Shown: positions 1 to 64,000 of the stretch, piece by piece
Layout: every line of letters begins with the position of its first letter
How positions within the stretch are numbered: the first letter of the stretch is position 1
The notes under the pieces: model-generated
Seen by the model: only the letters and a program-made list of their open reading frames with translations
Databases searched by the model: none
Told to the model about the DNA's origin: nothing
Program-made: the position numbers and the translations under genes
Origin: Actinomycetospora cinnamomea
GTDB lineage: Bacteria > Actinomycetota > Actinomycetes > Mycobacteriales > Pseudonocardiaceae
Assembly: GCF_003096675.1 (NCBI RefSeq)
Contig: NZ_QEKW01000001.1
Location: forward strand, 620,001-684,000
Length of the DNA: 64,000 nucleotides
Reading direction: 5' to 3'

Positions 1-780
1 CCGGGACCGCTCCGCGGGCGGCAGGATCTCCAGGCAGGTGGTCAGCCAGCCGGTCTCGATCGACTCGGCGAACGCCTCGGGCAGGCCCGCGGCCCGGATC
101 GACGCGGCCTGCGCCGCCCAGTCGTACTCCAGGGGCACCAACGTCGCGCTCGCCGAGCCGTCCTCGAGGTCGAGCAGCGCGTACCAGACGTGGGTGCCGC
201 CGTCGTTGGCCGGCCGCCCGAGCACGCCCACGTTGACCACCAGCGTCTCGCCGCCGTCGGAGCGGGTGATGCGACGGGTCCAGGGCAGGCCGGAGTGGGT
301 GCAGCACACGACGTCGGCCCCGGACGCGTCGACCCGGGCCCGGTGCGCGTCCTCGTCGAGCGAGGACCACCAGAAGTCGTTGACCGCGAGCGTGGAGCCG
401 TGGACCAGGTGCAGGTCGACGCCGGCGACGGTCTCGCGGTGCTCGGTCGGGAGCGTGCGCATCCACGCCGCGAAGGCGACCGAGGTGTTCGCGAACGTGT
501 AGTCGTAGGCGATCTGGGCGAACGCGTTGTCGGCGTCGTCGGCGTAGCCGCAGCCGCAGTCGGTCTGCCCGGAGCCGATCGCGACCTCGTAGTTGCCCGC
601 CAGGCACTCGACCCCGCCCTCGCGCAGCAGCGGGAAGACCGCCTCCGGTTCGGCGCCGTAGGCCCCGAAGTCACCCAGGCACACCAGGCGCTGCGCGCCC
701 CGGGCGCGGGCGTCGGCGAGGAAGGACCGCAACGCGTAGGGGTTGGAGTAGACGCCGCCACACAGGGCGATCCGCACCAC
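1..780 (-). CDS. Metallophosphoesterase-family protein (3' end cut by window edge)
   Basis: Reads from a GTG at 780 (GGAGG five bases upstream; a second GTG follows directly) and is open to base 1, giving 260 codons; the stop lies outside. The fold resembles calcineurin-like phosphoesterases: GD in CLGDFGAYG, a GN motif (AGNYEV), HLVHGS, and a C-terminal CTHSGLPW in place of GHTH. The usual first D-x-H motif is replaced by GGVYSNPYAL, so two classical metal ligands are absent and catalysis may differ or be lost. DWAAQAASIRAAGLPEAF near the end looks conserved rather than degenerate. Substrate unknown. It is followed on the same strand by nothing visible; the aldehyde dehydrogenase lies upstream. 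Confidence 0.7.
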   Translation of the reverse strand, partial: MVRIALCGGVYSNPYALRSFLADARARGAQRLVCLGDFGAYGAEPEAVFPLLREGGVECLAGNYEVAIGSGQTDCGCGYADDADNAFAQIAYDYTFANTSVAFAAWMRTLPTEHRETVAGVDLHLVHGSTLAVNDFWWSSLDEDAHRARVDASGADVVCCTHSGLPWTRRITRSDGGETLVVNVGVLGRPANDGGTHVWYALLDLEDGSASATLVPLEYDWAAQAASIRAAGLPEAFAESIETGWLTTCLEILPPAERSR

Positions 781-874
781 GGGCGCCTCCTGGGGCGTCG
801 ATCGGTTGCGCCCGTCCCATGGTGCCCGGTGCCGGCGGTCCGCGCTCTCCGGCGCGTGCCGACCTCCCCTGGCG

Positions 875-2407
875 TCAGCGGCCGTAGATGACGCTGACGA
901 GCTTCGCGAGGACCTTCACGACCCAGTTCGGGCGGTCGAAGGTCATGACGTTGACGCTGCGGAAGCGGCGCTCGGAGATCGCGAGGGGGCGGGTGAACTC
1001 GCGCAGCCCGTCGACGCCGTGGATGCGCCCGAACCCGGAGTCGCCGACGCCGCCGAAGGGCAGCGACGGGATGCCGGCGAACGCGATGACGCCGTTGACC
1101 GAGACCATGCCGCACCGCAGCTTGCGGGCCACCTCGTGGCCGCGCGCCTTCGCGAACACCGAGGCGCCAAGCCCGTAGCGCGAGGCGTTGGCCCGCTCGA
1201 CGGCCTCGTCGAGGTCACGCACGCGGTTGACGACGACCGTCGGCCCGAACGTCTCGTCGGTCACCGCCGAGCTGTCCTCGGGGACGTCGGCGAGCACCAC
1301 GGGGTCGACGTAGGGCGCGCGAACCGAGCCGGGACCGCCGACCACCGCGCGGCCGCCGCGGGAGAGCGCGTCGTCGATCTGGCCGGAGATGATCCCCAGC
1401 TGCGAGGGCATGGTGATCGGGCCGTACGGCGAGTCCGGGCGGCCGCCGGGCCGCACCTGCGCCGCGCGCGCGGCGACGCGGTCGAGCAGGTCCTCGGCCA
1501 CCGCGTCCACCACGTAGACGCGCTCGACGCCCACGCACGTCTGGCCCGCGTTCGACATCGCGCCCCACACGACGGCCGCCGCGGCGTCGTCGAGGTCCGC
1601 GTCGGCGTCCACGAGCAGCGCGTCCTTGCCACCGCACTCCACGAGCACCGGAGTGAGCGACTCGGCGCAGGTGGCCATCACCTTCTTCGCGGTGGCCGTC
1701 GAGCCGGTGAACGCGACCTTGTCGACCCCCGCGCGGCACAGTGCGCCGCCGGTCTCGCCCTCGCCGGTGACGACCTGGAACACCGCGTCGGCGTTGATGT
1801 CGCCCGGCACGTCGCCCACGGCCTCGGCGAAGCTGTCGGCGAGCCAGGTGCCGACGCCGGGCGTGAGCTCGCTGGGCTTGAACACCACCGTGTTGCCCGC
1901 GGCCAGGGCGTAGGCGATCGAGCCCATCGGCGTGAACACCGGGTAGTTCCATGGCCCGAGTACGCCGATCACGCCCATCGGCGGGTACTCGACGGTGGCC
2001 TTGTGGTTGATCATGAGCAGGCCCGCCGCGGCGTTGCGCGGTCCGAGGACGCGCCGCGCGTGCTTCGCGGCCCAGTGCAGGTGGTCGAGCGCGAGGATGC
2101 CCTCGATGCGCGCGTCGTCCATCGGCTTGCCGGTCTCGCGGCTGACCACCGCGGCGAGCTCGTCGCGCCGCGCGTCGAGCAGGCGCCGCCAGGCCCCGAG
2201 CTTCGTCGCCCGCCCGTCGAACCCGAGGTCGTTCCACCACCGCGCCGCCCGCCGTGCCCGGGCCACGACGGCCTCGACCTGCTCGGGCGTGTGCCTGGGG
2301 TAGGAGGCGATGACCTCGCCCGTCCGCGGGTCGAGGGAGTCGAAGGTGTCCTGCTGCGCGTCCTGGCCTGCCGCGGGCGCCGACACCGCGTCGCGCGTGC
2401 TCGTCAT
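875..2407 (-). CDS. NAD(P)-dependent aldehyde dehydrogenase
   Basis: 510 residues, the usual ALDH superfamily length. Visible are the Rossmann region with FTGSTATAKKV near 233, the general-base glutamate in VLVECGGKD (Glu257), the nucleophilic cysteine in NAGQTCVGVE (Cys291), and the C-terminal FGGVGDSGFGR. It oxidises an aldehyde to a carboxylate through a thiohemiacetal on Cys291. The substrate cannot be read from sequence; the nearest remembered relatives are broad-range or succinate-semialdehyde-type actinobacterial enzymes. It stands alone on the minus strand, divergent from the DHFR-like gene. Confidence 0.92.
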   Translation of the reverse strand: MTSTRDAVSAPAAGQDAQQDTFDSLDPRTGEVIASYPRHTPEQVEAVVARARRAARWWNDLGFDGRATKLGAWRRLLDARRDELAAVVSRETGKPMDDARIEGILALDHLHWAAKHARRVLGPRNAAAGLLMINHKATVEYPPMGVIGVLGPWNYPVFTPMGSIAYALAAGNTVVFKPSELTPGVGTWLADSFAEAVGDVPGDINADAVFQVVTGEGETGGALCRAGVDKVAFTGSTATAKKVMATCAESLTPVLVECGGKDALLVDADADLDDAAAAVVWGAMSNAGQTCVGVERVYVVDAVAEDLLDRVAARAAQVRPGGRPDSPYGPITMPSQLGIISGQIDDALSRGGRAVVGGPGSVRAPYVDPVVLADVPEDSSAVTDETFGPTVVVNRVRDLDEAVERANASRYGLGASVFAKARGHEVARKLRCGMVSVNGVIAFAGIPSLPFGGVGDSGFGRIHGVDGLREFTRPLAISERRFRSVNVMTFDRPNWVVKVLAKLVSVIYGR

Positions 2408-2507
2408 ACGCGGAGGCTACGCAGGAGTAGCCGTCAGGCGCGACTGCCGGAACGTGTCAGCGGTGTGGCACCGCTGACGTCCAGTGTCCGTATCGCCACA
2501 CGCTCGA

Positions 2508-2534
2508 TTGCTGTTCAACCTAGAGGTTTAGTAC
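2508..2534 (+). promoter_or_regulatory. Candidate promoter with AACCT-AG-AGGTT palindrome
   Basis: Between the ALDH and DHFR-like genes there is a perfect short inverted repeat AACCT/AGGTT (2517-2528), flanked by TTGCTG (2508-2513) and TAGTAC (2529-2534). The 15-base spacing is short for a housekeeping promoter, so the -35/-10 assignment is weak. The palindrome is placed where a repressor or MerR-type activator could bind. No regulator gene is adjacent. Confidence 0.25.
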
Positions 2535-2580
2535 GGTGTCGGGACTTCGCGTGACACGCGACGAGAGAAGGGACGAGCCG

Positions 2581-3144
2581 ATGCCGACCCTCACGATCGA
2601 CGTGATCGCCTCGCTCGACGGCTACGGCTACGCCGAGGGGTGGCCGGGCTACTGGGGATTGGAAGGACCCGAGTATCTCGGCTGGCTGGACGCCCAGGAC
2701 GAGCACACCGCCCTGCTGGGGGCGACGACCTACCGGCTGATGTCCGGGCTCGCCGCCGAGGCGCCCGAGGAACTGGCTGGTCTGACCGCCCAGCCCAAGA
2801 TCGTGTTCTCCTCGACGCTCGCGCCACCTCTGACGTGGGCGAACACGGAGCTGGTCGCGGGCGACGCGGTCGGCGCCGTCCGCGCCCTCAAGCAGGACCA
2901 CCCGCGACCCCTGCGCACGGTGGGCAGCCTCGCCCTCGGCCGGTCGCTGCTCGGCGCCGGGCTGGTCGACCGCCTCCGTGTCGTCGTCTTCCCGGTGATC
3001 ACCGGCGCAACCGGCAGCGACCGCGTCTTCGACGGCTACCCCGACGTCGCGCTCGAGATGGTGGACCGGCGGACGTTCGACGGCCGACTCCAGATGCTCG
3101 AGTACGTCCCGACGGTGCTCGACGGTCCCCCGCTCGCCGCCTGA
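2581..3144 (+). CDS. DHFR/RibD-C-fold family protein
   Basis: 187 residues from the ATG at 2581, preceded by GAAGGGA at good spacing; an in-frame GTG at 2536 would add 15 poor-looking residues. It begins MPTLTIDVIASLDGYG, the strand-loop typical of the dihydrofolate reductase-like RibD C-terminal domain, and carries LGATTYRLM and a late GSLALGRSLLGAGLVD (the NADPH-binding G-S-x-x-L region). Such proteins are stand-alone putative NAD(P)H reductases whose substrates are mostly unknown; it is not a canonical FolA. Confidence 0.85.
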   Translation: MPTLTIDVIASLDGYGYAEGWPGYWGLEGPEYLGWLDAQDEHTALLGATTYRLMSGLAAEAPEELAGLTAQPKIVFSSTLAPPLTWANTELVAGDAVGAVRALKQDHPRPLRTVGSLALGRSLLGAGLVDRLRVVVFPVITGATGSDRVFDGYPDVALEMVDRRTFDGRLQMLEYVPTVLDGPPLAA

Positions 3145-3160
3145 CATGCGCCGGGACGGC

Positions 3161-3661
3161 TCACGCGACCGCGGCGCGGATGTGCTCGGCGATGGCGTCC
3201 AGGCGCGCCCGCCCCGGGCGGGTCCAGGCGGCCAGCAGGCGCAGCCCGTCGCCGCGCCGGCGCGGGATGACGTGCAGGTGCACGTGCCACACCGTCTGCC
3301 ACGCCACTGCGCCGTCGGCGAGCAGCAGGTTCACCCCGTCCGCGAGGCCGGCCGCCCGCAGCCCCGCGGCCACGCGCCGCGCGAGCGCCCACACCGCGGC
3401 GCCGTCCGCGTCGTCGACGTCGGCCAGCCCCGCCGCGTGCGTCCGCGGCACGACGAGCACGTGGCCCGGCGTCACCGGCTGCAGGTCCAGGAACGCCACC
3501 GCGCCGTCGGACTCGGCCACCACGCTCGCCTCGCCCCGGCCGTCGACGATGCGACAGAACACGCACTCGCCGTCCACCTCGGCCGGCAGGTGCTCGCGGA
3601 CCCGGCCCCGGGTCACGCGCCGGACCCGCCGCACCAGCCTGCGCAGCAGACGCCCACCCAT
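3161..3661 (-). CDS. HIT-family nucleotide hydrolase/transferase
   Basis: About 166 residues from the ATG at 3661; a longer frame to 3706 overlaps nucS and has no support. It has an N-terminal CVFCRI zinc-type motif, then the histidine triad in VWHVHLHVIPRRRGDGL near the C-terminus. HIT proteins cleave or transfer nucleoside phosphates with the middle His as nucleophile. The basic start (RLLRRLVRRVRRVTRGR) is an unusual extension; a start further in is possible. It lies 13 bases downstream of nucS on the same strand, so co-transcription is likely. Confidence 0.88.
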   Translation of the reverse strand: MGGRLLRRLVRRVRRVTRGRVREHLPAEVDGECVFCRIVDGRGEASVVAESDGAVAFLDLQPVTPGHVLVVPRTHAAGLADVDDADGAAVWALARRVAAGLRAAGLADGVNLLLADGAVAWQTVWHVHLHVIPRRRGDGLRLLAAWTRPGRARLDAIAEHIRAAVA

Positions 3662-3674
3662 CGGACCCGACCGC

Positions 3675-4364
3675 TCAGAACAGCCGGAACTCGTCGACCT
3701 CGGCACCGCGCAGGGTCTCGTAGTCGAGCGTCACGCACCGGATGCCCCGGTCGGTGGCCAGCGTGCGGGCCTGCGGCTTGATCTGCTGCGCGGCGAAGAC
3801 CCCGGACACCGGCGCGAGCAGCGGGTCACGGTTGAGCAGTTCGAGGTAGCGGGTCAGCTGTTCGACCCCGTCGATCTCGCCGCGCCGCTTGATCTCGACC
3901 GCGACGGAGCCCCCGGAGTCGTCCCGGCAGAGCAGGTCGACCGGGCCGATCGCCGTCGGGTACTCGCGGCGCACCAGCGACCACCCCTCCCCCAGCGTCG
4001 TCACGTGCGCGGCGAGCAGCTCCTGCAGGTGGGCCTCGACGCCGTCCTTGACCAGCCCGGGGTCGACGCCGAGCTCGTGGGTCGAGTCGTGCTGGATCTC
4101 CTCCAGGGTGATCGTCAGCGTCTCGTCGGCCTTGTTGCGCACGGTCCATCGGCTCTCGGGCGCTCCCGCCGCTCCGCTCGCCCGAGGCTCCTCGGTGAGC
4201 CAGCAGGGCGGGCTCATCCAGTTCAGCGGCTTGTAGGCGCGGTCGTCGGCGTGGACGCTCACCGACCCGTCCGCCTTGACCAGCAGCAGGCGCAGCGCGC
4301 TCGGCAGGTGCGCGGTCAACCGGCCGTCGTAGTCCACCGTGCACCGGGCGATGACGAGACGCAC
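3675..4364 (-). CDS. nucS: Mismatch-specific endonuclease NucS/EndoMS
   Basis: 229 residues from the GTG at 4364, chosen because the family starts (M/V)RLVIARC; the frame stays open further upstream without similarity. It has an N-terminal dimerisation/DNA-binding domain, then a RecB-like nuclease core with [10 protein letters not shown] and [20 protein letters not shown], which supplies the acidic and Lys residues for metal catalysis. The C-terminus DEFRLF resembles the clamp-binding tail reported for actinobacterial EndoMS. NucS replaces MutS/MutL mismatch repair in most actinobacteria and cuts both strands at G-T, G-G and T-T mispairs. Divergent from the Nudix gene with a 43-base gap. Confidence 0.95.
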
Positions 4365-4407
4365 GGGCGTCAGCGTAGGAGACGGGCGACGTGGATCATC
4401 GGCGGGC

Positions 4408-4944
4408 GTGGAGCCACCCCTGACCACCAGCACCCGCGAGGTCTACGCCAACCCCTGGATGAGCCTGCGCGAGGACACGTTCCGTCGCCCCGACGGCGGC
4501 GAGGGCCTGTACGGGGTCGTCGACAAGCCCGACTACGCGCTGGTGATCCCGCTCGACGGCGACCGCCTGGGGCTCGTCGAGCAGTACCGCTACCCGATCG
4601 GCCTGCGCCGTTGGGAGTTCCCGCAGGGCACCGCCCCGGACCGGGCCGCGCTGCCTGCCGACCAGCTCGCCGCCCGCGAGCTGCAGGAGGAGACCGGCCT
4701 GCGCGCGGGCACGTGGACCTACCTCGGGCTGCTCGACGTGGCGCCCGGCCTGTCCTCCCAGCGCGGCCGCGCCTTCCTCGCCACCGACCTCACCGCCGGC
4801 GCGCCCGCCCGCGAGGACACCGAGGCCGACATGCGCTTCGCCTGGCTCACCCGTGACGAGTTCGAGCACCGGGCCCGCTGCGGGGAGATCACCGACGCCC
4901 AGTCGCTCGCCGCCTACGCCCTGCTGATGCTCCGCGCGTCGTAG
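4408..4944 (+). CDS. Nudix hydrolase, ADP-ribose pyrophosphatase-like
   Basis: 178 residues from the GTG at 4408; GTGs further upstream would overlap nucS. The Nudix box is visible as [12 protein letters not shown] followed by [14 protein letters not shown], with a slightly long spacer before [17 protein letters not shown] is typical of ADP-sugar pyrophosphatases. It probably hydrolyses a nucleoside diphosphate linked to another group. Adjacency to nucS is by divergence only and implies no shared pathway. Confidence 0.85.
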
Positions 4945-4995
4945 TGCCCGTCGTGGCGAGAGCGTGGATCCGGCGGGCACGGGCACAGTAGAGGC

Positions 4996-6093
4996 ATGGC
5001 CTTGGTGCGGCTCGGTCCGCTGGCGGTGCCCTCTCCGGGCGAGGTGGTGGACACCGGGCGCTCGGTGTTCGGCTGGTTCGGCGAGGTCGTCGACGTCGGC
5101 GCCCGCCTGCCCTCGCGGGTCGACGCGCTGCTCGAGGAGGTGACGCGCCTGGTCGGCGTCCTCGGCACCCTGGCCGACCGCGTCGACGGGCTCGTGGATC
5201 GCGCCGACACCATCGTCGGGAGGGTCGACGGCGTCATGGAGCGCGTGGACGGCGTCCTCGGCGAGGCCCGGCGGATCACCGCCGGCGCCGAGGAGGTCGT
5301 CGGCTCCGCGCGCTCGATCACCAGCGGCGCCGACGAGGTCGTCGGCAGCGCCCGGCGCATCACCGCCGGGGCCGAGGAGGTGGTCCGCTCCGCGCGGACG
5401 ATCACCAGCGGCGCGGAGGGGGTCGTCGACGACGCCCGCAAGATCACGAGCGGGGCGGACGAGGTCGTCGCGTCGGCCCGCGGGATCACGGGCGGTGCCG
5501 CCGAGGTGGTCGAGTCGGCGCGCCGCATCACCGACGGCGCCGACGAGGTCGTCACCTCCGCCCGCAGCATCACCAGCGGCGCCGACGAGGTCGTCACCTC
5601 CGCGCGCAGCATCACCAGCGGGGCGAACGAGGTCGTCACCTCCGCGCGCAGCATCACAAGTGGGGCGAACGAGGTCGTCGAGTCCGCGCGCACGATCACC
5701 ACCGGCGCGGAGGGCGTCGTCGGCGACGCCCGCGAGATCACCGGGGGCGCGCGGGAGATCGTCGAGGGGGCCGGGGCGACGAGCCGCTCGGCCCAGGAGC
5801 TGCTCGACCTCTACCGTCCGATGCTCGAGCGCGGCGCCCCGCTGGCCGGCCGCTTCGTGGAGGAGCTCAGCCAGGAGGAGGTGGACGCGGCGATCAAGCT
5901 GGTCGACGAGCTGCCGCAGTTCACCGAGCACATGGTCACCGACATCATGCCGATCCTCGCGACCCTCGACCGCGTCGGACCCGACCTCCACGAGCTGCTC
6001 GACGTCACCAAGGACCTGCGCCAGGCCATCGACGGCATCCCGGGCTTCTCGTTCCTCAAGCGCCGCGGCTCGAAGGACGACGAGAACGCCTGA
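4996..6093 (+). CDS. Repeat-rich helical protein with twelve 14-residue repeats
   Basis: 365 residues, ATG start. Residues 1-93 are helical with Val/Asp-rich LADRVDGLVDRAD periodicity; residues 94-261 are twelve consecutive 14-mers close to ITSGADEVVTSARS; residues 262-350 form a non-repeated helical domain (LLDLYRPMLERG, VDELPQFTEHM), ending in the basic tail FLKRRGSKDDENA. There is no signal peptide or membrane segment. Fourteen residues equal two heptads, so a long amphipathic helix or coiled coil is likely. The C-terminal domain recalls actinobacterial proteins of unknown function. No enzymatic motif is visible; a scaffold or surface-coating role is inference. Confidence 0.8.
   Translation: MALVRLGPLAVPSPGEVVDTGRSVFGWFGEVVDVGARLPSRVDALLEEVTRLVGVLGTLADRVDGLVDRADTIVGRVDGVMERVDGVLGEARRITAGAEEVVGSARSITSGADEVVGSARRITAGAEEVVRSARTITSGAEGVVDDARKITSGADEVVASARGITGGAAEVVESARRITDGADEVVTSARSITSGADEVVTSARSITSGANEVVTSARSITSGANEVVESARTITTGAEGVVGDAREITGGAREIVEGAGATSRSAQELLDLYRPMLERGAPLAGRFVEELSQEEVDAAIKLVDELPQFTEHMVTDIMPILATLDRVGPDLHELLDVTKDLRQAIDGIPGFSFLKRRGSKDDENA
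5275..5778 (+). repeat. 42-bp coding tandem repeat, 12 copies
   Basis: Twelve in-frame 42-base units begin at the ATC of codon 94. The central copies (about 5527-5694) are nearly identical in DNA, while the outer copies diverge at third positions and at the Asp/Glu/Asn site. This pattern points to recent expansion in the middle. Confidence 0.95.
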
Positions 6094-6108
6094 CCCCCGG
6101 GACGACGG

Positions 6109-6501
6109 TCAGGCCGGGATCACGGCCTGCGTCTGCGTCGTGCGCGCGACGAGGCGGCCGCGGTCGTCGGTGACGTCGGTCTGCACGACGACCTGCGTGC
6201 GCCCGGCGTGCACGGGACGTGCCGTGGCGCGGACCTCGCCGCCGGACACCGCGCGCAGCAGGTGGGTGCCCGACTGCGTCGTGGCCGTCCGCGCGCCCGG
6301 CGGCAGGCCGAGGAAGGCGCAGACGGCGCCGGCGGTGTCGGCGAGCGTCATCAGCGCGCCGCCGTGCAGCAGCCCGCCGGCGGTGGTGTGCGCGTCGGAC
6401 CACGCCAGAACGGCGACGGTCTCGTCGGGCCCGGCGGTCTCCACCCGGATGCCGAGGCCGGCGGCGAAGGGCATGGAGGCGATGAGCTCGTACGGGGTCA
6501 C
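6109..6501 (-). CDS. PaaI-type hotdog thioesterase
   Basis: About 130 residues from the GTG at 6501 (VTPYELIASMPFA); an earlier GTG at 6546 adds 15 residues without similarity, and neither has a clear ribosome site. The hotdog motif GLLHGGALMTLADTAG contains the HGG(A) loop and the acidic residue used by PaaI/YbgC-like acyl-CoA thioesterases. It likely hydrolyses acyl- or aryl-CoA. Divergent from the NTF2-like gene. Confidence 0.85.
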   Translation of the reverse strand: MTPYELIASMPFAAGLGIRVETAGPDETVAVLAWSDAHTTAGGLLHGGALMTLADTAGAVCAFLGLPPGARTATTQSGTHLLRAVSGGEVRATARPVHAGRTQVVVQTDVTDDRGRLVARTTQTQAVIPA

Positions 6502-6614
6502 GCACCGGAGCGTCGGGCCGGCACGTGCTGATCGTCCATGACCCACGAGGTCATCGACCGGCCTACCGGACGGCGGCCACCGTTCTCCCCGTCACCACGA
6601 CGGAGGAGGACCCG

Positions 6615-6986
6615 ATGACCACCGCCACCGACACCGCCGCCCTCGTCGACCGCTACCTCGCGGCCTGGAACGCCGGGGACCCCCAGGCACGCCGGGAGGC
6701 GGTCGCCGCGGCGTTCACCGAGGACGCCCGCTACGTCGACCCGCTCGCCGACGTCACCGGCCACGAGGGCCTCGACGGGCTGATCGCCGGCGTCCAGGAG
6801 CAGTTCGCGGGCCTGACCTTCTCCTGCGGCGAGCTGCTCGACGCCCACCACGACGTCGTGCGCTTCACCTGGCACCTCGGCCCGGCGGGCGCGGAGCCCG
6901 TCGTGATCGGGTTCGACGTCGCGGAGATCGCCGACGACGGCCGCCTCCGGCGCGTCCACGGCTTCCTGGACCGCGTGCCGGGCTGA
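6615..6986 (+). CDS. SnoaL/NTF2-like domain protein
   Basis: 123 residues from the ATG at 6615, preceded by GGAGGA at ideal spacing; the upstream extension of the frame is ignored. It has the cone-shaped NTF2 pattern: LVDRYLAAWNAGD, then FTEDARYVDPLADVTGHEGL, then FTWHLGPAG and a C-terminal VHGFLDRVPG. Such small proteins are cyclases, isomerases or ligand binders; function not assignable. Confidence 0.85.
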   Translation: MTTATDTAALVDRYLAAWNAGDPQARREAVAAAFTEDARYVDPLADVTGHEGLDGLIAGVQEQFAGLTFSCGELLDAHHDVVRFTWHLGPAGAEPVVIGFDVAEIADDGRLRRVHGFLDRVPG

Positions 6987-6997
6987 TCCGATTCCTC

Positions 6998-7026
6998 TGC
7001 ACAAGCCCGCATGTGACTGGTATCAT
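6998..7026 (+). promoter_or_regulatory. Promoter for leaderless DUF222/HNH transcript
   Basis: TGCACA (6998-7003), a 17-base spacer and TATCAT (7021-7026) fit a housekeeping sigma promoter. The -10 ends seven bases before the ATG at 7034, so the transcript probably starts at or next to that ATG (leaderless), which agrees with the absence of a ribosome site. Confidence 0.55.
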
Positions 7027-7041
7027 CGAACACATGTTCGA
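7026..7041. promoter_or_regulatory. LexA (SOS) box
   Basis: TCGAACACATGTTCGA is a perfect match to the actinobacterial LexA box TCGAAC-N4-GTTCGA. It overlaps the last base of the -10 element and has the ATG start codon (7034-7036) in its centre, so bound LexA would block initiation. Confidence 0.9.
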
Positions 7042-8944
7042 CAGTGGATGGGTCGCGGTGGCCGAGGAGCCGCGTCCCTCCGCTGTGCCCGTGTGGTCGT
7101 CGTGGCGGCCCGGTCCGGAGCTCGCGGCGGCTCTCGAGGCCACGGAGCCGGTCGACCTGGCCGACGACGAGGGCTTCGACGCCGCCGAGCGGCTGGCGGG
7201 GTGGGAGGCCCTGGCGCACTGGGCCACCGGCCGGCTCTACCGCGAGACCGCGGACTACACCCGCGCCCGCGAGGCCCGCGCGCGGGGCGCCGGCCGGGGC
7301 GAGCTCGCCTCCGAAGCGGTCGCGATGGAGGTCGCGACGTTGGCCCGTGTCGCCCCGCGCACCGGCGAGCTGCGCGTCCACCAGGCGGTGACCCTCGTCG
7401 AGCAGCTGCCCTCGACGCTCGCGGCGCTCGAGGACGGCCGCATCTCCCTGGGCCACGCGCGGGTCGTGCTCGAGCAGACCGAGCTGTGCGACCCGGGTAC
7501 CGCGCGGGCGGTGGACACCGAACTGTGGTCCCGCCCGCCGCGTGATCGGACCCCCGCCCAGCTGCGCGACCTCGTGCGCCGCATCGTCACCCGCCTCGAC
7601 CCCGAGCTGCTGCGCCGCCGCCCCGAGCACGCCCGCCAGCAACGCGAGATGCGCTACTGGTCCGACGACCACGGAGCCACGGGCGTGCTGCAGCTGCGCC
7701 TGCCCGCCGACGAGGCCCGCGGGGTGTTCGCGGTCGTCGACGCCGTCGCCCGCAGTGCCGGCGACCCACCCGGCGGACCGCGGCGCGAGCTCACGCAGAA
7801 GCGCGCCGACAGCGCCCGCGACCTCATCCTCGACGGCGCCACCGCCCGACGGGACGGCTCGGGCTGCTGCTCCTGCACGACGGACGGTGCGACCTCGGAC
7901 AGCTCGACCGGCGCTCCGGCCGACGACACCCCGAACGGCGCTCCCGCCGACGACACCCCGAACGGCGCTCCCGCCGGCGACCCCCCGGACGGCGCTCCCG
8001 CCGACGACACCCCGAACGGCGCTCTCGACGGGGACACCCCGGTCGCCGACGAGGCGCAGCGCAGCGAGCCCGTCGAGCACGCGGCGGAGGCGGGCGCGCC
8101 GGTCGCGCCGACCCCGGGCGACGACGAGGGTGACCCGGCCGGCGGTGCTCCCGGCGATGATCTGGGCCCGGCGGGCGCAGCGGCCCGGCCGAGGGCCGCG
8201 TGTGGCGCGGAGCCGGCGCGGGAGCCCGCACGCGGTCTGCTCACCGGTGTCCCGTCGCCGGTGCGCACCGAGGTGCGGGTGACCATCGGTTGGGACGTCC
8301 TGGCCGGGTTCTCCGAGCGCCCGGGCGAGCTGGAGGGCCACGGACCGATCCCCGCGCCCCTCGCCCGGCGCCTCGCCGGCGGCCCCGACGCCTGGTGGCG
8401 CCGTCTGATCACCGACCCGCTCACCGGCACCGCCGCGCACCTCGACGCCAAGCGCTACCGACCACCCGGCTCGATGCAGGAGTTCGTCCGTGCCCGTGAC
8501 GTGACGTGCGCCGCACCCGGCTGCCGCGTGCCCGCAGCCCGCTGCGATCTCGACCACGTCGTGCCCTACGAGCACCACCGGCCCGGCGGCGGCGCCGGCG
8601 CCACCACCGCAGCCGGCCTCAAGCCCGGCTGCCGCCGGCACCATCGGCTCAAGACGCTGTCGGAGTGGTCCGCCGAGCTCGGCCCCGACCCCGAGGGCGG
8701 TAGTGCGCCCGTGATCATCTGGACCTCGCCCTCCGGGCATCGCTGGTGGGTCCGCTCGCCCGCTCTCGACCCACCACCATGGGACGACGACGCCCACGCC
8801 GACCGCCCGGAGAGGGGCGACGACGCTGCCGGGCACGACGCGCGCCCGCGCCCGGGCCCCGAGGACTGGCCGCACGACATCGACTCGTGGCGCCGCCGCG
8901 AGGCCGTCGCCCGCCCTGCCGACCCCCGGCGGCGGGCGGTCTGA
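7034..8944 (+). CDS. DUF222/13E12-repeat family HNH endonuclease-like protein
   Basis: 636 residues from the ATG at 7034; a GTG at 7013 in the same frame is less likely given the promoter position. An N-terminal DUF222 helical domain (about 30-270) is followed by a low-complexity acidic/Ala/Pro linker (about 285-420) holding a 9-residue repeat, then a C-terminal HNH module: CAAPGCRVP, CDLDHVVPYEHH and GCRRHHRLKTLSEW, with the zinc/metal ligands in place. These proteins are abundant and often multicopy in actinobacteria and are SOS-induced in mycobacteria; their biological role is unsettled. The intact HNH suggests an active nuclease. Confidence 0.92.
   Translation: MFDSGWVAVAEEPRPSAVPVWSSWRPGPELAAALEATEPVDLADDEGFDAAERLAGWEALAHWATGRLYRETADYTRAREARARGAGRGELASEAVAMEVATLARVAPRTGELRVHQAVTLVEQLPSTLAALEDGRISLGHARVVLEQTELCDPGTARAVDTELWSRPPRDRTPAQLRDLVRRIVTRLDPELLRRRPEHARQQREMRYWSDDHGATGVLQLRLPADEARGVFAVVDAVARSAGDPPGGPRRELTQKRADSARDLILDGATARRDGSGCCSCTTDGATSDSSTGAPADDTPNGAPADDTPNGAPAGDPPDGAPADDTPNGALDGDTPVADEAQRSEPVEHAAEAGAPVAPTPGDDEGDPAGGAPGDDLGPAGAAARPRAACGAEPAREPARGLLTGVPSPVRTEVRVTIGWDVLAGFSERPGELEGHGPIPAPLARRLAGGPDAWWRRLITDPLTGTAAHLDAKRYRPPGSMQEFVRARDVTCAAPGCRVPAARCDLDHVVPYEHHRPGGGAGATTAAGLKPGCRRHHRLKTLSEWSAELGPDPEGGSAPVIIWTSPSGHRWWVRSPALDPPPWDDDAHADRPERGDDAAGHDARPRPGPEDWPHDIDSWRRREAVARPADPRRRAV
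7910..8042 (+). repeat. 27-bp tandem repeat in the DUF222/HNH linker
   Basis: Four full and one partial in-frame copies encode variants of GAPADDTPN. They lie in the disordered linker between DUF222 and HNH, so copy number can vary without harming either domain. Confidence 0.85.
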
Positions 8945-8951
8945 CCGCCGC

Positions 8952-11021
<2,070 letters not shown>

Positions 11022-11190
11022 GAGAGACCTCCGCGTCGTCGGCACCCTCGAGGGTGGCTGACCCGGGGAATCTACCGGCGGGTCACCGCGGCGGGGAGCG
11101 CAGCGTGACGCACGTCGGGTGCCCGTTGGATGCCGTTGCCCACAGGATCGGTCACGATGGACCCGCCGCACGCGAACGGGAGGTGCCGGC

Positions 11191-11487
11191 ATGGTCGGGT
11201 CGATCGGTGAGCTCCTGCTCGCGATGGCGTTCGTGGTCATGCTCATCGGCCTGCTGCGCTGGACGTTCGGGCAGGGCCCGCAGGGCGCGCTCCCCGACGA
11301 GCACGGCGACGTCGGGCTGCTCGAGACGGTCGCCGTCGTGCCGACCCGCGAGGCCGCCGACCTGCTCGTCGCGAAGCTCGCGCGGGAGAGGGTGCGGGTG
11401 ACGGTCAGCCGTGGCGAGGAGGGCTGGCGCCTGCTCGCCTTCCCCGGCGACGCCGACGACGCCCGCCTGGTGCTGCGCAGCACCTGA
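11191..11487 (+). CDS. Small single-pass membrane protein
   Basis: 98 residues from the ATG at 11191 (GGAGGTG just upstream). One N-terminal membrane segment (about 6-24, LLLAMAFVVMLIGLLRW) is followed by a soluble part containing PTREAADLLVAKLARERV and GEEGWRLLAFPGDADDA, which looks like a small alpha/beta fold similar to DUF2007-type putative signal-transduction domains. Function unknown. The last three codons lie inside the 13-bp repeat tract that follows. Confidence 0.75.
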   Translation: MVGSIGELLLAMAFVVMLIGLLRWTFGQGPQGALPDEHGDVGLLETVAVVPTREAADLLVAKLARERVRVTVSRGEEGWRLLAFPGDADDARLVLRST

Positions 11488-11582
11488 CGGCAGCACCTGA
11501 CGGCAGCACCTGACGGCAGCACCTGCGGTAGCACCTGACCGGCAGCACCTGACGGCAGCACGTGACGGCAGCACGCCTGCGG
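11478..11582. repeat. 13-bp direct repeat tract (CAGCACCTGACGG)
   Basis: About eight units follow one another: units 1-3 are identical, units 4-8 carry single changes or one-base insertions. The first unit contains the stop codon of the upstream gene. A perfect 16-base palindrome GGTGCTGCGCAGCACC (11469-11484) spans the entry to the tract. No spacers, so this is not CRISPR. Confidence 0.9.
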
Positions 11583-11671
11583 GAGTAGGACAGCACCGCT
11601 CTCGGGTAGGCCCGGACGTCGGTTGACACCCCGCAGCCGCCCGTGACGACCCCTTCCCGGGAGGCCCATCC

Positions 11672-13084
11672 GTGTCGACGTCCTCCGGTCCTGCCCGCTC
11701 CTCGGGCCCGTCCCGCGGCGCCGTCGGCCCGGTCTCCACGGAGCTCGTGCCACGCCTCGGCGTCGCCGACACCCTGCGCGTAGCGCTGGGCGTGCTCGCC
11801 CCGACCGTCGCCCAGGGCGCCATCGCGCGCCGGCCCCGCGCGATGGCGCTGGCCGAGCGCCTCGACCTCGACGCCCGGGCCGTCGCCACCGTGCAGGATC
11901 TCCACCGCCGGTACGGCGACGTGCCCGTGCGCCTCGCGCTGCCCGGGCGGCGCCTCGCCCTGGTGCTCGGACCCGACGACGTGCACCAGGTGCTTCAGGA
12001 CTCGCCGGAGCCGTTCGCGCTGGCCAACCGCGAGAAGAAGGGCGCGCTGGGGCAGTTCCAGCCGCACGGTGTGCTCGTCTCCCACGGTCGGGTGCGCGAG
12101 CAGCGGCGCGCGGTCAACGAGACCGTGCTCGACACGCCCCGGCCCGTGCACCGCCTCGCCCCCACGGTGGTGGCGGCGGTGCGCGAGGAGGCCCGCGCCG
12201 TCGCCGAGCGGGCGGCGTCGTCGCACCGGCTCGACTGGGACACGTTCTCGGCGGGCTGGCGCCGCATGGTCCGCCGCGTCGTGCTCGGCGACACGGCCCG
12301 CGACGACGAGGCGCTGCAGCGCGACCTCGACGCCCTGCGGTACCGCGCCAACTGGTCGTACTTCGCGCCCCGCGACCGCTCCCGCCGCGACCGGCTGCGT
12401 CGGCGGCTGGCCGCGTACGTCGAGCGCGCCGAGCCCGGCAGCCTCGCCGGCCTGCTCGCGGAGACGGCGGGTGGAGATGAGGAGGTCGATCCCGTCGACC
12501 AGCTCCCCCAGTGGCTCTTCGCCTTCGACCCCGCCGGGATGGCCACGATCCGCGCGCTCGCGCTGCTCGCCGTCGAGCCCGACGAGCGCACCCGGGTGCG
12601 CGCCGAGATGGACGAGGGCGACCCCGGCGCCCCGCGGGAGCTGCGCCGCCTGCGCGCCGCGGTGCTCGAGTCGGTGCGGCTCTGGCCGACCACGCCGATG
12701 ATCCTGCGCGAGACGACCCGGGACACCGAGTGGGCGGGCGCCCGCGTGCCCTCGGGGACGGCGATGCTGGTCTACACGCCGTACCTGCACCGCGACGACG
12801 ACGACCTCGCCGTCGCCCACCGCTTCGCCCCGGATCTCTGGCTCCGCGACGGCCCCACCGGCCCTCCCGACGGTGCGCGCACCGACTGGCCGCTCGTGCC
12901 GTTCAGCGAGGGCCCGGGTGTCTGCCCCGGTCAGAACCTCGTGCTGCTGACGGCGAGCACGTTCCTCGCCACGCTGCTCGAGCACCACGACCACGCGCTG
13001 ACCCACCCGCGCGCGCTCGACCCGGCGTACGTGCCCGGTGTCATCAGCCCGTTCCGCGTGCGCTTCCGGACGAGGGCCCGCTGA
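11672..13084 (+). CDS. Cytochrome P450
   Basis: 470 residues, GTG start. The K-helix ExxR is LESVRLWPTTP (Glu333), and the heme-ligand loop is PFSEGPGVCPGQNL (Cys418). The I-helix region reads WLFAFDPAGMATIRAL and lacks the usual acidic-Thr pair (AGxDT), which normally helps oxygen activation, so chemistry may be atypical. The first 20 residues are Ser/Pro-rich and probably flexible. There is no adjacent ferredoxin or reductase; substrate unknown. Convergent with murA. Confidence 0.9.
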   Translation: MSTSSGPARSSGPSRGAVGPVSTELVPRLGVADTLRVALGVLAPTVAQGAIARRPRAMALAERLDLDARAVATVQDLHRRYGDVPVRLALPGRRLALVLGPDDVHQVLQDSPEPFALANREKKGALGQFQPHGVLVSHGRVREQRRAVNETVLDTPRPVHRLAPTVVAAVREEARAVAERAASSHRLDWDTFSAGWRRMVRRVVLGDTARDDEALQRDLDALRYRANWSYFAPRDRSRRDRLRRRLAAYVERAEPGSLAGLLAETAGGDEEVDPVDQLPQWLFAFDPAGMATIRALALLAVEPDERTRVRAEMDEGDPGAPRELRRLRAAVLESVRLWPTTPMILRETTRDTEWAGARVPSGTAMLVYTPYLHRDDDDLAVAHRFAPDLWLRDGPTGPPDGARTDWPLVPFSEGPGVCPGQNLVLLTASTFLATLLEHHDHALTHPRALDPAYVPGVISPFRVRFRTRAR

Positions 13085-13103
13085 CGCGGGCACGCGCGGG
13101 GGG

Positions 13104-14372
13104 TCAGCGGGTGGGCGGGGCCACGATCCGCGCGATGTCGCCGCCGAGCGCGGCGAGGTTCTCGACGAACAGCGGGTAGCCGCGATCGATGTGGGCGACG
13201 TCCCACACCTCGGTCTCGCCATCGGCGCACAGCCCGGCGAGCACGAGACCCGCGCCGGCGCGGATGTCCGAGGCCCACACCGGCGCCGACGACAGGCGGC
13301 GCACGCCGCGCACGACGGCGTGGTGGCCGTCGGTGCGCGCGTCGGCCCCGAGTCGCACCATCTCCTCGACGAACCGGAAGCGGCCCTCGAAGACGTTCTC
13401 GGTGATCATCGACGTGCCCTCGGAGATGGCCGACAGCGCGATGGCCATGGGCTGGAGGTCGGTGGCGAAGCCCGGATAGGGCAGCGTCACCCAGTCCACC
13501 GAGCGCGGACGCCCGTCCATCAGCACCCGGAAGCCGTCCTCCTGCGCGGTGACCTCCGCGCCGGCCTGCCCCAGCTTGTCGAGCACGAGGTCGAGGTGGT
13601 GTGCGTCGACGCCGCGCACCGTGACGTCGCCGCCGGCCATCACCGCGGCGAACCCCCAGGTCGCGCCGACGATGCGGTCGCCGATGACGCGGTGCGTCGT
13701 GGGCGTGAGCGGGCCGCCGCCGTGCACGGTCAGCGTCGAGGTGCCGCCACCCTCGATCTTGGCGCCCATCTGCTGGAGCATCGTCACCAGGTCGACGATC
13801 TCGGGCTCGCGGGCCGCATTGTCGATGACCGTGGTGCCCTCGGCGAACACCGCGGCCATGAGGATGTTCTCGGTGGCCCCGACGCTGGGGAAGTCGAGCC
13901 AGATCTGCGCGCCGCGCAGCGTCTCGGCCCCCGCCACCACGCAGCCGTGCGAGATCTCGCTCGACGCACCGAGCAGGCGCAGGCCCGCCTGGTGCATGTC
14001 CAGCGGGCGCGAGCCGATCGCGTCGCCGCCGGGCAGCGGCACCACCGCGCGGCGGCAGCGGGCCACGAGGGGGCCCAGCACGCACACCGAGGCGCGCAGC
14101 CGCGACACCGAGCGGTAGTCCGCCTCGGGGGTGAGCTCGGCCGGCACGTCGATCGTCACCGTGTCGCCCTCGACGGTCACCGCACAGCCGAGGCTGCGCA
14201 GGACGTCGGCCATCAGCGGCACGTCGAGGATCTCCGGACAGTTCGTGATGACGGTCCGGCCCTCCGCGAGTAGCGCCGCCGCCATCAGCTTGAGCACACT
14301 GTTCTTGGCGCCGACGACGTCGACCGCCCCCGCCAGCGGACCCGAGCCGCGCACCACGAAGTGCTCGTTCAT
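13104..14372 (-). CDS. murA: UDP-GlcNAc 1-carboxyvinyltransferase MurA
   Basis: 422 residues, full length for MurA; first committed cytoplasmic step of peptidoglycan synthesis (enolpyruvyl transfer from PEP to UDP-GlcNAc). It starts [19 protein letters not shown] and has the [12 protein letters not shown] catalytic Lys region. The catalytic-loop cysteine of most bacterial MurAs is aspartate here: [15 protein letters not shown], Asp117, as in mycobacteria, which predicts intrinsic insensitivity to fosfomycin. Its place near the ATP synthase operon and the adenosyltransferase matches mycobacterial order. Confidence 0.97.
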
Positions 14373-14384
14373 CGCGGCGGAACG

Positions 14385-15233
14385 CTACCCGTCGGCCCGC
14401 ACGACCCCGTCGGCGGAACCCCCGCGGCCGTTGGTCGCAGTCGTGCTGCGCGCGGGCCGGCGGGGCACGACCATCGGCGTCCCGGTCTCGGGGTCGGGCA
14501 GCACGCGGCAGGCCAGCCCGTAGACGTCGGTGACGAGCTCCTCGGTCAGGATCTCGGCGGGCGGCCCGCTCGCGGCCACCTCCCCGCCGCGACGCAGCGC
14601 GACGAGGTGGGTGGCGTAGCGCGCGGCCTGGTTGAGGTCGTGGAGCACCGCGACGAGCGTGCGCCCCAGGTCGGCGTGCAGGCGCGCGCAGAGCTCGAGC
14701 ACGTCGACCTGGTGGGAGATGTCGAGGTAGGTCGTCGGCTCGTCGAGCAGCAGGATCGGCGTCTGCTGCGCCAGCGCCATCGCGAGCCACACCCGCTGGC
14801 GCTGGCCACCGGAGAGCTCGTCGACGAGCCGCTCGGCGAGGTCGGACGTGTTCGTCAGGGCCATCGCCTCGACGACGGCCTCCTCGTCGGTGTCCGACCA
14901 CTGGCGCAGCAGTTGCTGGTGCGGGTAGCGGCCGCGGGCGACGAGGTCGCCGACGGTGATGCCGCCGGGCGCGGTCGCGGTCTGGGGCAGGAGCCCGAGG
15001 CGCCGGGCGACCTCCTTCGACCGATAGTTCGCGATCTGTTGCCCGTCGAGCAGCACCGCGCCGGCCGACGGACGGAGCACCCGGGCCAGCGCCGCGAGCA
15101 GGGTCGACTTGCCGCAGGCGTTCGGCCCGACGATCACGGTGAACGAGCCGTCGGGGATCGCCACCGACAGCCCGCTGGTCACGGTGCGTCCCTCGTAGCC
15201 CAGGGTCACGTCCCGCGCGAGCAGGCGTGGCAT
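14385..15233 (-). CDS. Iron-siderophore ABC transporter ATP-binding protein (FecE/FepC type)
   Basis: 282 residues from the ATG at 15233 (GGGAGG upstream). Walker A is VGPNACGKSTLL, the signature LSGGQRQRVWLAMALAQ, and Walker B ILLLDEPTTYLDI. The LLDEPTTYLDISHQ form is typical of iron-siderophore/B12 importers. It is the third gene of the minus-strand permease-permease-ATPase set and works with the two FecCD permeases and the divergent binding lipoprotein. Confidence 0.93.
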   Translation of the reverse strand: MPRLLARDVTLGYEGRTVTSGLSVAIPDGSFTVIVGPNACGKSTLLAALARVLRPSAGAVLLDGQQIANYRSKEVARRLGLLPQTATAPGGITVGDLVARGRYPHQQLLRQWSDTDEEAVVEAMALTNTSDLAERLVDELSGGQRQRVWLAMALAQQTPILLLDEPTTYLDISHQVDVLELCARLHADLGRTLVAVLHDLNQAARYATHLVALRRGGEVAASGPPAEILTEELVTDVYGLACRVLPDPETGTPMVVPRRPARSTTATNGRGGSADGVVRADG

Positions 15234-15247
15234 GGGGCCTCCCGTCC

Positions 15248-16309
15248 TCACGTGGTGCTCCCCCGCCACATCCGCACGAGCAGCGCGCAGAGGTAGAGCC
15301 CGCCGAACAGGCCGGTTGCGACGCCGACCGGCAGCGGGACCGGGGCGAACAGGCGGGTCACCGCGAGGTCGCTGACCAGCAGCATCGCGGCCCCGAGCAG
15401 CGCCGACGGCACGAGTACCGGCGTCGCCGCGCCGCAGAGCCGGCGGGCGATCTGCGGCGCGGCGAGGGCGAGGAAGGGGATCGGGCCCGCGGCCGCGGTC
15501 GCGGCGGCGGCGAGGCCCACCGAGGCCAGCAGCAGCACCGTGCGGCTGCGGCCGACGTCGACGCCGAGACCGCCGGCGGGCCGGTCGCCGAGCTCGAGCA
15601 GCGCCAGGCGCCGGCCGTACGCGAGCACGGCGGGCAGCAGCAGCGCCACCAGCCCGCCGAGCGCGGCGACCTGGGGCCAACCGCGGTTGCCGAGGTCGCC
15701 GAGGAGCCAGGACTGCGCGTCGACCGCGGTTTGCAGTACGGCCCTGGTGATCAGCCAGCTGTTGATCGCGAGCAGCATGGCCCCGATCCCGATCCCGATG
15801 AGCACCAGCCGCAGGCTCTGGGTGCCGCGCCCGGCCGAGAGCGCCACGACGAGGAGCGCGGTGACCACCCCGCCGACCAGGGCCCCCACCGACACCCCGA
15901 GGGTCGAGGCGCCGAGGCCGACGATCGCGATCAGCGCGCCGGTGGAGGCCCCCGTGGTGAAGCCGATGACGTCGGGACTGCCCAGGGCGTTGCGCGACAG
16001 GCTCTGCAGCACCGCGCCGCTGACCGCCAGCGCCGCCCCCACCCCGACGGCGAGCAGCAGGCGCGGCAGGCGCAGCGTGAGCACGACGAACTCCGTGGCG
16101 CGGCTGCCCTGCCCGGCCAGCGTCTCGCCGACCTCCGCGAGCGTCAGCGGGAACTCGCCGGTGGTCAGCGAGACGAGCGCCCCGACCACCACCACGACCG
16201 ACGACGCCGCCCCGACGGCCACCGAGCGCGGGCCCACGCGCAGCGTCACCCGCCCCCCGGCGAGGCGGACGAGGCGACCGGTGACGGGCGAGCGGGGTGG
16301 CGCGCTCAC
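15248..16309 (-). CDS. FecCD-family siderophore permease (second)
   Basis: 353 residues from the GTG at 16309, overlapping the stop of the first permease in a GTGA. About ten membrane segments; conserved LRLPRLLLAVGVGAALAVSG and LSRNALGSPDVIGFTTGAS match BtuC/FecD. Translational coupling to the first permease suggests a heterodimeric channel. Confidence 0.92.
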   Translation of the reverse strand: MSAPPRSPVTGRLVRLAGGRVTLRVGPRSVAVGAASSVVVVVGALVSLTTGEFPLTLAEVGETLAGQGSRATEFVVLTLRLPRLLLAVGVGAALAVSGAVLQSLSRNALGSPDVIGFTTGASTGALIAIVGLGASTLGVSVGALVGGVVTALLVVALSAGRGTQSLRLVLIGIGIGAMLLAINSWLITRAVLQTAVDAQSWLLGDLGNRGWPQVAALGGLVALLLPAVLAYGRRLALLELGDRPAGGLGVDVGRSRTVLLLASVGLAAAATAAAGPIPFLALAAPQIARRLCGAATPVLVPSALLGAAMLLVSDLAVTRLFAPVPLPVGVATGLFGGLYLCALLVRMWRGSTT

Positions 16310-17421
16310 ACGCTCACCAGCCGGCGCCGGCGGCACAGGGCCACGAAGACCGGAACGCCGAGCACGGCGGTCATCACCCCGACCTGGATCTCCCCGGGCG
16401 GGGCGACCACGCGGCCGATGACGTCGGCGACGAGCATGACGATCCCCCCGAGCAGGGCGGTATAGGGCAGCAGCCAGCTGTGCGCGGGCCCGACCACGAA
16501 CCGCACGGCGTGCGGCACGGCCAGCCCGAGGAAGGCCACCGGGCCGACCGCGGCAGTGGCGGCGCCCGCCAAGACCGTGGCCGCGCCCCCGGCGAGCAGG
16601 CGCGTGCGCTCGACGTCGAGGCCGAGGGCGGTGCCGGCGCGGTCGCCCAACGCGAGGGTGTCCAGCGCACGGGACAGGGCGAACGCGGCCACCACCCCGA
16701 CGAGCAGGAACGGGGCGACCGAGACGAGCACGTCGGTGCGCCGCCCGTCGAGCGAGCCGAGGTTCCAGAACCGGAAGCTGTCGAACGTGCGCGGCGAGAG
16801 CACGAGCGCCGCGTTGACCAGGGCCACGAGCACCGCGGCGACCGCGGCACCGGCGAGCACGAGGCGGTCCGGCGTGCCCGACGAGCGGCCGGTGGCCCCC
16901 AGCACGTGCACCGCCGCCATCGTCACCGCGGCCCCGGCGAGCGCGAACCACACATAGCCCGTGACGGTGCCGATGCCGAACACGCCGATCGCGACGACCA
17001 CGGCGGCCGACGCGCCCGCGTTGACCCCGAGCAGCCCGGGGTCGGCCAGCGGGTTGCGCGACAGGCCCTGCATCACCGCACCGGACAGGGCCAGCGCGGC
17101 GCCCACGCCGAGGGCGAGCAGGCCGCGCGGCACCCGCAGGTCGCGGACGACGGCCGCCTCGGTCCCCGAGGTGCCCGCCGTCCCCGGGTCGCCGCCGACG
17201 AGCAGCGCCCAGGACTGGGCGAGCCCGATGTCGCGGGAGCCGATGCCGATGCTGACCAGGAGCACGACCAGGGCCAGCGCGGCGAGTGCGAGCAGCCCGA
17301 CCGCGCGCAGGGACGCGCCGCCGGCCGAGCCGGTCCGCGTCCCGGCCGCCGTCACCTGCACCACCTCGTCACCGCCCGCGTGTGTGTCCGTGCCCGTGTC
17401 CGGTTCGTCGTGATCCGGCAC
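16306..17421 (-). CDS. FecCD-family siderophore permease (first)
   Basis: 371 residues from the GTG at 17421. A roughly 35-residue polar start (DEPDTGTDTHAGG) precedes the first membrane segment; a later start is possible. LRVPRGLLALGVGAALALSG and LSRNPLADPGLLGVNAGAS are the family signatures. It heads the operon that runs away from the IdeR-like boxes. Confidence 0.9.
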   Translation of the reverse strand: MPDHDEPDTGTDTHAGGDEVVQVTAAGTRTGSAGGASLRAVGLLALAALALVVLLVSIGIGSRDIGLAQSWALLVGGDPGTAGTSGTEAAVVRDLRVPRGLLALGVGAALALSGAVMQGLSRNPLADPGLLGVNAGASAAVVVAIGVFGIGTVTGYVWFALAGAAVTMAAVHVLGATGRSSGTPDRLVLAGAAVAAVLVALVNAALVLSPRTFDSFRFWNLGSLDGRRTDVLVSVAPFLLVGVVAAFALSRALDTLALGDRAGTALGLDVERTRLLAGGAATVLAGAATAAVGPVAFLGLAVPHAVRFVVGPAHSWLLPYTALLGGIVMLVADVIGRVVAPPGEIQVGVMTAVLGVPVFVALCRRRRLVSV

Positions 17422-17439
17422 CTCGGCGGCGCCGGGCGT

Positions 17440-17481
17440 GAGGGTAGCCTTCGCACCATGCTTTAGGGTTGCCTACCCTCA
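17440..17481. promoter_or_regulatory. Two IdeR/DtxR-like iron boxes
   Basis: In the divergent gap, TTAGGGTTGCCTACCCTCA (17463-17481) matches about 14 of 19 positions of the IdeR/DtxR consensus. A second, weaker copy (17440-17458) shares the GAGGGTAGCCT core. One box can serve each direction, so both the permease/ATPase operon and the binding-protein gene would be repressed by iron-loaded IdeR. Confidence 0.7.
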
Positions 17482-17517
17482 CGTCTCCTGCCCCACCCCC
17501 GACAGCCAGGAGCCCCC

Positions 17518-18537
17518 GTGCCACGTCCCGCCGGAGCCGTCCGCCGCCTCGTCCTCGCGGCGTGCGCCGTCGTCCTGCTCGCGCTCGCCGCGTGCGGCGG
17601 GGGCGGTGCGGGCGGTGAGGGCGGTGGCGGGGCCCCGGCCGCCGGGGTGGGCACGGTGTTCCCGGCCACCGTCGACACCGCCTTCGGGCCCGTCACGGTG
17701 CCGGAGGCTCCGCAACGGATCGTGGCCCTGGGCTGGTCGGACGCCGAGACCGCGCTCGCGCTCGGCGTGGAACCGGTCGGCGCGTCGGACTGGCTCGGCT
17801 TCGGCGGCACCGGCGTCGGCCCGTGGTCCCGCGGCTACACGAACCCGCCGGTGATCCTCGGGACCACCCAGCTCGACTACGAGGCCGTCGCCGCCCTGCG
17901 CCCCGACCTCATCCTCGACACCCGCTCGTCGGGCGAGCGGCAGCGCTACGACACGCTCTCGCGGATCGCGCCGACCATCGCCCCGCCGCCCGGGCTCACG
18001 GCCGCGTACGGCACGTCGTGGCGCCAGCAGATGACGATGGTGTCCACGGCGCTGGGCAAGCCCGACGAGGGCGCCCGCCAGGTCGCCGCGCTGGAGGACC
18101 GGTTCCGCCAGGCGCAGGTCGCGAACCCCCAGTTCGTCGACCGCACCGTGGGCGTCGGGGCGTTCTTCGGTGGCCAGTGGGGTGCCTACGTCCCGGGCGA
18201 CCAGCGGATGGACCTCATGACCGAGCTCGGGTTCCGCCCCTCGCCGCAGATCCAGCAGCTCGCGACGCAGGCGAACGGCTCGTTCTACGTGACGCTCTCC
18301 GGCGAGCAGGTCTCGCAGCTCTCGGCGGACCTCACCGTCGTCTTCCCGATCAACGCGAGCGCCGACCCGATCCGCACCGACCCGGTGCTCTCGCGGACCC
18401 CCGCCGCGCAGGCCGGGCACCTCGTCGTGCTGGACGACCAGACCACCAGCGACGCCTTCTCGTCGGGTTCGGTGCCGGGCACCCGGGCGGCGCTCGAGCG
18501 CGCGGTGCCGCTGTTCGCGGGAGCGCTCACTCCCTGA
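17518..18537 (+). CDS. Iron-siderophore substrate-binding lipoprotein (FecB type)
   Basis: 339 residues from the GTG at 17518 (AGGAG upstream). A signal peptide with a lipobox (LLALAAC, Cys26) and a Gly-rich linker are followed by a two-lobe periplasmic-binding fold: VPEAPQRIVALGWSDAETALALGV, then DYEAVAALRPDLILD. It captures a ferric chelate outside the membrane and delivers it to the divergently encoded permeases. Ligand not determinable. Confidence 0.93.
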   Translation: MPRPAGAVRRLVLAACAVVLLALAACGGGGAGGEGGGGAPAAGVGTVFPATVDTAFGPVTVPEAPQRIVALGWSDAETALALGVEPVGASDWLGFGGTGVGPWSRGYTNPPVILGTTQLDYEAVAALRPDLILDTRSSGERQRYDTLSRIAPTIAPPPGLTAAYGTSWRQQMTMVSTALGKPDEGARQVAALEDRFRQAQVANPQFVDRTVGVGAFFGGQWGAYVPGDQRMDLMTELGFRPSPQIQQLATQANGSFYVTLSGEQVSQLSADLTVVFPINASADPIRTDPVLSRTPAAQAGHLVVLDDQTTSDAFSSGSVPGTRAALERAVPLFAGALTP

Positions 18538-18556
18538 CCTGGCACCCTGGCGCCAC

Positions 18557-19918
18557 GTGACCCTCCCGCCGTGGCTCGCCGCCGAGATCGCCGCCGTCCC
18601 GCCCCGCCGCACGCTGGCGAGCGCCGACGAGCTCGCGGCGGCGTCCGCACGGCTGGCCGCCGAGTACCCGGAGGTGGTGACGCACCGTCGCGTCGGCACC
18701 TCGGGGCTCGGCGAGCCGCTGACGGCCCTGACGATCGGCGACGCCGCGGACCGGCCGTGCGCGTTGATCATCGGCCTGCCCCACCCGAACGAGCCGGTCG
18801 GCGGGCTCACCGCGCTGCACCTCGCGCGACGCGTCGCGGAGGACGACGCGCTGCGCTCCCGGCTGGGGCTGACCTGGCACGTCGTCACGTGCATCGACCC
18901 GGACGGGCTGCGGCTCAACGAGGGCTGGCTCGCCGGGCCGTTCACGCGCGAGCACTACGCCCGGCACCTGTACCGGCAGGCGGGCACCGAGCAGATCGAG
19001 TGGAGCTTCCCTCTCGCGCACAAGGAGGCGTGGTTCGACGCGGTGCTGCCCGAGACGCTCGCGCTGATGCGGCTGATCGACGAGCACAGACCGGCGCTCA
19101 TGGCGTCGCTGCACAACGCCGAGGTCGGCGGGGTGTACCACTACCTGTCCCGCCCCGAGCCCACGCTCCACCCGGCCCTGCAGGCGATCCCGGGGCAGGT
19201 CGGCCTGACGCTGCACCGCGGCGAGCCCGAGGCGCCGTGGATCCCGCTGCTCGCCGAGGGAATCTACCGCGCGCTCGACATCCGCGACGCCTACGACCAC
19301 CTCGAGCTCACCGGCGAGCACGGCACCCTGGCCGGCGGCAACTCCACCGGCGCCTACGCCGCCCGCCACGGCACGCTGACGCTGGTCAGCGAGGTGCCGT
19401 ACTGGCGCGACGACCGCCTCGGCGACGACTCCCCGTCCGGCGCGGGCCGGGCCGGCCTGCTCACCGCGGCCGGGCGGGACGTCGCGGACCTGGCGACCGT
19501 GCTGACCGGCACCCTCGACGCCGTCGCCGGCACCGTGCACGACTCCCCGTTCGTCCGTGCGACCCGGTTCTTCGCCCCGTTCCTCGCCGACACCGCCGCC
19601 GACCTCACCCGCCGCGGCGGCGAGCCGGACCGCGGCGCCACGGTCGCCGAGCAGGCCTCGCTGACCGAGCTCGTGGACATGTCCCGGCTGCGCTACGCCG
19701 GCATGCTGCTGCGGGCCCTCGACGCCGAGGTCGCCCTGGGCAACGTCCGGCCGGCCGTGCGGGCGGCGCGGGCGATCCTCGACGAACGGTTCACCGCGTG
19801 GTGCGCCGAGGCCGCCGGTCGCGCGCCGACGGACACCGTGCCGCTGCGCGACCTCGTCGCGGTGCAGGCCGCGTCGGTACTCGCGGCCGCGGATCACCTC
19901 GCCGGCTCTCTAGACTGA
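18557..19918 (+). CDS. M14-family zinc carboxypeptidase-like protein
   Basis: 453 residues, GTG start, 19 bases after fecB. The zinc motif HPNE (GLPHPNEPVGG) supplies His and Glu, a third ligand is likely His in SLHNAEVGG, and the catalytic Glu is in LVSEVPYW. CIDPDGLRLNEGW is also typical. No signal peptide, so it appears cytoplasmic. Residues after about 320 form an extra helical domain. Substrate unknown; a role in processing an imported peptide siderophore is speculation from proximity. Confidence 0.8.
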   Translation: MTLPPWLAAEIAAVPPRRTLASADELAAASARLAAEYPEVVTHRRVGTSGLGEPLTALTIGDAADRPCALIIGLPHPNEPVGGLTALHLARRVAEDDALRSRLGLTWHVVTCIDPDGLRLNEGWLAGPFTREHYARHLYRQAGTEQIEWSFPLAHKEAWFDAVLPETLALMRLIDEHRPALMASLHNAEVGGVYHYLSRPEPTLHPALQAIPGQVGLTLHRGEPEAPWIPLLAEGIYRALDIRDAYDHLELTGEHGTLAGGNSTGAYAARHGTLTLVSEVPYWRDDRLGDDSPSGAGRAGLLTAAGRDVADLATVLTGTLDAVAGTVHDSPFVRATRFFAPFLADTAADLTRRGGEPDRGATVAEQASLTELVDMSRLRYAGMLLRALDAEVALGNVRPAVRAARAILDERFTAWCAEAAGRAPTDTVPLRDLVAVQAASVLAAADHLAGSLD

Positions 19919-19922
19919 CGCC

Positions 19923-20507
19923 GTGGCCGTACACCTCACCCGGATCTACACGCGCACCGGCGACGACGGGACGACCGGCCTGTCGGACTTCTCGCGGGTG
20001 CCCAAGACCGATCCGCGGCTCGCGGCCTACGCCGACTCCGAGGAGGCCAACGCCGCCATCGGCGTCGTGCTGTCGGTGGGCGCCCCGCCGGACGCGATCG
20101 TCGCACCCCTTCGCCAGATCCAGAACGACCTGTTCGACGTGGGCGCGGACCTGGCCACGCCGGTGGTCGACGAGCCCGAATATCCGCCTCTGCGGGTCAC
20201 CGAGCGCCAGGTCGAGCGCCTCGAGGGCTGGTGCGACGCGTTCAACGCCGACCTGCCCAAGCTGGACTCGTTCATCCTGCCCGGCGGCACCCCCGCGGCC
20301 GCGTACCTCAACGTCGCGCGCACCGTCACCCGCCGCGCCGAGCGCAGCACCTGGGCGGTCATCGCCGCCGACCCCGACCGCACCAGCCGGCTCCCCGCGC
20401 ACTACCTCAACCGGCTCTCCGACCTGCTGTTCATCCTCGGTCGCGTCGCCAACCCCGGCGGCGACGTCCTCTGGGTCCCCGGCGGCCCGGAGGAGCAGCA
20501 GGACTAG
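19923..20507 (+). CDS. PduO-type corrinoid adenosyltransferase
   Basis: 194 residues, GTG start four bases after the preceding stop. It has the N-terminal ATP loop TRTGDDGTTGL, the VGADLATP segment and the C-terminal NRLSDLLFILGR motif of ATP:cob(I)alamin adenosyltransferases. It transfers adenosyl to the corrinoid, giving the cofactor needed by the MeaA-type mutase in this window. The same gene lies next to the ATP synthase/murA region in mycobacteria. Confidence 0.95.
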   Translation: MAVHLTRIYTRTGDDGTTGLSDFSRVPKTDPRLAAYADSEEANAAIGVVLSVGAPPDAIVAPLRQIQNDLFDVGADLATPVVDEPEYPPLRVTERQVERLEGWCDAFNADLPKLDSFILPGGTPAAAYLNVARTVTRRAERSTWAVIAADPDRTSRLPAHYLNRLSDLLFILGRVANPGGDVLWVPGGPEEQQD

Positions 20508-20511
20508 AGCC

Positions 20512-21252
20512 GTGTTCGACGAGCGCTTCACCGAGGGCCTCGACCCCTCCGTGTGGACGCCCGCCTACCTGCCGGCCTGGAGCTCGCGCGCCGCGGCCGC
20601 CGCGACGTGGCGGGTCGACGACGACGGCCTGCACCTGTCGATCCCGCCCGACCAGCCGCTGTGGTGCCCCGACGACCACGACCCGCCCCTGCGCGTGTCG
20701 GCGGTGCAGTCGGCGAACCGTTCCGGGCCCGTGGGCAGCACCGAGGGGCAGCAGCCGTTCCGCGCCGGGCAGACGGTCCGCGAGGAGCAGCCGACCGTCC
20801 TGGGCCTCACCCCCGGTGACGGGACCGTGGAGGTCGAGTGCCGGGCACGCCTCGGGCCGTCGGCGATGTTCTCCGCCTGGATGATCGGCCTCGAGGACGC
20901 GCCCGACCGCTGCGGCGAGATCTGCCTCGTCGAGGTCTTCGGCGACACCGTGGCGGGCGCGCACGCCGCCGTGGGTTCGGGGATCAAGGCGTTCCGCGAC
21001 CCGCACCTGGTCGAGGACTTCGTCGTCGAGCCCCGCGACCTCGACGTCACCGGCTGGCACACCTACGCCGCCCACCGGCGCCCCGGTTCCGTCGACCTGG
21101 CGATCGACGGCGTCACCACCCGCAACCTGCGCCAGGCACCGGACTACCCGATGCAGCTCATGATCGCGGTGTTCGACTTCCCCGACCACTCCGCCCACGA
21201 CCCGTCCGACGTACCCGAGCTCGTGGTGCGCCGGGTCCGGTATCACCCGTAG
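20512..21252 (+). CDS. GH16/concanavalin-like protein
   Basis: 246 residues from the GTG at 20512, five bases after the adenosyltransferase stop. It opens VFDERFTEGLDPSVW like many GH16-family beta-sandwich proteins, and has EICLVEVFGD at the place of the GH16 E-x-D-x-x-E site, but the middle Asp is not conserved. No signal peptide, unusual for a secreted glycosidase. Activity uncertain. Confidence 0.75.
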   Translation: MFDERFTEGLDPSVWTPAYLPAWSSRAAAAATWRVDDDGLHLSIPPDQPLWCPDDHDPPLRVSAVQSANRSGPVGSTEGQQPFRAGQTVREEQPTVLGLTPGDGTVEVECRARLGPSAMFSAWMIGLEDAPDRCGEICLVEVFGDTVAGAHAAVGSGIKAFRDPHLVEDFVVEPRDLDVTGWHTYAAHRRPGSVDLAIDGVTTRNLRQAPDYPMQLMIAVFDFPDHSAHDPSDVPELVVRRVRYHP

Positions 21253-21256
21253 CCGG

Positions 21257-22429
21257 TCAGCCGAACGCCTTGGCCTCCCCGCGGTAGGTCGGAACGGTGG
21301 CGACGACCCGGTCGCCCTCGACGAGGTGGTACGCGGTGAGGTGTTCGGCGAGCTCGCCGGCCTTCGCGTGCCGCATCCAGACGCGGTCGCCCGGCGCCGG
21401 GACCGCCCGGCCGCGGACGGGCGTCTGCACCTCCCCCGCGCCCTCGGTGCCGGTCAGCGACAGCCCGGCGGGCCACGTCGGCGTCGGGAGCCGTGAGGAC
21501 GCGGCGGGCCCGGACGCCACCCAGCCGCCACCCGCCAGCGTCGCGGTCCGCGCGTCGGGCCGGCGGACGACCGGCAGCGCGTAGACCGCGGCGGGGCGCG
21601 GCCGCATGCGCGTGTAGCCGTCGAAGAGCGTCGCACCGATCAGCGCCGAGCCCGCGGCGATCTCGGTGACCGACGGGTCCGCCCGCGTGGTCTCCACGCT
21701 GCCGCTGCCACCCCCGTTGACGAACTCCAGGTCGGCGACGTCACGCACCGCCCGCACGGCCGCGCCCCGGCGGCCGGCGAGCTCGGCGGCCGAGCGCCGC
21801 TGCATCCAGCGCACCGCCGCGTCACGAAGCCGCGAGCCCGTCGCGTCCGGGACCCCCGCGATCTGCCCCTCGTAGGCCATCAGGCCCACGAGCCGGAACC
21901 CGGGGCGCGCGGCCACCGCGCGGGCCAGCCGGCCCGCGTCCCGCGCCGTGTGCACCGGGGAGCGGCGGGCGCCCACGTGCACCCCGGGCAGCGGGCGCCA
22001 CGCGGCGTCGAGCTCGAGGCAGACCCGCAGCTCGGGACGGTCCGGGCCCAGCACCGCGTCGATGAGGTCGAGGTGCTCGGTGGAGTCGATCATGAGCGTC
22101 ACGGTCTCGCGGGCGCGGTGGCCCGCGGCGAGGGCGCGCAGCGCGCCGCGGTCGACGGTGGGGTAGCCGACGAGCACGTCGTCGCTCATCCCCTGCTCGA
22201 CGTGCCAGAGCGCCTCGGCCAGCGCGTAGCACATGAGCCCGGCGACCCCCGGCCGCGCGAGCGCGCGCTCGATCAGCGCCCGGCAGCGCACCGACTTCGT
22301 CGCGAGCCGGACGCGGCGTCCGGCCGCGCGGCGCAGCAGGTCGTCGAGGTTCGCGTCGAACGCCTCGAGGTCGACCACGCCGAACGGCGGGTCGAGGTCG
22401 GCCGTCGCGCGATCCCAACGGCTGGTCAC
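21257..22429 (-). CDS. PLP-dependent alanine-racemase-fold amino acid deaminase/aldolase
   Basis: 390 residues, GTG start. The N-terminal barrel has RLATKSVRCRALIE, with the PLP lysine in ATKS as in D-threonine aldolase/D-serine dehydratase relatives; the glycine-rich phosphate loop is FVNGGGSGS. The C-terminal part contains GDRVWMRHAKAGELAEH, with a His pair that may bind a metal. It is divergent from the FAD oxidase, a pairing I recall in other actinobacteria. Confidence 0.85.
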   Translation of the reverse strand: MTSRWDRATADLDPPFGVVDLEAFDANLDDLLRRAAGRRVRLATKSVRCRALIERALARPGVAGLMCYALAEALWHVEQGMSDDVLVGYPTVDRGALRALAAGHRARETVTLMIDSTEHLDLIDAVLGPDRPELRVCLELDAAWRPLPGVHVGARRSPVHTARDAGRLARAVAARPGFRLVGLMAYEGQIAGVPDATGSRLRDAAVRWMQRRSAAELAGRRGAAVRAVRDVADLEFVNGGGSGSVETTRADPSVTEIAAGSALIGATLFDGYTRMRPRPAAVYALPVVRRPDARTATLAGGGWVASGPAASSRLPTPTWPAGLSLTGTEGAGEVQTPVRGRAVPAPGDRVWMRHAKAGELAEHLTAYHLVEGDRVVATVPTYRGEAKAFG

Positions 22430-22452
22430 GGCGCGGACGCTACGGTGCGCTC

Positions 22453-23802
22453 ATGGGCCCGGGCAGCACCCGTCGCACGGCGGACCGCCGCCCCGCTCCG
22501 TCCCCCTGGCGGAACTGGTCCGGCACCGTCACCGCCGTCCCTGAGCGGGTGCACCTCCCCCGCTCGGTACCCGACGTCGTGGCGGCCGTGCGTGACGCGA
22601 CCGTCGCCGGCGCGCGGCTGCGCCCGCGCGGCAGTGGCCACTCCTTCACCTCGCTGGCGGCCACCGACGGGCACGCGATCGACCTGCGGGGCTTCGCCGG
22701 CATCGAGGCCCTGGACACGGCCACCGGCGTCGTCCGGGCCCGCGCCGGCACCACCCTCCGTGCCCTGAACCGCGCCCTCGAGGCCCACGGCCTCGCGCTC
22801 GCCAACCTCGGCGACATCGACGCCCAGACCATCTCGGGCGCGGTGGCCACCGGCACCCACGGCACCGGCGCCCGCCAGGGCGGGTTGGCCACGCAGGTCC
22901 TCGCGCTCGACCTCGTGCTCGCCGACGGTACGGCCGTGCGTTGCTCGGCGGACGCCGAGCCCGACCTGTTCGCCGCCTCCCGCGTGGGCCTCGGCGCGCT
23001 CGGAGTGGTCACCCACGTCACGCTGCAGTGCGTGCCGGCCTTCGTGCTGCACGCCGTCGAGCGCCCCGAGCGCCTCGACACGGTGCTGTGCGACCTCGAC
23101 GGGCTGTTCGCGAGCGCCGACCACGCCGAGTTCTACTGGTTCCCCTACGGCTCCCGCGCCATGGTCAAGCGCAACCACCGCGTGACCGCGGACGCCGCGC
23201 CGGCGCCGCTGTCCCCCGTGCGGCGGTTCGTGGAGTACGACGTGGTGGAGAACGCCGCGTTCGGGGCGGTGTGCCGGGTCGGCCGCGCGGCGCCCTCGAC
23301 GGCACCGGCGCTGGGGCGTCTGGCGTCGTCGGTGCTGTCCACGCGCGAGTACGGCGACCGCTCCCACCGTGTGTTCACCACGCGGCGACGGGTGCGCTTC
23401 GTGGAGTCGGAGTGGGCCGTGGCGCGCGAACGCCTCGGTGACGTGCTGGCCGAGCTGCGCGCCGTCGTCCCGCGCCTGGAGCACCCGGTGCTCTTCCCCG
23501 TCGAGGTGCGCGTGGCGGCCGGCGACGACGTGTGGCTGTCCACGGCGTACGGCCGCGACACCGCCTACGTCGCGGTGCACCAGTACGTCGGAGCGCCGCG
23601 CCGCGAGTGGTTCGACGCCGCCGGGGCGATCGCCGCTGCGGCGGGTGGACGCCCGCACTGGGGCAAGGAGCACCACCTCGACGCCACGGCCCTGCGCGAG
23701 CGCTACCCGTGCTTCGACGCCTTCCGGCGCGTGCGCCGCGACGTCGACCCCGGAGGGCTGTTCACGAACGCCCACCTCGACCACGTCCTCGGCGCCGTCT
23801 GA
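22453..23802 (+). CDS. D-arabinono-1,4-lactone oxidase-like FAD enzyme
   Basis: 449 residues, ATG start. An N-terminal FAD-binding PCMH domain (RPRGSGHSFTSLAATDG, GDIDAQTISGAVATGTHG) is followed by the ALO C-terminal domain ending PHWGKEHHLD and DPGGLFTNAHL. These flavoenzymes oxidise aldonolactones or sugar alcohols. Its partner is the divergent deaminase/aldolase; the shared pathway is unknown. Confidence 0.9.
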   Translation: MGPGSTRRTADRRPAPSPWRNWSGTVTAVPERVHLPRSVPDVVAAVRDATVAGARLRPRGSGHSFTSLAATDGHAIDLRGFAGIEALDTATGVVRARAGTTLRALNRALEAHGLALANLGDIDAQTISGAVATGTHGTGARQGGLATQVLALDLVLADGTAVRCSADAEPDLFAASRVGLGALGVVTHVTLQCVPAFVLHAVERPERLDTVLCDLDGLFASADHAEFYWFPYGSRAMVKRNHRVTADAAPAPLSPVRRFVEYDVVENAAFGAVCRVGRAAPSTAPALGRLASSVLSTREYGDRSHRVFTTRRRVRFVESEWAVARERLGDVLAELRAVVPRLEHPVLFPVEVRVAAGDDVWLSTAYGRDTAYVAVHQYVGAPRREWFDAAGAIAAAAGGRPHWGKEHHLDATALRERYPCFDAFRRVRRDVDPGGLFTNAHLDHVLGAV

Positions 23803-23861
23803 GCGCCACCGGGGTCCTCTCCGGCGTTGACCTCCCCGCCCCGCTCCAGCACCGTGGCGCC

Positions 23862-24365
23862 GTGGCCCGCAACCTGACGTCCGGGGCCGTCACGGTCGAC
23901 GACCTGCCGCCCGTGACGGTCGCGTTCATCCGGCGTCAGGGGACGACGCGAGGGTTGGACCGCGACCCGCTGGCCGAGGTGACCCACGGCTTGCGCGTCG
24001 ACGAGGAGACGATGAACCGGCAGCGCGTCGGCCCGCGCTCGCAGCGGCACACCACGGAGCTCCTGCTGACGCCCGAGCTGCTGATCATCTCCTACCGTCA
24101 GGGCAGTGACGACGCGCCGCACGTCGACCCCGCTGCACGGGTCGGCTTCCACCGGCTGGACCAGCTCGAGGTCGCCGTGCCGGCCGCCGGACTGCAGAAG
24201 CGCGCCCCGGGCGCCGCGCCCGCGGCGGGTGTCGTGGCGGTGACGAGCACGCCGCTGGGGGGCACCCGACGCACGACGCGCCACGTCGCGTCGGGTATCG
24301 GCCCCGAGGTCACGCGCTTCTGGGACGCGCTGCAGACCGCCGTCGCCCGGACCCGCCCGGCTTGA
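23862..24365 (+). CDS. Hypothetical protein, possible PH-like fold
   Basis: 167 residues from the GTG at 23862. No family recognised. It contains RHTTELLLTPELLIISYR and GGTRRTTRHVASGIGPEV; the alternating strand pattern suggests a beta-rich domain. A decayed second copy of its C-terminal part lies at 24775-24894. Confidence 0.65.
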   Translation: MARNLTSGAVTVDDLPPVTVAFIRRQGTTRGLDRDPLAEVTHGLRVDEETMNRQRVGPRSQRHTTELLLTPELLIISYRQGSDDAPHVDPAARVGFHRLDQLEVAVPAAGLQKRAPGAAPAAGVVAVTSTPLGGTRRTTRHVASGIGPEVTRFWDALQTAVARTRPA

Positions 24366-24394
24366 CGCGCAGCGTCGTGCAGGAGCCGCTCCTC

Positions 24395-24752
24395 AGTGCG
24401 GGATGCGGGGTCGTCCGCCGGGTCTTCGTTGTCGGTCGGGGTCGATCCAGGGTCGATCCAGGGTGGGGGGTGAACCACGGCAGCCCGTCGAGGATCTCGA
24501 CGGTCCGAACCCCTCCCGGAGGATCTCCGCGCCGACGGCGTCGGCGATCACCGCGGTCATCCACAGCGTCCCGTCACGGCGCGAGACCAACCGCACCTCG
24601 TCGTGGCGGGCCTCCCGCTCATCGGGGGCCACCCCGTCCGGATCCAGATACGCCAGCAACCGGGCGGCGACCTTCTCCAACCCCCGCGGCGACAACCTCG
24701 TCGCCGCCTGCGCCAGCCCGACCTCGGCCTCACCCCACACGGCCGCGTGGTT
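24395..24752 (-). pseudogene. DUF222/HNH (13E12) remnant
   Basis: One frame (24507-24752) reads LSPRGLEKVAARLLAYLDPD and DGTLWMTAVIADAVGAE, clearly DUF222; the tail EILDGLPWFTP and PWIDPGSTPTDNEDP, typical of the family's C-terminus, is in other frames downstream. The HNH core is missing. A short duplicated GGTCGATCCA sits in the tail. It represents a deleted and frameshifted copy of the type of gene that is intact at 7.0-8.9 kb. Confidence 0.8.
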
Positions 24753-24774
24753 CGGCGGAGCCCGTACGAGGCGG

Positions 24775-24894
24775 CGGACCGTGGAGCTCCTGCCGACCCG
24801 CGAACTGGAGCACATCGGGGGCACGCACCGCGCGACGCGCTACGTCCCCGCCGGTACCGGACCCGATGTCGTGAGCGTCGGGAGGCGCTGCTGA
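24775..24894 (+). pseudogene. Decayed C-terminal copy of the 23862 hypothetical gene
   Basis: The frame encodes RTVELLPTRELEHI then GGTHRATRYVPAGTGPDV, matching TTELLLTPELLI and GGTRRTTRHVASGIGPEV of the intact neighbour with the middle deleted. It lies on the opposite strand to the DUF222 remnant and shares no function with it. Confidence 0.6.
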
Positions 24895-24936
24895 CGGCCG
24901 TCGACCGCTCGCGGAGCCGCCCCGGGACGTGAGGGG

Positions 24937-25368
24937 TCAGCTCGCCTGGCGGTAGCCGGTCGAGCGCCCGGGCGGGATGGACTCGAGCCAGGACGCGAAC
25001 CCGGTCAGCGCGTCGGCGCTGATCGCGAGCTCCCACGTGGTCCCACCCTCACGGCAGGACAGCACGGTGGAGCCCGGAGGGTGCATCTCGCCCGCCACCG
25101 GGCTGCGGCGGTCGACGATCTCGAGGCGGGTGCGGTCGAGGACCACGTTGGGTCCCGAGCGCAGGCCGCCGACGCGATACCACCGGAACTCGTCGCCGCG
25201 GTAGCGGGCGAGCCCCGAGTGCCAGCCGCGCGGGTCCTCCGCCGCCCGCGACTGGCGCAGCGCGACGTCGACACCACCCCGGCGGAGGAGCCGGATGCGG
25301 CGCAGCATCAGCAGGGCCACGACGAGCAGCACCGCGAGCACCACGATGGCCGCCAACTCGGCGATCAT
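24937..25368 (-). CDS. DUF2550 membrane-anchored protein
   Basis: 143 residues from the ATG at 25368 (GGTGGG upstream; GTG at 25380 is an alternative). One N-terminal membrane helix (AAIVVLAVLLVVALLMLRR) is followed by a beta-rich soluble domain with WHSGLARYRGDEFRWYRV. DUF2550 regularly sits directly after atpC in actinobacteria, as here (31-base gap). Function unknown. Confidence 0.88.
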   Translation of the reverse strand: MIAELAAIVVLAVLLVVALLMLRRIRLLRRGGVDVALRQSRAAEDPRGWHSGLARYRGDEFRWYRVGGLRSGPNVVLDRTRLEIVDRRSPVAGEMHPPGSTVLSCREGGTTWELAISADALTGFASWLESIPPGRSTGYRQAS

Positions 25369-25399
25369 CACGGGGCCCACCGGTGCTGCTCGCCGTTCC

Positions 25400-25797
25400 T
25401 CAGCGGTCCGGGTTCTCGCCGGCCGCCCGCAGGCGCGCCCGCGCGCGGGCCGCGGCGGCCCGGCTCTCGTGGTCGTCCTCGTTGCCGCCCTCGGCGCGCT
25501 GCAGCTCGTCGCGCGCCGCGGAGACGTCGATCTCCGACGCGATCTCGGCCTGCTCGGCCAGGATCGTGACGGACTCGGCGGTGACCGACAGGAACCCGCC
25601 GAACACCGCGGCGTGGAACGACTCGCCGTCGGTCGGGTCGATGCGCACCACGCCGGCCTCGTCGAGGGCGGCGATCACCGGCTGGTGCCCGGGCAGCAGA
25701 CCGATGTCGCCCTCGACCGTGCGGGCGGAGACGAAGTTCGCCTGGCCCGACCACAGCCGCTTCTCGACGCCGACGATGGCGACCTCCATCTCCGCCA

Positions 25798-25798
<1 letters not shown>
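25400..25798 (-). CDS. atpC: ATP synthase epsilon subunit
   Basis: 132 residues; the start ATG shares its A with the atpD stop (TGATG). The beta-sandwich begins MAEMEVAIVGVEKRLWSGQA and ends in a helical hairpin (AARDELQRAEGGNED). It belongs to the F1 central stalk and couples and regulates rotation. Confidence 0.96.
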
Positions 25799-28310
<2,512 letters not shown>

Positions 28311-28314
28311 GCGG

Positions 28315-29964
28315 TCAGCTCTCCGAGCCGGAGTCGTTCGACGAGTCCTCGGACGACTCGTCGGACGAGTCGCCGCCGGTGGCGAGCTCGCCGGAGCCAC
28401 CGTCGTCGGCCACGCCCTCGCCGGAGCCGGTCTGGAACTGCTCCTTGAACTCCGAGACCGTCTTGTTCAGGCGCTCCTCGAGCTCGTCCGAGAACTTCCC
28501 GGAGTCGCGGATCTCGGCGAGGATGCCGCCGTCGCGGCGCACGTGCTCGAGGAACTCGGTCTCGAAGCGGCTGACGTCCTCGACCGGCACCGAGTCGAGG
28601 TGACCACGGGTGCCGAGGAAGATGCCGACGACCTCCTCCTCGACCGGGTACGGCTCGCCGTTGCCCTGCTTGAGCAGCTCCATCAGGCGGGCACCGCGGT
28701 CGAGCTGCGCCTGGCTGGTCGGGTCCAGGTCGGAGCCGAAGGCCGCGAACGACTCCAGCTCGCGGTACTGGGCCAGCTCCACGCGCAGGCGACCGGCGAC
28801 CGTCTTCATCGCCTTGATCTGCGCGTCGCCGCCGACGCGCGACACCGAGTTCCCGACGTTCAGCGCGGGCCGCTGGCCCTGGTTGAACAGGTCGGCCTCG
28901 AGGAAGCACTGGCCGTCGGTGATCGAGATGACGTTGGTGGGGATGTAGGCCGCGATGTCGCCGCCCTTGGTCTCCACGATCGGCAGCCCGGTCAGGGAGC
29001 CGGCGCCGAGCTCGTCGGAGAGCTTGGCGCAGCGCTCGAGCAGCCGCGAGTGCAGGTAGAAGACGTCGCCCGGGTAGGCCTCGCGGCCCGGCGGGCGGCG
29101 CAGCAGCAGCGAGATCGCCCGGTAGGCCTCGGCCTGCTTCGACAGGTCGTCGAAGACGATCAGGCAGTGCTTGCCCTGGTACATCCAGTGCTGCGCGATG
29201 GCCGAGCCGGCGTAGGGGGCGATGTACTTGAAGCCCGCCGGGTCGGAGGCCGGGGCGGCGACGATGGTGGTGTACTCCATCGCGCCGGCGTCCTCGAGCG
29301 CCTGGCGCACGCCGGCGATCGTGGTGCCCTTCTGGCCGATCGCGACGTAGACGCAGCGGACCTGCTGCTGCGGGTCGCCGGTCTCCCACGCCTCGCGCTG
29401 GTTGATGATCGTGTCCGTGCAGACCGCGGTCTTGCCGGTCTTGCGGTCACCGATGATGAGCTGGCGCTGGCCGCGCCCGATCGGGGTCATGGCGTCGATG
29501 GCCTTGATCCCGGTCTGCAGGGGCTCCTCGACGCCCTGGCGCTGGACGACCGTGGCCGCCTGCAGCTCCATCTCGCGCTCGCCCTCGGACTCGATGTCGC
29601 CGAGGCCGTCGAGCGGCTGGCCGAGAGGGTTCACCACCCGGCCGAGGAACCCGTCGCCGACGGGCACCGAGAGCACCCGGCCGGTGCGGGTGACCTGCTG
29701 GCCCTCCTCGATGGTCTCGTACTCACCGAGGATGACGACGCCGATCTCGCGCTCCTCGAGGTTCTGGGCCAGGCCCAGGACGCCGCCGGGGAACTCGAGC
29801 AGCTCGTTGGTCATGGTCGAGGGCAGGCCCTCGACGTACGCGATGCCGTCACCCGTCGAGGTGACGATGCCGACCTCCTGACGGGAGGAGTCCGCGGAGT
29901 ACGAGGACACGTAGTCCTCGATCGCACTGCGGACCTCGTCGGAGGAGATGGTCAACTCGGCCAT
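28315..29964 (-). CDS. atpA: ATP synthase alpha subunit with acidic C-terminal tail
   Basis: 549 residues. P-loop [14 protein letters not shown], and [16 protein letters not shown] near the C-terminal domain. After the normal end ([13 protein letters not shown]) there are about 37 extra residues rich in Ser, Asp and Glu ([19 protein letters not shown]). Mycobacterial alpha also has a C-terminal extension, which was shown to suppress ATP hydrolysis; the composition here is different. Confidence 0.98.
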
Positions 29965-30009
29965 GGCTTCCGCTCTCGCTAGTCGTATAGGGGTGTCGGG
30001 GTGCCGGGG

Positions 30010-30852
30010 TCAGCCGAGCCTGCGGCCCAGCTCGTCGAGCCGCCCGGCGACGCTGCCGTCGATGACCTCGTCGCCCACCTGGATCACCAGACCGCCGACG
30101 ATCCGGGGGTCGACCTCGAGGTGGAGCGTGATGTCCCGACGGTAGATGCGCGTGAGGGCCCCGGCCAGTCGCTCCTGCTGCTGCTCGGAGAGGGCGATGG
30201 GCGAGCGCACGGTCGCCACCGAGCGCTCGCGGCGCTCGGCCGCGAGCTCGGCGAGCCGCTCCAGGCCCTGCGCGATGCTCCGCCCGACGGGGTGGGCCAC
30301 CAGCTGGGCGGCCAGCTTGCGGGTCGTGGGCTCGGCGCGGTCGGCGAGCAGCCGCTCGAGCACCCGCTGCTTGCCGTCCGCGTCGGCGGTGGGGTCGGCC
30401 AGCAGGCGCTCGAGGTCGGGCTCGGCGCCCACGATGCGGCCGAGGCGGAACAGCTCGTCCTCGACGGCGTCGAGGCGGCCGTCGCGCTCGGCCGACACCA
30501 GCAGCGCCTCGCGGGCGACCGTGCGCAGCGCGGTGACGAGGTCCTCCGCGCGGGACCAGGACGACGAGACCGCCGCCCGGACCACGTCGGCGGTGGCCGT
30601 CGTGACCTGCTGGCCGAACAGCCGGTCCGCGAGGCCCTCACGGTCCTCCACGGACCGCGAGGAGTCCGCCAGCGTCCGACGCAGCACCGGCTCACGGGTG
30701 AGCACGTCGGCGACGGCGTCGAGCTGGTCGGTCACCGTGTCGAGGTCGCCGGAGCCCGCCTGCGCCGTCGACTCCGACAGCCGGTGGCGGGTGTTCTCCA
30801 GCGCGTCGCGGCTCGCCGCGTGGAAGTCGGCGAGGACGCCCGGCGCGCTCAT
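30010..30852 (-). CDS. atpH: ATP synthase delta subunit
   Basis: 280 residues, long as in other actinobacteria and not fused to a second b-type domain as in mycobacteria. The N-terminal helical bundle and C-terminal VDPRIVGGLVIQVGDEVID strand are typical of the peripheral-stalk OSCP fold. It overlaps atpF by ATGA. Confidence 0.95.
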   Translation of the reverse strand: MSAPGVLADFHAASRDALENTRHRLSESTAQAGSGDLDTVTDQLDAVADVLTREPVLRRTLADSSRSVEDREGLADRLFGQQVTTATADVVRAAVSSSWSRAEDLVTALRTVAREALLVSAERDGRLDAVEDELFRLGRIVGAEPDLERLLADPTADADGKQRVLERLLADRAEPTTRKLAAQLVAHPVGRSIAQGLERLAELAAERRERSVATVRSPIALSEQQQERLAGALTRIYRRDITLHLEVDPRIVGGLVIQVGDEVIDGSVAGRLDELGRRLG

Positions 30853-31451
30853 GCCTGAGCTCCGTTCCCGCGGGTACCCGCGCCGTCGGTGCTGCCGGAC
30901 CCGCCCGTACCGGCGCCCATGGCCTCGAGCTCGTCGAGGAAGCGGTCGACGCTGGCACCCCGGCTGGCGTCGTCGGACAACGACGACTCCACGATGCGCC
31001 GCGCCAGCTCCACCGACCGGTGACCGGTCTCGGCGCGCAGGTCGGACACCGTCCGCGACCGCGAGGCCTCGACCGACTGCCGCCCCTGGGCGACGATCCG
31101 GTCCGCCTCCTCCTGCGCGCGCCGATCCATGTCCTGCCCGATGCGCTCGGCGTCGGCCCGCGCGTCGTCACGGATGCGCGCGGTCTCGCCGTCGACACCG
31201 GCCAGCCGCTCGCGGCTGCGGGCGAGCTCCGCCTTGGCGTCGGCCTCCATGGCCTCGGCGCGCGCGATGCCCGACTCGATCTGCTTCTTCGTGTCCTCGT
31301 GCGACGACACGACGTTCGGCCACGCGTACCGGTAGAGCACGAAACCGAGCAGCGCGAACGCCACCAGGCCGAGGATGATCTCGCTGGTGTGCGGCAGCGT
31401 GGCGTACGGATGGCCGGCCGGTTGCTCGGCCAGCAGCGCGGTCACGCTCAT
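30849..31451 (-). CDS. atpF: ATP synthase b subunit
   Basis: 200 residues, GTG start. One membrane helix (LGLVAFALLGFVLYRYAWP) is followed by a long charged coiled coil (ARAEAMEADAKAELARSRER) that forms the peripheral stalk, then a low-complexity Gly/Thr tail. Confidence 0.95.
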   Translation of the reverse strand: MSVTALLAEQPAGHPYATLPHTSEIILGLVAFALLGFVLYRYAWPNVVSSHEDTKKQIESGIARAEAMEADAKAELARSRERLAGVDGETARIRDDARADAERIGQDMDRRAQEEADRIVAQGRQSVEASRSRTVSDLRAETGHRSVELARRIVESSLSDDASRGASVDRFLDELEAMGAGTGGSGSTDGAGTRGNGAQA

Positions 31452-31494
31452 CGGTTCACCTCCCGTCCCTGCGGTGTCGACCGGTCAGGGGGAC

Positions 31495-31701
31495 TCAGAT
31501 GGCGAACGCGAGGACCAGACCGATGATCGCCAGCGCCTCGGAGAGGGCGAAGCCGATGAAGGCGATGGTCTGCAGCTGGCCGCGGGCCTCGGGCTGGCGG
31601 GCGACGCCGTTGATGAACGCCGCGAACACGATGCCGACGCCGATACCGGGGCCGACGGCCGAGAGACCGTAGCCGACCATGTTGAGGCTGCCCTGGACCA
31701 T
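31495..31701 (-). CDS. atpE: ATP synthase c subunit
   Basis: 68 residues, short for the family (about 75-81) because the N-terminus is trimmed. Two helices are joined by the polar loop [10 protein letters not shown]; the proton-carrying Glu55 is in [10 protein letters not shown]. The start has GGAAGGAA upstream. Forms the membrane rotor ring. Confidence 0.96.
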
Positions 31702-31758
31702 GAGGTGGTTCCTTCCTGGAGGAGTCGTGCGCGGGAGGGGAGGGACGGACCCGCCGGC

Positions 31759-32592
31759 TCAGTGCTCTTCGGCCAGCGAGGCGCCGATGTACGACGCGGT
31801 GAGGATCGTGAAGATGTAGGCCTGCACCACCTGGACGAAGGCCTCGAAGAACGTCATGACGATCGCGAAGAGGAACGCGAACGGCGAGAGCACGTTCAGG
31901 ACGATCGAGTCGGCGGTGGTGAGCATGTACTCGGCGCCGAAGACGAACAGCAGCAGCAGCAGGTGGCCGGCGAACATGTTGCCGAACAACCGCAGGGAGA
32001 GCGTGACCGGCCGCAGGATGAAGTTCGAGATGAACTCGATCGGGGTCAGGATGATGCGGACCGCCCACGGCACCCCGGGCGGCCAGGTCTGCAGCTTGAG
32101 GTAGTCGAGCGCGCCGTGCTTCCGCAGCCCGACGTAGTTGAAGATGATCCACGTGACCGCGGCCAGCGCGTACGCCATGCCGGGGTGCGCGAAGGTCGGG
32201 AACTGGACGAACGGGAAGATCCCGAAGACGTTGTTCACCAGGAGGAACGCGAACAGCGTCACGAGGTAGGGCACGTACTTGCGGAACTCGGGACCGATGT
32301 TGTCGCGCGCGATCTGGTCGCGCACGAGGCCCTGGAACTTCTCCGCCAGGAACTGCAGCCGACCCGGCACGATGCTGGGTGCCTTCGTCGCCAGGGCGAA
32401 GAAGCCGAAGACGATGAGGGCCGCCAGGATGAGCTGGAGCGTCGGCTTGTCGAACCACTCGAGGACGGGGACGCCCTCGAAGATGGGCGGGATGTCGAAG
32501 TCCGAGGTGCCGGGCGGCTTGAAACCCTCCGCGGGCGGGGCCGGCGGGGACGGCGGGACCGGTGGCACCTGCGGCCAGACCGACGAGATCAC
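31759..32592 (-). CDS. atpB: ATP synthase a subunit
   Basis: 277 residues from the GTG at 32592 (AAGGAG upstream), overlapping the previous stop as GTGA. A Pro-rich start (PPVPPSPPAPP) precedes the helices. LRPVTLSLRLFGNMFAGH contains the essential Arg of the proton channel. The family-typical C-terminus (VQAYIFTILTASYIG) is intact. Confidence 0.97.
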   Translation of the reverse strand: MISSVWPQVPPVPPSPPAPPAEGFKPPGTSDFDIPPIFEGVPVLEWFDKPTLQLILAALIVFGFFALATKAPSIVPGRLQFLAEKFQGLVRDQIARDNIGPEFRKYVPYLVTLFAFLLVNNVFGIFPFVQFPTFAHPGMAYALAAVTWIIFNYVGLRKHGALDYLKLQTWPPGVPWAVRIILTPIEFISNFILRPVTLSLRLFGNMFAGHLLLLLFVFGAEYMLTTADSIVLNVLSPFAFLFAIVMTFFEAFVQVVQAYIFTILTASYIGASLAEEH

Positions 32593-32894
32593 CCGTGCTG
32601 CTCCTTCCGGTCCTCCGGGCCGGCGGGTCCACCGGGTCGAGGGAGAGGGTCGGGGGGGACGTAAAGGTAACGGATGTAGATCAGGGCGAAGGACGCACCC
32701 AGGCCGAGCAGCAGCCCGACGAGCAGGAGCCATCGCGTCCCGAGCAGGGTGTCCAGCCCCCATCCCGCCAGACCGAACACCAGGATCCCGGTGATCAGGT
32801 GGGAGAGGATCGTCCACGCCTCCGACGGCGAACCGGGACCGTTGCCCCTGGTCGGGGCGCGGTCCGCATCACCGCGGAGGCTGTCCTGCGCCAT
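32589..32894 (-). CDS. AtpZ/AtpI-family small membrane protein
   Basis: 101 residues from the ATG at 32894. Two membrane helices (LSHLITGILVFGLAGWGLD; WLLLVGLLLGLGASFALIY) with a loop DTLLGT match AtpZ/AtpI proteins that lead ATP synthase operons and are linked to Mg/Ca transport or c-ring assembly. Confidence 0.85.
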   Translation of the reverse strand: MAQDSLRGDADRAPTRGNGPGSPSEAWTILSHLITGILVFGLAGWGLDTLLGTRWLLLVGLLLGLGASFALIYIRYLYVPPDPLPRPGGPAGPEDRKEQHG

Positions 32895-32986
32895 CGAGGC
32901 GCACCATATCAGCACGTTCGTCGTAGTCCACTACGGGACGTCGGAGGTGTCTGGATCGATCCCGATGCGACTCCCCCGACAGGGGG

Positions 32987-33466
32987 TCAGACCGCGATCG
33001 TCGGGGTGCGCATCCGGGCGAAGGCGATGACCTCGCCGGCGATGAACGCGATCGCCGTGGGCCCGAGGGCGAGCGCGGCGATGCGGGTGTCGACGAGGCC
33101 GAGGCCGTCGAGCACCAGGAAGATCACCAGCAGCACGCCGAGCTTGGCCATCATGCTCACCATCGCCGCGGCCATCACGACCATCGGGTCCGCGGCCGCG
33201 GTCCAGCGCATCACGAGCGGCCCCAGCGAGCAGACCGCGACGACCACCACCGCACCGACGACCGCGGCGACGACGCCGGTCGCCCCGGCGAGGAACCCGG
33301 CGACCACCGCCGCCAGCACGGCGACCACCGCGGCGGGCCACAGCCCGCCGCGGAGCATCACGCGGCTCGCGTCGAGGATCTGGGCGGTGGTGGCGGGGGT
33401 GCTCGTGGGTGTGGGGCCAGGAGTCGCGCCCTGGTCCGGCTGGTCGGGACTGTCGGGGGTGGTCAT
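32987..33466 (-). CDS. ATP-synthase-operon membrane protein (subunit I-like)
   Basis: 159 residues from the ATG at 33466. A roughly 30-residue Pro/Thr polar start precedes four hydrophobic segments (LWPAAVVAVLAAVVAGFLAG; MMAKLGVLLVIFLVLDGLG). Position between wecA and atpB matches the poorly characterised gene found there in mycobacteria. An accessory or assembly role is inference. Confidence 0.8.
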   Translation of the reverse strand: MTTPDSPDQPDQGATPGPTPTSTPATTAQILDASRVMLRGGLWPAAVVAVLAAVVAGFLAGATGVVAAVVGAVVVVAVCSLGPLVMRWTAAADPMVVMAAAMVSMMAKLGVLLVIFLVLDGLGLVDTRIAALALGPTAIAFIAGEVIAFARMRTPTIAV

Positions 33467-33495
33467 CTCCAACTTCCGTGTCGAGAGGGGACGGG

Positions 33496-34629
33496 TCAGG
33501 CGCGGGAGCGCAGACGGGGCACGGCCGACGCGAGGACGGCCACGAGCAGGCCGACGGTGACCATCCAGACCACCAGGAACGCGTTGTCGACCAGGGCGAG
33601 GGCCACGGCCCCGAAGGACAGCACCCCGGCCCACAGGTAGATCAGCAGGACGGCGCGCCGCTGGGAGTGCCCGATCTCGAGCAGCCGGTGGTGCAGGTGC
33701 ATCTTGTCCGGCGCGAACGGGCTGGTGCCCGCACGGGTGCGGCGGATGACCGCGAGCAGCAGGTCGAGCAGCGGGACGAAGACGACGGCCGCGACCACGA
33801 TCAGTGGCGTGACCAGGGCGAGCGCCCCCGTGGCGCCCGTGGTCGTGTAGTTGGTGCGGCCCGAGGCCGTGGTGGTGGCCGCGGCGAGGGTCAGACCGAT
33901 GAACATCGAGCCCGAGTCGCCCATGAACAGCCGCGCGGGCTGGAAGTTGTGGGGCAGGAAGCCCGCGCACGCCCCGGCCAGGACCGCGGCGATGAGCGCC
34001 GGCGGGTAGGCGTTCACGTCACCGTTCTGCTGGCCGAGCAGGCCGAGCGCGAAGGCGCAGGTCGCCGTGGCCGCGATCGTGCCGATGCCCGCGGCGAGCC
34101 CGTCGAGCCCGTCGACGAAGTTCATCGCGTTGACGAGCACGACGCAGAGGAACACCGTGATGAGCACGCCCTGGTCCTGCCCGAGCAGCAGCACCGAACC
34201 GGTGCTGCCGCCGGTGCCGCCCCACGGCAGGTACACCGCGGTCCACTGCACGCCCATCAGCACGAGGACCCCGGCGGCGGTGGCCTGGCCGGCCAGCTTG
34301 GTGAGCGCGTCGAGGCCGAACCGGTCGTCCAGCGCCCCGACCAGCACGATCAGCCCGCCCGCGACGAGCACGGCCACCGTCTCGCTGGAGTAGTCGAACG
34401 CCCGGCGCAGCACCGGCAGCTGGCTCGCGACGAACACCCCGCCCAGCACGCCGAGGTAGATCGCGACCCCGCCGAGGCGCGGGATCGGGATGGTGTGCAC
34501 GTCGCGCCCGCGCGGCACGGCGATGGCGCCGACGCGCAGCGCGAGGCGGCGCACCAGCCCCGTGAGCAGGTAGGTCACCACCGCCGCGGACAACCCGACC
34601 AGGAGGTACTCCCGGATCGGCAGCCCCAT
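33496..34629 (-). CDS. wecA: Decaprenyl-phosphate GlcNAc-1-phosphate transferase
   Basis: 377 residues from the ATG at 34629 (an upstream GTG at 34656 is possible). Polyprenyl-phosphate transferase motifs include VNAMNFVDGLDGLAAG, FLPHNF, FMGDSGSMFIGL and PDKMHLHHRLL, with about eleven membrane helices. WecA begins the arabinogalactan linkage unit on decaprenyl phosphate at the inner membrane. Close similarity to mycobacterial WecA, and the same place upstream of the atp genes. Confidence 0.93.
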   Translation of the reverse strand: MGLPIREYLLVGLSAAVVTYLLTGLVRRLALRVGAIAVPRGRDVHTIPIPRLGGVAIYLGVLGGVFVASQLPVLRRAFDYSSETVAVLVAGGLIVLVGALDDRFGLDALTKLAGQATAAGVLVLMGVQWTAVYLPWGGTGGSTGSVLLLGQDQGVLITVFLCVVLVNAMNFVDGLDGLAAGIGTIAATATCAFALGLLGQQNGDVNAYPPALIAAVLAGACAGFLPHNFQPARLFMGDSGSMFIGLTLAAATTTASGRTNYTTTGATGALALVTPLIVVAAVVFVPLLDLLLAVIRRTRAGTSPFAPDKMHLHHRLLEIGHSQRRAVLLIYLWAGVLSFGAVALALVDNAFLVVWMVTVGLLVAVLASAVPRLRSRA

Positions 34630-34717
34630 CGGGGCGAAGTCCGGTGACGGGCCCACGGAGCCCGAGGGTAGACCTGCGCGGACAACGGGGACGCGGCGGC
34701 GCCGCGCACCCGGCGTG

Positions 34718-36001
34718 TCAGCGGGGGTACGCGGGGAAGCGCGAGACCAGCGTGCCGACCTCGTCGCGCACGTCGGCGAGGGCCTGCTTGCCGTCCTCAC
34801 TGGTCTCGTCGGCCGTGACCGCCGCCGCGATGAGCCGGGCGACCTCGGGCATCTCGGCCTCGGTCATCCCCTGCGTGGTGATCGACGGAGACCCCACCCG
34901 GATGCCCGAGGCGGTCATCGGCGGCTGCGGGTCGTACGGGATCGCGTTCTTGTTCAGCGTGATCCCGGCGAGCCCGCTGCGCGCCTCGGCCTCCTTGCCG
35001 GTGACGCCGAGGGGCTGCAGGTCGAGCAGCGCGAGGTGGGTGTCGGTGCCGCCCGAGATGGCGCGCATGCCGTGCGTCTCGAGCGCCGAGGTCAGGGCCT
35101 GGGCGTTGGCGATGACCTGGCGGGCGTAGCGCTGGTAGTCCACCGTCGCGGCCTCGGCGAGCGCGACCGCCTTGCCGGCCACCGCGTGCATCAGCGGGCC
35201 GCCCTGCAGGAACGGGAAGACGGCCTTGTCGAGCGCCTTCGCGTGCTCGGCCTTCGAGACGAGCATGCCGCCGCGGGGTCCGCGCAGGACCTTGTGCGTA
35301 GTGAAGGTGACCACGTCGGCATAGGGCACCGGGCTGGGGATGGCCTGCCCCGCGACGAGGCCGATGAAGTGCGCCGCGTCGACCCAGAGGATCGCGCCGG
35401 CCTCGTCGGCGATCTCGCGGAACCGCGCGAAGTCGATGAGACGCGGGTAGGCGGTGGCGCCGGCCACGATCATCTTCGGTCGGTGCTGCAGCGCGAGGTC
35501 GCGCACCTGGTCGTAGTCGATCAGGCCGTCGTCCTCGCGGACGGTGTAGGGCACCGGCTCGAACCACTTGCCCGAGAAGCTGACCTTGGCGCCGTGCGTG
35601 AGGTGGCCGCCGTGCGGCAGGCTCATGGCCAGCACCTTGTCGCCCGGCTGGCAGAACGCCGCGTACACGGCGAGGTTGGCGTTGGCTCCCGAGTGCGGCT
35701 GCAGGTTGGCGTGCTCGGCGCCGAACAGGGCCTTGGCCCGGTCGACGCCGATCTCCTCGGCGCGGTCGACGACCTCGCAGCCGCCGTAGTACCGCCGGCC
35801 CGGGTAGCCCTCGGCGTACTTGTTCGACAGCGTCGAACCGAGTGCGGCGAGCACGGCGGGGCTGGTCAGGTTCTCACTGGCGATGAGCTGGAGTCCGCCG
35901 CGCAGCCGACCGAGCTCGTCGTCCACGACCTGCGCGATCTCGGGGTCCACGGCCCGCAGCGCGTCGTAGTCCGGGCCCCAGAAGTGTGAGTCGGCTGCCA
36001 T
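34718..36001 (-). CDS. glyA: Serine hydroxymethyltransferase
   Basis: 427 residues. LQLIASENLTSPAVLAALGS and NKYAEGYPGRRYYGG are the family signatures; the PLP lysine is in VTFTTHKVLRGPRGG. It interconverts serine and glycine and charges tetrahydrofolate with a C1 unit. Confidence 0.98.
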   Translation of the reverse strand: MAADSHFWGPDYDALRAVDPEIAQVVDDELGRLRGGLQLIASENLTSPAVLAALGSTLSNKYAEGYPGRRYYGGCEVVDRAEEIGVDRAKALFGAEHANLQPHSGANANLAVYAAFCQPGDKVLAMSLPHGGHLTHGAKVSFSGKWFEPVPYTVREDDGLIDYDQVRDLALQHRPKMIVAGATAYPRLIDFARFREIADEAGAILWVDAAHFIGLVAGQAIPSPVPYADVVTFTTHKVLRGPRGGMLVSKAEHAKALDKAVFPFLQGGPLMHAVAGKAVALAEAATVDYQRYARQVIANAQALTSALETHGMRAISGGTDTHLALLDLQPLGVTGKEAEARSGLAGITLNKNAIPYDPQPPMTASGIRVGSPSITTQGMTEAEMPEVARLIAAAVTADETSEDGKQALADVRDEVGTLVSRFPAYPR

Positions 36002-36049
36002 GTGGCCTCACGTTACCGGCCATTCACGAGCACGCGCCCCGCCCCTGGA

Positions 36050-36108
36050 ACGTGGGTCACAGTGCCCACGTGAGCGAAGTTCCCGGCGATGGCCGCGAAT
36101 TCCGCTCA
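36050..36108. terminator. Two inverted repeats between tsaC and glyA
   Basis: One hairpin is ACGTGGG/CCCACGT with an eight-base loop (36050-36071). The adjoining one is an imperfect 38-base stem bounded by TGAGCG/CGCTCA (36071-36108), reaching into the tsaC stop codon. No T-tract. Either a terminator for tsaC or a processing site. Confidence 0.4.
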
Positions 36109-36750
36109 CATGGTGACGGGGATGCCGACCACGCGGGAGACGTCGTCGGCGCTGACCGCGCCCTCCCGGCGCAGGCGGGGGGTCTCGCCGGTGAGGTCGA
36201 CGATCGTCGAGGCCACACCCGTGGCACAGACCCCGCCGTCGAGGTACACCTCGACCGACTCCCCCAGCTGCTCGCGCGCTTCCTCCACGGTGGTCGCCGG
36301 CGCCCGCCCGGAGACGTTCGCGCTGCTCACGGCCATGGGCCCGACGTCGCGCAGCAGCTCGAGGGCCACCGGGTGCAGCGGCATCCGCAGCATGACCGTG
36401 CCGCGGGTCTGCCCGAGGTCCCACGCCAGCGACGGCGCGTGCGGCAGGACGATCGACAGCCCCCCGGGCCAGAACGCCTCGACGAGGTCGCGCGCGACGG
36501 GCGGCACGGAGCCCACCAGCCCGTCGATCGTCGACCAGCTGCCGACCAGCACCGGGACGGGCATGTCCGGCCCGCGGTGCTTGGCGGCGAGCAGGTCGGC
36601 CACCGCGCGCCCGTTGAAGGCGTCCGCCCCGATGCCGTAGAGGGTGTCGGTCGGGACGACGACGAGCCGCCCCGCGCGGACCGCGGCCGCCGCCGCGGCC
36701 AGGCCGGTGGGGCGGGTGGCGGGGTCCTCGCAGTCGTACACCGTGCTCAC
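36106..36750 (-). CDS. tsaC: Threonylcarbamoyl-AMP synthase
   Basis: 214 residues from the GTG at 36750. The YrdC/Sua5 fold is shown by RLVVVPTDTLYGIGADAF and AVSSANVSGRAPATT. It makes the intermediate for t6A at position 37 of ANN-decoding tRNAs. Eleven bases downstream of prmC, conserved actinobacterial order. Confidence 0.95.
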   Translation of the reverse strand: MSTVYDCEDPATRPTGLAAAAAAVRAGRLVVVPTDTLYGIGADAFNGRAVADLLAAKHRGPDMPVPVLVGSWSTIDGLVGSVPPVARDLVEAFWPGGLSIVLPHAPSLAWDLGQTRGTVMLRMPLHPVALELLRDVGPMAVSSANVSGRAPATTVEEAREQLGESVEVYLDGGVCATGVASTIVDLTGETPRLRREGAVSADDVSRVVGIPVTM

Positions 36751-36761
36751 GGCCGGCCAGC

Positions 36762-37586
36762 CTAGGACCGGCGCGCCGTGACGACGCGCGGGCGTCCCGT
36801 GAGGTCGTCGTGGGTGGCGACGTCGACCAACCCGGCGCCGGCGAGGACCTCGCGCACCGCCGCGGGGTGCGAGTCGTCGTGCTCCACCGCGACCGCTCCC
36901 CCGGGCCGCAGGAGGCGGTGGGCCAGGACCGCGACCGGGCGGATCACCGCGAGACCGTCGGCGCCGGCGAACACGGCGTCGTGCGGATCGGCCCGGACCT
37001 CGTCGGGGACCGGCACGTCCTCGGGCACGTAGGGCGGGTTGCAGGTGACGAGGTCGACGGTGCCGGTGAGGTCGGCGAGGACCCCGGGCGACGTCACGTC
37101 GGCGACGTGGAGGGTGACCCCGGAACCGGCGAGGTTGCGCTCCGCCCAGGTCAGGGCGCCGGGGGCGACCTCGACGGCGTGCACGACGGCGTCGGGACGC
37201 ATGCGGGCGACGGCCAGGGAGAGGGCGCCGGTGCCCGTGCACAGGTCGACGACCACCGGCGTGGTGCGGCCGCGCAGGCGTTCGACGGCGAGCTCCAGCA
37301 GCACCTCGGTCTCGGGGCGGGGCACGAACACCCCGGGGCCGACGGCCACCTCGACGGGCCCGAGCACCGCGGTGCCGAGCAGGTGCTGCAGGGGCTCGCG
37401 CGCGGCGCGCCGGTCTGCGAGCGCGTCGATCGCCCGCTCCTGGGCATCGTCCGGCGGGTCGGCCAGCAGCAGCCGCCCGCGCGGGACCCCGAGGACGTGG
37501 GCGACGAGCAGCTCGGCGTCGACGCGCGACGAGGCGACCCCGGCCTGCGCGAGCCGCGCGGCGACGCGGGCGACCGGCCCGGTCAC
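36762..37586 (-). CDS. prmC: Release-factor glutamine methyltransferase
   Basis: 274 residues from the GTG at 37586. SAM motif VVDLCTGTGALSLAVA and catalytic TCNPPYVPEDV. It methylates the Gln of the GGQ loop of RF1/RF2. Next to its substrate gene prfA. Confidence 0.95.
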   Translation of the reverse strand: MTGPVARVAARLAQAGVASSRVDAELLVAHVLGVPRGRLLLADPPDDAQERAIDALADRRAAREPLQHLLGTAVLGPVEVAVGPGVFVPRPETEVLLELAVERLRGRTTPVVVDLCTGTGALSLAVARMRPDAVVHAVEVAPGALTWAERNLAGSGVTLHVADVTSPGVLADLTGTVDLVTCNPPYVPEDVPVPDEVRADPHDAVFAGADGLAVIRPVAVLAHRLLRPGGAVAVEHDDSHPAAVREVLAGAGLVDVATHDDLTGRPRVVTARRS

Positions 37587-37597
37587 GACCCCGCCCC

Positions 37598-38716
<1,119 letters not shown>

Positions 38717-38798
38717 CCCCGTCCCTCCCCTCGCCCGTCATGCAGAACGCCCGCCGCCCCGCGCCGTGGTGGGCGCGGGACGACGGGCGTCGCGGGAG

Positions 38799-39017
38799 CT
38801 ACTTGCGGCCGGCGCGCTTGCCGTAGCGGGCCTCGAAGCGGGCCACGCGACCACCGGTGTCCATGATCCGCTGCTTGCCCGTGTAGAACGGGTGGCAGGC
38901 GGAGCAGATCTCGACGGTGATGTTGCCGCCCGGCTTGGCGCTGCGGGTGGTGAACGAGTTGCCGCAGCTGCAGAGCACCTGGGTCTCGACGTACTCGGGG
39001 TGGATGCCGCTCTTCAC
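38799..39017 (-). CDS. rpmE: 50S ribosomal protein L31 (zinc form)
   Basis: 72 residues from the GTG at 39017, chosen because the family begins [13 protein letters not shown]; the frame upstream is non-homologous. Four zinc-ligand positions are present in VLCSCGNSF and [14 protein letters not shown], so it is the Cys-containing form rather than the zinc-independent paralogue. Confidence 0.97.
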
Positions 39018-39182
39018 GGAATCGGGGTCCTCTCGCCTCGTGGTCGCCGGGTCCCCGCGGCCGATGCCCGACGGGGTGAACCGGAACCTGGTCTGCGGGC
39101 CATTCTCGCAGGACCGCCCGCTGGTCACGTCAACCACCTCGGGGTCGCGGATGTTCCCGCGCCCCGACCCTCGCTCGGTCGC

Positions 39183-39231
39183 AGCGAACGCGCTGTTCGT
39201 ACGCGTAGAAGCAGCGAACAGCGCGTTCGCT
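39183..39231. terminator. 17-bp perfect inverted repeat after rho
   Basis: Arms AGCGAACGCGCTGTTCG and its exact complement (39183-39199 and 39215-39231) flank a 15-base loop, 16 bases beyond the rho stop. Strong stem but no U-tract; candidate terminator or mRNA-stabilising hairpin between rho and rpmE. Confidence 0.6.
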
Positions 39232-39247
39232 CCGGTCCGGGAGGTGC

Positions 39248-41497
39248 CTAGTCGTCGTCCTTGCCGGGGGTCGTCTTGGCCACCTGCATGAGGAACTCGA
39301 TGTTCGTCCGCGACTTGCGCAGGCGGTCGAGGACCAGCTCGATGGCCTGCTGGGAGTCCAGCGCGGCCAGGACGCGACGCAGGCGGTGGGTCACCGCCAT
39401 CTCGTCCGGCGAGAGCAGCAGCTCCTCCTTGCGCGTGCCCGACGGGTCGGGGTCGATCGCGGGGAAGATGCGCTTGTCGGCGAGCTTGCGGTCGAGCTTG
39501 AGCTCGGCGTTGCCGGTGCCCTTGAACTCCTCGAAGATGACCGTGTCCATCGTCGACCCGGTCTCGACCAGGGCCGTGGCGAAGATCGTCAGCGACCCGC
39601 CGTCCTCGATGTTCCGCGCGGCGCCGAGGAAGCGCTTCGGCGGGTAGAGCGCGGTCGAGTCGACACCACCGGACAGGATGCGCCCGGACGCCGGGGCCGC
39701 GAGGTTGTAGGCGCGGCCGAGACGGGTGATCGAGTCGAGCAGGACGACGACGTCGTGACCCATCTCGACGAGGCGCTTCGCACGCTCGATCGCGAGCTCG
39801 GACAGCGAGGTGTGGTCCGACGGCGGCCGGTCGAAGGTCGAGGCGATGACCTCGCCCTTCACCGAGCGCTGCATGTCGGTGACCTCCTCCGGCCGCTCGT
39901 CGACGAGCACGACCATGAGGTGGACCTCGGGGTTGTTCGTGGTGATCGCGTTGGCGATCGCCTGCAGCACCATCGTCTTGCCGGCCTTCGGCGGCGAGAC
40001 GATCAGCGCGCGCTGGCCCTTGCCCACGGGCATGACCAGGTCGATGACACGCGTGGTGAGCAGGTGCGGCTCGGTCTCGAGACGCAGTCGCTCGTTCGGG
40101 TAGAGCGGCGTGAGCTTGGTGAACTCGGGCCGGCGCTTGGCCTGCTCGGGGTCGAGCCCGTTGATCGAGTCGATGCGGACCAGCGGGTTGAACTTCTGCC
40201 GGTTCTGCTCGCCCTCGCGCTGCTGGCGCACCTGGCCGGTGACGGCGTCGCCGCGGCGCAGTCCGTGCTTGCGCACCAGCGACATCGACACGTAGACGTC
40301 GTTCGGCCCGGACGCGTAGCCCGAGGTGCGCACGAACGCGTAGTTGTCGAGGACGTCGAGGATGCCGGCGACCGGGATGAGGACGTCGTCCTCGCGGACC
40401 TCGGGCTCGCCGCCGCCCTGCCCGCGCTCGCTGCGCTCGCCGCGGTCGTTGCGGTTGCGGCGGCGGTCGCGGAAGCGCCGGCCGCGCCGGCGGCCACCGC
40501 CCTCCTCGTCGTCGTCCGTGTCGTCGCGCTGCGTCTGCTGCTGGCCGCCCTGCTGCTGGGTCTGCTGCTGGCCACCCTGCTGCTGGCCACCCTGGCCACC
40601 CTGGCCGCCCTGCCCGTTCTGGTCGGGCCGACCCTGCTGGCGGTCGCGCTCGCGCTGGCGACGGGACTGTCCGCCCTGGTCACCGCCCTGCTGGCCGCCC
40701 TGCTGGCCGCCGTCGGGCGTGGTGTCGGGGCGCTCGGTGGCGGGCGCGCTCGACGTGGAGCTGGTGGCCTCGGTGGCCTCGGCGTCCGCGGCGGCCGCGG
40801 GCTGGGCGTTCGCGTCGACACCCGGGCCCGCGTCGCGGCGGGCACCACGGCGGCCACGGCGCGACGACGGCGCGCCGCCCTCGGCCGTGGCGCCATCGCC
40901 CGCAGAGCCCGCAGAGCCCGCAGAGCCGGTCGACGCGGGCTGCGCGGTCTCGGTGGCCGGAGCGGCTTCCGTGGCGGCGGCCGCGGCGGACTCGGCACCG
41001 GGCACGGCGTCGGTCGCGGCGGTCACCTCGGCGGACGCGGGGCCCGCCTCGGCGGGCGCGTCCGTCGCCGGGGTGCCGGTGGCCTCCTCGATGGTGGGCT
41101 CCGGCGGCGTGCCCGCGGCGGCGGTCGCGCGGCGGCGGCCACCGCGGCGACGCGGGGCCGCCGTGTCGGCGCCGTCGCCGGACGGGCCCGTCGCGGGCGC
41201 CTCGGCGGGCGCCTCGGCGGGGCCGGCCGCGCCGTCCGCGTCGGCGGAGGCGCCGTCGCCGCTGAGCGGGAGCTGGTCGCCCCCGCCGGACTGGCGCTTC
41301 TTGATCTCGGCGATGAGGTCGTTGCGCCGCATCCCCGTGGTGTCGGTGACGCCGAGTGAGGTCGCGAGGTCGCGCAGCTCGGCGAGCACCATGCCGGAAA
41401 CACCTCCCCGCCGGCGCCGCTCGGGCGCGGTCGCCCCCGAGGCCCCGGCGTCGGCAGGGGTGGAGGCGTCGGTGGAGATGACGTCGGTTTCGGTCAC
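39248..41497 (-). CDS. rho: Transcription termination factor Rho with large disordered insertion
   Basis: 749 residues from the GTG at 41497 (AAGGA upstream). Rho-N domain at about 36-70 ([15 protein letters not shown]), then about 300 residues of low complexity (70-368): Ala/Pro/Asp-rich, RRGRRGARR patches and a Gly/Gln tract. The cold-shock RNA-binding domain starts at about 369 and is followed by the RecA-like ATPase with Walker [11 protein letters not shown] (499-508), the [14 protein letters not shown]-loop and SGGVD. Hexameric RNA helicase that ends transcription. Confidence 0.97.
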
Positions 41498-41822
41498 GCA
41501 GGTCCTTCCTGACCGGCCCGGGGACCACCCGGACCAGCGGACGTGTCCGCCCCGCGGGGCGGGACTGCTCGCGGGTCGCTGCTGGCCCGGAGGGCCGACG
41601 GAGATCGGCCCCGGACGGTACGGCCCGCGGTGTTCACAGCGATCATGACGTGCCCCTCCGCCGGGCCGACCCGACGGATCAAGGAGAGGGCGTCCCGGAC
41701 GGAGCGGGGACCAGGCACCGACGCGGACACGCGTGGTCGCTGTGGCCGCCAATGTAGACCCCACCGGAGGGAGCAGCAACAACCACCCCCACCTCGGCAC
41801 GCAGTGCGTGTCAGAGGGCGTG
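41498..41822 (-). promoter_or_regulatory. Long 5' leader of rho
   Basis: No gene fits in these 325 bases. Downstream of the promoter at 41751-41779 about 245 bases would be untranslated leader, with GC-rich hairpins such as CCCCGCGGGG and GGACGTGTCC. Long leaders and autoregulation are known for rho in other bacteria; autogenous control here is inference. A duplicated CGTGTCAGAGGG abuts the thrB stop. Confidence 0.55.
41751..41779 (-). promoter_or_regulatory. Sigma-A-type promoter for rho
   Basis: Reading the minus strand: TTGCTG (-35, 41774-41779), a 17-base spacer and TACATT (-10, 41751-41756). Good match and ideal spacing. It sits between thrB and rho, so rho can be transcribed independently of the threonine genes. 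Confidence 0.6.
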
Positions 41823-42716
41823 TCAGAGGGTCTCGGCGCGTGCCCCGTCGGTGTCGACGGGTAGCGCCCGCACCGTGAAGCCCGTGGTGTCGAGGTCGTC
41901 GGGCAGGCGCCCGTCGAGGGTCAGCGCCAGCACCGTCGGCCCGGCGCCGGACACGACGGCGGCGATTCCGGCCGCCCGCAGCCGGTCCACCGCGGTCGCG
42001 GTCTCCGGGTACGCGGGGCGCCGGTAGGGCTGGTGCAGGCGGTCCTCGGTGGCCGCCAGCAGCAGCTCGGGTGCGCTGGTCAGGGCGTGCACGGCCAGTG
42101 CGGCGCGGGCGGCGGTGAACGCCGCGTCCGCGTGCGGGACGCGGTCGGGCAGCAGCCCGCGGGTGGCCTCGGTCGAGCTCGAGCGCGCGGACACCAGCGC
42201 CACGGGCCGCAGCGTGGGGTGGGGCGTCAGCCGCGCGGCGTGCCACGTGCCCTCGTGTCCCCAGGCGACGACGAGGCCGCCGAACAGGCAGGCCGCGACG
42301 TTGTCCGCGTGACCGTCGAAGCCCGCGGCCAGGTCGAGCACCGTGTCGTCGTCGAGCGGGTGCGTGTCGGCGAGCAGCGCCCGCGCCGCGACGATGCCGG
42401 CGACGGCCGCCGCCGCGGACGACCCGAGGCCACGGCTGTGCGGGATGACGTTGCGGCACCGCAGCCGCAGGGGCACCCGCGGGGCCCCGGCCCGGTCGAA
42501 GGTCGCCTGCGCGGCCCGCAGCACCAGATGGCGCTCGTCGCGGGGCAGGCGCCCCGCGCCCTCGCCCTCGACGTCCACGGTGCACGCGGGGCCGTCGGCG
42601 ACGGCGAGCTCCACGTCGTCGTACAGCCCCAGCGCGAGCCCGAGCGTGTCGAAGCCCGGGCCCAGGTTGGCCGACGTGGCCGGCACCCGCACGCGCACGC
42701 CCGCGCGGGCCGGCAC
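41823..42716 (-). CDS. thrB: Homoserine kinase
   Basis: About 297 residues from the GTG at 42716, 32 bases after thrC; start uncertain because several GTGs follow. GHMP-kinase motifs: RVPATSANLGPGFDTLGLAL and HSRGLGSSAAAAVAG (ATP loop). Phosphorylates homoserine for threonine synthesis. Confidence 0.95.
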   Translation of the reverse strand: MPARAGVRVRVPATSANLGPGFDTLGLALGLYDDVELAVADGPACTVDVEGEGAGRLPRDERHLVLRAAQATFDRAGAPRVPLRLRCRNVIPHSRGLGSSAAAAVAGIVAARALLADTHPLDDDTVLDLAAGFDGHADNVAACLFGGLVVAWGHEGTWHAARLTPHPTLRPVALVSARSSSTEATRGLLPDRVPHADAAFTAARAALAVHALTSAPELLLAATEDRLHQPYRRPAYPETATAVDRLRAAGIAAVVSGAGPTVLALTLDGRLPDDLDTTGFTVRALPVDTDGARAETL

Positions 42717-42748
42717 CGCCGGCTCGCGCGCGACCTGCGGCCCGGCGC

Positions 42749-43852
42749 TCAGCGCAGGCCCAGGGCGTCGGCGACGGCGTCCACGTCCGGCGGGAGCACG
42801 ACGGGCTCGGGGGCGTCGGCGAGCGCGGTCGCCGGGTCCTTGAGCCCGTGGCCGGTCACGGTGCACACGACGACCTGCCCGCTGTCGAGACGGCCGGCCC
42901 GCGACCGGGCGAGCAGTCCGGCCACCGAGGCCGCCGAGGCGGGCTCGACGAACACGCCCTCGCGGGCGGCGAGCAGGCGGTACGCCTCGAGGATGGCGTC
43001 GTCGTCTACCGCCGTGATGTGGCCCCCGGACTCGTCGCGCGCAGCGATCGCGCCGTCCCAGGAGGCGGGCGACCCGATGCGGATGGCAGTGGCCAGGGTC
43101 TCCGGGTCGGTGACGGGCGCGCCGTGCACGAGCGGCGCGGCGCCGGCGGCCTGCACGCCGAGCATTCGCGGGGTGCCGGCCACCACGCCGTCCCCGGCGT
43201 ACTCGGTGTAACCGCGCCAGTAGGCCGTGATGTTCCCGGCGTTGCCGACGGGCAGGGCGTGCACGTCGGGCGCGCGGCCCAGCTGGTCGCAGATCTCGAA
43301 CGCCGCGGTCTTCTGCCCCTCGATGCGCGCCGGGTTCACCGAGTTGACCAGCGCGACCGGGTACTGCTCGGCCGCGCGGCGGGCCAGCTCGAGGCAGGCG
43401 TCGAAGTTGCCCTCGAGCGCCAGGATGCGCGCGCCGTGGACCGTGGCCTGCGCGAGCTTGCCCAGCGCGATCTTGCCCTGGGGCACGAGGACCGCGCAGG
43501 TCATCCCGGCGCGCGTGGCGTACGCGGCGGCCGAGGCCGAGGTGTTGCCCGTCGAGGCGCAGATGACGGCCTGGGCGCCGCCGGCGAGCGCCTCGGTCAT
43601 GGCCACGGTCATGCCGCGGTCCTTGAACGAGCCCGTCGGGTTGGCGCCCTCGATCTTGAGGTGGACCTCGCAGCCCGTGAGCTCCGACAGGTGCGGCGCC
43701 GGCAGCAGCGGGGTGCCACCCTCACGCAGGGTGACGACCTCCCAGCCGGGCTGCACGCGGGGCATGCGGTCCCGGTAGGCGGGGATGATCCCGGGCCACT
43801 CGACGCGCGCGCCGAGCGCGACCGTCCCGGCCCCACCGATCACGCCGGTCAC
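42749..43852 (-). CDS. thrC: Threonine synthase
   Basis: 367 residues, GTG start overlapping the hom stop (GTGA). PLP lysine in [25 protein letters not shown] and the phosphate loop VGNAGN are present. Converts O-phosphohomoserine to threonine. Confidence 0.98.
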
Positions 43853-45246
43853 GACACACCCCCCAGCTCCGTCACGGGCCGCCCCAGACCCTCGACCCGC
43901 AGCACGCCGGCGACCCCCTGCACCGCGTCGAGCCCGGTCAGCGCGTCGACCGTGGCCGCGAGGGCGGCGTCGGGCGCGCTGTGGGTCACGATCACCAGTG
44001 TGGCGTCCCGGGCGTCCCGCGCGCCATCACCCTCGTCACGTGCGACACCGTCCTCGAGCCCGGTGCCGTTCCGGCCCTCCTGGCGCACCGTCGCGATGCT
44101 CACCCCGTGCTCGGCGAACACGCCCGCGACCTGCGCGAGCACGCCCGCGCGGTCGGAGACGTCGAGGGACACGTGGTATCGGGTGCGGGTGTCGCCCATG
44201 GCGACGATCGGCAGGTCGGCGTGGGCGGAGTCGCGCGGCCCGCGCCCGCCGATCACGCGGTTGCGTGCGGCGGCGACGAGGTCGCCGAGCACGGCGCTCG
44301 CGGTCTGCGGCCCGCCCGCGCCCTGCCCGTAGAACATCAGCTGCCCGGCGGCCGCGGCCTCGATGAACACCGCGTTGTAGGCGCCCGAGACCGAGGCGAG
44401 GGGGTGCGAGCGCGGGATCATCGCCGGGTGCACGCGGGCCGAGACGCTCGGCCCCGCCGGCCCCTCGACCTGCTCGCAGATGGCCAGCAACTTCACCGTG
44501 CAGCCCAGCGCGCGGGCCGCGGCGATGTCGGCCGCGGTGACGTCGCGGATGCCCTCGCGGTGCACGTCGTCCGCGGTGACGCGGGTGTGGAACGCGAGGC
44601 TGGCGAGGATGGCGGCCTTGGACGCGGCGTCGTAGCCGTCGACGTCGGCGGTGGGGTCGGCCTCGGCGTAGCCCAGGCGCCCGGCCTCCTCGAGGGCCTC
44701 GGCGTAGTTCGCGCCCGTGGAGGCCATCGCGGAGAGGATGAAGTTCGTGGTGCCGTTGACGATCCCCGCGACGCGCACGATCCGGTCGCCGGCGAGCGAC
44801 TGCTGGATGGGGCGCAGCAGCGGGATCGCGCCCGCCACCGAGGCCTCGTAGTACAGGTCGGCGCCGGACTCGGCGGCCGCCGCGGCCAGCGCCGCCCCGT
44901 CCTCGGCGAGCAGCGCCTTGTTCGCCGACACCACCGACCGGCCGTTCTTCAGCGCGGTGAGCAGCAGCCCGCGCACCGGCTCGATGCCGCCGACGAGCTC
45001 GACGACCACGTCGACGTCCTCGCGGGCCACGAGGCCGGCGGCGTCGGTGGTGATGAGGTCGGCGGGCACGTCGGGATGGCGCTGGGGGCGGCGCACGGCC
45101 ACCCCGACCAGGCGCAGCGGCGCGCCGACGCGCGCGGCGAGCTCGTCGGCCTGCTCGGTGAGCAGCCGCACCACCTGGGAGCCGACGACACCGCAGCCGA
45201 GCAGTGCGACGCCGACCGGCCGCCCGTCATTGCCGACCATGCTCAC
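43849..45246 (-). CDS. hom: Homoserine dehydrogenase
   Basis: 465 residues from the GTG at 45246, overlapping the lysA stop (GTGA); ATG at 45240 is two codons later. Rossmann loop [12 protein letters not shown], catalytic [11 protein letters not shown] and [16 protein letters not shown] are present, with a C-terminal ACT domain ([17 protein letters not shown]). The ACT domain carries a charged insert of about 20 residues ([16 protein letters not shown]) after VRQEGRNG, which may alter threonine feedback. Confidence 0.97.
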
Positions 45247-46667
45247 CCCACCTCCAACCGCGCCAGGTCGTCGAGCGTCTCGCGTCGCAGCAGCGGGCGC
45301 GACGTGCCGTCGGCCACGGCCACCACGGCGGGACGCGGCACCTTGTTGTACGCGCTCGCCATCGCGTAGCAGTAGGCGCCCGTCGCGGCGACGGCCACGA
45401 GGTCGCCCGGCGCGAGGTCGGCGGGCAGCCAGCAGTCGCGGACGACGACGTCGCCGGACTCGCAGTGCTTGCCGACGACGCGGGACCGGACGGGCGGGGC
45501 GGTGCCCGCCGTGCGGGACACGACACGGCAGTCGTAGTGCGCGTCGTAGAGCGCGGTGCGGATGTTGTCGCTCATCCCGCCGTCGACGCTGACGTAGCGC
45601 CGCCGCGCGCCGCCGCCCAGCTCGACGTCCTTGACGGTGCCGACCTCGTAGACGGTGACCGTGCCCGGTCCGGCGATGGCGCGCCCGGGCTCGACGGCGA
45701 TCCGCGGCGGGGCGAGGCCCACGCGGGCGGACTCCCGCTCGACGATGGCGCGCAGCTCGGCGGCCATCCAGGCGGGCGAGCGCGGCGCGTCCGCGGTGGT
45801 GTAGGCGATACCCATGCCGCCGCCGAGGTCGACGGTGCCCAGGGCGTCGGAGACGGCCTCGCCGTGCTCGTCGCGGAGCTCGGCGAGCAGGCCGATCACC
45901 CGACGCGCGGCGAGCTCGAAGCCGTCCGCGTCGAAGATCTGCGAGCCGATGTGGCTGTGCAGCCCGACGAGGTGCAGGCCCGGCGACTTGAGCACGCGCC
46001 GCACGGCCTCCGTGGCGTCGCCCGAGGCCAGCGAGAACCCGAACTTCTGGTCCTCGTGGGCGGTGGCGATGAACTCGTGGGTGTGCGCCTCGACCCCGAC
46101 GGTCACGCGGACCATGACGTCGGCGCGCACGTCGCGGGCGCGGGCCAGCTCGTCGAGGCGCGCGATCTCGACGTAGGAGTCGACGACGACCGCGCCGACC
46201 CCGGCGTCGAGGGCGGCGGCGAGCTCGTGGCGGCTCTTGTTGTTGCCGTGCACGGTGATGCGCTCGGGCGGGAAGCCGCCGCGCAGCGCGGTGCGCAGCT
46301 CGCCCTCGGTGCACACGTCGAGCCCGAGCCCCTCGTCGGCCACCCAGCGGGCGGTCTCGGCGGTGAGGAACGCCTTGGCCGCGTAGTGCACCAGCGAGGG
46401 GTCGCCGTACGCGGCGGCGTGCTCGGCGCAGCGGGCACGGAAGTCGGCCTCGTCGACGACGAACAGCGGCGTGCCGTACTGCTCGGCCAACGCCGTGACG
46501 TCGGCCCCGGCGAGACGGACGGCGCCGTCGGCACCGCGCGCGGCGTGCCGGGGCCAGACGGCGGTCGGCAGCACGTCGAGGGCGGCCCCGTCGGGTGGGG
46601 CGCCGCCGTCCTCGTGCTGCGGGATGACGTCGGCGTGGCGGGGCCCGGCGGGATGGGCGCGGGTCAT
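45243..46667 (-). CDS. lysA: Diaminopimelate decarboxylase
   Basis: 474 residues. PLP lysine in [22 protein letters not shown] loop, and the C-terminal [10 protein letters not shown] cysteine at the dimer active site. Final step to lysine. A 39-base gap follows argS. Confidence 0.97.
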
Positions 46668-46706
46668 CGGGGGATCACCACGGTGTGTTCAGCTCCGGAG
46701 AGGTCG

Positions 46707-48359
46707 TCACATGCGCTCGGGCGCGCTCACGCCGAGCAGGCCCAGGCCGTTGGCGAGCACCTGACGGGCCGCGGAGCACAACGCCAGCCGGGCCGTGTGC
46801 AGTCCCGTGGGCTCCTCGTCGCCCTGCGGCAGGACGCGGCAGGTGTCGTAGAAGCGGTGGTAGGCGCCGGCGAGCTCCTCGAGGTAGCGCGCGACGCGGT
46901 GCGGCTCGCGCAGGCTCGCGGCCGACGCCAGCACCCGCGGGAACTCGCCGAGGGTGCGGATGAGGTCGCCCTCCCGCGGGTGGGTGAGCAGCGCGAGATC
47001 CGGGTCGTCGGCGGTGACGCCCAGGTCGGCGGCGTGGCGGGCCAGCGACGCCAGCCGCGCGTGGGCGTACTGCACGTAGAACACGGGGTTCTCGTTGGTG
47101 CGGCTCGAGATCAGGTCGAGGTCGATCTCGAGCACCTGGTCGACCGACGAGCGCGCCAGCGTGTAACGGGCCGCGTCCACGCCCACGGCGTCGACGAGGT
47201 CCTCCAGGGTGATGATCGTCCCGGCACGCTTGGACATCTTCACCGGCTGCCCGTCGCGCACGAGGTTGACCAGCTGGCCGATGAGCACCTCGACGCGCGC
47301 CGGGTCGTCGCCGAACGCGGCGGCCACCGCCTTGAGCCGGTGGATGTAGCCGTGGTGGTCGGCGCCCAGCATGTAGATCGCGAGGTCGGCGCCGCGGGCG
47401 CGCTTGTCGCGGTAGTAGGCGATGTCGCCGGCGATGTAGGCCGGGGTGCCGTCGGACTTGATGACGACGCGGTCCTTGTCGTCGCCGTGCTCGGTGGAGC
47501 GCAGCCACCACGCGCCGTCGGCGAAGTACAGGGCGCCGTCGTCCTTGAGCTGCTGCACCGAGCGCTCCACCGCGCCCGAGCTGTGCAGCGCGAGCTCCGA
47601 GGACCAGACGTCGAAGTGCGTGCCGAACGACTCCAGGCTCGCTCGCATCTCGTCGAGCATCACCTCGACGCCGAGGCGCTTGAACGCCGCGAGCTTCTCG
47701 GGCTCCGGCTGGGCGAGCACGTCCTCGTCCGCCTCGACCACCTTCTGCGCGACCTCGGCGACGTAGGCCCCGCCGTAGCCGTTCTCGGGCACCGGGCGCC
47801 CCTCGGCGGCGGCGATCAGCGACTCGGCGAACCGGTCGATCTGCGCGCCCGCGTCGTTGACGTAGTACTCGCGGGTGACCGCGGCCCCCTGGGACGCGAG
47901 CACGCGGCCCAGCGCGTCGCCCACCGCCGCCCAGCGCGTGCCGCCGAGATGGATGGGACCCGTGGGGTTGGCCGAGACGAACTCGAGGTTGATCGCCTGG
48001 CCCGTGAGGTCGTCGGTGTGGCCGTAGTGCTCGCCCGCGGTGAGCACGGCATCGACGATGCCGGCCTGCGCGTCGGCGGCCAGGCGCAGGTTGAGGAAGC
48101 CCGGGCCCGCGACCTCGGCCGTGGCGATGGCGTCGGAGCCCTCGAGCTTGGTGGCGAGCCAGCCCGCGAACTCGGCGGGCGCGACCCCTGCCTTCTTCGC
48201 CGAGCGCAGCGCCAGGTTGGTGGCGTAGTCGCCGTGCTCGGGGTTGCGGGGGCGCTCGACCGTGACCGTCTCCGGCAGCACGGCCGTGTCGAGGCCGCGC
48301 TCGGTGAGCACGTCCACGGCGACGGCGTGCAGGAGGTCGGCCAGGGCAGCGGGGGTCAC
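46707..48359 (-). CDS. argS: Arginyl-tRNA synthetase
   Basis: 550 residues, GTG start. Class I HIGH-like motif in [20 protein letters not shown]-like VKMSKRAGT, and a C-terminal DALR-type anticodon domain. It charges, among others, the tRNA-Arg(CCG) encoded at 51.7 kb. Confidence 0.98.
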
Positions 48360-48466
48360 CCCCCGATTCTAGGGACGGGTGGTCATCGGTCCGACGCTCG
48401 GTGGTGGTCACGGGGGGTGCGCACCCATGACCGAGGGATCACCGGCTGCTCCGTATGCTCGGGGCC

Positions 48467-49408
48467 ATGGCGAGTGGTGGGTCCGGGCGTCCGTCGGGGT
48501 CGCGTTCCGGGTCGCGCCCGGGCTCCGCGTCGAGGTCGTCCTCGGGGTCGACCTCGGGGTCGACGCGGCCGGGACGTGACGGCGGCGGTGCGCGCAACGG
48601 GCAGCGGGGCGGCGGCTCCCCGTCCGGCAAGGGCGCAGGCCAGCGCACCGGCCAGCGGCCCGACGCCAAGCGCGGGCCCAACCCCGTCACCCGCGGCAAG
48701 CGGCCCAGCACCGCGACCCGGCGCCAGGTGCCGTGGCTGCTCATCGGCGCGGTCACGGTGATCGTGGTGCTCGCCGTCGGGGTCATCGGGTTCGCGCTGA
48801 TGCGCGAGGGGGAGGTCAGCGCCTGGCGCCCCAGCGACGACAACCGCGACCCGTCGCTCGCGATCCCGGGCATCGTCACCGGGCAGTACGCGGGCCAGCA
48901 GCACGTCACCGCCGAGCAGCGGGTGGCCTACGACCGCTCGCCCCCGTTCGGCGGCCCGCACGACGCGTACTGGGCGGCCTGCAACGGTGTCGTGTACCCC
49001 ACCCCGGTGCGCACCGAGAACATGGTCCACTCCCTCGAGCACGGCGCGGTGTGGATCGCCTACGACCCCGCGCGCATCACCGGTCCGGCGGTGCAGACCC
49101 TGGCCGCCAGGGTCCAGGGCCAGGACTACACGATGATGTCGCCGTACCCGGGGCTCGACCAGCCGATCGCGCTGATGTCGTGGGGCCACGAGCTCAAGCT
49201 CTCCGACCCGAACGACCCGCGCATCGACCAGTTCATCTCCTCGCTGCGGCAGAACCAGTACCAGTACCCCGAGGTCGGGGCGAGCTGTGACGCGCTCGGC
49301 CCGGGCTACTTCGACCCCGACAACCCGCCGCCGTTCGACGCCTCGCCGCTGCCGCCGGACGCGGTGACGATGGACGGCCGCGGCGCGGCCGCGGGGGCCG
49401 GCGGATGA
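48467..49408 (+). CDS. DUF3105 membrane-anchored protein
   Basis: 313 residues from the ATG at 48467. A basic Ser/Gly/Arg-rich cytoplasmic start of about 85 residues is followed by one membrane helix (WLLIGAVTVIVVLAVGVIGF) and the DUF3105 domain with PPFGGPHDAYWAACNGVVY and MVHSLEHGAVWIAY, His-rich and possibly metal-binding. It overlaps the DUF305 gene by ATGA, a common actinobacterial pair. Confidence 0.88.
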   Translation: MASGGSGRPSGSRSGSRPGSASRSSSGSTSGSTRPGRDGGGARNGQRGGGSPSGKGAGQRTGQRPDAKRGPNPVTRGKRPSTATRRQVPWLLIGAVTVIVVLAVGVIGFALMREGEVSAWRPSDDNRDPSLAIPGIVTGQYAGQQHVTAEQRVAYDRSPPFGGPHDAYWAACNGVVYPTPVRTENMVHSLEHGAVWIAYDPARITGPAVQTLAARVQGQDYTMMSPYPGLDQPIALMSWGHELKLSDPNDPRIDQFISSLRQNQYQYPEVGASCDALGPGYFDPDNPPPFDASPLPPDAVTMDGRGAAAGAGG

Positions 49409-50187
49409 GCGCGCCGAGCTCGACATCGGAGTCGTCCGGGAGCCCCGAGGTCGACGTGACCGACCCGCCCCCGCCGGTCGACGACGAGGGCGGCGGCTCC
49501 GGGGGCTCCGGGGGCTCCGGGGGCTGGTGGTCGGCGAGCCCCACCTGGGCGAAGGCCTTCCTCGCCGGCGGGCTCGCGCTGCTGCTCGTGCTGGTCGGGG
49601 TGATCGGCGGCATCGCGCTCGGCCGCTCGACGGCGGAGACGTACGGACCGGCCGAGGACTCGATCGACGTCGGGTTCCTCCAGGACATGGTCGTCCACCA
49701 CAGCCAGGCGGTGGAGATGGCCGTGTGGGCGCGGAGCAACACCGCGGACCCGGAGGTCCGCCAGATCGCCTTCGACATCGAGTCGACCCAGACCTCGCAG
49801 GTCGGGCGAATGGAGGGCTGGCTCACGCTGTGGGGCGAGCCGCTGCGGCCGCCGTCCGGGCAGTACATGGGATGGATGGGTATGCCGACGGCGTCGATGC
49901 CTGGAATGGCGTCGCCCGAGGACCTCGCCCGCCTGCGCGCCGCCACCGGCCGCGAGCTCGACGTCACCTTCCTGCAGCTCATGCTGCGCCACCACCAGGG
50001 CGGCCTGCCGATGATGCAGGCCGCCGAGGCCGAGGCGTCGGTGCCCGCCGTGCGCGCCCTCGCCGCGAGCATGGTGGCGTCGCAGTCGGCCGAGGCGGCG
50101 ACGATGACCCAGATGCTCGCCGAGCGCGGCGCCGCCGCCCTCCCGGCGCCCGACGTCCACGCCGGCCACAGCATGCCGATGAACTGA
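49405..50187 (+). CDS. DUF305 membrane-anchored metal-binding protein
   Basis: 260 residues. Acidic/Gly-rich start, one membrane helix (AFLAGGLALLLVLVGVIGGI), then two DUF305 His pairs: LQDMVVHHSQAVEMA and LQLMLRHHQGGLPMMQ, with a C-terminal HAGHSMPMN. DUF305 proteins are four-helix ferritin-like folds proposed to bind copper or other metals outside the membrane. Confidence 0.9.
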   Translation: MSAPSSTSESSGSPEVDVTDPPPPVDDEGGGSGGSGGSGGWWSASPTWAKAFLAGGLALLLVLVGVIGGIALGRSTAETYGPAEDSIDVGFLQDMVVHHSQAVEMAVWARSNTADPEVRQIAFDIESTQTSQVGRMEGWLTLWGEPLRPPSGQYMGWMGMPTASMPGMASPEDLARLRAATGRELDVTFLQLMLRHHQGGLPMMQAAEAEASVPAVRALAASMVASQSAEAATMTQMLAERGAAALPAPDVHAGHSMPMN

Positions 50188-50619
50188 GCGGGCTCCGCGC
50201 TCGACCCCACCGCCCCACGGGCGTGCGCCTGGTCAGCAGCGGGTGCGTGCGGCTGGTCGGCACAGGGGGTGTGCGAGCAATGCGGCTTTGCTGGCGTCCA
50301 ACGCCAGGATCGCCACATCCTCGCGAGCGCGTGTGTCCGCCGGGCGTGTCCGGAGCGAGGCAGGCGTTCCGATCGCGGGCCGCGTCGCGAGCACCCCGGT
50401 GGCGCCCGGTCCCTGCCCCGGTGAGCGACGCTCAGGGAGTGCGTCCGGTCCGATGTCGATCTCCGTGGCGACCGTTGCGAGCTCCCTGACCACGAGACCC
50501 ACCCGAAGATCTCCAGTCCTGGAGCGTTCGTTGCGCTCAGGAGAACGTTGGCTCCACTCGTCGAGATCTTCGCGACGTCGGTGACGCAGGACCCCTGCGC
50601 GGGTCGCCGAGGCGCCGAG
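50188..50619. other. 432-base intergenic region with branched inverted repeat
   Basis: Convergent gap between the DUF305 gene and the KARI-like gene. Frames of up to about 90 codons exist but none has a start site, similarity or codon bias I trust. The part nearest the KARI-like gene holds the structured repeat described separately. Confidence 0.6.
50504..50572. terminator. Branched palindrome, possible bidirectional terminator
   Basis: Outer arms CGAAGATCTC/GAGATCTTCG (perfect, 10 bp) enclose CTCCAG-TC-CTGGAG, GAGCG/CGCTC and GGAG/CTCC hairpins, giving a cloverleaf-like fold. Position between convergent genes favours termination; a REP-like palindromic element is the alternative. Confidence 0.45.
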
Positions 50620-51618
50620 CTACTCCCCCAGCCGCGCGCGCACCTCGGCCTCCGCCACGGCCAGGGGCGTCGCGTCGGCCTGACGGCGCATGGCGTCGAG
50701 CCGCTCACCGGCCTCCGGACGGCTCCACTCCCGCGCGAAGGCCCCGGACAGGATGTCCTCGTGCATCACGCGCGCGAAGCGCGTCGCGAGCTCGCCGTCG
50801 TCCTCGAGCGCTGCGAGCGACCGCAGCTGCCCGTACTGCGAGGTCCGCGAGTGCAGCCCCAGCTGCCCGAACAGCCCGTCGCGGGCGACGCGCGCGAACA
50901 CCTCGGCCGGCTCGGCGGACAGGTACAGCTCGTTGAGCACCGCCTCCTCCGTGAATCCGGCACTGACGGCCACGCGGTGCGCGGTGCGCACGACGTCGAG
51001 GATCGCGGGCCACACGGCCTGCTCGCTGAACAGGTCGAGCGCGGCCTCCTCGCGGGCGCTGGAGACGATCGCGCCGCCGAGCGTCCCGCCGATCGCCCGC
51101 GCGAGCGCGAGCGTCGTCTCCCACGCGCGGCCGGTGGCGTCGCGCTCGACGGAGACGAAGCAGGGGAAGCCGGAGCGGTCGACGTAGCGGTCGCGCACCG
51201 CGGCGCCGATCATGCGCGGCGCGACCATCACGACGTCGACGCCGTCGGGAACCTCGAGCAGGCCGAAGTGCCAGTTGTACCCGCTCGCGACGACCAGGGT
51301 GTCGCCCGCGCGCAGGCCCGGCGCCACCTCGTCGCGGACGAGCTCGGGCTGGACCTCGTCGGGTACCAGCAGCAGCGCGACGTCTGCCTCGGCCGCGGCC
51401 TCGGCGATCGGATGCACGTCGAAGCCCCGCTCGCGGGCGGCCGTCGCGTACGCGTCGTCGCGGTTGCCGACCAGGGGCGTGAGTCCCGAGTCGCGCAGGT
51501 TCGCCGCCTGCGCCGCGCCCTGGTTCCCTGCACCGAGCACGGCGATCGTGCGGTCGGCGAGCACGGCGAGGTCCGCGGTCTCGATGCTGCGGTCCTGGTG
51601 GATCTCTGCGTGTGCCAT
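50620..51618 (-). CDS. Ketol-acid reductoisomerase-like protein
   Basis: 332 residues from the ATG at 51618; the longer frame runs through the tRNA and is false. N-terminal Rossmann loop AVLGAGNQGAAQAANLRDSG, then a KARI-type helical domain with EEAALDLFSEQAVW, which keeps the Asp and Glu of the metal motif DLFxE. HFGLLEVPDGVDVVMVAPR resembles IlvC. There are no ilvB or ilvH neighbours, so it is probably a paralogue rather than the main IlvC. Confidence 0.8.
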   Translation of the reverse strand: MAHAEIHQDRSIETADLAVLADRTIAVLGAGNQGAAQAANLRDSGLTPLVGNRDDAYATAARERGFDVHPIAEAAAEADVALLLVPDEVQPELVRDEVAPGLRAGDTLVVASGYNWHFGLLEVPDGVDVVMVAPRMIGAAVRDRYVDRSGFPCFVSVERDATGRAWETTLALARAIGGTLGGAIVSSAREEAALDLFSEQAVWPAILDVVRTAHRVAVSAGFTEEAVLNELYLSAEPAEVFARVARDGLFGQLGLHSRTSQYGQLRSLAALEDDGELATRFARVMHEDILSGAFAREWSRPEAGERLDAMRRQADATPLAVAEAEVRARLGE

Positions 51619-51669
51619 GGCCCGAGCGTCGGGGCTCGGAGCGCCGTGCGCTAGGCTCGTGCGCGGTCC

Positions 51670-51744
51670 GCCCCCGTAGCTCAGGGGATAGAGCACCGCC
51701 CTCCGGAGGCGGGAGCGCAGGTTCGAATCCTGCCGGGGGCACCA
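51670..51744 (+). tRNA. tRNA-Arg(CCG), CCA encoded
   Basis: Acceptor stem GCCCCCG/CGGGGGC, D-arm AGCTCAGGGGATAGAGC, anticodon stem CCGCC/GGCGG with loop CTCCGGA (anticodon CCG, reads CGG), T-loop GGTTCGAATCC, then A73 and CCA. Confidence 0.97.
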
Positions 51745-51884
51745 CGCGCTGATCATGTGTGTTCACGTGGCGCGCCTCGACGCGTCGCACGCCACCGCCG
51801 CCCGGTTCGTCCATGGGCCAGATCCGATCGCTGGTCGTCACGGCGGCCGCTGTCGGGCTGCCCCGGGACCGACCACAGGGACGC

Positions 51885-52350
51885 ATGAACGTCACCTGCA
51901 CCTCCACCGCTCCCACAGGTGCGGTCCTCGCCGTCGCGCCCGCCTCCCTGGGTGTCGCCGGCGACCACTTCGCCCGGCGGGCTGGCGGTCGAGACCGACG
52001 CCAGCGACGTCCACGGCGACCTCACCGCCCGGACCGGCGACATCGTCGTCATCGACGTGCACTCGCGCGAGGCGTGGGACCAGGTCCACATCGCCGGTGC
52101 CGCGCACTGCCCCACGCCGAGGTCCCGGGACGGAGCCAGGAGGTCGCGCCGGCCGGCAAGACGGCGGTCGCCTACTGCTGGGGCACGGGGTGCCACGGCG
52201 CCACGCGGGCCGCGTTCCGCCTCGCCCGCCTCGGTATCCCGGTCAAGGAGATGATCGGCGGCTTCGAGTGGGGGACTCGGGAGGGCCTGCCCGCCGAGTA
52301 CGCCGACGTCGGCCGGTGTGGGCAGGTCGACCGCCTCACCGGCCTGCCGG
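51885..52350 (+). pseudogene. Frameshifted rhodanese-domain gene
   Basis: Pieces of one rhodanese are spread over two frames: MNVTCTSTAPTGAVL and GVAGDHFARR (frame A), LAVETDASDVHGDL and DIVVIDVHSREAWDQVHIAG (frame B), then LPHAEVPGRSQEVAPAG and AVAYCWGTGCHGATRAA, MIGGFEWGTREGLP (frame A). Indels are near 51982 and 52108. The active-site CWGTGC loop survives. Confidence 0.8.
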
Positions 52351-52369
52351 ACCCTCCACGACATCGTCC

Positions 52370-52910
52370 GCCACGGCGACACGGGTGCCGCTCGCCGGCA
52401 CCGGATCGCGGTGCTGCTCCACCAGGGCATGGGTACGGTCGAGACCGGCACCGTCAGCGACGTCTTCGGGCTGTGGCGGAGCGATGACGGCGGCGTCAGC
52501 GCCTACGAACTGATCCTGTGCGCGCCCGATGGTGTCGTGCACGGCCTGGGCGGCATGACCTTGCAGGCCGGCTACGGCCTCGACGATCTCGCTCGCGGCG
52601 CTCGATCGCCGGAGCGGCGCGGTCGCCCGGGCGATGGCGCACGCGATCGCCCACCTCGCGGAGTCACCGTCGAGCGACTGGCACGCGAGGCCGGCAGGTC
52701 GACCCGCACCTTCGCCGCCATTTCCGGCACCTCCCCGATCCGCTGGCTCGACGCGCAGCGCGTGCGGGCCACGCTGCCGATGCTGGAACTCGGGCTCCTC
52801 GGGGTCGAGGTCGTCGCCGGCCACGTCGGGATGGATCGGGACGGACCTCGAGGCCCGCTCGTGTCTCGACGCCGAATCGCGACAGCAGTCATGGGATCCG
52901 CGCCTACCGT
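52370..52910 (+). pseudogene. Decayed GlxA-type AraC regulator
   Basis: Starts RHRIAVLLHQGMGTVETGTV like the DJ-1/PfpI domain of GlxA regulators, but most of that domain is deleted. The AraC helix-turn-helix follows in fragments: AHAIAHLAE, GVTVERLAREAGRSTRTFA, GTSPIRWLDAQRVRA, VEVVAGHVGM and GTDLEAR, in different frames. Several indels; not translatable. Confidence 0.75.
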
Positions 52911-52916
52911 GGGGCC

Positions 52917-53246
52917 ATGCGCGGTGATGACGTCCACGGGGAAGCGGCGCCCGGCGCGCTGCAGAGCGCGATCCGGTCTGCTCACGCACGAGGTGGCCAC
53001 GGCCCCGCACCCCGGTTCTCCGAGGACGGGGGCGGGTCGGTCTTCGACGACTGGGGGCGCTGTGCCCGCGTGCAGCCGCTCGGCACGCGCACCCGCATCA
53101 CCCTCTCCGAGGACGACCGGATGGTCGCGGAGGGTGAGGTGGACGCCGGCCACCTCATCGACCGGATCAGCACCTCCGGTGGGACCTACGAGACGATCGC
53201 CGCCGTGCTGAACGAGGAGAACGGCCCCGGCAGACATTCAGGCTGA
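52917..53246 (+). CDS. Hypothetical 109-residue protein
   Basis: ATG start without a clear ribosome site. FSEDGGGSVFDDWGRCARVQ and GTRTRITLSEDDRMVAEGEV suggest a small beta-rich fold; no family recognised. It begins just after the GlxA remnant, so its own promoter is unclear. Confidence 0.5.
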   Translation: MRGDDVHGEAAPGALQSAIRSAHARGGHGPAPRFSEDGGGSVFDDWGRCARVQPLGTRTRITLSEDDRMVAEGEVDAGHLIDRISTSGGTYETIAAVLNEENGPGRHSG

Positions 53247-53459
53247 GCGTGACGTCCCGCGCCTCCGGGCGCTGACGCGAGGCCCGGAACGTGTGCGACG
53301 TCGCGGCGGCCGGGCCCGCCCCGCCGACGGGGCCTCGCGCCGCGCGCGACCGAGTACGGTGGAGCACACCGAGGACCCCCTTGCACGCCGGCACTCGAGC
53401 AGGCGTCGTCGTCGGCGTACGCCTCGTCCGGTCCACGGGCCGGAGACGGGAGTGCCGGC

Positions 53460-53924
53460 ATGAGCCCGGCCCCGACCACCTCGCCCTCCACCACCACCGT
53501 CCCGCCCGTGGACGGCTCGCACTCCGTCCGGCTGCGGCTGAAGGCGGCGGCTCCTGTGTCGGGATACGTCGACGGCGGTTGGTGGCCGCGCTCGCGTGAC
53601 CTGACGGCCGAGCTGCCCCCGATGATCGCCGAGCTGGGCGACCGCGTGGGGCCGGTGACGCGCATCAGCTTCCACCTCGGCGCGTGGGAACCGGCGCCGC
53701 GGCGGCTGCCGACGGGCCCGCGGCTGGAGGGATTCCGCACGACCGACCCGCGCACGCTGACCGTCGTGGGACGCTCCGGGGCCCGACTCGTCCTGCTCGT
53801 CGTCCCGCCGCCGACCGACGGCCCCGCGGCGGAGGCGGCCCTGGACGCGGCGGCGACCGCGGGCGACGTGCGCTCCCCCACCGACCTGCTGGGCGACGGG
53901 CCCGGAGCGAGCCCACCCTCCTGA
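53460..53924 (+). CDS. DUF5994-like protein
   Basis: 154 residues. RLRLKAAAPVSGYVDGGWWP and SRDLTAELPPMIAELGDRVG match the actinobacterial DUF5994 family as I recall it. No signal or membrane segment. Function unknown; often beside small stress proteins, as here. Confidence 0.75.
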   Translation: MSPAPTTSPSTTTVPPVDGSHSVRLRLKAAAPVSGYVDGGWWPRSRDLTAELPPMIAELGDRVGPVTRISFHLGAWEPAPRRLPTGPRLEGFRTTDPRTLTVVGRSGARLVLLVVPPPTDGPAAEAALDAAATAGDVRSPTDLLGDGPGASPPS

Positions 53925-53967
53925 CCCCTCGCGACCCGACGCACCCGCCCGCACGACGAAGGACATC

Positions 53968-54147
53968 ATGAGCGCGACCGAAGCCCCGACCGTCACCACC
54001 GAGCACGACGCGAAGACGTCGTGCACCGTCTGCCCGCATGCCTGGTCGGCCCACGACGCGCTCGGGCGACGCTTCTGCACCGCCACCCGGGACGTGCGCT
54101 GGTCACGAGGCTGCATCTGCCCGGCGCTCACCCTCCGAGGGACCTGA
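53968..54147 (+). CDS. Small Cys-rich protein (59 residues)
   Basis: ATG with GAAGGA upstream. CTVCPHAWSAHDALGRRFC and RGCICPALTL place five cysteines with His between them, likely a small zinc finger or redox site. I recall similar short HD-x-x-x-RRFC/RGCxC proteins in actinobacteria. Role unknown. Confidence 0.75.
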   Translation: MSATEAPTVTTEHDAKTSCTVCPHAWSAHDALGRRFCTATRDVRWSRGCICPALTLRGT

Positions 54148-54329
54148 GGGCCCGCGTCGCTCACTGCCGCCACGCGGTCTGGTGCTCCGACGAGCGTGCG
54201 AGCCGCCCGACCGGGCAACGCGGAGTCACGGTCCTCTCACGAGGGCGGCGGGTACTGCGTCCTTCCGACGGCTCCGTCGTCTGTGGGACTGTCCATCTCC
54301 ATCCCGAACCCGTGTACGGAGGGGTCGGC

Positions 54330-54938
54330 GTGACGACATCAACCCACGAATCCGTGGTCGGCCCGGGCAGCCGGACGACCGAGGACGTCTGGCGGGAGTT
54401 CGGGGCGCAGCTGCGCGCGTTCGTGCATCGGAGGGTCGCCGACCCGCAGCGGGCGGAGGATGTCCTCGGTGAGATCGTGCTGAGCATCCACCGCGGCCTC
54501 GGCCGCGTCGGTGATCACGAGCACCTGACGCGGTGGGTCTATCGCATCACCCGCAACGCGATCGTCGACGAGTATCGACGGGCGGAGCGCGAGTACGCCC
54601 GGGAGCGGGCCCTCCCCGACGACGCCGTCGAGCTCGTCGGCGAGGTGGGGGATGGTGGCGACCCGACGGTGCTCCGGGAGCTGGCGGTGTGCCTGCGGCC
54701 GCTGCTCGATGAGTTGCCGCCGGATCAGCGTCGAGCGTTGGAGCTGACCGATCTGGAGGGGCTGACCCAGGCCGACGCTGCCGGGCGCGAGGGAATGTCG
54801 GTCTCGGGGATGAAGTCGAGGGTTCAACGTGGCCGGCGTCGGCTGGCGGAGTTGCTCGGCCGGTGCTGCGAGCTGACCCTCGATGCCCGGGGCACGCCGA
54901 TGGACTACTCCCGACCGGCCGGCTGTCGGTGTGGCTGA
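54330..54938 (+). CDS. SigZ-like ECF RNA polymerase sigma factor
   Basis: 202 residues from the GTG at 54330 (GGAGGGG upstream). Region 2 (FGAQLRAFVHRRVADPQRAEDVL, HLTRWVYRITRNAIVDEYRR) and region 4 (LPPDQRRALELTDLEGLTQA, GMSVSGMKSRVQRGRRRL) are complete. The tail CCELTLDARGTPMDY then CRC is typical of SigZ and may bind metal or sense thiols. No anti-sigma gene is adjacent; convergent with arsI. Confidence 0.88.
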   Translation: MTTSTHESVVGPGSRTTEDVWREFGAQLRAFVHRRVADPQRAEDVLGEIVLSIHRGLGRVGDHEHLTRWVYRITRNAIVDEYRRAEREYARERALPDDAVELVGEVGDGGDPTVLRELAVCLRPLLDELPPDQRRALELTDLEGLTQADAAGREGMSVSGMKSRVQRGRRRLAELLGRCCELTLDARGTPMDYSRPAGCRCG

Positions 54939-54984
54939 GCCCCGGGCCGGGGCCCGCTGACGGCGGGATCCCGGCCCGGCACGG

Positions 54985-55449
54985 TCAGCGACAACACGTG
55001 CCGCCGGCATCGGCGGCCCCGCTCTCGCACGCGGTCGCGCACGCCGATGTCGTCTGCCCGTCGGGATCGGCCGGCGAATCATCGGTGACGGCGTAGTACT
55101 CCCACCAGCCGGTGGGCACGTCCGGAGCGGTGACGAAGACCTTGTCCTGCACCGCGTGACAACAGACGTCCTGCTCGGCCGGCGTCGCGTCCAGACCGGC
55201 GTCGCGGAACCGGGTCAGCGCCGCCGTGACCTCCTCGGGGGTCTCAGCCTCGACCCCCAGGTGGTTGAGGCGCTCCCCCTCCCCCGGCTTCTCGATCAGC
55301 ACGAGCTTGAGCGGCGGGTCCTCGACGGCGAAGTTCGCGTAGCCCTCGCGCTGCTTGTGCGGCGGCACGCCGAACAGCCTGGTGTAGAAGGCGGTTGCGG
55401 CCGCGAGGTCGGTGACGTTGAGCGCGAGCTGGACGCGGGTGGTGGGCAT
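54985..55449 (-). CDS. arsI: ArsI/CadI-type organoarsenical C-As lyase
   Basis: 154 residues, ATG start. VOC fold with MPTTRVQLALNVTDL and AFYTRLFGVPP; vicinal Cys96-Cys97 in AEQDVCCHAVQDKVF are at the positions of the trivalent-arsenic site of ArsI, and Fe ligands are likely His7-equivalent Gln/His62-region and Glu115-region (WWEYY). A Cys-rich tail (CATACESG, CCR) adds four thiols. Oxygenase cleaving methylarsenite. Name rests on the CC motif; older annotation is cadmium-induced CadI. Confidence 0.85.
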   Translation of the reverse strand: MPTTRVQLALNVTDLAAATAFYTRLFGVPPHKQREGYANFAVEDPPLKLVLIEKPGEGERLNHLGVEAETPEEVTAALTRFRDAGLDATPAEQDVCCHAVQDKVFVTAPDVPTGWWEYYAVTDDSPADPDGQTTSACATACESGAADAGGTCCR

Positions 55450-55522
55450 GGCGTGCCTCCCTGATCTGCGGCACCCGGCCGGGTCGCCCCCGTCGGGTCC
55501 CGCACGCCGTGGTGTCGCTGCT

Positions 55523-55582
55523 ACTGACGTCGAGACGGGGCGAGGGACGCAGCTGCGTCCTTCGCCGGGGGTCGTCGTCAGT
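55523..55582. promoter_or_regulatory. Nested palindrome between arsI and the PIG-L gene
   Basis: Outer arms ACTGACG/CGTCAGT frame an inner perfect 16-base palindrome GGACGCAGCTGCGTCC (55545-55560). It sits in a divergent promoter gap, so a regulator site is possible; no known motif recognised. Confidence 0.45.
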
Positions 55583-55614
55583 ACCGGCGTCACAGGACGT
55601 CTCGGAGGTGCCCC

Positions 55615-56358
55615 ATGAACGGACAGCTGCAGGTCATGCCGGAGGAGTGGAGTCGGGCGATGGCCGTCGTCGCCCATCCCGACGACCTGGAGTACGGCGC
55701 AGCCAGCGCGGTCGCGCGCTGGACCCGGGCCGGCCGGTCGGTCGCCTACGTCATCGTCACCGACGGCGAGGCCGGGATCGACGGCCTCGACCCGGCCGAG
55801 GCGGGGCCGGTGCGGCAGAAGGAGCAGATCGCGAGCGCCGCGCTCGTCGGGGTCGACGATGTGACCTTTCTCGGACGCCGTGACGGTGTCGTCGAGACCG
55901 GCCTGGACCTGCGCCGCCACATCGCGCGCCACATCCGCCGCTTCCGTCCGGAGGTGCTGGTGACCGCGACCTTCGAGATGACCTACGGCCTGGCGGACGG
56001 ACAGCGAATCCTGAACCAGGCTGACCACCGGGCCGTCGGCGTCGCGGTGCTCGATGCCGCCCGTGACGCCGGCAACCGATGGGTCTTCCCGGAGTTGCTC
56101 GATGAGGGCTACGCGCCGTGGACCGGGGTGCGGCACGTCTACGTGGTGGGCGCATCCGACCCCACCCATGCCGCCGACGTCACCGACACCCTGGAGCCCG
56201 GAGTGGCGTCGCTCCGCGCACACGAGGCGTACCTGCGCGGACTCGGCCGCGACTTCGACCCCGAGACGTTCGTGCGCGCCACGACGGCAACGGCCGGGGC
56301 GGCCCTCGGTGTTCCGCACGCCGTCGCGTTCGGACAGATACGCCTTCAGGGCGTGTGA
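55615..56358 (+). CDS. PIG-L family deacetylase
   Basis: 247 residues, ATG with GGAGGTG upstream. Zinc motif AVVAHPDDLEYG (AHPDD) and third ligand His in NQADHRAVG. Relatives deacetylate GlcNAc-like substrates in mycothiol (MshB, Mca) and other pathways. This one is neither clearly MshB nor Mca; a thiol-conjugate role would fit the neighbours but is inference. Confidence 0.88.
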   Translation: MNGQLQVMPEEWSRAMAVVAHPDDLEYGAASAVARWTRAGRSVAYVIVTDGEAGIDGLDPAEAGPVRQKEQIASAALVGVDDVTFLGRRDGVVETGLDLRRHIARHIRRFRPEVLVTATFEMTYGLADGQRILNQADHRAVGVAVLDAARDAGNRWVFPELLDEGYAPWTGVRHVYVVGASDPTHAADVTDTLEPGVASLRAHEAYLRGLGRDFDPETFVRATTATAGAALGVPHAVAFGQIRLQGV

Positions 56359-56531
56359 CGACTGCTCGGGCCGCCCTACCGACCCCGGGTGGCGTCAGGC
56401 CGGCTGATCGCGGCGCCGGCGGAGACGGGTGGCTCGAGGTGGGACCGGCAGAGGCCCCTCCCCGACGACATGGCCGTCGATCTCGGCGGCCCACCGATGG
56501 TCGGCGCCGGCGCGCTCGCAGAGGCGCGCCG

Positions 56532-56696
56532 TCACGGCTCACCGTGCTTCGTCGTCCTGCCACGGCGACCAACCGTCGGGAACACGGTCCCGGTGTCGAG
56601 ACCGCTCGCCTTCTTCGCCTTCTTGGCCGCGCGCTTCTCCTTGATGGACTTGTCGGACTTCTTGCTCGGACTCTGGCGCGGTGACTTGTCGGACAT
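56532..56696 (-). CDS. Small Lys/Arg-rich protein (54 residues)
   Basis: ATG at 56696 with GAGGAG upstream. SPRQSPSKKSDKSIKEKRAA and KKAKKASGL are extremely basic, typical of short actinobacterial proteins of unknown function that may bind nucleic acid. Antisense frames of similar length are ignored. Confidence 0.75.
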   Translation of the reverse strand: MSDKSPRQSPSKKSDKSIKEKRAAKKAKKASGLDTGTVFPTVGRRGRTTKHGEP

Positions 56697-56808
56697 CAGA
56701 GAGCGCTCCTCGCGGACCGAACCCGGCGGTATCCGCGCCGAGTGGTGACGACCGGCACGGGTCCCGTCTGAGTTGTGCGCACCCATCTGTTCGTCTCAGG
56801 CCGGAGCT

Positions 56809-56877
56809 CGGCTCCGGAGCCGGCTCACCGAGCAACCTACTCTCGAGGGTGGAGAAAACCGACCCTTCCGGTTCTCC
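56809..56877. other. Two hairpins upstream of the 77-residue gene
   Basis: CGGCTCCGGAGCCG (56809-56822) is a perfect palindrome; GGAGAAAACCG pairs with CGGTTCTCC (56851-56877) with a small bulge. They lie in a 289-base divergent gap that otherwise shows no gene. Confidence 0.35.
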
Positions 56878-56985
56878 GATCTCCCGCCGTCCGTCCCTCC
56901 GGGTCCCACCGGCAGGACTGCACACCGGCGGGGATCGGGGTTCGAGCCAGCGCAACGGTGGGCGACCGAAAGAGGGTGACCGAGG

Positions 56986-57219
56986 ATGAGCAGGCGAATG
57001 ACGATCCTCCTGCGAGGGGGACACGAGATCGTCCTGCAAGGTGTCGACGACGAGGATGCAGAACGACTGCTGCACCGATTCGCCGAGATCTTCGAACAGG
57101 GCGAACCGAAGGGCTGCACGACGACCCCCGACGGCACCTTGATCCGGCACTCGGAGGTGGTCGGCGTGCGCGACCTGAGCGAGCAGGCGTTGAGCAACCG
57201 CTCCGGTCGGTACCACTGA
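56986..57219 (+). CDS. Hypothetical 77-residue protein
   Basis: ATG preceded by GAGG at short spacing. MTILLRGGHEIVLQGVDDED and EIFEQGEPKGCTTTPDGTL look like a compact alpha/beta domain. Third-position GC is lower than in the housekeeping genes, consistent with accessory origin. No family recognised. Confidence 0.65.
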   Translation: MSRRMTILLRGGHEIVLQGVDDEDAERLLHRFAEIFEQGEPKGCTTTPDGTLIRHSEVVGVRDLSEQALSNRSGRYH

Positions 57220-57285
57220 GAGCCGCTGCGGGGTGCGACGACCCCGGTGAGCGCCCGACGTGGCGGACCCGTGGGCGCGTGGCGG

Positions 57286-57735
57286 TCACACCGTTTCTCG
57301 ACGACCCGCCGGGGCGGGCAGCCCTCCCGCCGCGCTCCGCCCCGCCGCACCGGCCCCCTCGGCCGGTTGGAACAGCTCGATCAGGTTCCCGTCCGGGTCG
57401 GCGATCAGCACCTGGCGCCCACCGGGACCGGTGACGAGGTCGCTGCGGAAGGTCAGCCCGGCGCGCCGGAGGCGGGCGATCTCGTCGTCGAGGTCGTCGA
57501 CGACGAGGTGGATGCGGTTGTGGCCCGGGGCCGCGGCGCCGCCGGGGGTGGCCCGCGCGCCGGAGCTGGCCGGGCCGGACAGCAGGAGCCGCAGCGGCCC
57601 GCGCAGGACGTCGGCGAACGCCGGCGCGGCCGTCGTGTGGAGCGTGAACCCGAGATGGGTCGTGTAGAACGCGATCGCCGCGTCGACGTCCCGGACGAGG
57701 TACCGCACGCTGGCGTGCTGGTGGTGCTCGGTCAT
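57286..57735 (-). CDS. VOC/glyoxalase-family protein
   Basis: 149 residues from the ATG at 57735, overlapping the ArsR-ArsC stop (ATGA). Starts HASVRYLVRDVDAAIAFYTT and has IADPDGNLIELFQPA, the usual metal Glu region. It lacks the vicinal cysteines of ArsI, so it is not a second C-As lyase. Translational coupling to the arsenic-type fusion suggests a related task. Confidence 0.88.
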   Translation of the reverse strand: MTEHHQHASVRYLVRDVDAAIAFYTTHLGFTLHTTAAPAFADVLRGPLRLLLSGPASSGARATPGGAAAPGHNRIHLVVDDLDDEIARLRRAGLTFRSDLVTGPGGRQVLIADPDGNLIELFQPAEGAGAAGRSAAGGLPAPAGRRETV

Positions 57736-58514
57736 GGTGGATCCTCCGGTCTTCCTGTCGTGGCGAGGACGGGGAGCAGGTGCCTGACACGGGTGTCGAT
57801 GTCCGCGGCGGTGCGGCGGAACGCTCCGTCGCCGGGCCCGGTGGGGTCGGGCGCGGCGGGGTCGCGGACGCTCCAGTGGATCTTCTGCCACTGGCCGGGG
57901 AACTCCGGACACACCTCGCGCGCCTTGTCGCACAGGGTGACCACGACGTCGAACTTCCGGTCGGCGAGGGCGTCCAGGTGTCGTGGCCGCCGGCCGGACA
58001 CGTCGATGCCGAATCCCTCCCGCAGGGCGCGGACGGCCTCGGGATGCAGCTCGTCCCTGGGTCGGGTGCCCGCGCTGGTGGCCGACACGCGACCGGCGGA
58101 GTGGCGGCGCAGCAGCGCCTCGGCGATCGGTGAGCGGGCGCTGTTGCCCGTGCACACGAACAGCACCTCGAGGCGTCGGGCGCTCGGCCCGGCCGCCGGC
58201 TCGGGGGGCTGCGCCGGCCGCAGGGCGGGGTGGAGTGCGGCGCCGGTGTCGCGCAGGCCCTCGCCGCAGCGATCCAGGTCGAGGTGGTAGTAGCTGTCGC
58301 GCCCGTCGAAACTGCTGCGGGAGCTGGTGACCAGGCCGCCGTCCCGCAGCAGCCGCAGGTGGTACGAGACCAGGTTCTGGGGTTCCCCGACCCGCGCGAC
58401 CAGCTCGCGGACCCGGTGGTCGCTCACCGCGAGCTCGGTCATCAGCCGCCACCGCAGCGGATGTGCGGCGAGCCGCACGAACGCCGGCAGCTCGGCTTGA
58501 CCCGTGGACGACAT
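57732..58514 (-). CDS. ArsR repressor fused to arsenate reductase (LMW phosphatase fold)
   Basis: 260 residues from the ATG at 58514. Residues 5-100 are an ArsR/SmtB winged helix (RWRLMTELAVSDHRVREL, NLVSYHLRLLRDGGLV) with Cys83; residues 115-250 are a low-molecular-weight phosphatase/ArsC domain with the CX5R loop FVCTGNSARSPIAEALL (Cys121), a CDKAREVCPEF pair and DPAAPDPTG. Sensor and detoxification enzyme in one chain. The operator at 58542-58565 lies 28 bases upstream. Confidence 0.92.
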   Translation of the reverse strand: MSSTGQAELPAFVRLAAHPLRWRLMTELAVSDHRVRELVARVGEPQNLVSYHLRLLRDGGLVTSSRSSFDGRDSYYHLDLDRCGEGLRDTGAALHPALRPAQPPEPAAGPSARRLEVLFVCTGNSARSPIAEALLRRHSAGRVSATSAGTRPRDELHPEAVRALREGFGIDVSGRRPRHLDALADRKFDVVVTLCDKAREVCPEFPGQWQKIHWSVRDPAAPDPTGPGDGAFRRTAADIDTRVRHLLPVLATTGRPEDPP

Positions 58515-58541
58515 GGCCGGGAGTATGCGCGCGCGGCACGA

Positions 58542-58565
58542 ATGCATCAAGCTCCTTTGATGCAT
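58542..58565. promoter_or_regulatory. ArsR-type operator
   Basis: ATGCATCAA-N6-TTGATGCAT, a perfect inverted repeat of 9-base arms, lies between the divergent ArsR-ArsC and permease genes. ATCAA/TTGAT is the half-site pattern typical of ArsR-family sites, so both genes are probably derepressed together. Confidence 0.8.
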
Positions 58566-58583
58566 CTCGACGACAGGAGCCGG

Positions 58584-59843
58584 ATGACCGACCACGCGGG
58601 ACTCGTTCGCCGGCTCGGCGTCGCCGACGCGGTGGTCATCGGTCTCGGCTCGATGATCGGCGCGGGGGTGTTCTCGGCGTTCGCGCCGGCCGCGGCGGCC
58701 GCCGGGGGCGGGCTGCTCATCGGGCTGGCGATCGCCGCCGTCGTGGCGTACTGCAACGCCACCTCCTCGGCGCAGCTCGCCGCGCAGTACCCCACGTCGG
58801 GCGGGACCTACGTCTACGGTCGCGAGCGCCTCGGCGACTGGTGGGGCTTCCTCGCCGGTTGGGGATTCGTGATCGGCAAGACGGCCAGCTGCGCGGCGAT
58901 GGCCCTGACCTTCGCCGCCTACACGGTGCCGCCGGCGTGGCAGCGCCCCACCGCGGTGGCGGCCGTGCTCGTGCTGGCCGCCGTGAACTACCGCGGCATC
59001 ACGCGCACTGCCCGCCTCACGCGCGTGATCGTCGTCGTCGTGCTGCTCGCGCTGGCCGTGGTCGTCGCCGCGGCGCTCCTCGGCGGCCAGGCCGGTCCCG
59101 ACGACGCGGCGCCGCTGTGGTCCCCCGGTGCGGCGGGGCCCTACGGGGTCCTGCAGTCCGCGGGCCTGCTGTTCTTCGCCTTCGCGGGCTACGCGCGGAT
59201 CGCCACGCTGGGCGAGGAGGTCCGCGACCCGGAGCGCACGATCCCGCGCTCCATCGTCATCGCCCTCGCCGTCGCGGTCGCGGTGTACGCGCTGGTCGCG
59301 GTGACCGTCCTGCTCGCCCTCGGGCCGGAGCGGCTCGCCGTGTCGCGGGCACCGCTGGCCGACGCCGTCGCCGTCGGGAGCTGGGGGTGGGCCCTCCCCG
59401 TGGTGGCGGTCGGCGGGGCGGCCGCCACCCTCGGGGCCCTCCTGGCGTTGATCGCCGGGGTCGGCCGGACGACGCTGGCCATGGCGCGCCAGGCCGACCT
59501 CCCCCGCTGGGTGGCCGCCGTGCACCCCCGCCACCAGGTCCCGCACCGCGCCGAGATCACCGTCGCCGTCGTCGTCTGCCTGCTCGTGCTGACCACCGAC
59601 CTGCGCGGCGCGATCGGGTTCTCCTCGTTCGGCGTCCTGCTGTACTACCTCGTGGCCAACCTCTCGGCCTTCACCCAGCCGCCCGACCAGCGACGCTTCC
59701 CCCGATGGCTGCAGGTCCTCGGCGCCGCCGGCTGCCTGCTCCTCGTGGCGACCCTGCCGTGGCAGGCCGTGCTGGCCGGGCTCGCCGTGTTCGCCGTGGG
59801 CATCGCCTACCGCCTCGCGCGGCTCGCCGGCCCGGGGACGTGA
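58584..59843 (+). CDS. APC-family amino acid permease
   Basis: 419 residues from the ATG at 58584 (AGGAG upstream). About 12 membrane helices; starts GVADAVVIGLGSMIGAGVFSAF, the G-S-x-I-G-x-G-x-F substrate loop of the APC superfamily. Shares the ArsR operator. It is not an ArsB/Acr3 arsenite pump; it could import or export an amino acid or a conjugate. Confidence 0.9.
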   Translation: MTDHAGLVRRLGVADAVVIGLGSMIGAGVFSAFAPAAAAAGGGLLIGLAIAAVVAYCNATSSAQLAAQYPTSGGTYVYGRERLGDWWGFLAGWGFVIGKTASCAAMALTFAAYTVPPAWQRPTAVAAVLVLAAVNYRGITRTARLTRVIVVVVLLALAVVVAAALLGGQAGPDDAAPLWSPGAAGPYGVLQSAGLLFFAFAGYARIATLGEEVRDPERTIPRSIVIALAVAVAVYALVAVTVLLALGPERLAVSRAPLADAVAVGSWGWALPVVAVGGAAATLGALLALIAGVGRTTLAMARQADLPRWVAAVHPRHQVPHRAEITVAVVVCLLVLTTDLRGAIGFSSFGVLLYYLVANLSAFTQPPDQRRFPRWLQVLGAAGCLLLVATLPWQAVLAGLAVFAVGIAYRLARLAGPGT

Positions 59844-59847
59844 CGAC

Positions 59848-60477
59848 CTACAACAGCCGCGTGGCGAGGAGGGACTGCCCCGGCCCGGAGAGCTCGTCGA
59901 CGGCGTCGGCGCGGCCGGCCATGGCCATCAGCAACGGCTCGGCCGGACCCTCGACGACCGGGCCGCTGCCGGACGTCCAGCCGATGTCGGTGGCGACCAG
60001 GCGCAGACCCCGAGCCCGCGACCACGCGCGGATGGGCGGGGCGACCCGGGCGAAGGACAGCGCCGCGGAGAGCCGCTCGGCGGGCACCTCGCGCGGTGCG
60101 CCGAGCGCGCGGCGGATGTCCTGGTGGTGGATGAGCCCGTCGACCAGTCCGATGCGTCCGCCGAACCGCGCGGTCAGGCCGGCAGGTCGGAGACGGGTCT
60201 TGAGCTCGGTGAGCAGCTCGTGCGGGGCGAGGGAGGCGTACGAGTCGACGCCGACCTGGTTGACCCGGTCGGGACGGAACCGGCCACGGGCGAAGCGTCC
60301 GACGAAGGCGGCCGGGCCGAGGTCGTCGTAGCTGATGACGTGGGCGACGACGTCACGCACGCTCCACCGGTCGCACAGGGTCGGCGAGTCCCAGTGCTCG
60401 GGGGCGAGTCCGGCGAGGAAGTCGGCCAGGTCGGCACGCTCGTCCTGCGCGAGCCGGAGCGTGTCCGGCCTGGTCAA
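59848..60477 (-). CDS. Mycothiol-dependent maleylpyruvate-isomerase/DinB-like protein
   Basis: 209 residues with a TTG start at 60477, overlapping the SRPBCC stop as TTGA; this start is chosen from coupling and the family beginning. DRWSVRDVVAHVISYDD has the conserved His of the metal triad and LIHHQDIRRALGAPR the later His pair (TIGR03083-type). Such proteins use mycothiol or bacillithiol. Confidence 0.88.
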   Translation of the reverse strand: MTRPDTLRLAQDERADLADFLAGLAPEHWDSPTLCDRWSVRDVVAHVISYDDLGPAAFVGRFARGRFRPDRVNQVGVDSYASLAPHELLTELKTRLRPAGLTARFGGRIGLVDGLIHHQDIRRALGAPREVPAERLSAALSFARVAPPIRAWSRARGLRLVATDIGWTSGSGPVVEGPAEPLLMAMAGRADAVDELSGPGQSLLATRLL

Positions 60478-60950
60478 GACCGTTCCACCATCTGCGCGTA
60501 GGCGGTGAGCAGCGCGACCCACCCGCCGCCGCCGTGCTCGATGGCACCGTGGACACCCTCGCCGCCGACCAGGCGCTCGAAGTGGCGCTGCTCGACCTCG
60601 ACGGTGGTCTGCTCGGGTCCGTCGGCGTGGAAGCGGACCTCGATCTCGCTGGCGTGGGCCGGGTCGGGGTCGAACCGCCAGTCGCCGCCGATCTGCCAGG
60701 TGAACACCACCCGCTCCGGGGGCTCCCAGGCGAGCACCCGGCCCCAGTCGCACTCGCTGCCGTCGACCCCGCGCTCGAACCACCGCCCGCCATGGTGGGG
60801 TTCGAGGACGACGTCGGCGACCTCGGCCGCCCCGATGTGGTACTGGCGCGGCCACCAGGCACCGAAGTGGCCTGTGAACAGCTCGAACGCGCGGTCACGC
60901 CCGATGTTGACGGTGGTCTTGCCCTCGATCGCCGGGATCGGTGTGGTCAT
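60474..60950 (-). CDS. SRPBCC/AHSA1-like protein
   Basis: 158 residues, ATG at 60950, overlapping the end of the ArsR gene by 56 bases. The helix-grip fold is shown by VNIGRDRAFELFTGHFGAWW and GGRWFERG, VFTWQIGG. ArsR plus SRPBCC pairs are common in actinobacteria; ligand unknown. Confidence 0.88.
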   Translation of the reverse strand: MTTPIPAIEGKTTVNIGRDRAFELFTGHFGAWWPRQYHIGAAEVADVVLEPHHGGRWFERGVDGSECDWGRVLAWEPPERVVFTWQIGGDWRFDPDPAHASEIEVRFHADGPEQTTVEVEQRHFERLVGGEGVHGAIEHGGGGWVALLTAYAQMVERS

Positions 60951-61293
60951 GGCTGCCCCCTGCGGACTGGTGGGTGTGCTCGTCGGCGACGGCTTGCTCG
61001 GCGAACTTGTGGAAGTCCGCCAGGGCGTGCTCCCAGACACCGTCCAGCCACGACCGCAGCGCGGCGACGCCGTGAGGGTCGAGGCGGTAGATGCGGCGCG
61101 TGCCCTCGGCGTGCGAGACGACGAGACCGCCGTCCTTGAGCGCCTTGAGGTGCTGGGAGACCGCCGGCCGGCTGATCGGGAGCTGCTCGGCGAGCTCGCC
61201 GACCGAGCTGGGCCGGCGCGCCAGCGTCTCGAAGATCGCACGGCGCATGGGGTCGCCCAGCAACCCCAGCCCGGCGTCTCGGTAAGCTGACAC
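60895..61293 (-). CDS. ArsR-family repressor
   Basis: 132 residues, GTG start at 61293. Winged helix with PMRRAIFETLARRPSSVGEL and RPAVSQHLKALKDGGLV. No metal-binding Cys pair in the recognition helix, so not a canonical arsenic sensor. A His-rich tail (HTHQSAGGSHDHTD) is unusual and could bind metal. Confidence 0.92.
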   Translation of the reverse strand: MSAYRDAGLGLLGDPMRRAIFETLARRPSSVGELAEQLPISRPAVSQHLKALKDGGLVVSHAEGTRRIYRLDPHGVAALRSWLDGVWEHALADFHKFAEQAVADEHTHQSAGGSHDHTDPGDRGQDHRQHRA

Positions 61294-61307
61294 GAACGGT
61301 AAGCCTA
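61280..61307 (-). promoter_or_regulatory. Leaderless promoter with CGGTAAGC direct repeats
   Basis: CGGTAAGC occurs at 61280-61287 and 61297-61304 (17-base period) around the ArsR GTG; TAGGCT (61302-61307, minus strand) at eight bases from the GTG would act as the -10 of a leaderless mRNA. The repeats are likely the autoregulatory site. Confidence 0.45.
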
Positions 61308-61356
61308 GAGCGACCGAGCAGTCCGCGGTAGCCCCTGAATCAGCGCACGAGCGGCG

Positions 61357-62130
61357 TCAGCCGGGCAGCCGCGCGACGAACGCGTAGCCGCGGACGTCGA
61401 ACGTGCGGGCGTTGGCCTCCCCCTCGGCCCCGCCGAAGGTGTCCCACTCCGGTCCGATCTCGACGTCGACGAAACCGGTCTGCTCGAGCATGTCCTGCCA
61501 GCCCTCACGGGGCAGCCCGCCCGCGATTCAACCGGTCCACAGGTCGATGTCGCGCCTCGCCTCCTCGGGCACCGGGCGTCCGTTGGCGATGTCGGCGAAC
61601 TGCAGGCGTCCGCCGGGCCGCAGGACGCGGCGGATCTCCTGGAGCACGGCCGCCTTGTCGGCGCACAGGTTGATGACGCCGTTGGAGATCACCACGTCGG
61701 CCCAGTCGTCGGGCACGGGCAGGTCCTCGGCGAGGCCCGCACGGAACTCGACGTGCCCGAGCCCCAGCGACGCGACGGTCGCGCGCGCCCGGTCGAGCAT
61801 CTCCTCGGTCATGTCCACGCCCACCACGCGGCCCTCGGGACCGACCTGGTTCGCAGCGACGACGCTGTCGAAGCCGCCACCGCTGCCGACGTCCACGACG
61901 GTCTCGCCGCGACCGAGGGGGCCGGGCGCGAAGGGATTGCCGACCCCGGCGAACGACTCCACCACGGCCTCGGGCAGGGGGTCGACGGTCTCGGCGGGAT
62001 AGTCGAGCCGCTCGGCGAGCGACCGCCCGGTGTGGAAGTGGAAGGCCCCTTGGGGCTGGGTCGCCACCTCCCGGTACTTGGCGCGGACCTCGTCCCGCAG
62101 CACGCCGGGATCCACCAACAGGTCACCCAT
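61357..62130 (-). CDS. Selenocysteine-containing ArsM/AS3MT-like methyltransferase (MduA-like)
   Basis: 257 residues if the in-frame TGA at 61528-61530 is read as selenocysteine (Sec201); conventional stop at 61357-61359. ATG at 62130 with GAGGGA upstream. Residues 75-190 are a class I methyltransferase: VVDVGSGGGFDSVVAA, VVGVDMTEEMLDRA, VISNGVINLCADKAAVL, VLRPGGRLQFADI. The TGA falls in DLWTG-U-IAGGLPREGW, aligned with the arsenic-binding Cys of AS3MT/ArsM (LWGECLGGAL). After it GWQDMLEQTGFVDVEIGPE and TFDVRGYAFVARLPG continue normally for 56 codons. I recall a (seleno)protein family called MduA with this architecture; name not verified. Substrate unknown. Confidence 0.85.
61495..61515 (-). 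promoter_or_regulatory. Candidate bacterial SECIS hairpin
   Basis: In the mRNA, starting 13 bases after the UGA, CUGC pairs with GCAG and CCC with GGG, with a CUG bulge on the 3' side and a GUGA apical loop 20-23 bases after the UGA. Position, stem and a G first in the loop agree with bacterial SECIS rules. A competing hairpin nearer the UGA (GGGC/GCCC, loop GGGCU) also exists. Confidence 0.55.
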
Positions 62131-62259
62131 GGCCGTCCCTCGCTGTCCCTCGTCGTCGAGCGGTGGAGCGGCGCCGGGCGTGGACGCCGCCCGATCCGGA
62201 CAAATCCGACCGTCCCGCGGGTCGCTCCGCGGTGTCAAGGGCGTGGTCGCCGCGGCGGT

Positions 62260-62940
62260 TCATGCGGCCGCCGTCTCCACGGGGAGCCCGGCGAGGGCCC
62301 AGTCGGCCCAGCCGCCGGGCAGCAGACGTGCGTCGCGGCCCGCCGCGCGCAGCAGCCGCGCGGCCTCGGGTGCGTAGACGCAGTAGGGCCCGCGGCAGTA
62401 GGCCACGATCTGCGCGTCGGGGGGCAGGTCGTCGATGCGGGCGGCGAGCTCGTCGAGCGGCATCGAGCGCGCCCGGGGGATGTGGCCGGCGTCGTACTCG
62501 GCCCTGGGGCGCACGTCGAGGACCACGGTGGCGCCGTCGCGCAGGCGGGTGGCGAGCTCGTCGCGGTCGATCGCCTCCAACCCGGCGGTGTCGCCGAGGT
62601 AGGCCCGGACGGCGCGTTCGGCGCCGGCCGCGCGGGTGTTCGCGACCCTGGTGAGCGTGGCCAGCAGGTCGAGCACGTCAGGGCCGGCGAGCCGGTAGTA
62701 CACGCGGTTGCCCTCGCGGCGCGTCACGACGAGCCCGGCCTCGCGCAGGGCGCGCAGCTGCGCCGAGGTGTTGCCGACCGTGGCCGCGGCGACCGTCGCG
62801 AGGTCCTCGACACTGCGCTCGGCCTGGGCGAGCAGATCGAGCAGCTGCAGCCGCAGTGGGTTGCCCAGCACCTGCCCGACGCGGGCGAACTCGCCGTACA
62901 TCGCGAGCTTGTCGGCGGTGCCGCCGCCTGCCGTCTCCAT
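62260..62940 (-). CDS. ArsR regulator fused to rhodanese
   Basis: 226 residues from the ATG at 62940 (an upstream TTG adds five). Residues 10-100: ArsR helix-turn-helix (GNPLRLQLLDLLAQAERSVE, NTSAQLRALREAGLVVTRRE). Residues 115-220: rhodanese with VVLDVRPRAEYDAGHIPRA and active-site loop YCRGPYCVYAPEA. Probably senses reactive sulfur through the rhodanese Cys and controls the divergent ETHE1-rhodanese gene. Confidence 0.93.
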   Translation of the reverse strand: METAGGGTADKLAMYGEFARVGQVLGNPLRLQLLDLLAQAERSVEDLATVAAATVGNTSAQLRALREAGLVVTRREGNRVYYRLAGPDVLDLLATLTRVANTRAAGAERAVRAYLGDTAGLEAIDRDELATRLRDGATVVLDVRPRAEYDAGHIPRARSMPLDELAARIDDLPPDAQIVAYCRGPYCVYAPEAARLLRAAGRDARLLPGGWADWALAGLPVETAAA

Positions 62941-62993
62941 GGCACTACCGTACAACTCTACAAATCTTTTGAACAGTGTGTCAGAGTGGCGAG
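62941..62993. promoter_or_regulatory. AT-rich divergent operator/promoter
   Basis: A short AT-rich stretch in an otherwise very GC-rich window, with CAAA-TCT-TTTG (62961-62971) as an inverted repeat between the ArsR-rhodanese and ETHE1-rhodanese genes. Likely binding site of the ArsR-rhodanese protein. Confidence 0.4.
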
Positions 62994-64000
62994 GTGGAAC
63001 CGATCGCGGTGGTCGACGAGGGCCTCGGCAACAGCAGCTACATGCTCGACCTCGGCGACGGTCGGGCAGCGGTCATCGACCCGGCGCGCGACCCGCGCCC
63101 CTACTCCCGCCACGCCCGACGACGCGGGCTGGGCGTCGCCTACGCGGTGGAGACCCACGTGCACGCCGACTTCGTCACCGGCACCCGCGAGCTCGCCGCG
63201 GACGGCGCGGAGATCGTGGCCGCAGCCGGCGCGGAGCTCCGCTATCCCCACCGCGGTGTCCGGGACGGGGACCGGGTCGATCTCGGCGGGCTGGTGCTGG
63301 AGGTCTTCGCGACCCCGGGGCACACCCCGGCGCACGTGGCGTGGCTGTTGCGTGACGGCGAGGCCCCCCTCGGGGTGTTCACCGGCGGCGCCCTGGGGGT
63401 CGGCGGGATGGCCCGCACCGACCTGGCCGGGCGGGAGCGCACCGAGGAACTCGCCCGGGCCGCGTACCGGTCGATCCACGATCGGCTGCTGGCCCTGCCC
63501 GACGAGCTGCCCGTGTGGCCGACCCACGGGGCGGGCTCGTTCTGCTCGACCGACGCCGGAGGTGAGCGCGCGAGCACCATCGGCGCGGAGAAGGACCACA
63601 ACCCGTTGCTCACCGGGGACCCCGACGAGGACACCTTCGTCGCCCGGCTGACCGCCGGGTTCGGGTCCTACCCCGCCTACTTCGACCGCCTCCCGACCGA
63701 GAACCAGGCCGGCCCGCGCGTCCTCGGCAGGCCGTGGCCGGCGCTGCCCCTGCCCGACCTCGACGTCAACGCCGTGCAGGACCTGCTGGCCCGCGGGGCG
63801 CAGGTCGTCGACGCTCGCCCGATCGACCGCTTCGCCCGCGGACACCTGCCCGGGGCGATCTCCGACGAGCTGCGCGGGCAGTTCGGGACCTGGCTGGGCT
63901 GGGTCGTCGACCCGACCCGCCCCGTCGTGCTCGTCGTCGACGACGACCAGGACCTCGACGAGCTGGTCCGCCAGGCCCTCACCGTCGGCGTCGAGGACCT
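62994..64000 (+). CDS. ETHE1-like persulfide dioxygenase fused to rhodanese (3' end cut by window edge)
   Basis: 335 codons visible from the GTG at 62994; the stop lies beyond the window. Metallo-beta-lactamase domain 1-240: ETHVHADFVTG (T-H-x-H-x-D), ATPGHTPAHVAWL and the later PTHGAGSFC are iron-binding motifs of persulfide dioxygenases. A rhodanese domain begins at about 258 (DLLARGAQVVDARPIDRFA) and is still open at the edge. It oxidises persulfide to sulfite; the rhodanese would feed or transfer the sulfane sulfur. Confidence 0.92.
   Translation, partial: MEPIAVVDEGLGNSSYMLDLGDGRAAVIDPARDPRPYSRHARRRGLGVAYAVETHVHADFVTGTRELAADGAEIVAAAGAELRYPHRGVRDGDRVDLGGLVLEVFATPGHTPAHVAWLLRDGEAPLGVFTGGALGVGGMARTDLAGRERTEELARAAYRSIHDRLLALPDELPVWPTHGAGSFCSTDAGGERASTIGAEKDHNPLLTGDPDEDTFVARLTAGFGSYPAYFDRLPTENQAGPRVLGRPWPALPLPDLDVNAVQDLLARGAQVVDARPIDRFARGHLPGAISDELRGQFGTWLGWVVDPTRPVVLVVDDDQDLDELVRQALTVGVED

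Follow-up and report, generated by a model that had tools for sequence, protein, structure and literature searches.

A predicted selenoprotein methyltransferase of the ArsM fold with a lone conserved cysteine/selenocysteine site in Actinomycetospora cinnamomea

Selenocysteine (Sec) forms of arsenite methyltransferase, carrying the motif UxxG, are already known in print. The review PMC13188914 lists such a protein, of NF008823 type with a single Sec, citing Fomenko et al. 2007; PMC9312934 also has it, with the same citation, and an ocean survey counted eight Sec sequences of arsenite methyltransferase (PMC2398784). The chemistry of the cysteine forms is described in PMC3877260: CmArsM needs C72, C174 and C224 to act on arsenite and C174 and C224 to act on methylarsenite, its C174A and C224A mutants are inactive on both, human AS3MT likewise depends on C156 and C206 in both steps, and dimethylarsenite binds a single cysteine. 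The protein treated here, very probably a Sec form as well, stands alone, and its alignment shows glycine at the second arsenic-ligand position.

The gene lies near one end of a 64,000-nucleotide stretch of A. cinnamomea DNA, here called the window:

61357 to 62130, minus strand: gene for a predicted selenoprotein methyltransferase of 257 residues with Sec201, terminal stop TGA
61528 to 61530, minus strand: in-frame TGA at codon 201, the putative selenocysteine codon; the same TGA occurs in 41 of 44 loci
61497 to 61516, minus strand: SECIS-like hairpin of 7 bp with one bulged U and a 5-nt loop, CGUGA, starting 18 nt after the TGA

A sequence-only reading of the window had described 200 codons, a TGA, and 56 further in-frame codons running to a stop, and our re-reading of the minus strand gives the same frame: ATG at 62130, 200 codons, TGA, 56 codons, and a terminal TGA at 61359-61357, with no other stop or frameshift in frame between start and end. 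Relatives terminate at the same place with TAA, TAG or TGA; by that comparison the final TGA is an ordinary stop, and the idea of another Sec there was rejected. The encoded protein belongs to the class I methyltransferases (Pfam Methyltransf_31, E 2.5e-31) and is ArsM-like by NCBIfam, Pfam, PDB sequences and predicted fold. Its nearest PDB sequences by phmmer are ArsM/AS3MT, and the predicted fold (mean pLDDT 92.1) has ArsM or AS3MT for all 13 of its best PDB matches. phmmer pairs residue 201 with Cys224 of CmArsM (the cysteine in LYGECLGGAL; query number + 23) and Gly151 with Cys174. The proposal that the TGA stands in place of an arsenic-binding cysteine thus holds, with the residue-by-residue alignment made to CmArsM and the human equivalent, Cys206, taken from PMC3877260.

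Compared with CmArsM and human AS3MT, then, the window protein shares the fold and one arsenic-binding chalcogen position (C224/C206), and differs in having glycine at the C174/C156 position, no cysteine column of the C72/C61 type, and Sec for Cys. It resembles the selenoprotein arsenite methyltransferase in fold family and in Sec motif (U-I-A-G here), and differs from the reported Sec-ArsM in the glycine at the second ligand position, although some of the reported sequences may belong to the same subfamily. Curated families fit it only in part. Against NF008823 it scores 221.2 bits where the cut-off is 263. The best family match is NF041537 (ArsM/AhpD; ArsM_AhpD_UU), at 246.2 bits over residues 11-225 including the Sec site; this falls short of the cut-off of 510 and covers only profile positions 13-227 of 345, the window protein lacking the AhpD domain and the further Sec. 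Scores against NF047649 (MTase/UXPK-star) and NF041536 (ArsM/DUF2284) are 222 and 214, with cut-offs of 460 and 575. These three NCBIfam selenoprotein models have a second domain or a tail, whereas the window protein has no second domain, contains one Sec and ends at residue 257. It lies below the curated cut-off in each of the best 25 of 47 NCBIfam families, plain ArsM included.

The TGA is conserved across a wide range of relatives. Among 44 loci with at least 50% identity, codon 201 is TGA in 41 and TGC in three (L107, L110, L111); the window is one of the 44 and some genomes appear twice, so that the TGA loci correspond by count to about 36 genomes, and they present 36 distinct site contexts. 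In all 41 TGA loci the match extends to residue 253 or beyond, which answers the question, raised by the sequence-only reading, whether relatives keep homologous residues after the TGA: the alignments show that they do. A scan of genome contigs returned 26 relatives. Nine are 50-97% identical over nearly the full length, and every one has TGA at the codon; they come from Actinomycetospora, Alphaproteobacteria, Pseudomonadales, Nitriliruptoraceae, Pseudonocardiaceae, an unclassified bacterium and SAR324. Another 15, at 40-48% identity, have TGC or TGT at the site; of the last two, one is a fragment that stops short of the site (L048) and the other has an alignment that slips there (L047). L053 (over residues 44-225) and L056 (over 55-225), both with TGC, reach 50% over only part of the protein and stand outside the 44-locus list. 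The nearest named relative, from A. lemnae in the same genus, is 97% identical with the same TGA; beyond the TGA the window and this sister genome differ in three codons (two silent, one replacing), too few for a selection test.

The gene is patchily distributed. At E <= 1e-60 it is found in 7 of 390 genomes of the family, five of them with TGA; in 5 of 24 genomes of the order to which the genome of L025 belongs, all five with TGA; and in 29 of 396 genomes drawn from Actinomycetota, 26 of which have one in-frame TGA (the position was confirmed in 22 of these carriers, the other four lacking a locus). Within the genus the TGA form occurs in 2 of 18 genomes, and the gene is accessory there. In one genome, G309, the methyltransferase gene occurs twice in TGA form, each copy on its own contig (L091, L095). 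Four loci of the same genus (L065, L067, L068, L069), 40-47% identical, have alanine codons (GCG or GCC) at the active-site Cys/Sec position, and eight plasmid records contain relatives at 40.6-44.5% identity.

A hairpin follows the TGA. In an ungapped alignment of the 36 TGA contexts, a 7-bp stem begins 9 nt after the TGA and closes a 5-nt loop (loop at 16 nt) that reads CGUGU or CGUGC in 26 of the 36. Pairing is kept in 94.0% of 252 stem cells. Covariation of the stem is 0.326, compared with 0.151 ± 0.018 in shuffled alignments (0 of 500 shuffles as high), and when the partners are slid it is at most 0.051; two of five covariation measures did not exceed the shuffles (pairs changed on both sides, 3 vs 2.3; further pair types, 6 vs 7.0). 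RNAalifold, given no structure, recovered six of the seven stem pairs. The three TGC orthologues form only 3, 4 and 4 of the seven pairs, i.e. the hairpin is not kept where the codon is Cys. The family hairpin fits the rules for bacterial SECIS elements set out in section 5 of PMC13188914.

In the window's own clade the hairpin is shifted by 2 nt relative to the family, only five of the seven family pairs forming, and RNAfold of a 27-nt piece gives -9.8 kcal/mol. It too fits the published rules, but 85 of 120 random TGAs from the GC-rich window pass them as well, and the 81-nt fold after the window TGA is no better than shuffles (z 0.52); evidence for a SECIS from the single sequence was rejected on these grounds. 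The hairpin of the formate dehydrogenase gene in the same genome also places its loop 18 nt after the Sec codon TGA, with 6 bp and -11.4 kcal/mol.

The sequence-only reading had asked for a search for the sel genes, and selA, selB, selD and tRNA-Sec are all present in the window's genome. selA, selD and tRNA-Sec score above cut-off, and selB does so only as summed pieces (259.4 vs 242.25 bits); by ARAGORN the tRNA is of SeC type, anticodon TCA. Within about 8 kb of one contig lie selA, selB, tRNA-Sec and an fdhA gene with an in-frame TGA. This gene, for a formate dehydrogenase alpha subunit of Sec type, is at L089:12205 on the minus strand of contig C9. Across the 396 phylum genomes, selA (E <= 1e-60) is found in 24 of 26 TGA carriers and 205 of 370 others (Fisher p 1.2e-4, uncorrected for kinship). 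The two exceptions are G511 (98% completeness), with no hit, and G641, with a fragment; G066, another TGA carrier, likewise shows selA only in fragments. In two further sets selA is above cut-off in 29 of 31 and 9 of 10 TGA carriers, with G421/G068 seemingly one genome present in both. selA is common anyway, being above cut-off in 15 of 16 same-genus genomes that lack the methyltransferase gene. It is also present in all three TGC-orthologue genomes; therefore Sec was not lost there for want of selA, and we rejected selA loss as the cause of the three TGC forms.

We conclude that the window gene very probably encodes a selenoprotein (roughly 95%), with UGA201 decoded as selenocysteine, as the sequence-only reading had suggested. 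The TGA shared by 41 of 44 loci and by the sister genome, the covarying hairpin and the full Sec machinery all point this way. By comparison with relatives, SelB and tRNA-Sec would decode the codon, aided by the hairpin just downstream. A pseudogene or sequencing error would make the TGA a plain nonsense mutation, one base away from a Cys or Trp codon, and the product would stop at residue 200. That the identical TGA recurs in several phyla and in about 35 other genomes, that homology runs on to residue 253 or later, and that the hairpin covaries leave this a negligible likelihood, in keeping with the earlier judgement that a pseudogene was the lesser option. Insertion of another amino acid, by readthrough to Trp or Cys or under a reassigned code, is very improbable: homologues do have Cys at the site, and any Cys insertion would fit, yet a full set of Sec genes, including a TCA-anticodon tRNA-Sec, is present in the genome, the covarying hairpin is not kept in the TGC orthologues, and TGA serves as the ordinary terminal stop of the same gene. 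On the selenocysteine reading, a gene that looks truncated becomes readable as a selenoprotein, and tools blind to TGA as a Sec codon would cut genes of this sort at codon 200.

A tree of 62 proteins (quick method, SH-aLRT; rooting insecure, as the ArsM outgroup does not fall on one side of a branch) needs two label changes to account for its 36 Sec rows. The L107/L110/L111 group (support 99) is nested within the Sec rows at forks with support 94 and 99. The history would most simply be one gain of Sec and one return to Cys. If so, the lineage is a natural experiment, in which an ArsM-fold enzyme with a single conserved chalcogen gained selenium and once reverted to sulfur. It permits direct testing of what Sec buys in methyl transfer, and of whether the name "arsenite methyltransferase" fits these proteins.

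In 42 aligned members, Sec and Cys forms alike, position 151 (Cys174 of CmArsM) is always glycine and position 201 always Cys or Sec, whereas 18 more distant ArsM-like rows have cysteine at the C174 position. Position 201 is the only fully conserved Cys/Sec column in the 42 rows. Before residue 83 no column has Cys in at least 3 of the 42 rows that could serve as the N-terminal, C72-type cysteine, and L122 and L123 have no other cysteine at all in the aligned stretch. A fixed pair of Sec201 with Cys156 was dropped, as 156 is Cys in 28 of 42 and otherwise Val, Met, Ile or Ser. Together, the glycine at the C174 position, the missing N-terminal column and the lone Cys/Sec at 201 mark, at the level of the alignment, a lone-chalcogen branch of the ArsM fold, one lineage of which appears to use selenium. 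Two plasmid relatives, from a haloarchaeon (L145) and Chelatococcus (L146), show an SNG...C arrangement in Cys form with glycine at 151.

This alignment weakens the arsenic link made in the sequence-only reading: the partner cysteine of CmArsM and human AS3MT described in PMC3877260 is glycine in 42 of 42. By the published mutants, the window protein should not methylate arsenite, and a classical arsenite cycle appears unlikely. Sec201 would stand at the site of the arsenic ligand Cys224, and because the other arsenic ligands are missing, its selenolate would be the only conserved soft ligand.

The surroundings of the gene bear on its possible function:

62260 to 62955, minus strand: ArsR-type regulator fused to a rhodanese domain, upstream of the methyltransferase gene on the same strand; start codon uncertain
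60895 to 61293, minus strand: ArsR-family regulator, directly downstream of the methyltransferase gene
62976 to 64000, plus strand: metallo-beta-lactamase-fold/rhodanese protein, divergent from the ArsR-rhodanese gene and running past the window end (L090 6977-8365)
57735 to 58625: ArsR regulator fused to an ArsC/low-molecular-weight-phosphatase-type domain, 2.7 kb away; ArsC models below cut-off
54988 to 55434: ArsI/CadI-type enzyme, 172.6 bits vs an NCBIfam cut-off of 116, 5.9 kb from the methyltransferase gene

Genes similar to the ArsR-rhodanese fusion (cluster C2) also adjoin some orthologues. Other genes intervene between the methyltransferase gene and the ArsR-ArsC-like and ArsI-type genes. 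A persulfide role for the metallo-beta-lactamase/rhodanese protein, whose best NCBIfam scores are far below cut-off, is only a guess.

Neighbors of the orthologues were collected within 3 kb of 26 loci, giving 127 proteins. A home-made caller had proposed 145, and this list was revised by hand: short or overlapping ORFs and copies of M2 (below) were dropped, and missed DsrE and sigma ORFs added. The caller missed the window's ArsR-ArsC gene by taking the opposite strand, and the counts are descriptive only, drawn from the best 25 of 145 Pfam and the best 25 of 614 NCBIfam families. Commonest by Pfam are sigma-70 region 4 (11) and region 2 (10), rhodanese (6) and ArsR (6), followed by methyltransferases (5) and DsrE (4); OsmC accounts for two proteins. 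The rhodanese, ArsR, DsrE and OsmC neighbours speak for a sulfur-type setting.

Ten of 29 loci have another ArsM-like methyltransferase, M2, close to the first, with TGA at its own site in seven and TGC in three. The TGA forms are:

L127:5031-5816, M2 with TGA
L129:9694-10482, M2 with TGA
L130:7489-8274, M2 with TGA
L131:5470-6258, M2 with TGA
L134:6964-7752, M2 with TGA
L136:7738-8526, M2 with TGA
L144:2495-3289, M2 with TGA

M2 shares with the window protein a Sec (7 copies) or Cys (3 copies) at the active-site position and, in nine of the ten copies, a glycine at the 151-type position, the remaining copy being unmatched by the pattern; it differs in its N and C termini and forms its own clade (SH-aLRT 100 in the 62-protein tree). 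Two members, L131 and L129, are below the cut-off of every NCBIfam family among the matches listed. Each of the 10 M2 genes has an ORF of the sigma-factor cluster no more than about 320 nt away. No M2 hit was obtained in the 14 kb surrounding the window gene (L090).

What the enzyme methylates is approached here through its residues and neighbors. A non-arsenite enzyme with a lone selenolate strikes us as a near-even prospect. Here Sec201 would hold a soft substrate by one bond and position it for methyl transfer from SAM; candidates would be metalloid or metal species that are dimethylated or monodentate in some other way, or a sulfur compound of persulfide type, and methylation may help to detoxify the substrate within a thiol or sulfur stress response. 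A true arsenic methyltransferase, with the same Sec decoding, would instead have Sec201 and low-molecular thiols hold trivalent arsenic and would yield methylated arsenicals. The nearest solved structures are ArsM/AS3MT, the nearest NCBIfam names include arsenite methyltransferases, an ArsI-type gene above its cut-off lies at 5.9 kb and an ArsR-ArsC-like fusion at 2.7 kb, and the single-cysteine binding said of dimethylarsenite in PMC3877260 would suit one chalcogen. The invariant glycine at the Cys174 equivalent and the lack of an N-terminal Cys column stand against it, as do the inactive C174A and C224A forms of CmArsM reported there, and the commonest 25 of 145 neighbour Pfam families include no arsenic transporter, arsenate reductase or ArsI family (the scan having missed the window's ArsR-ArsC gene). 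We regard this arsenic enzyme as rather doubtful.

Going beyond the lone-selenolate reading itself, we tentatively propose, at somewhat under even odds, that this branch of the ArsM fold left arsenite and methylates sulfane sulfur, selenium or an organometal, and that in part of Actinomycetota it works with M2, beside an ECF-type sigma factor, in a selenium-dependent stress response. The literature searched held no description of the lone-selenolate branch or of the M2 partnership; key selenoprotein papers (Fomenko 2007; Haft and Tolstoy 2025; Haft and Gwadz 2023) were outside that search.

Some further observations concern gene surroundings. (i) The haloarchaeal plasmid has a row, L145:2955-5622, with genes for a carboxymuconolactone decarboxylase family protein, OsmC, a methyltransferase of Gly151/Cys201 type, and a second methyltransferase. 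(ii) The Chelatococcus plasmid relative adjoins cupin, sigma-70 and zf-HC2 genes. (iii) The window also contains an L31-Actinobacteria ribosomal leader at 39042-39090 (minus strand) and a tRNA-Arg (CCG) gene at 51670-51744 (plus strand).
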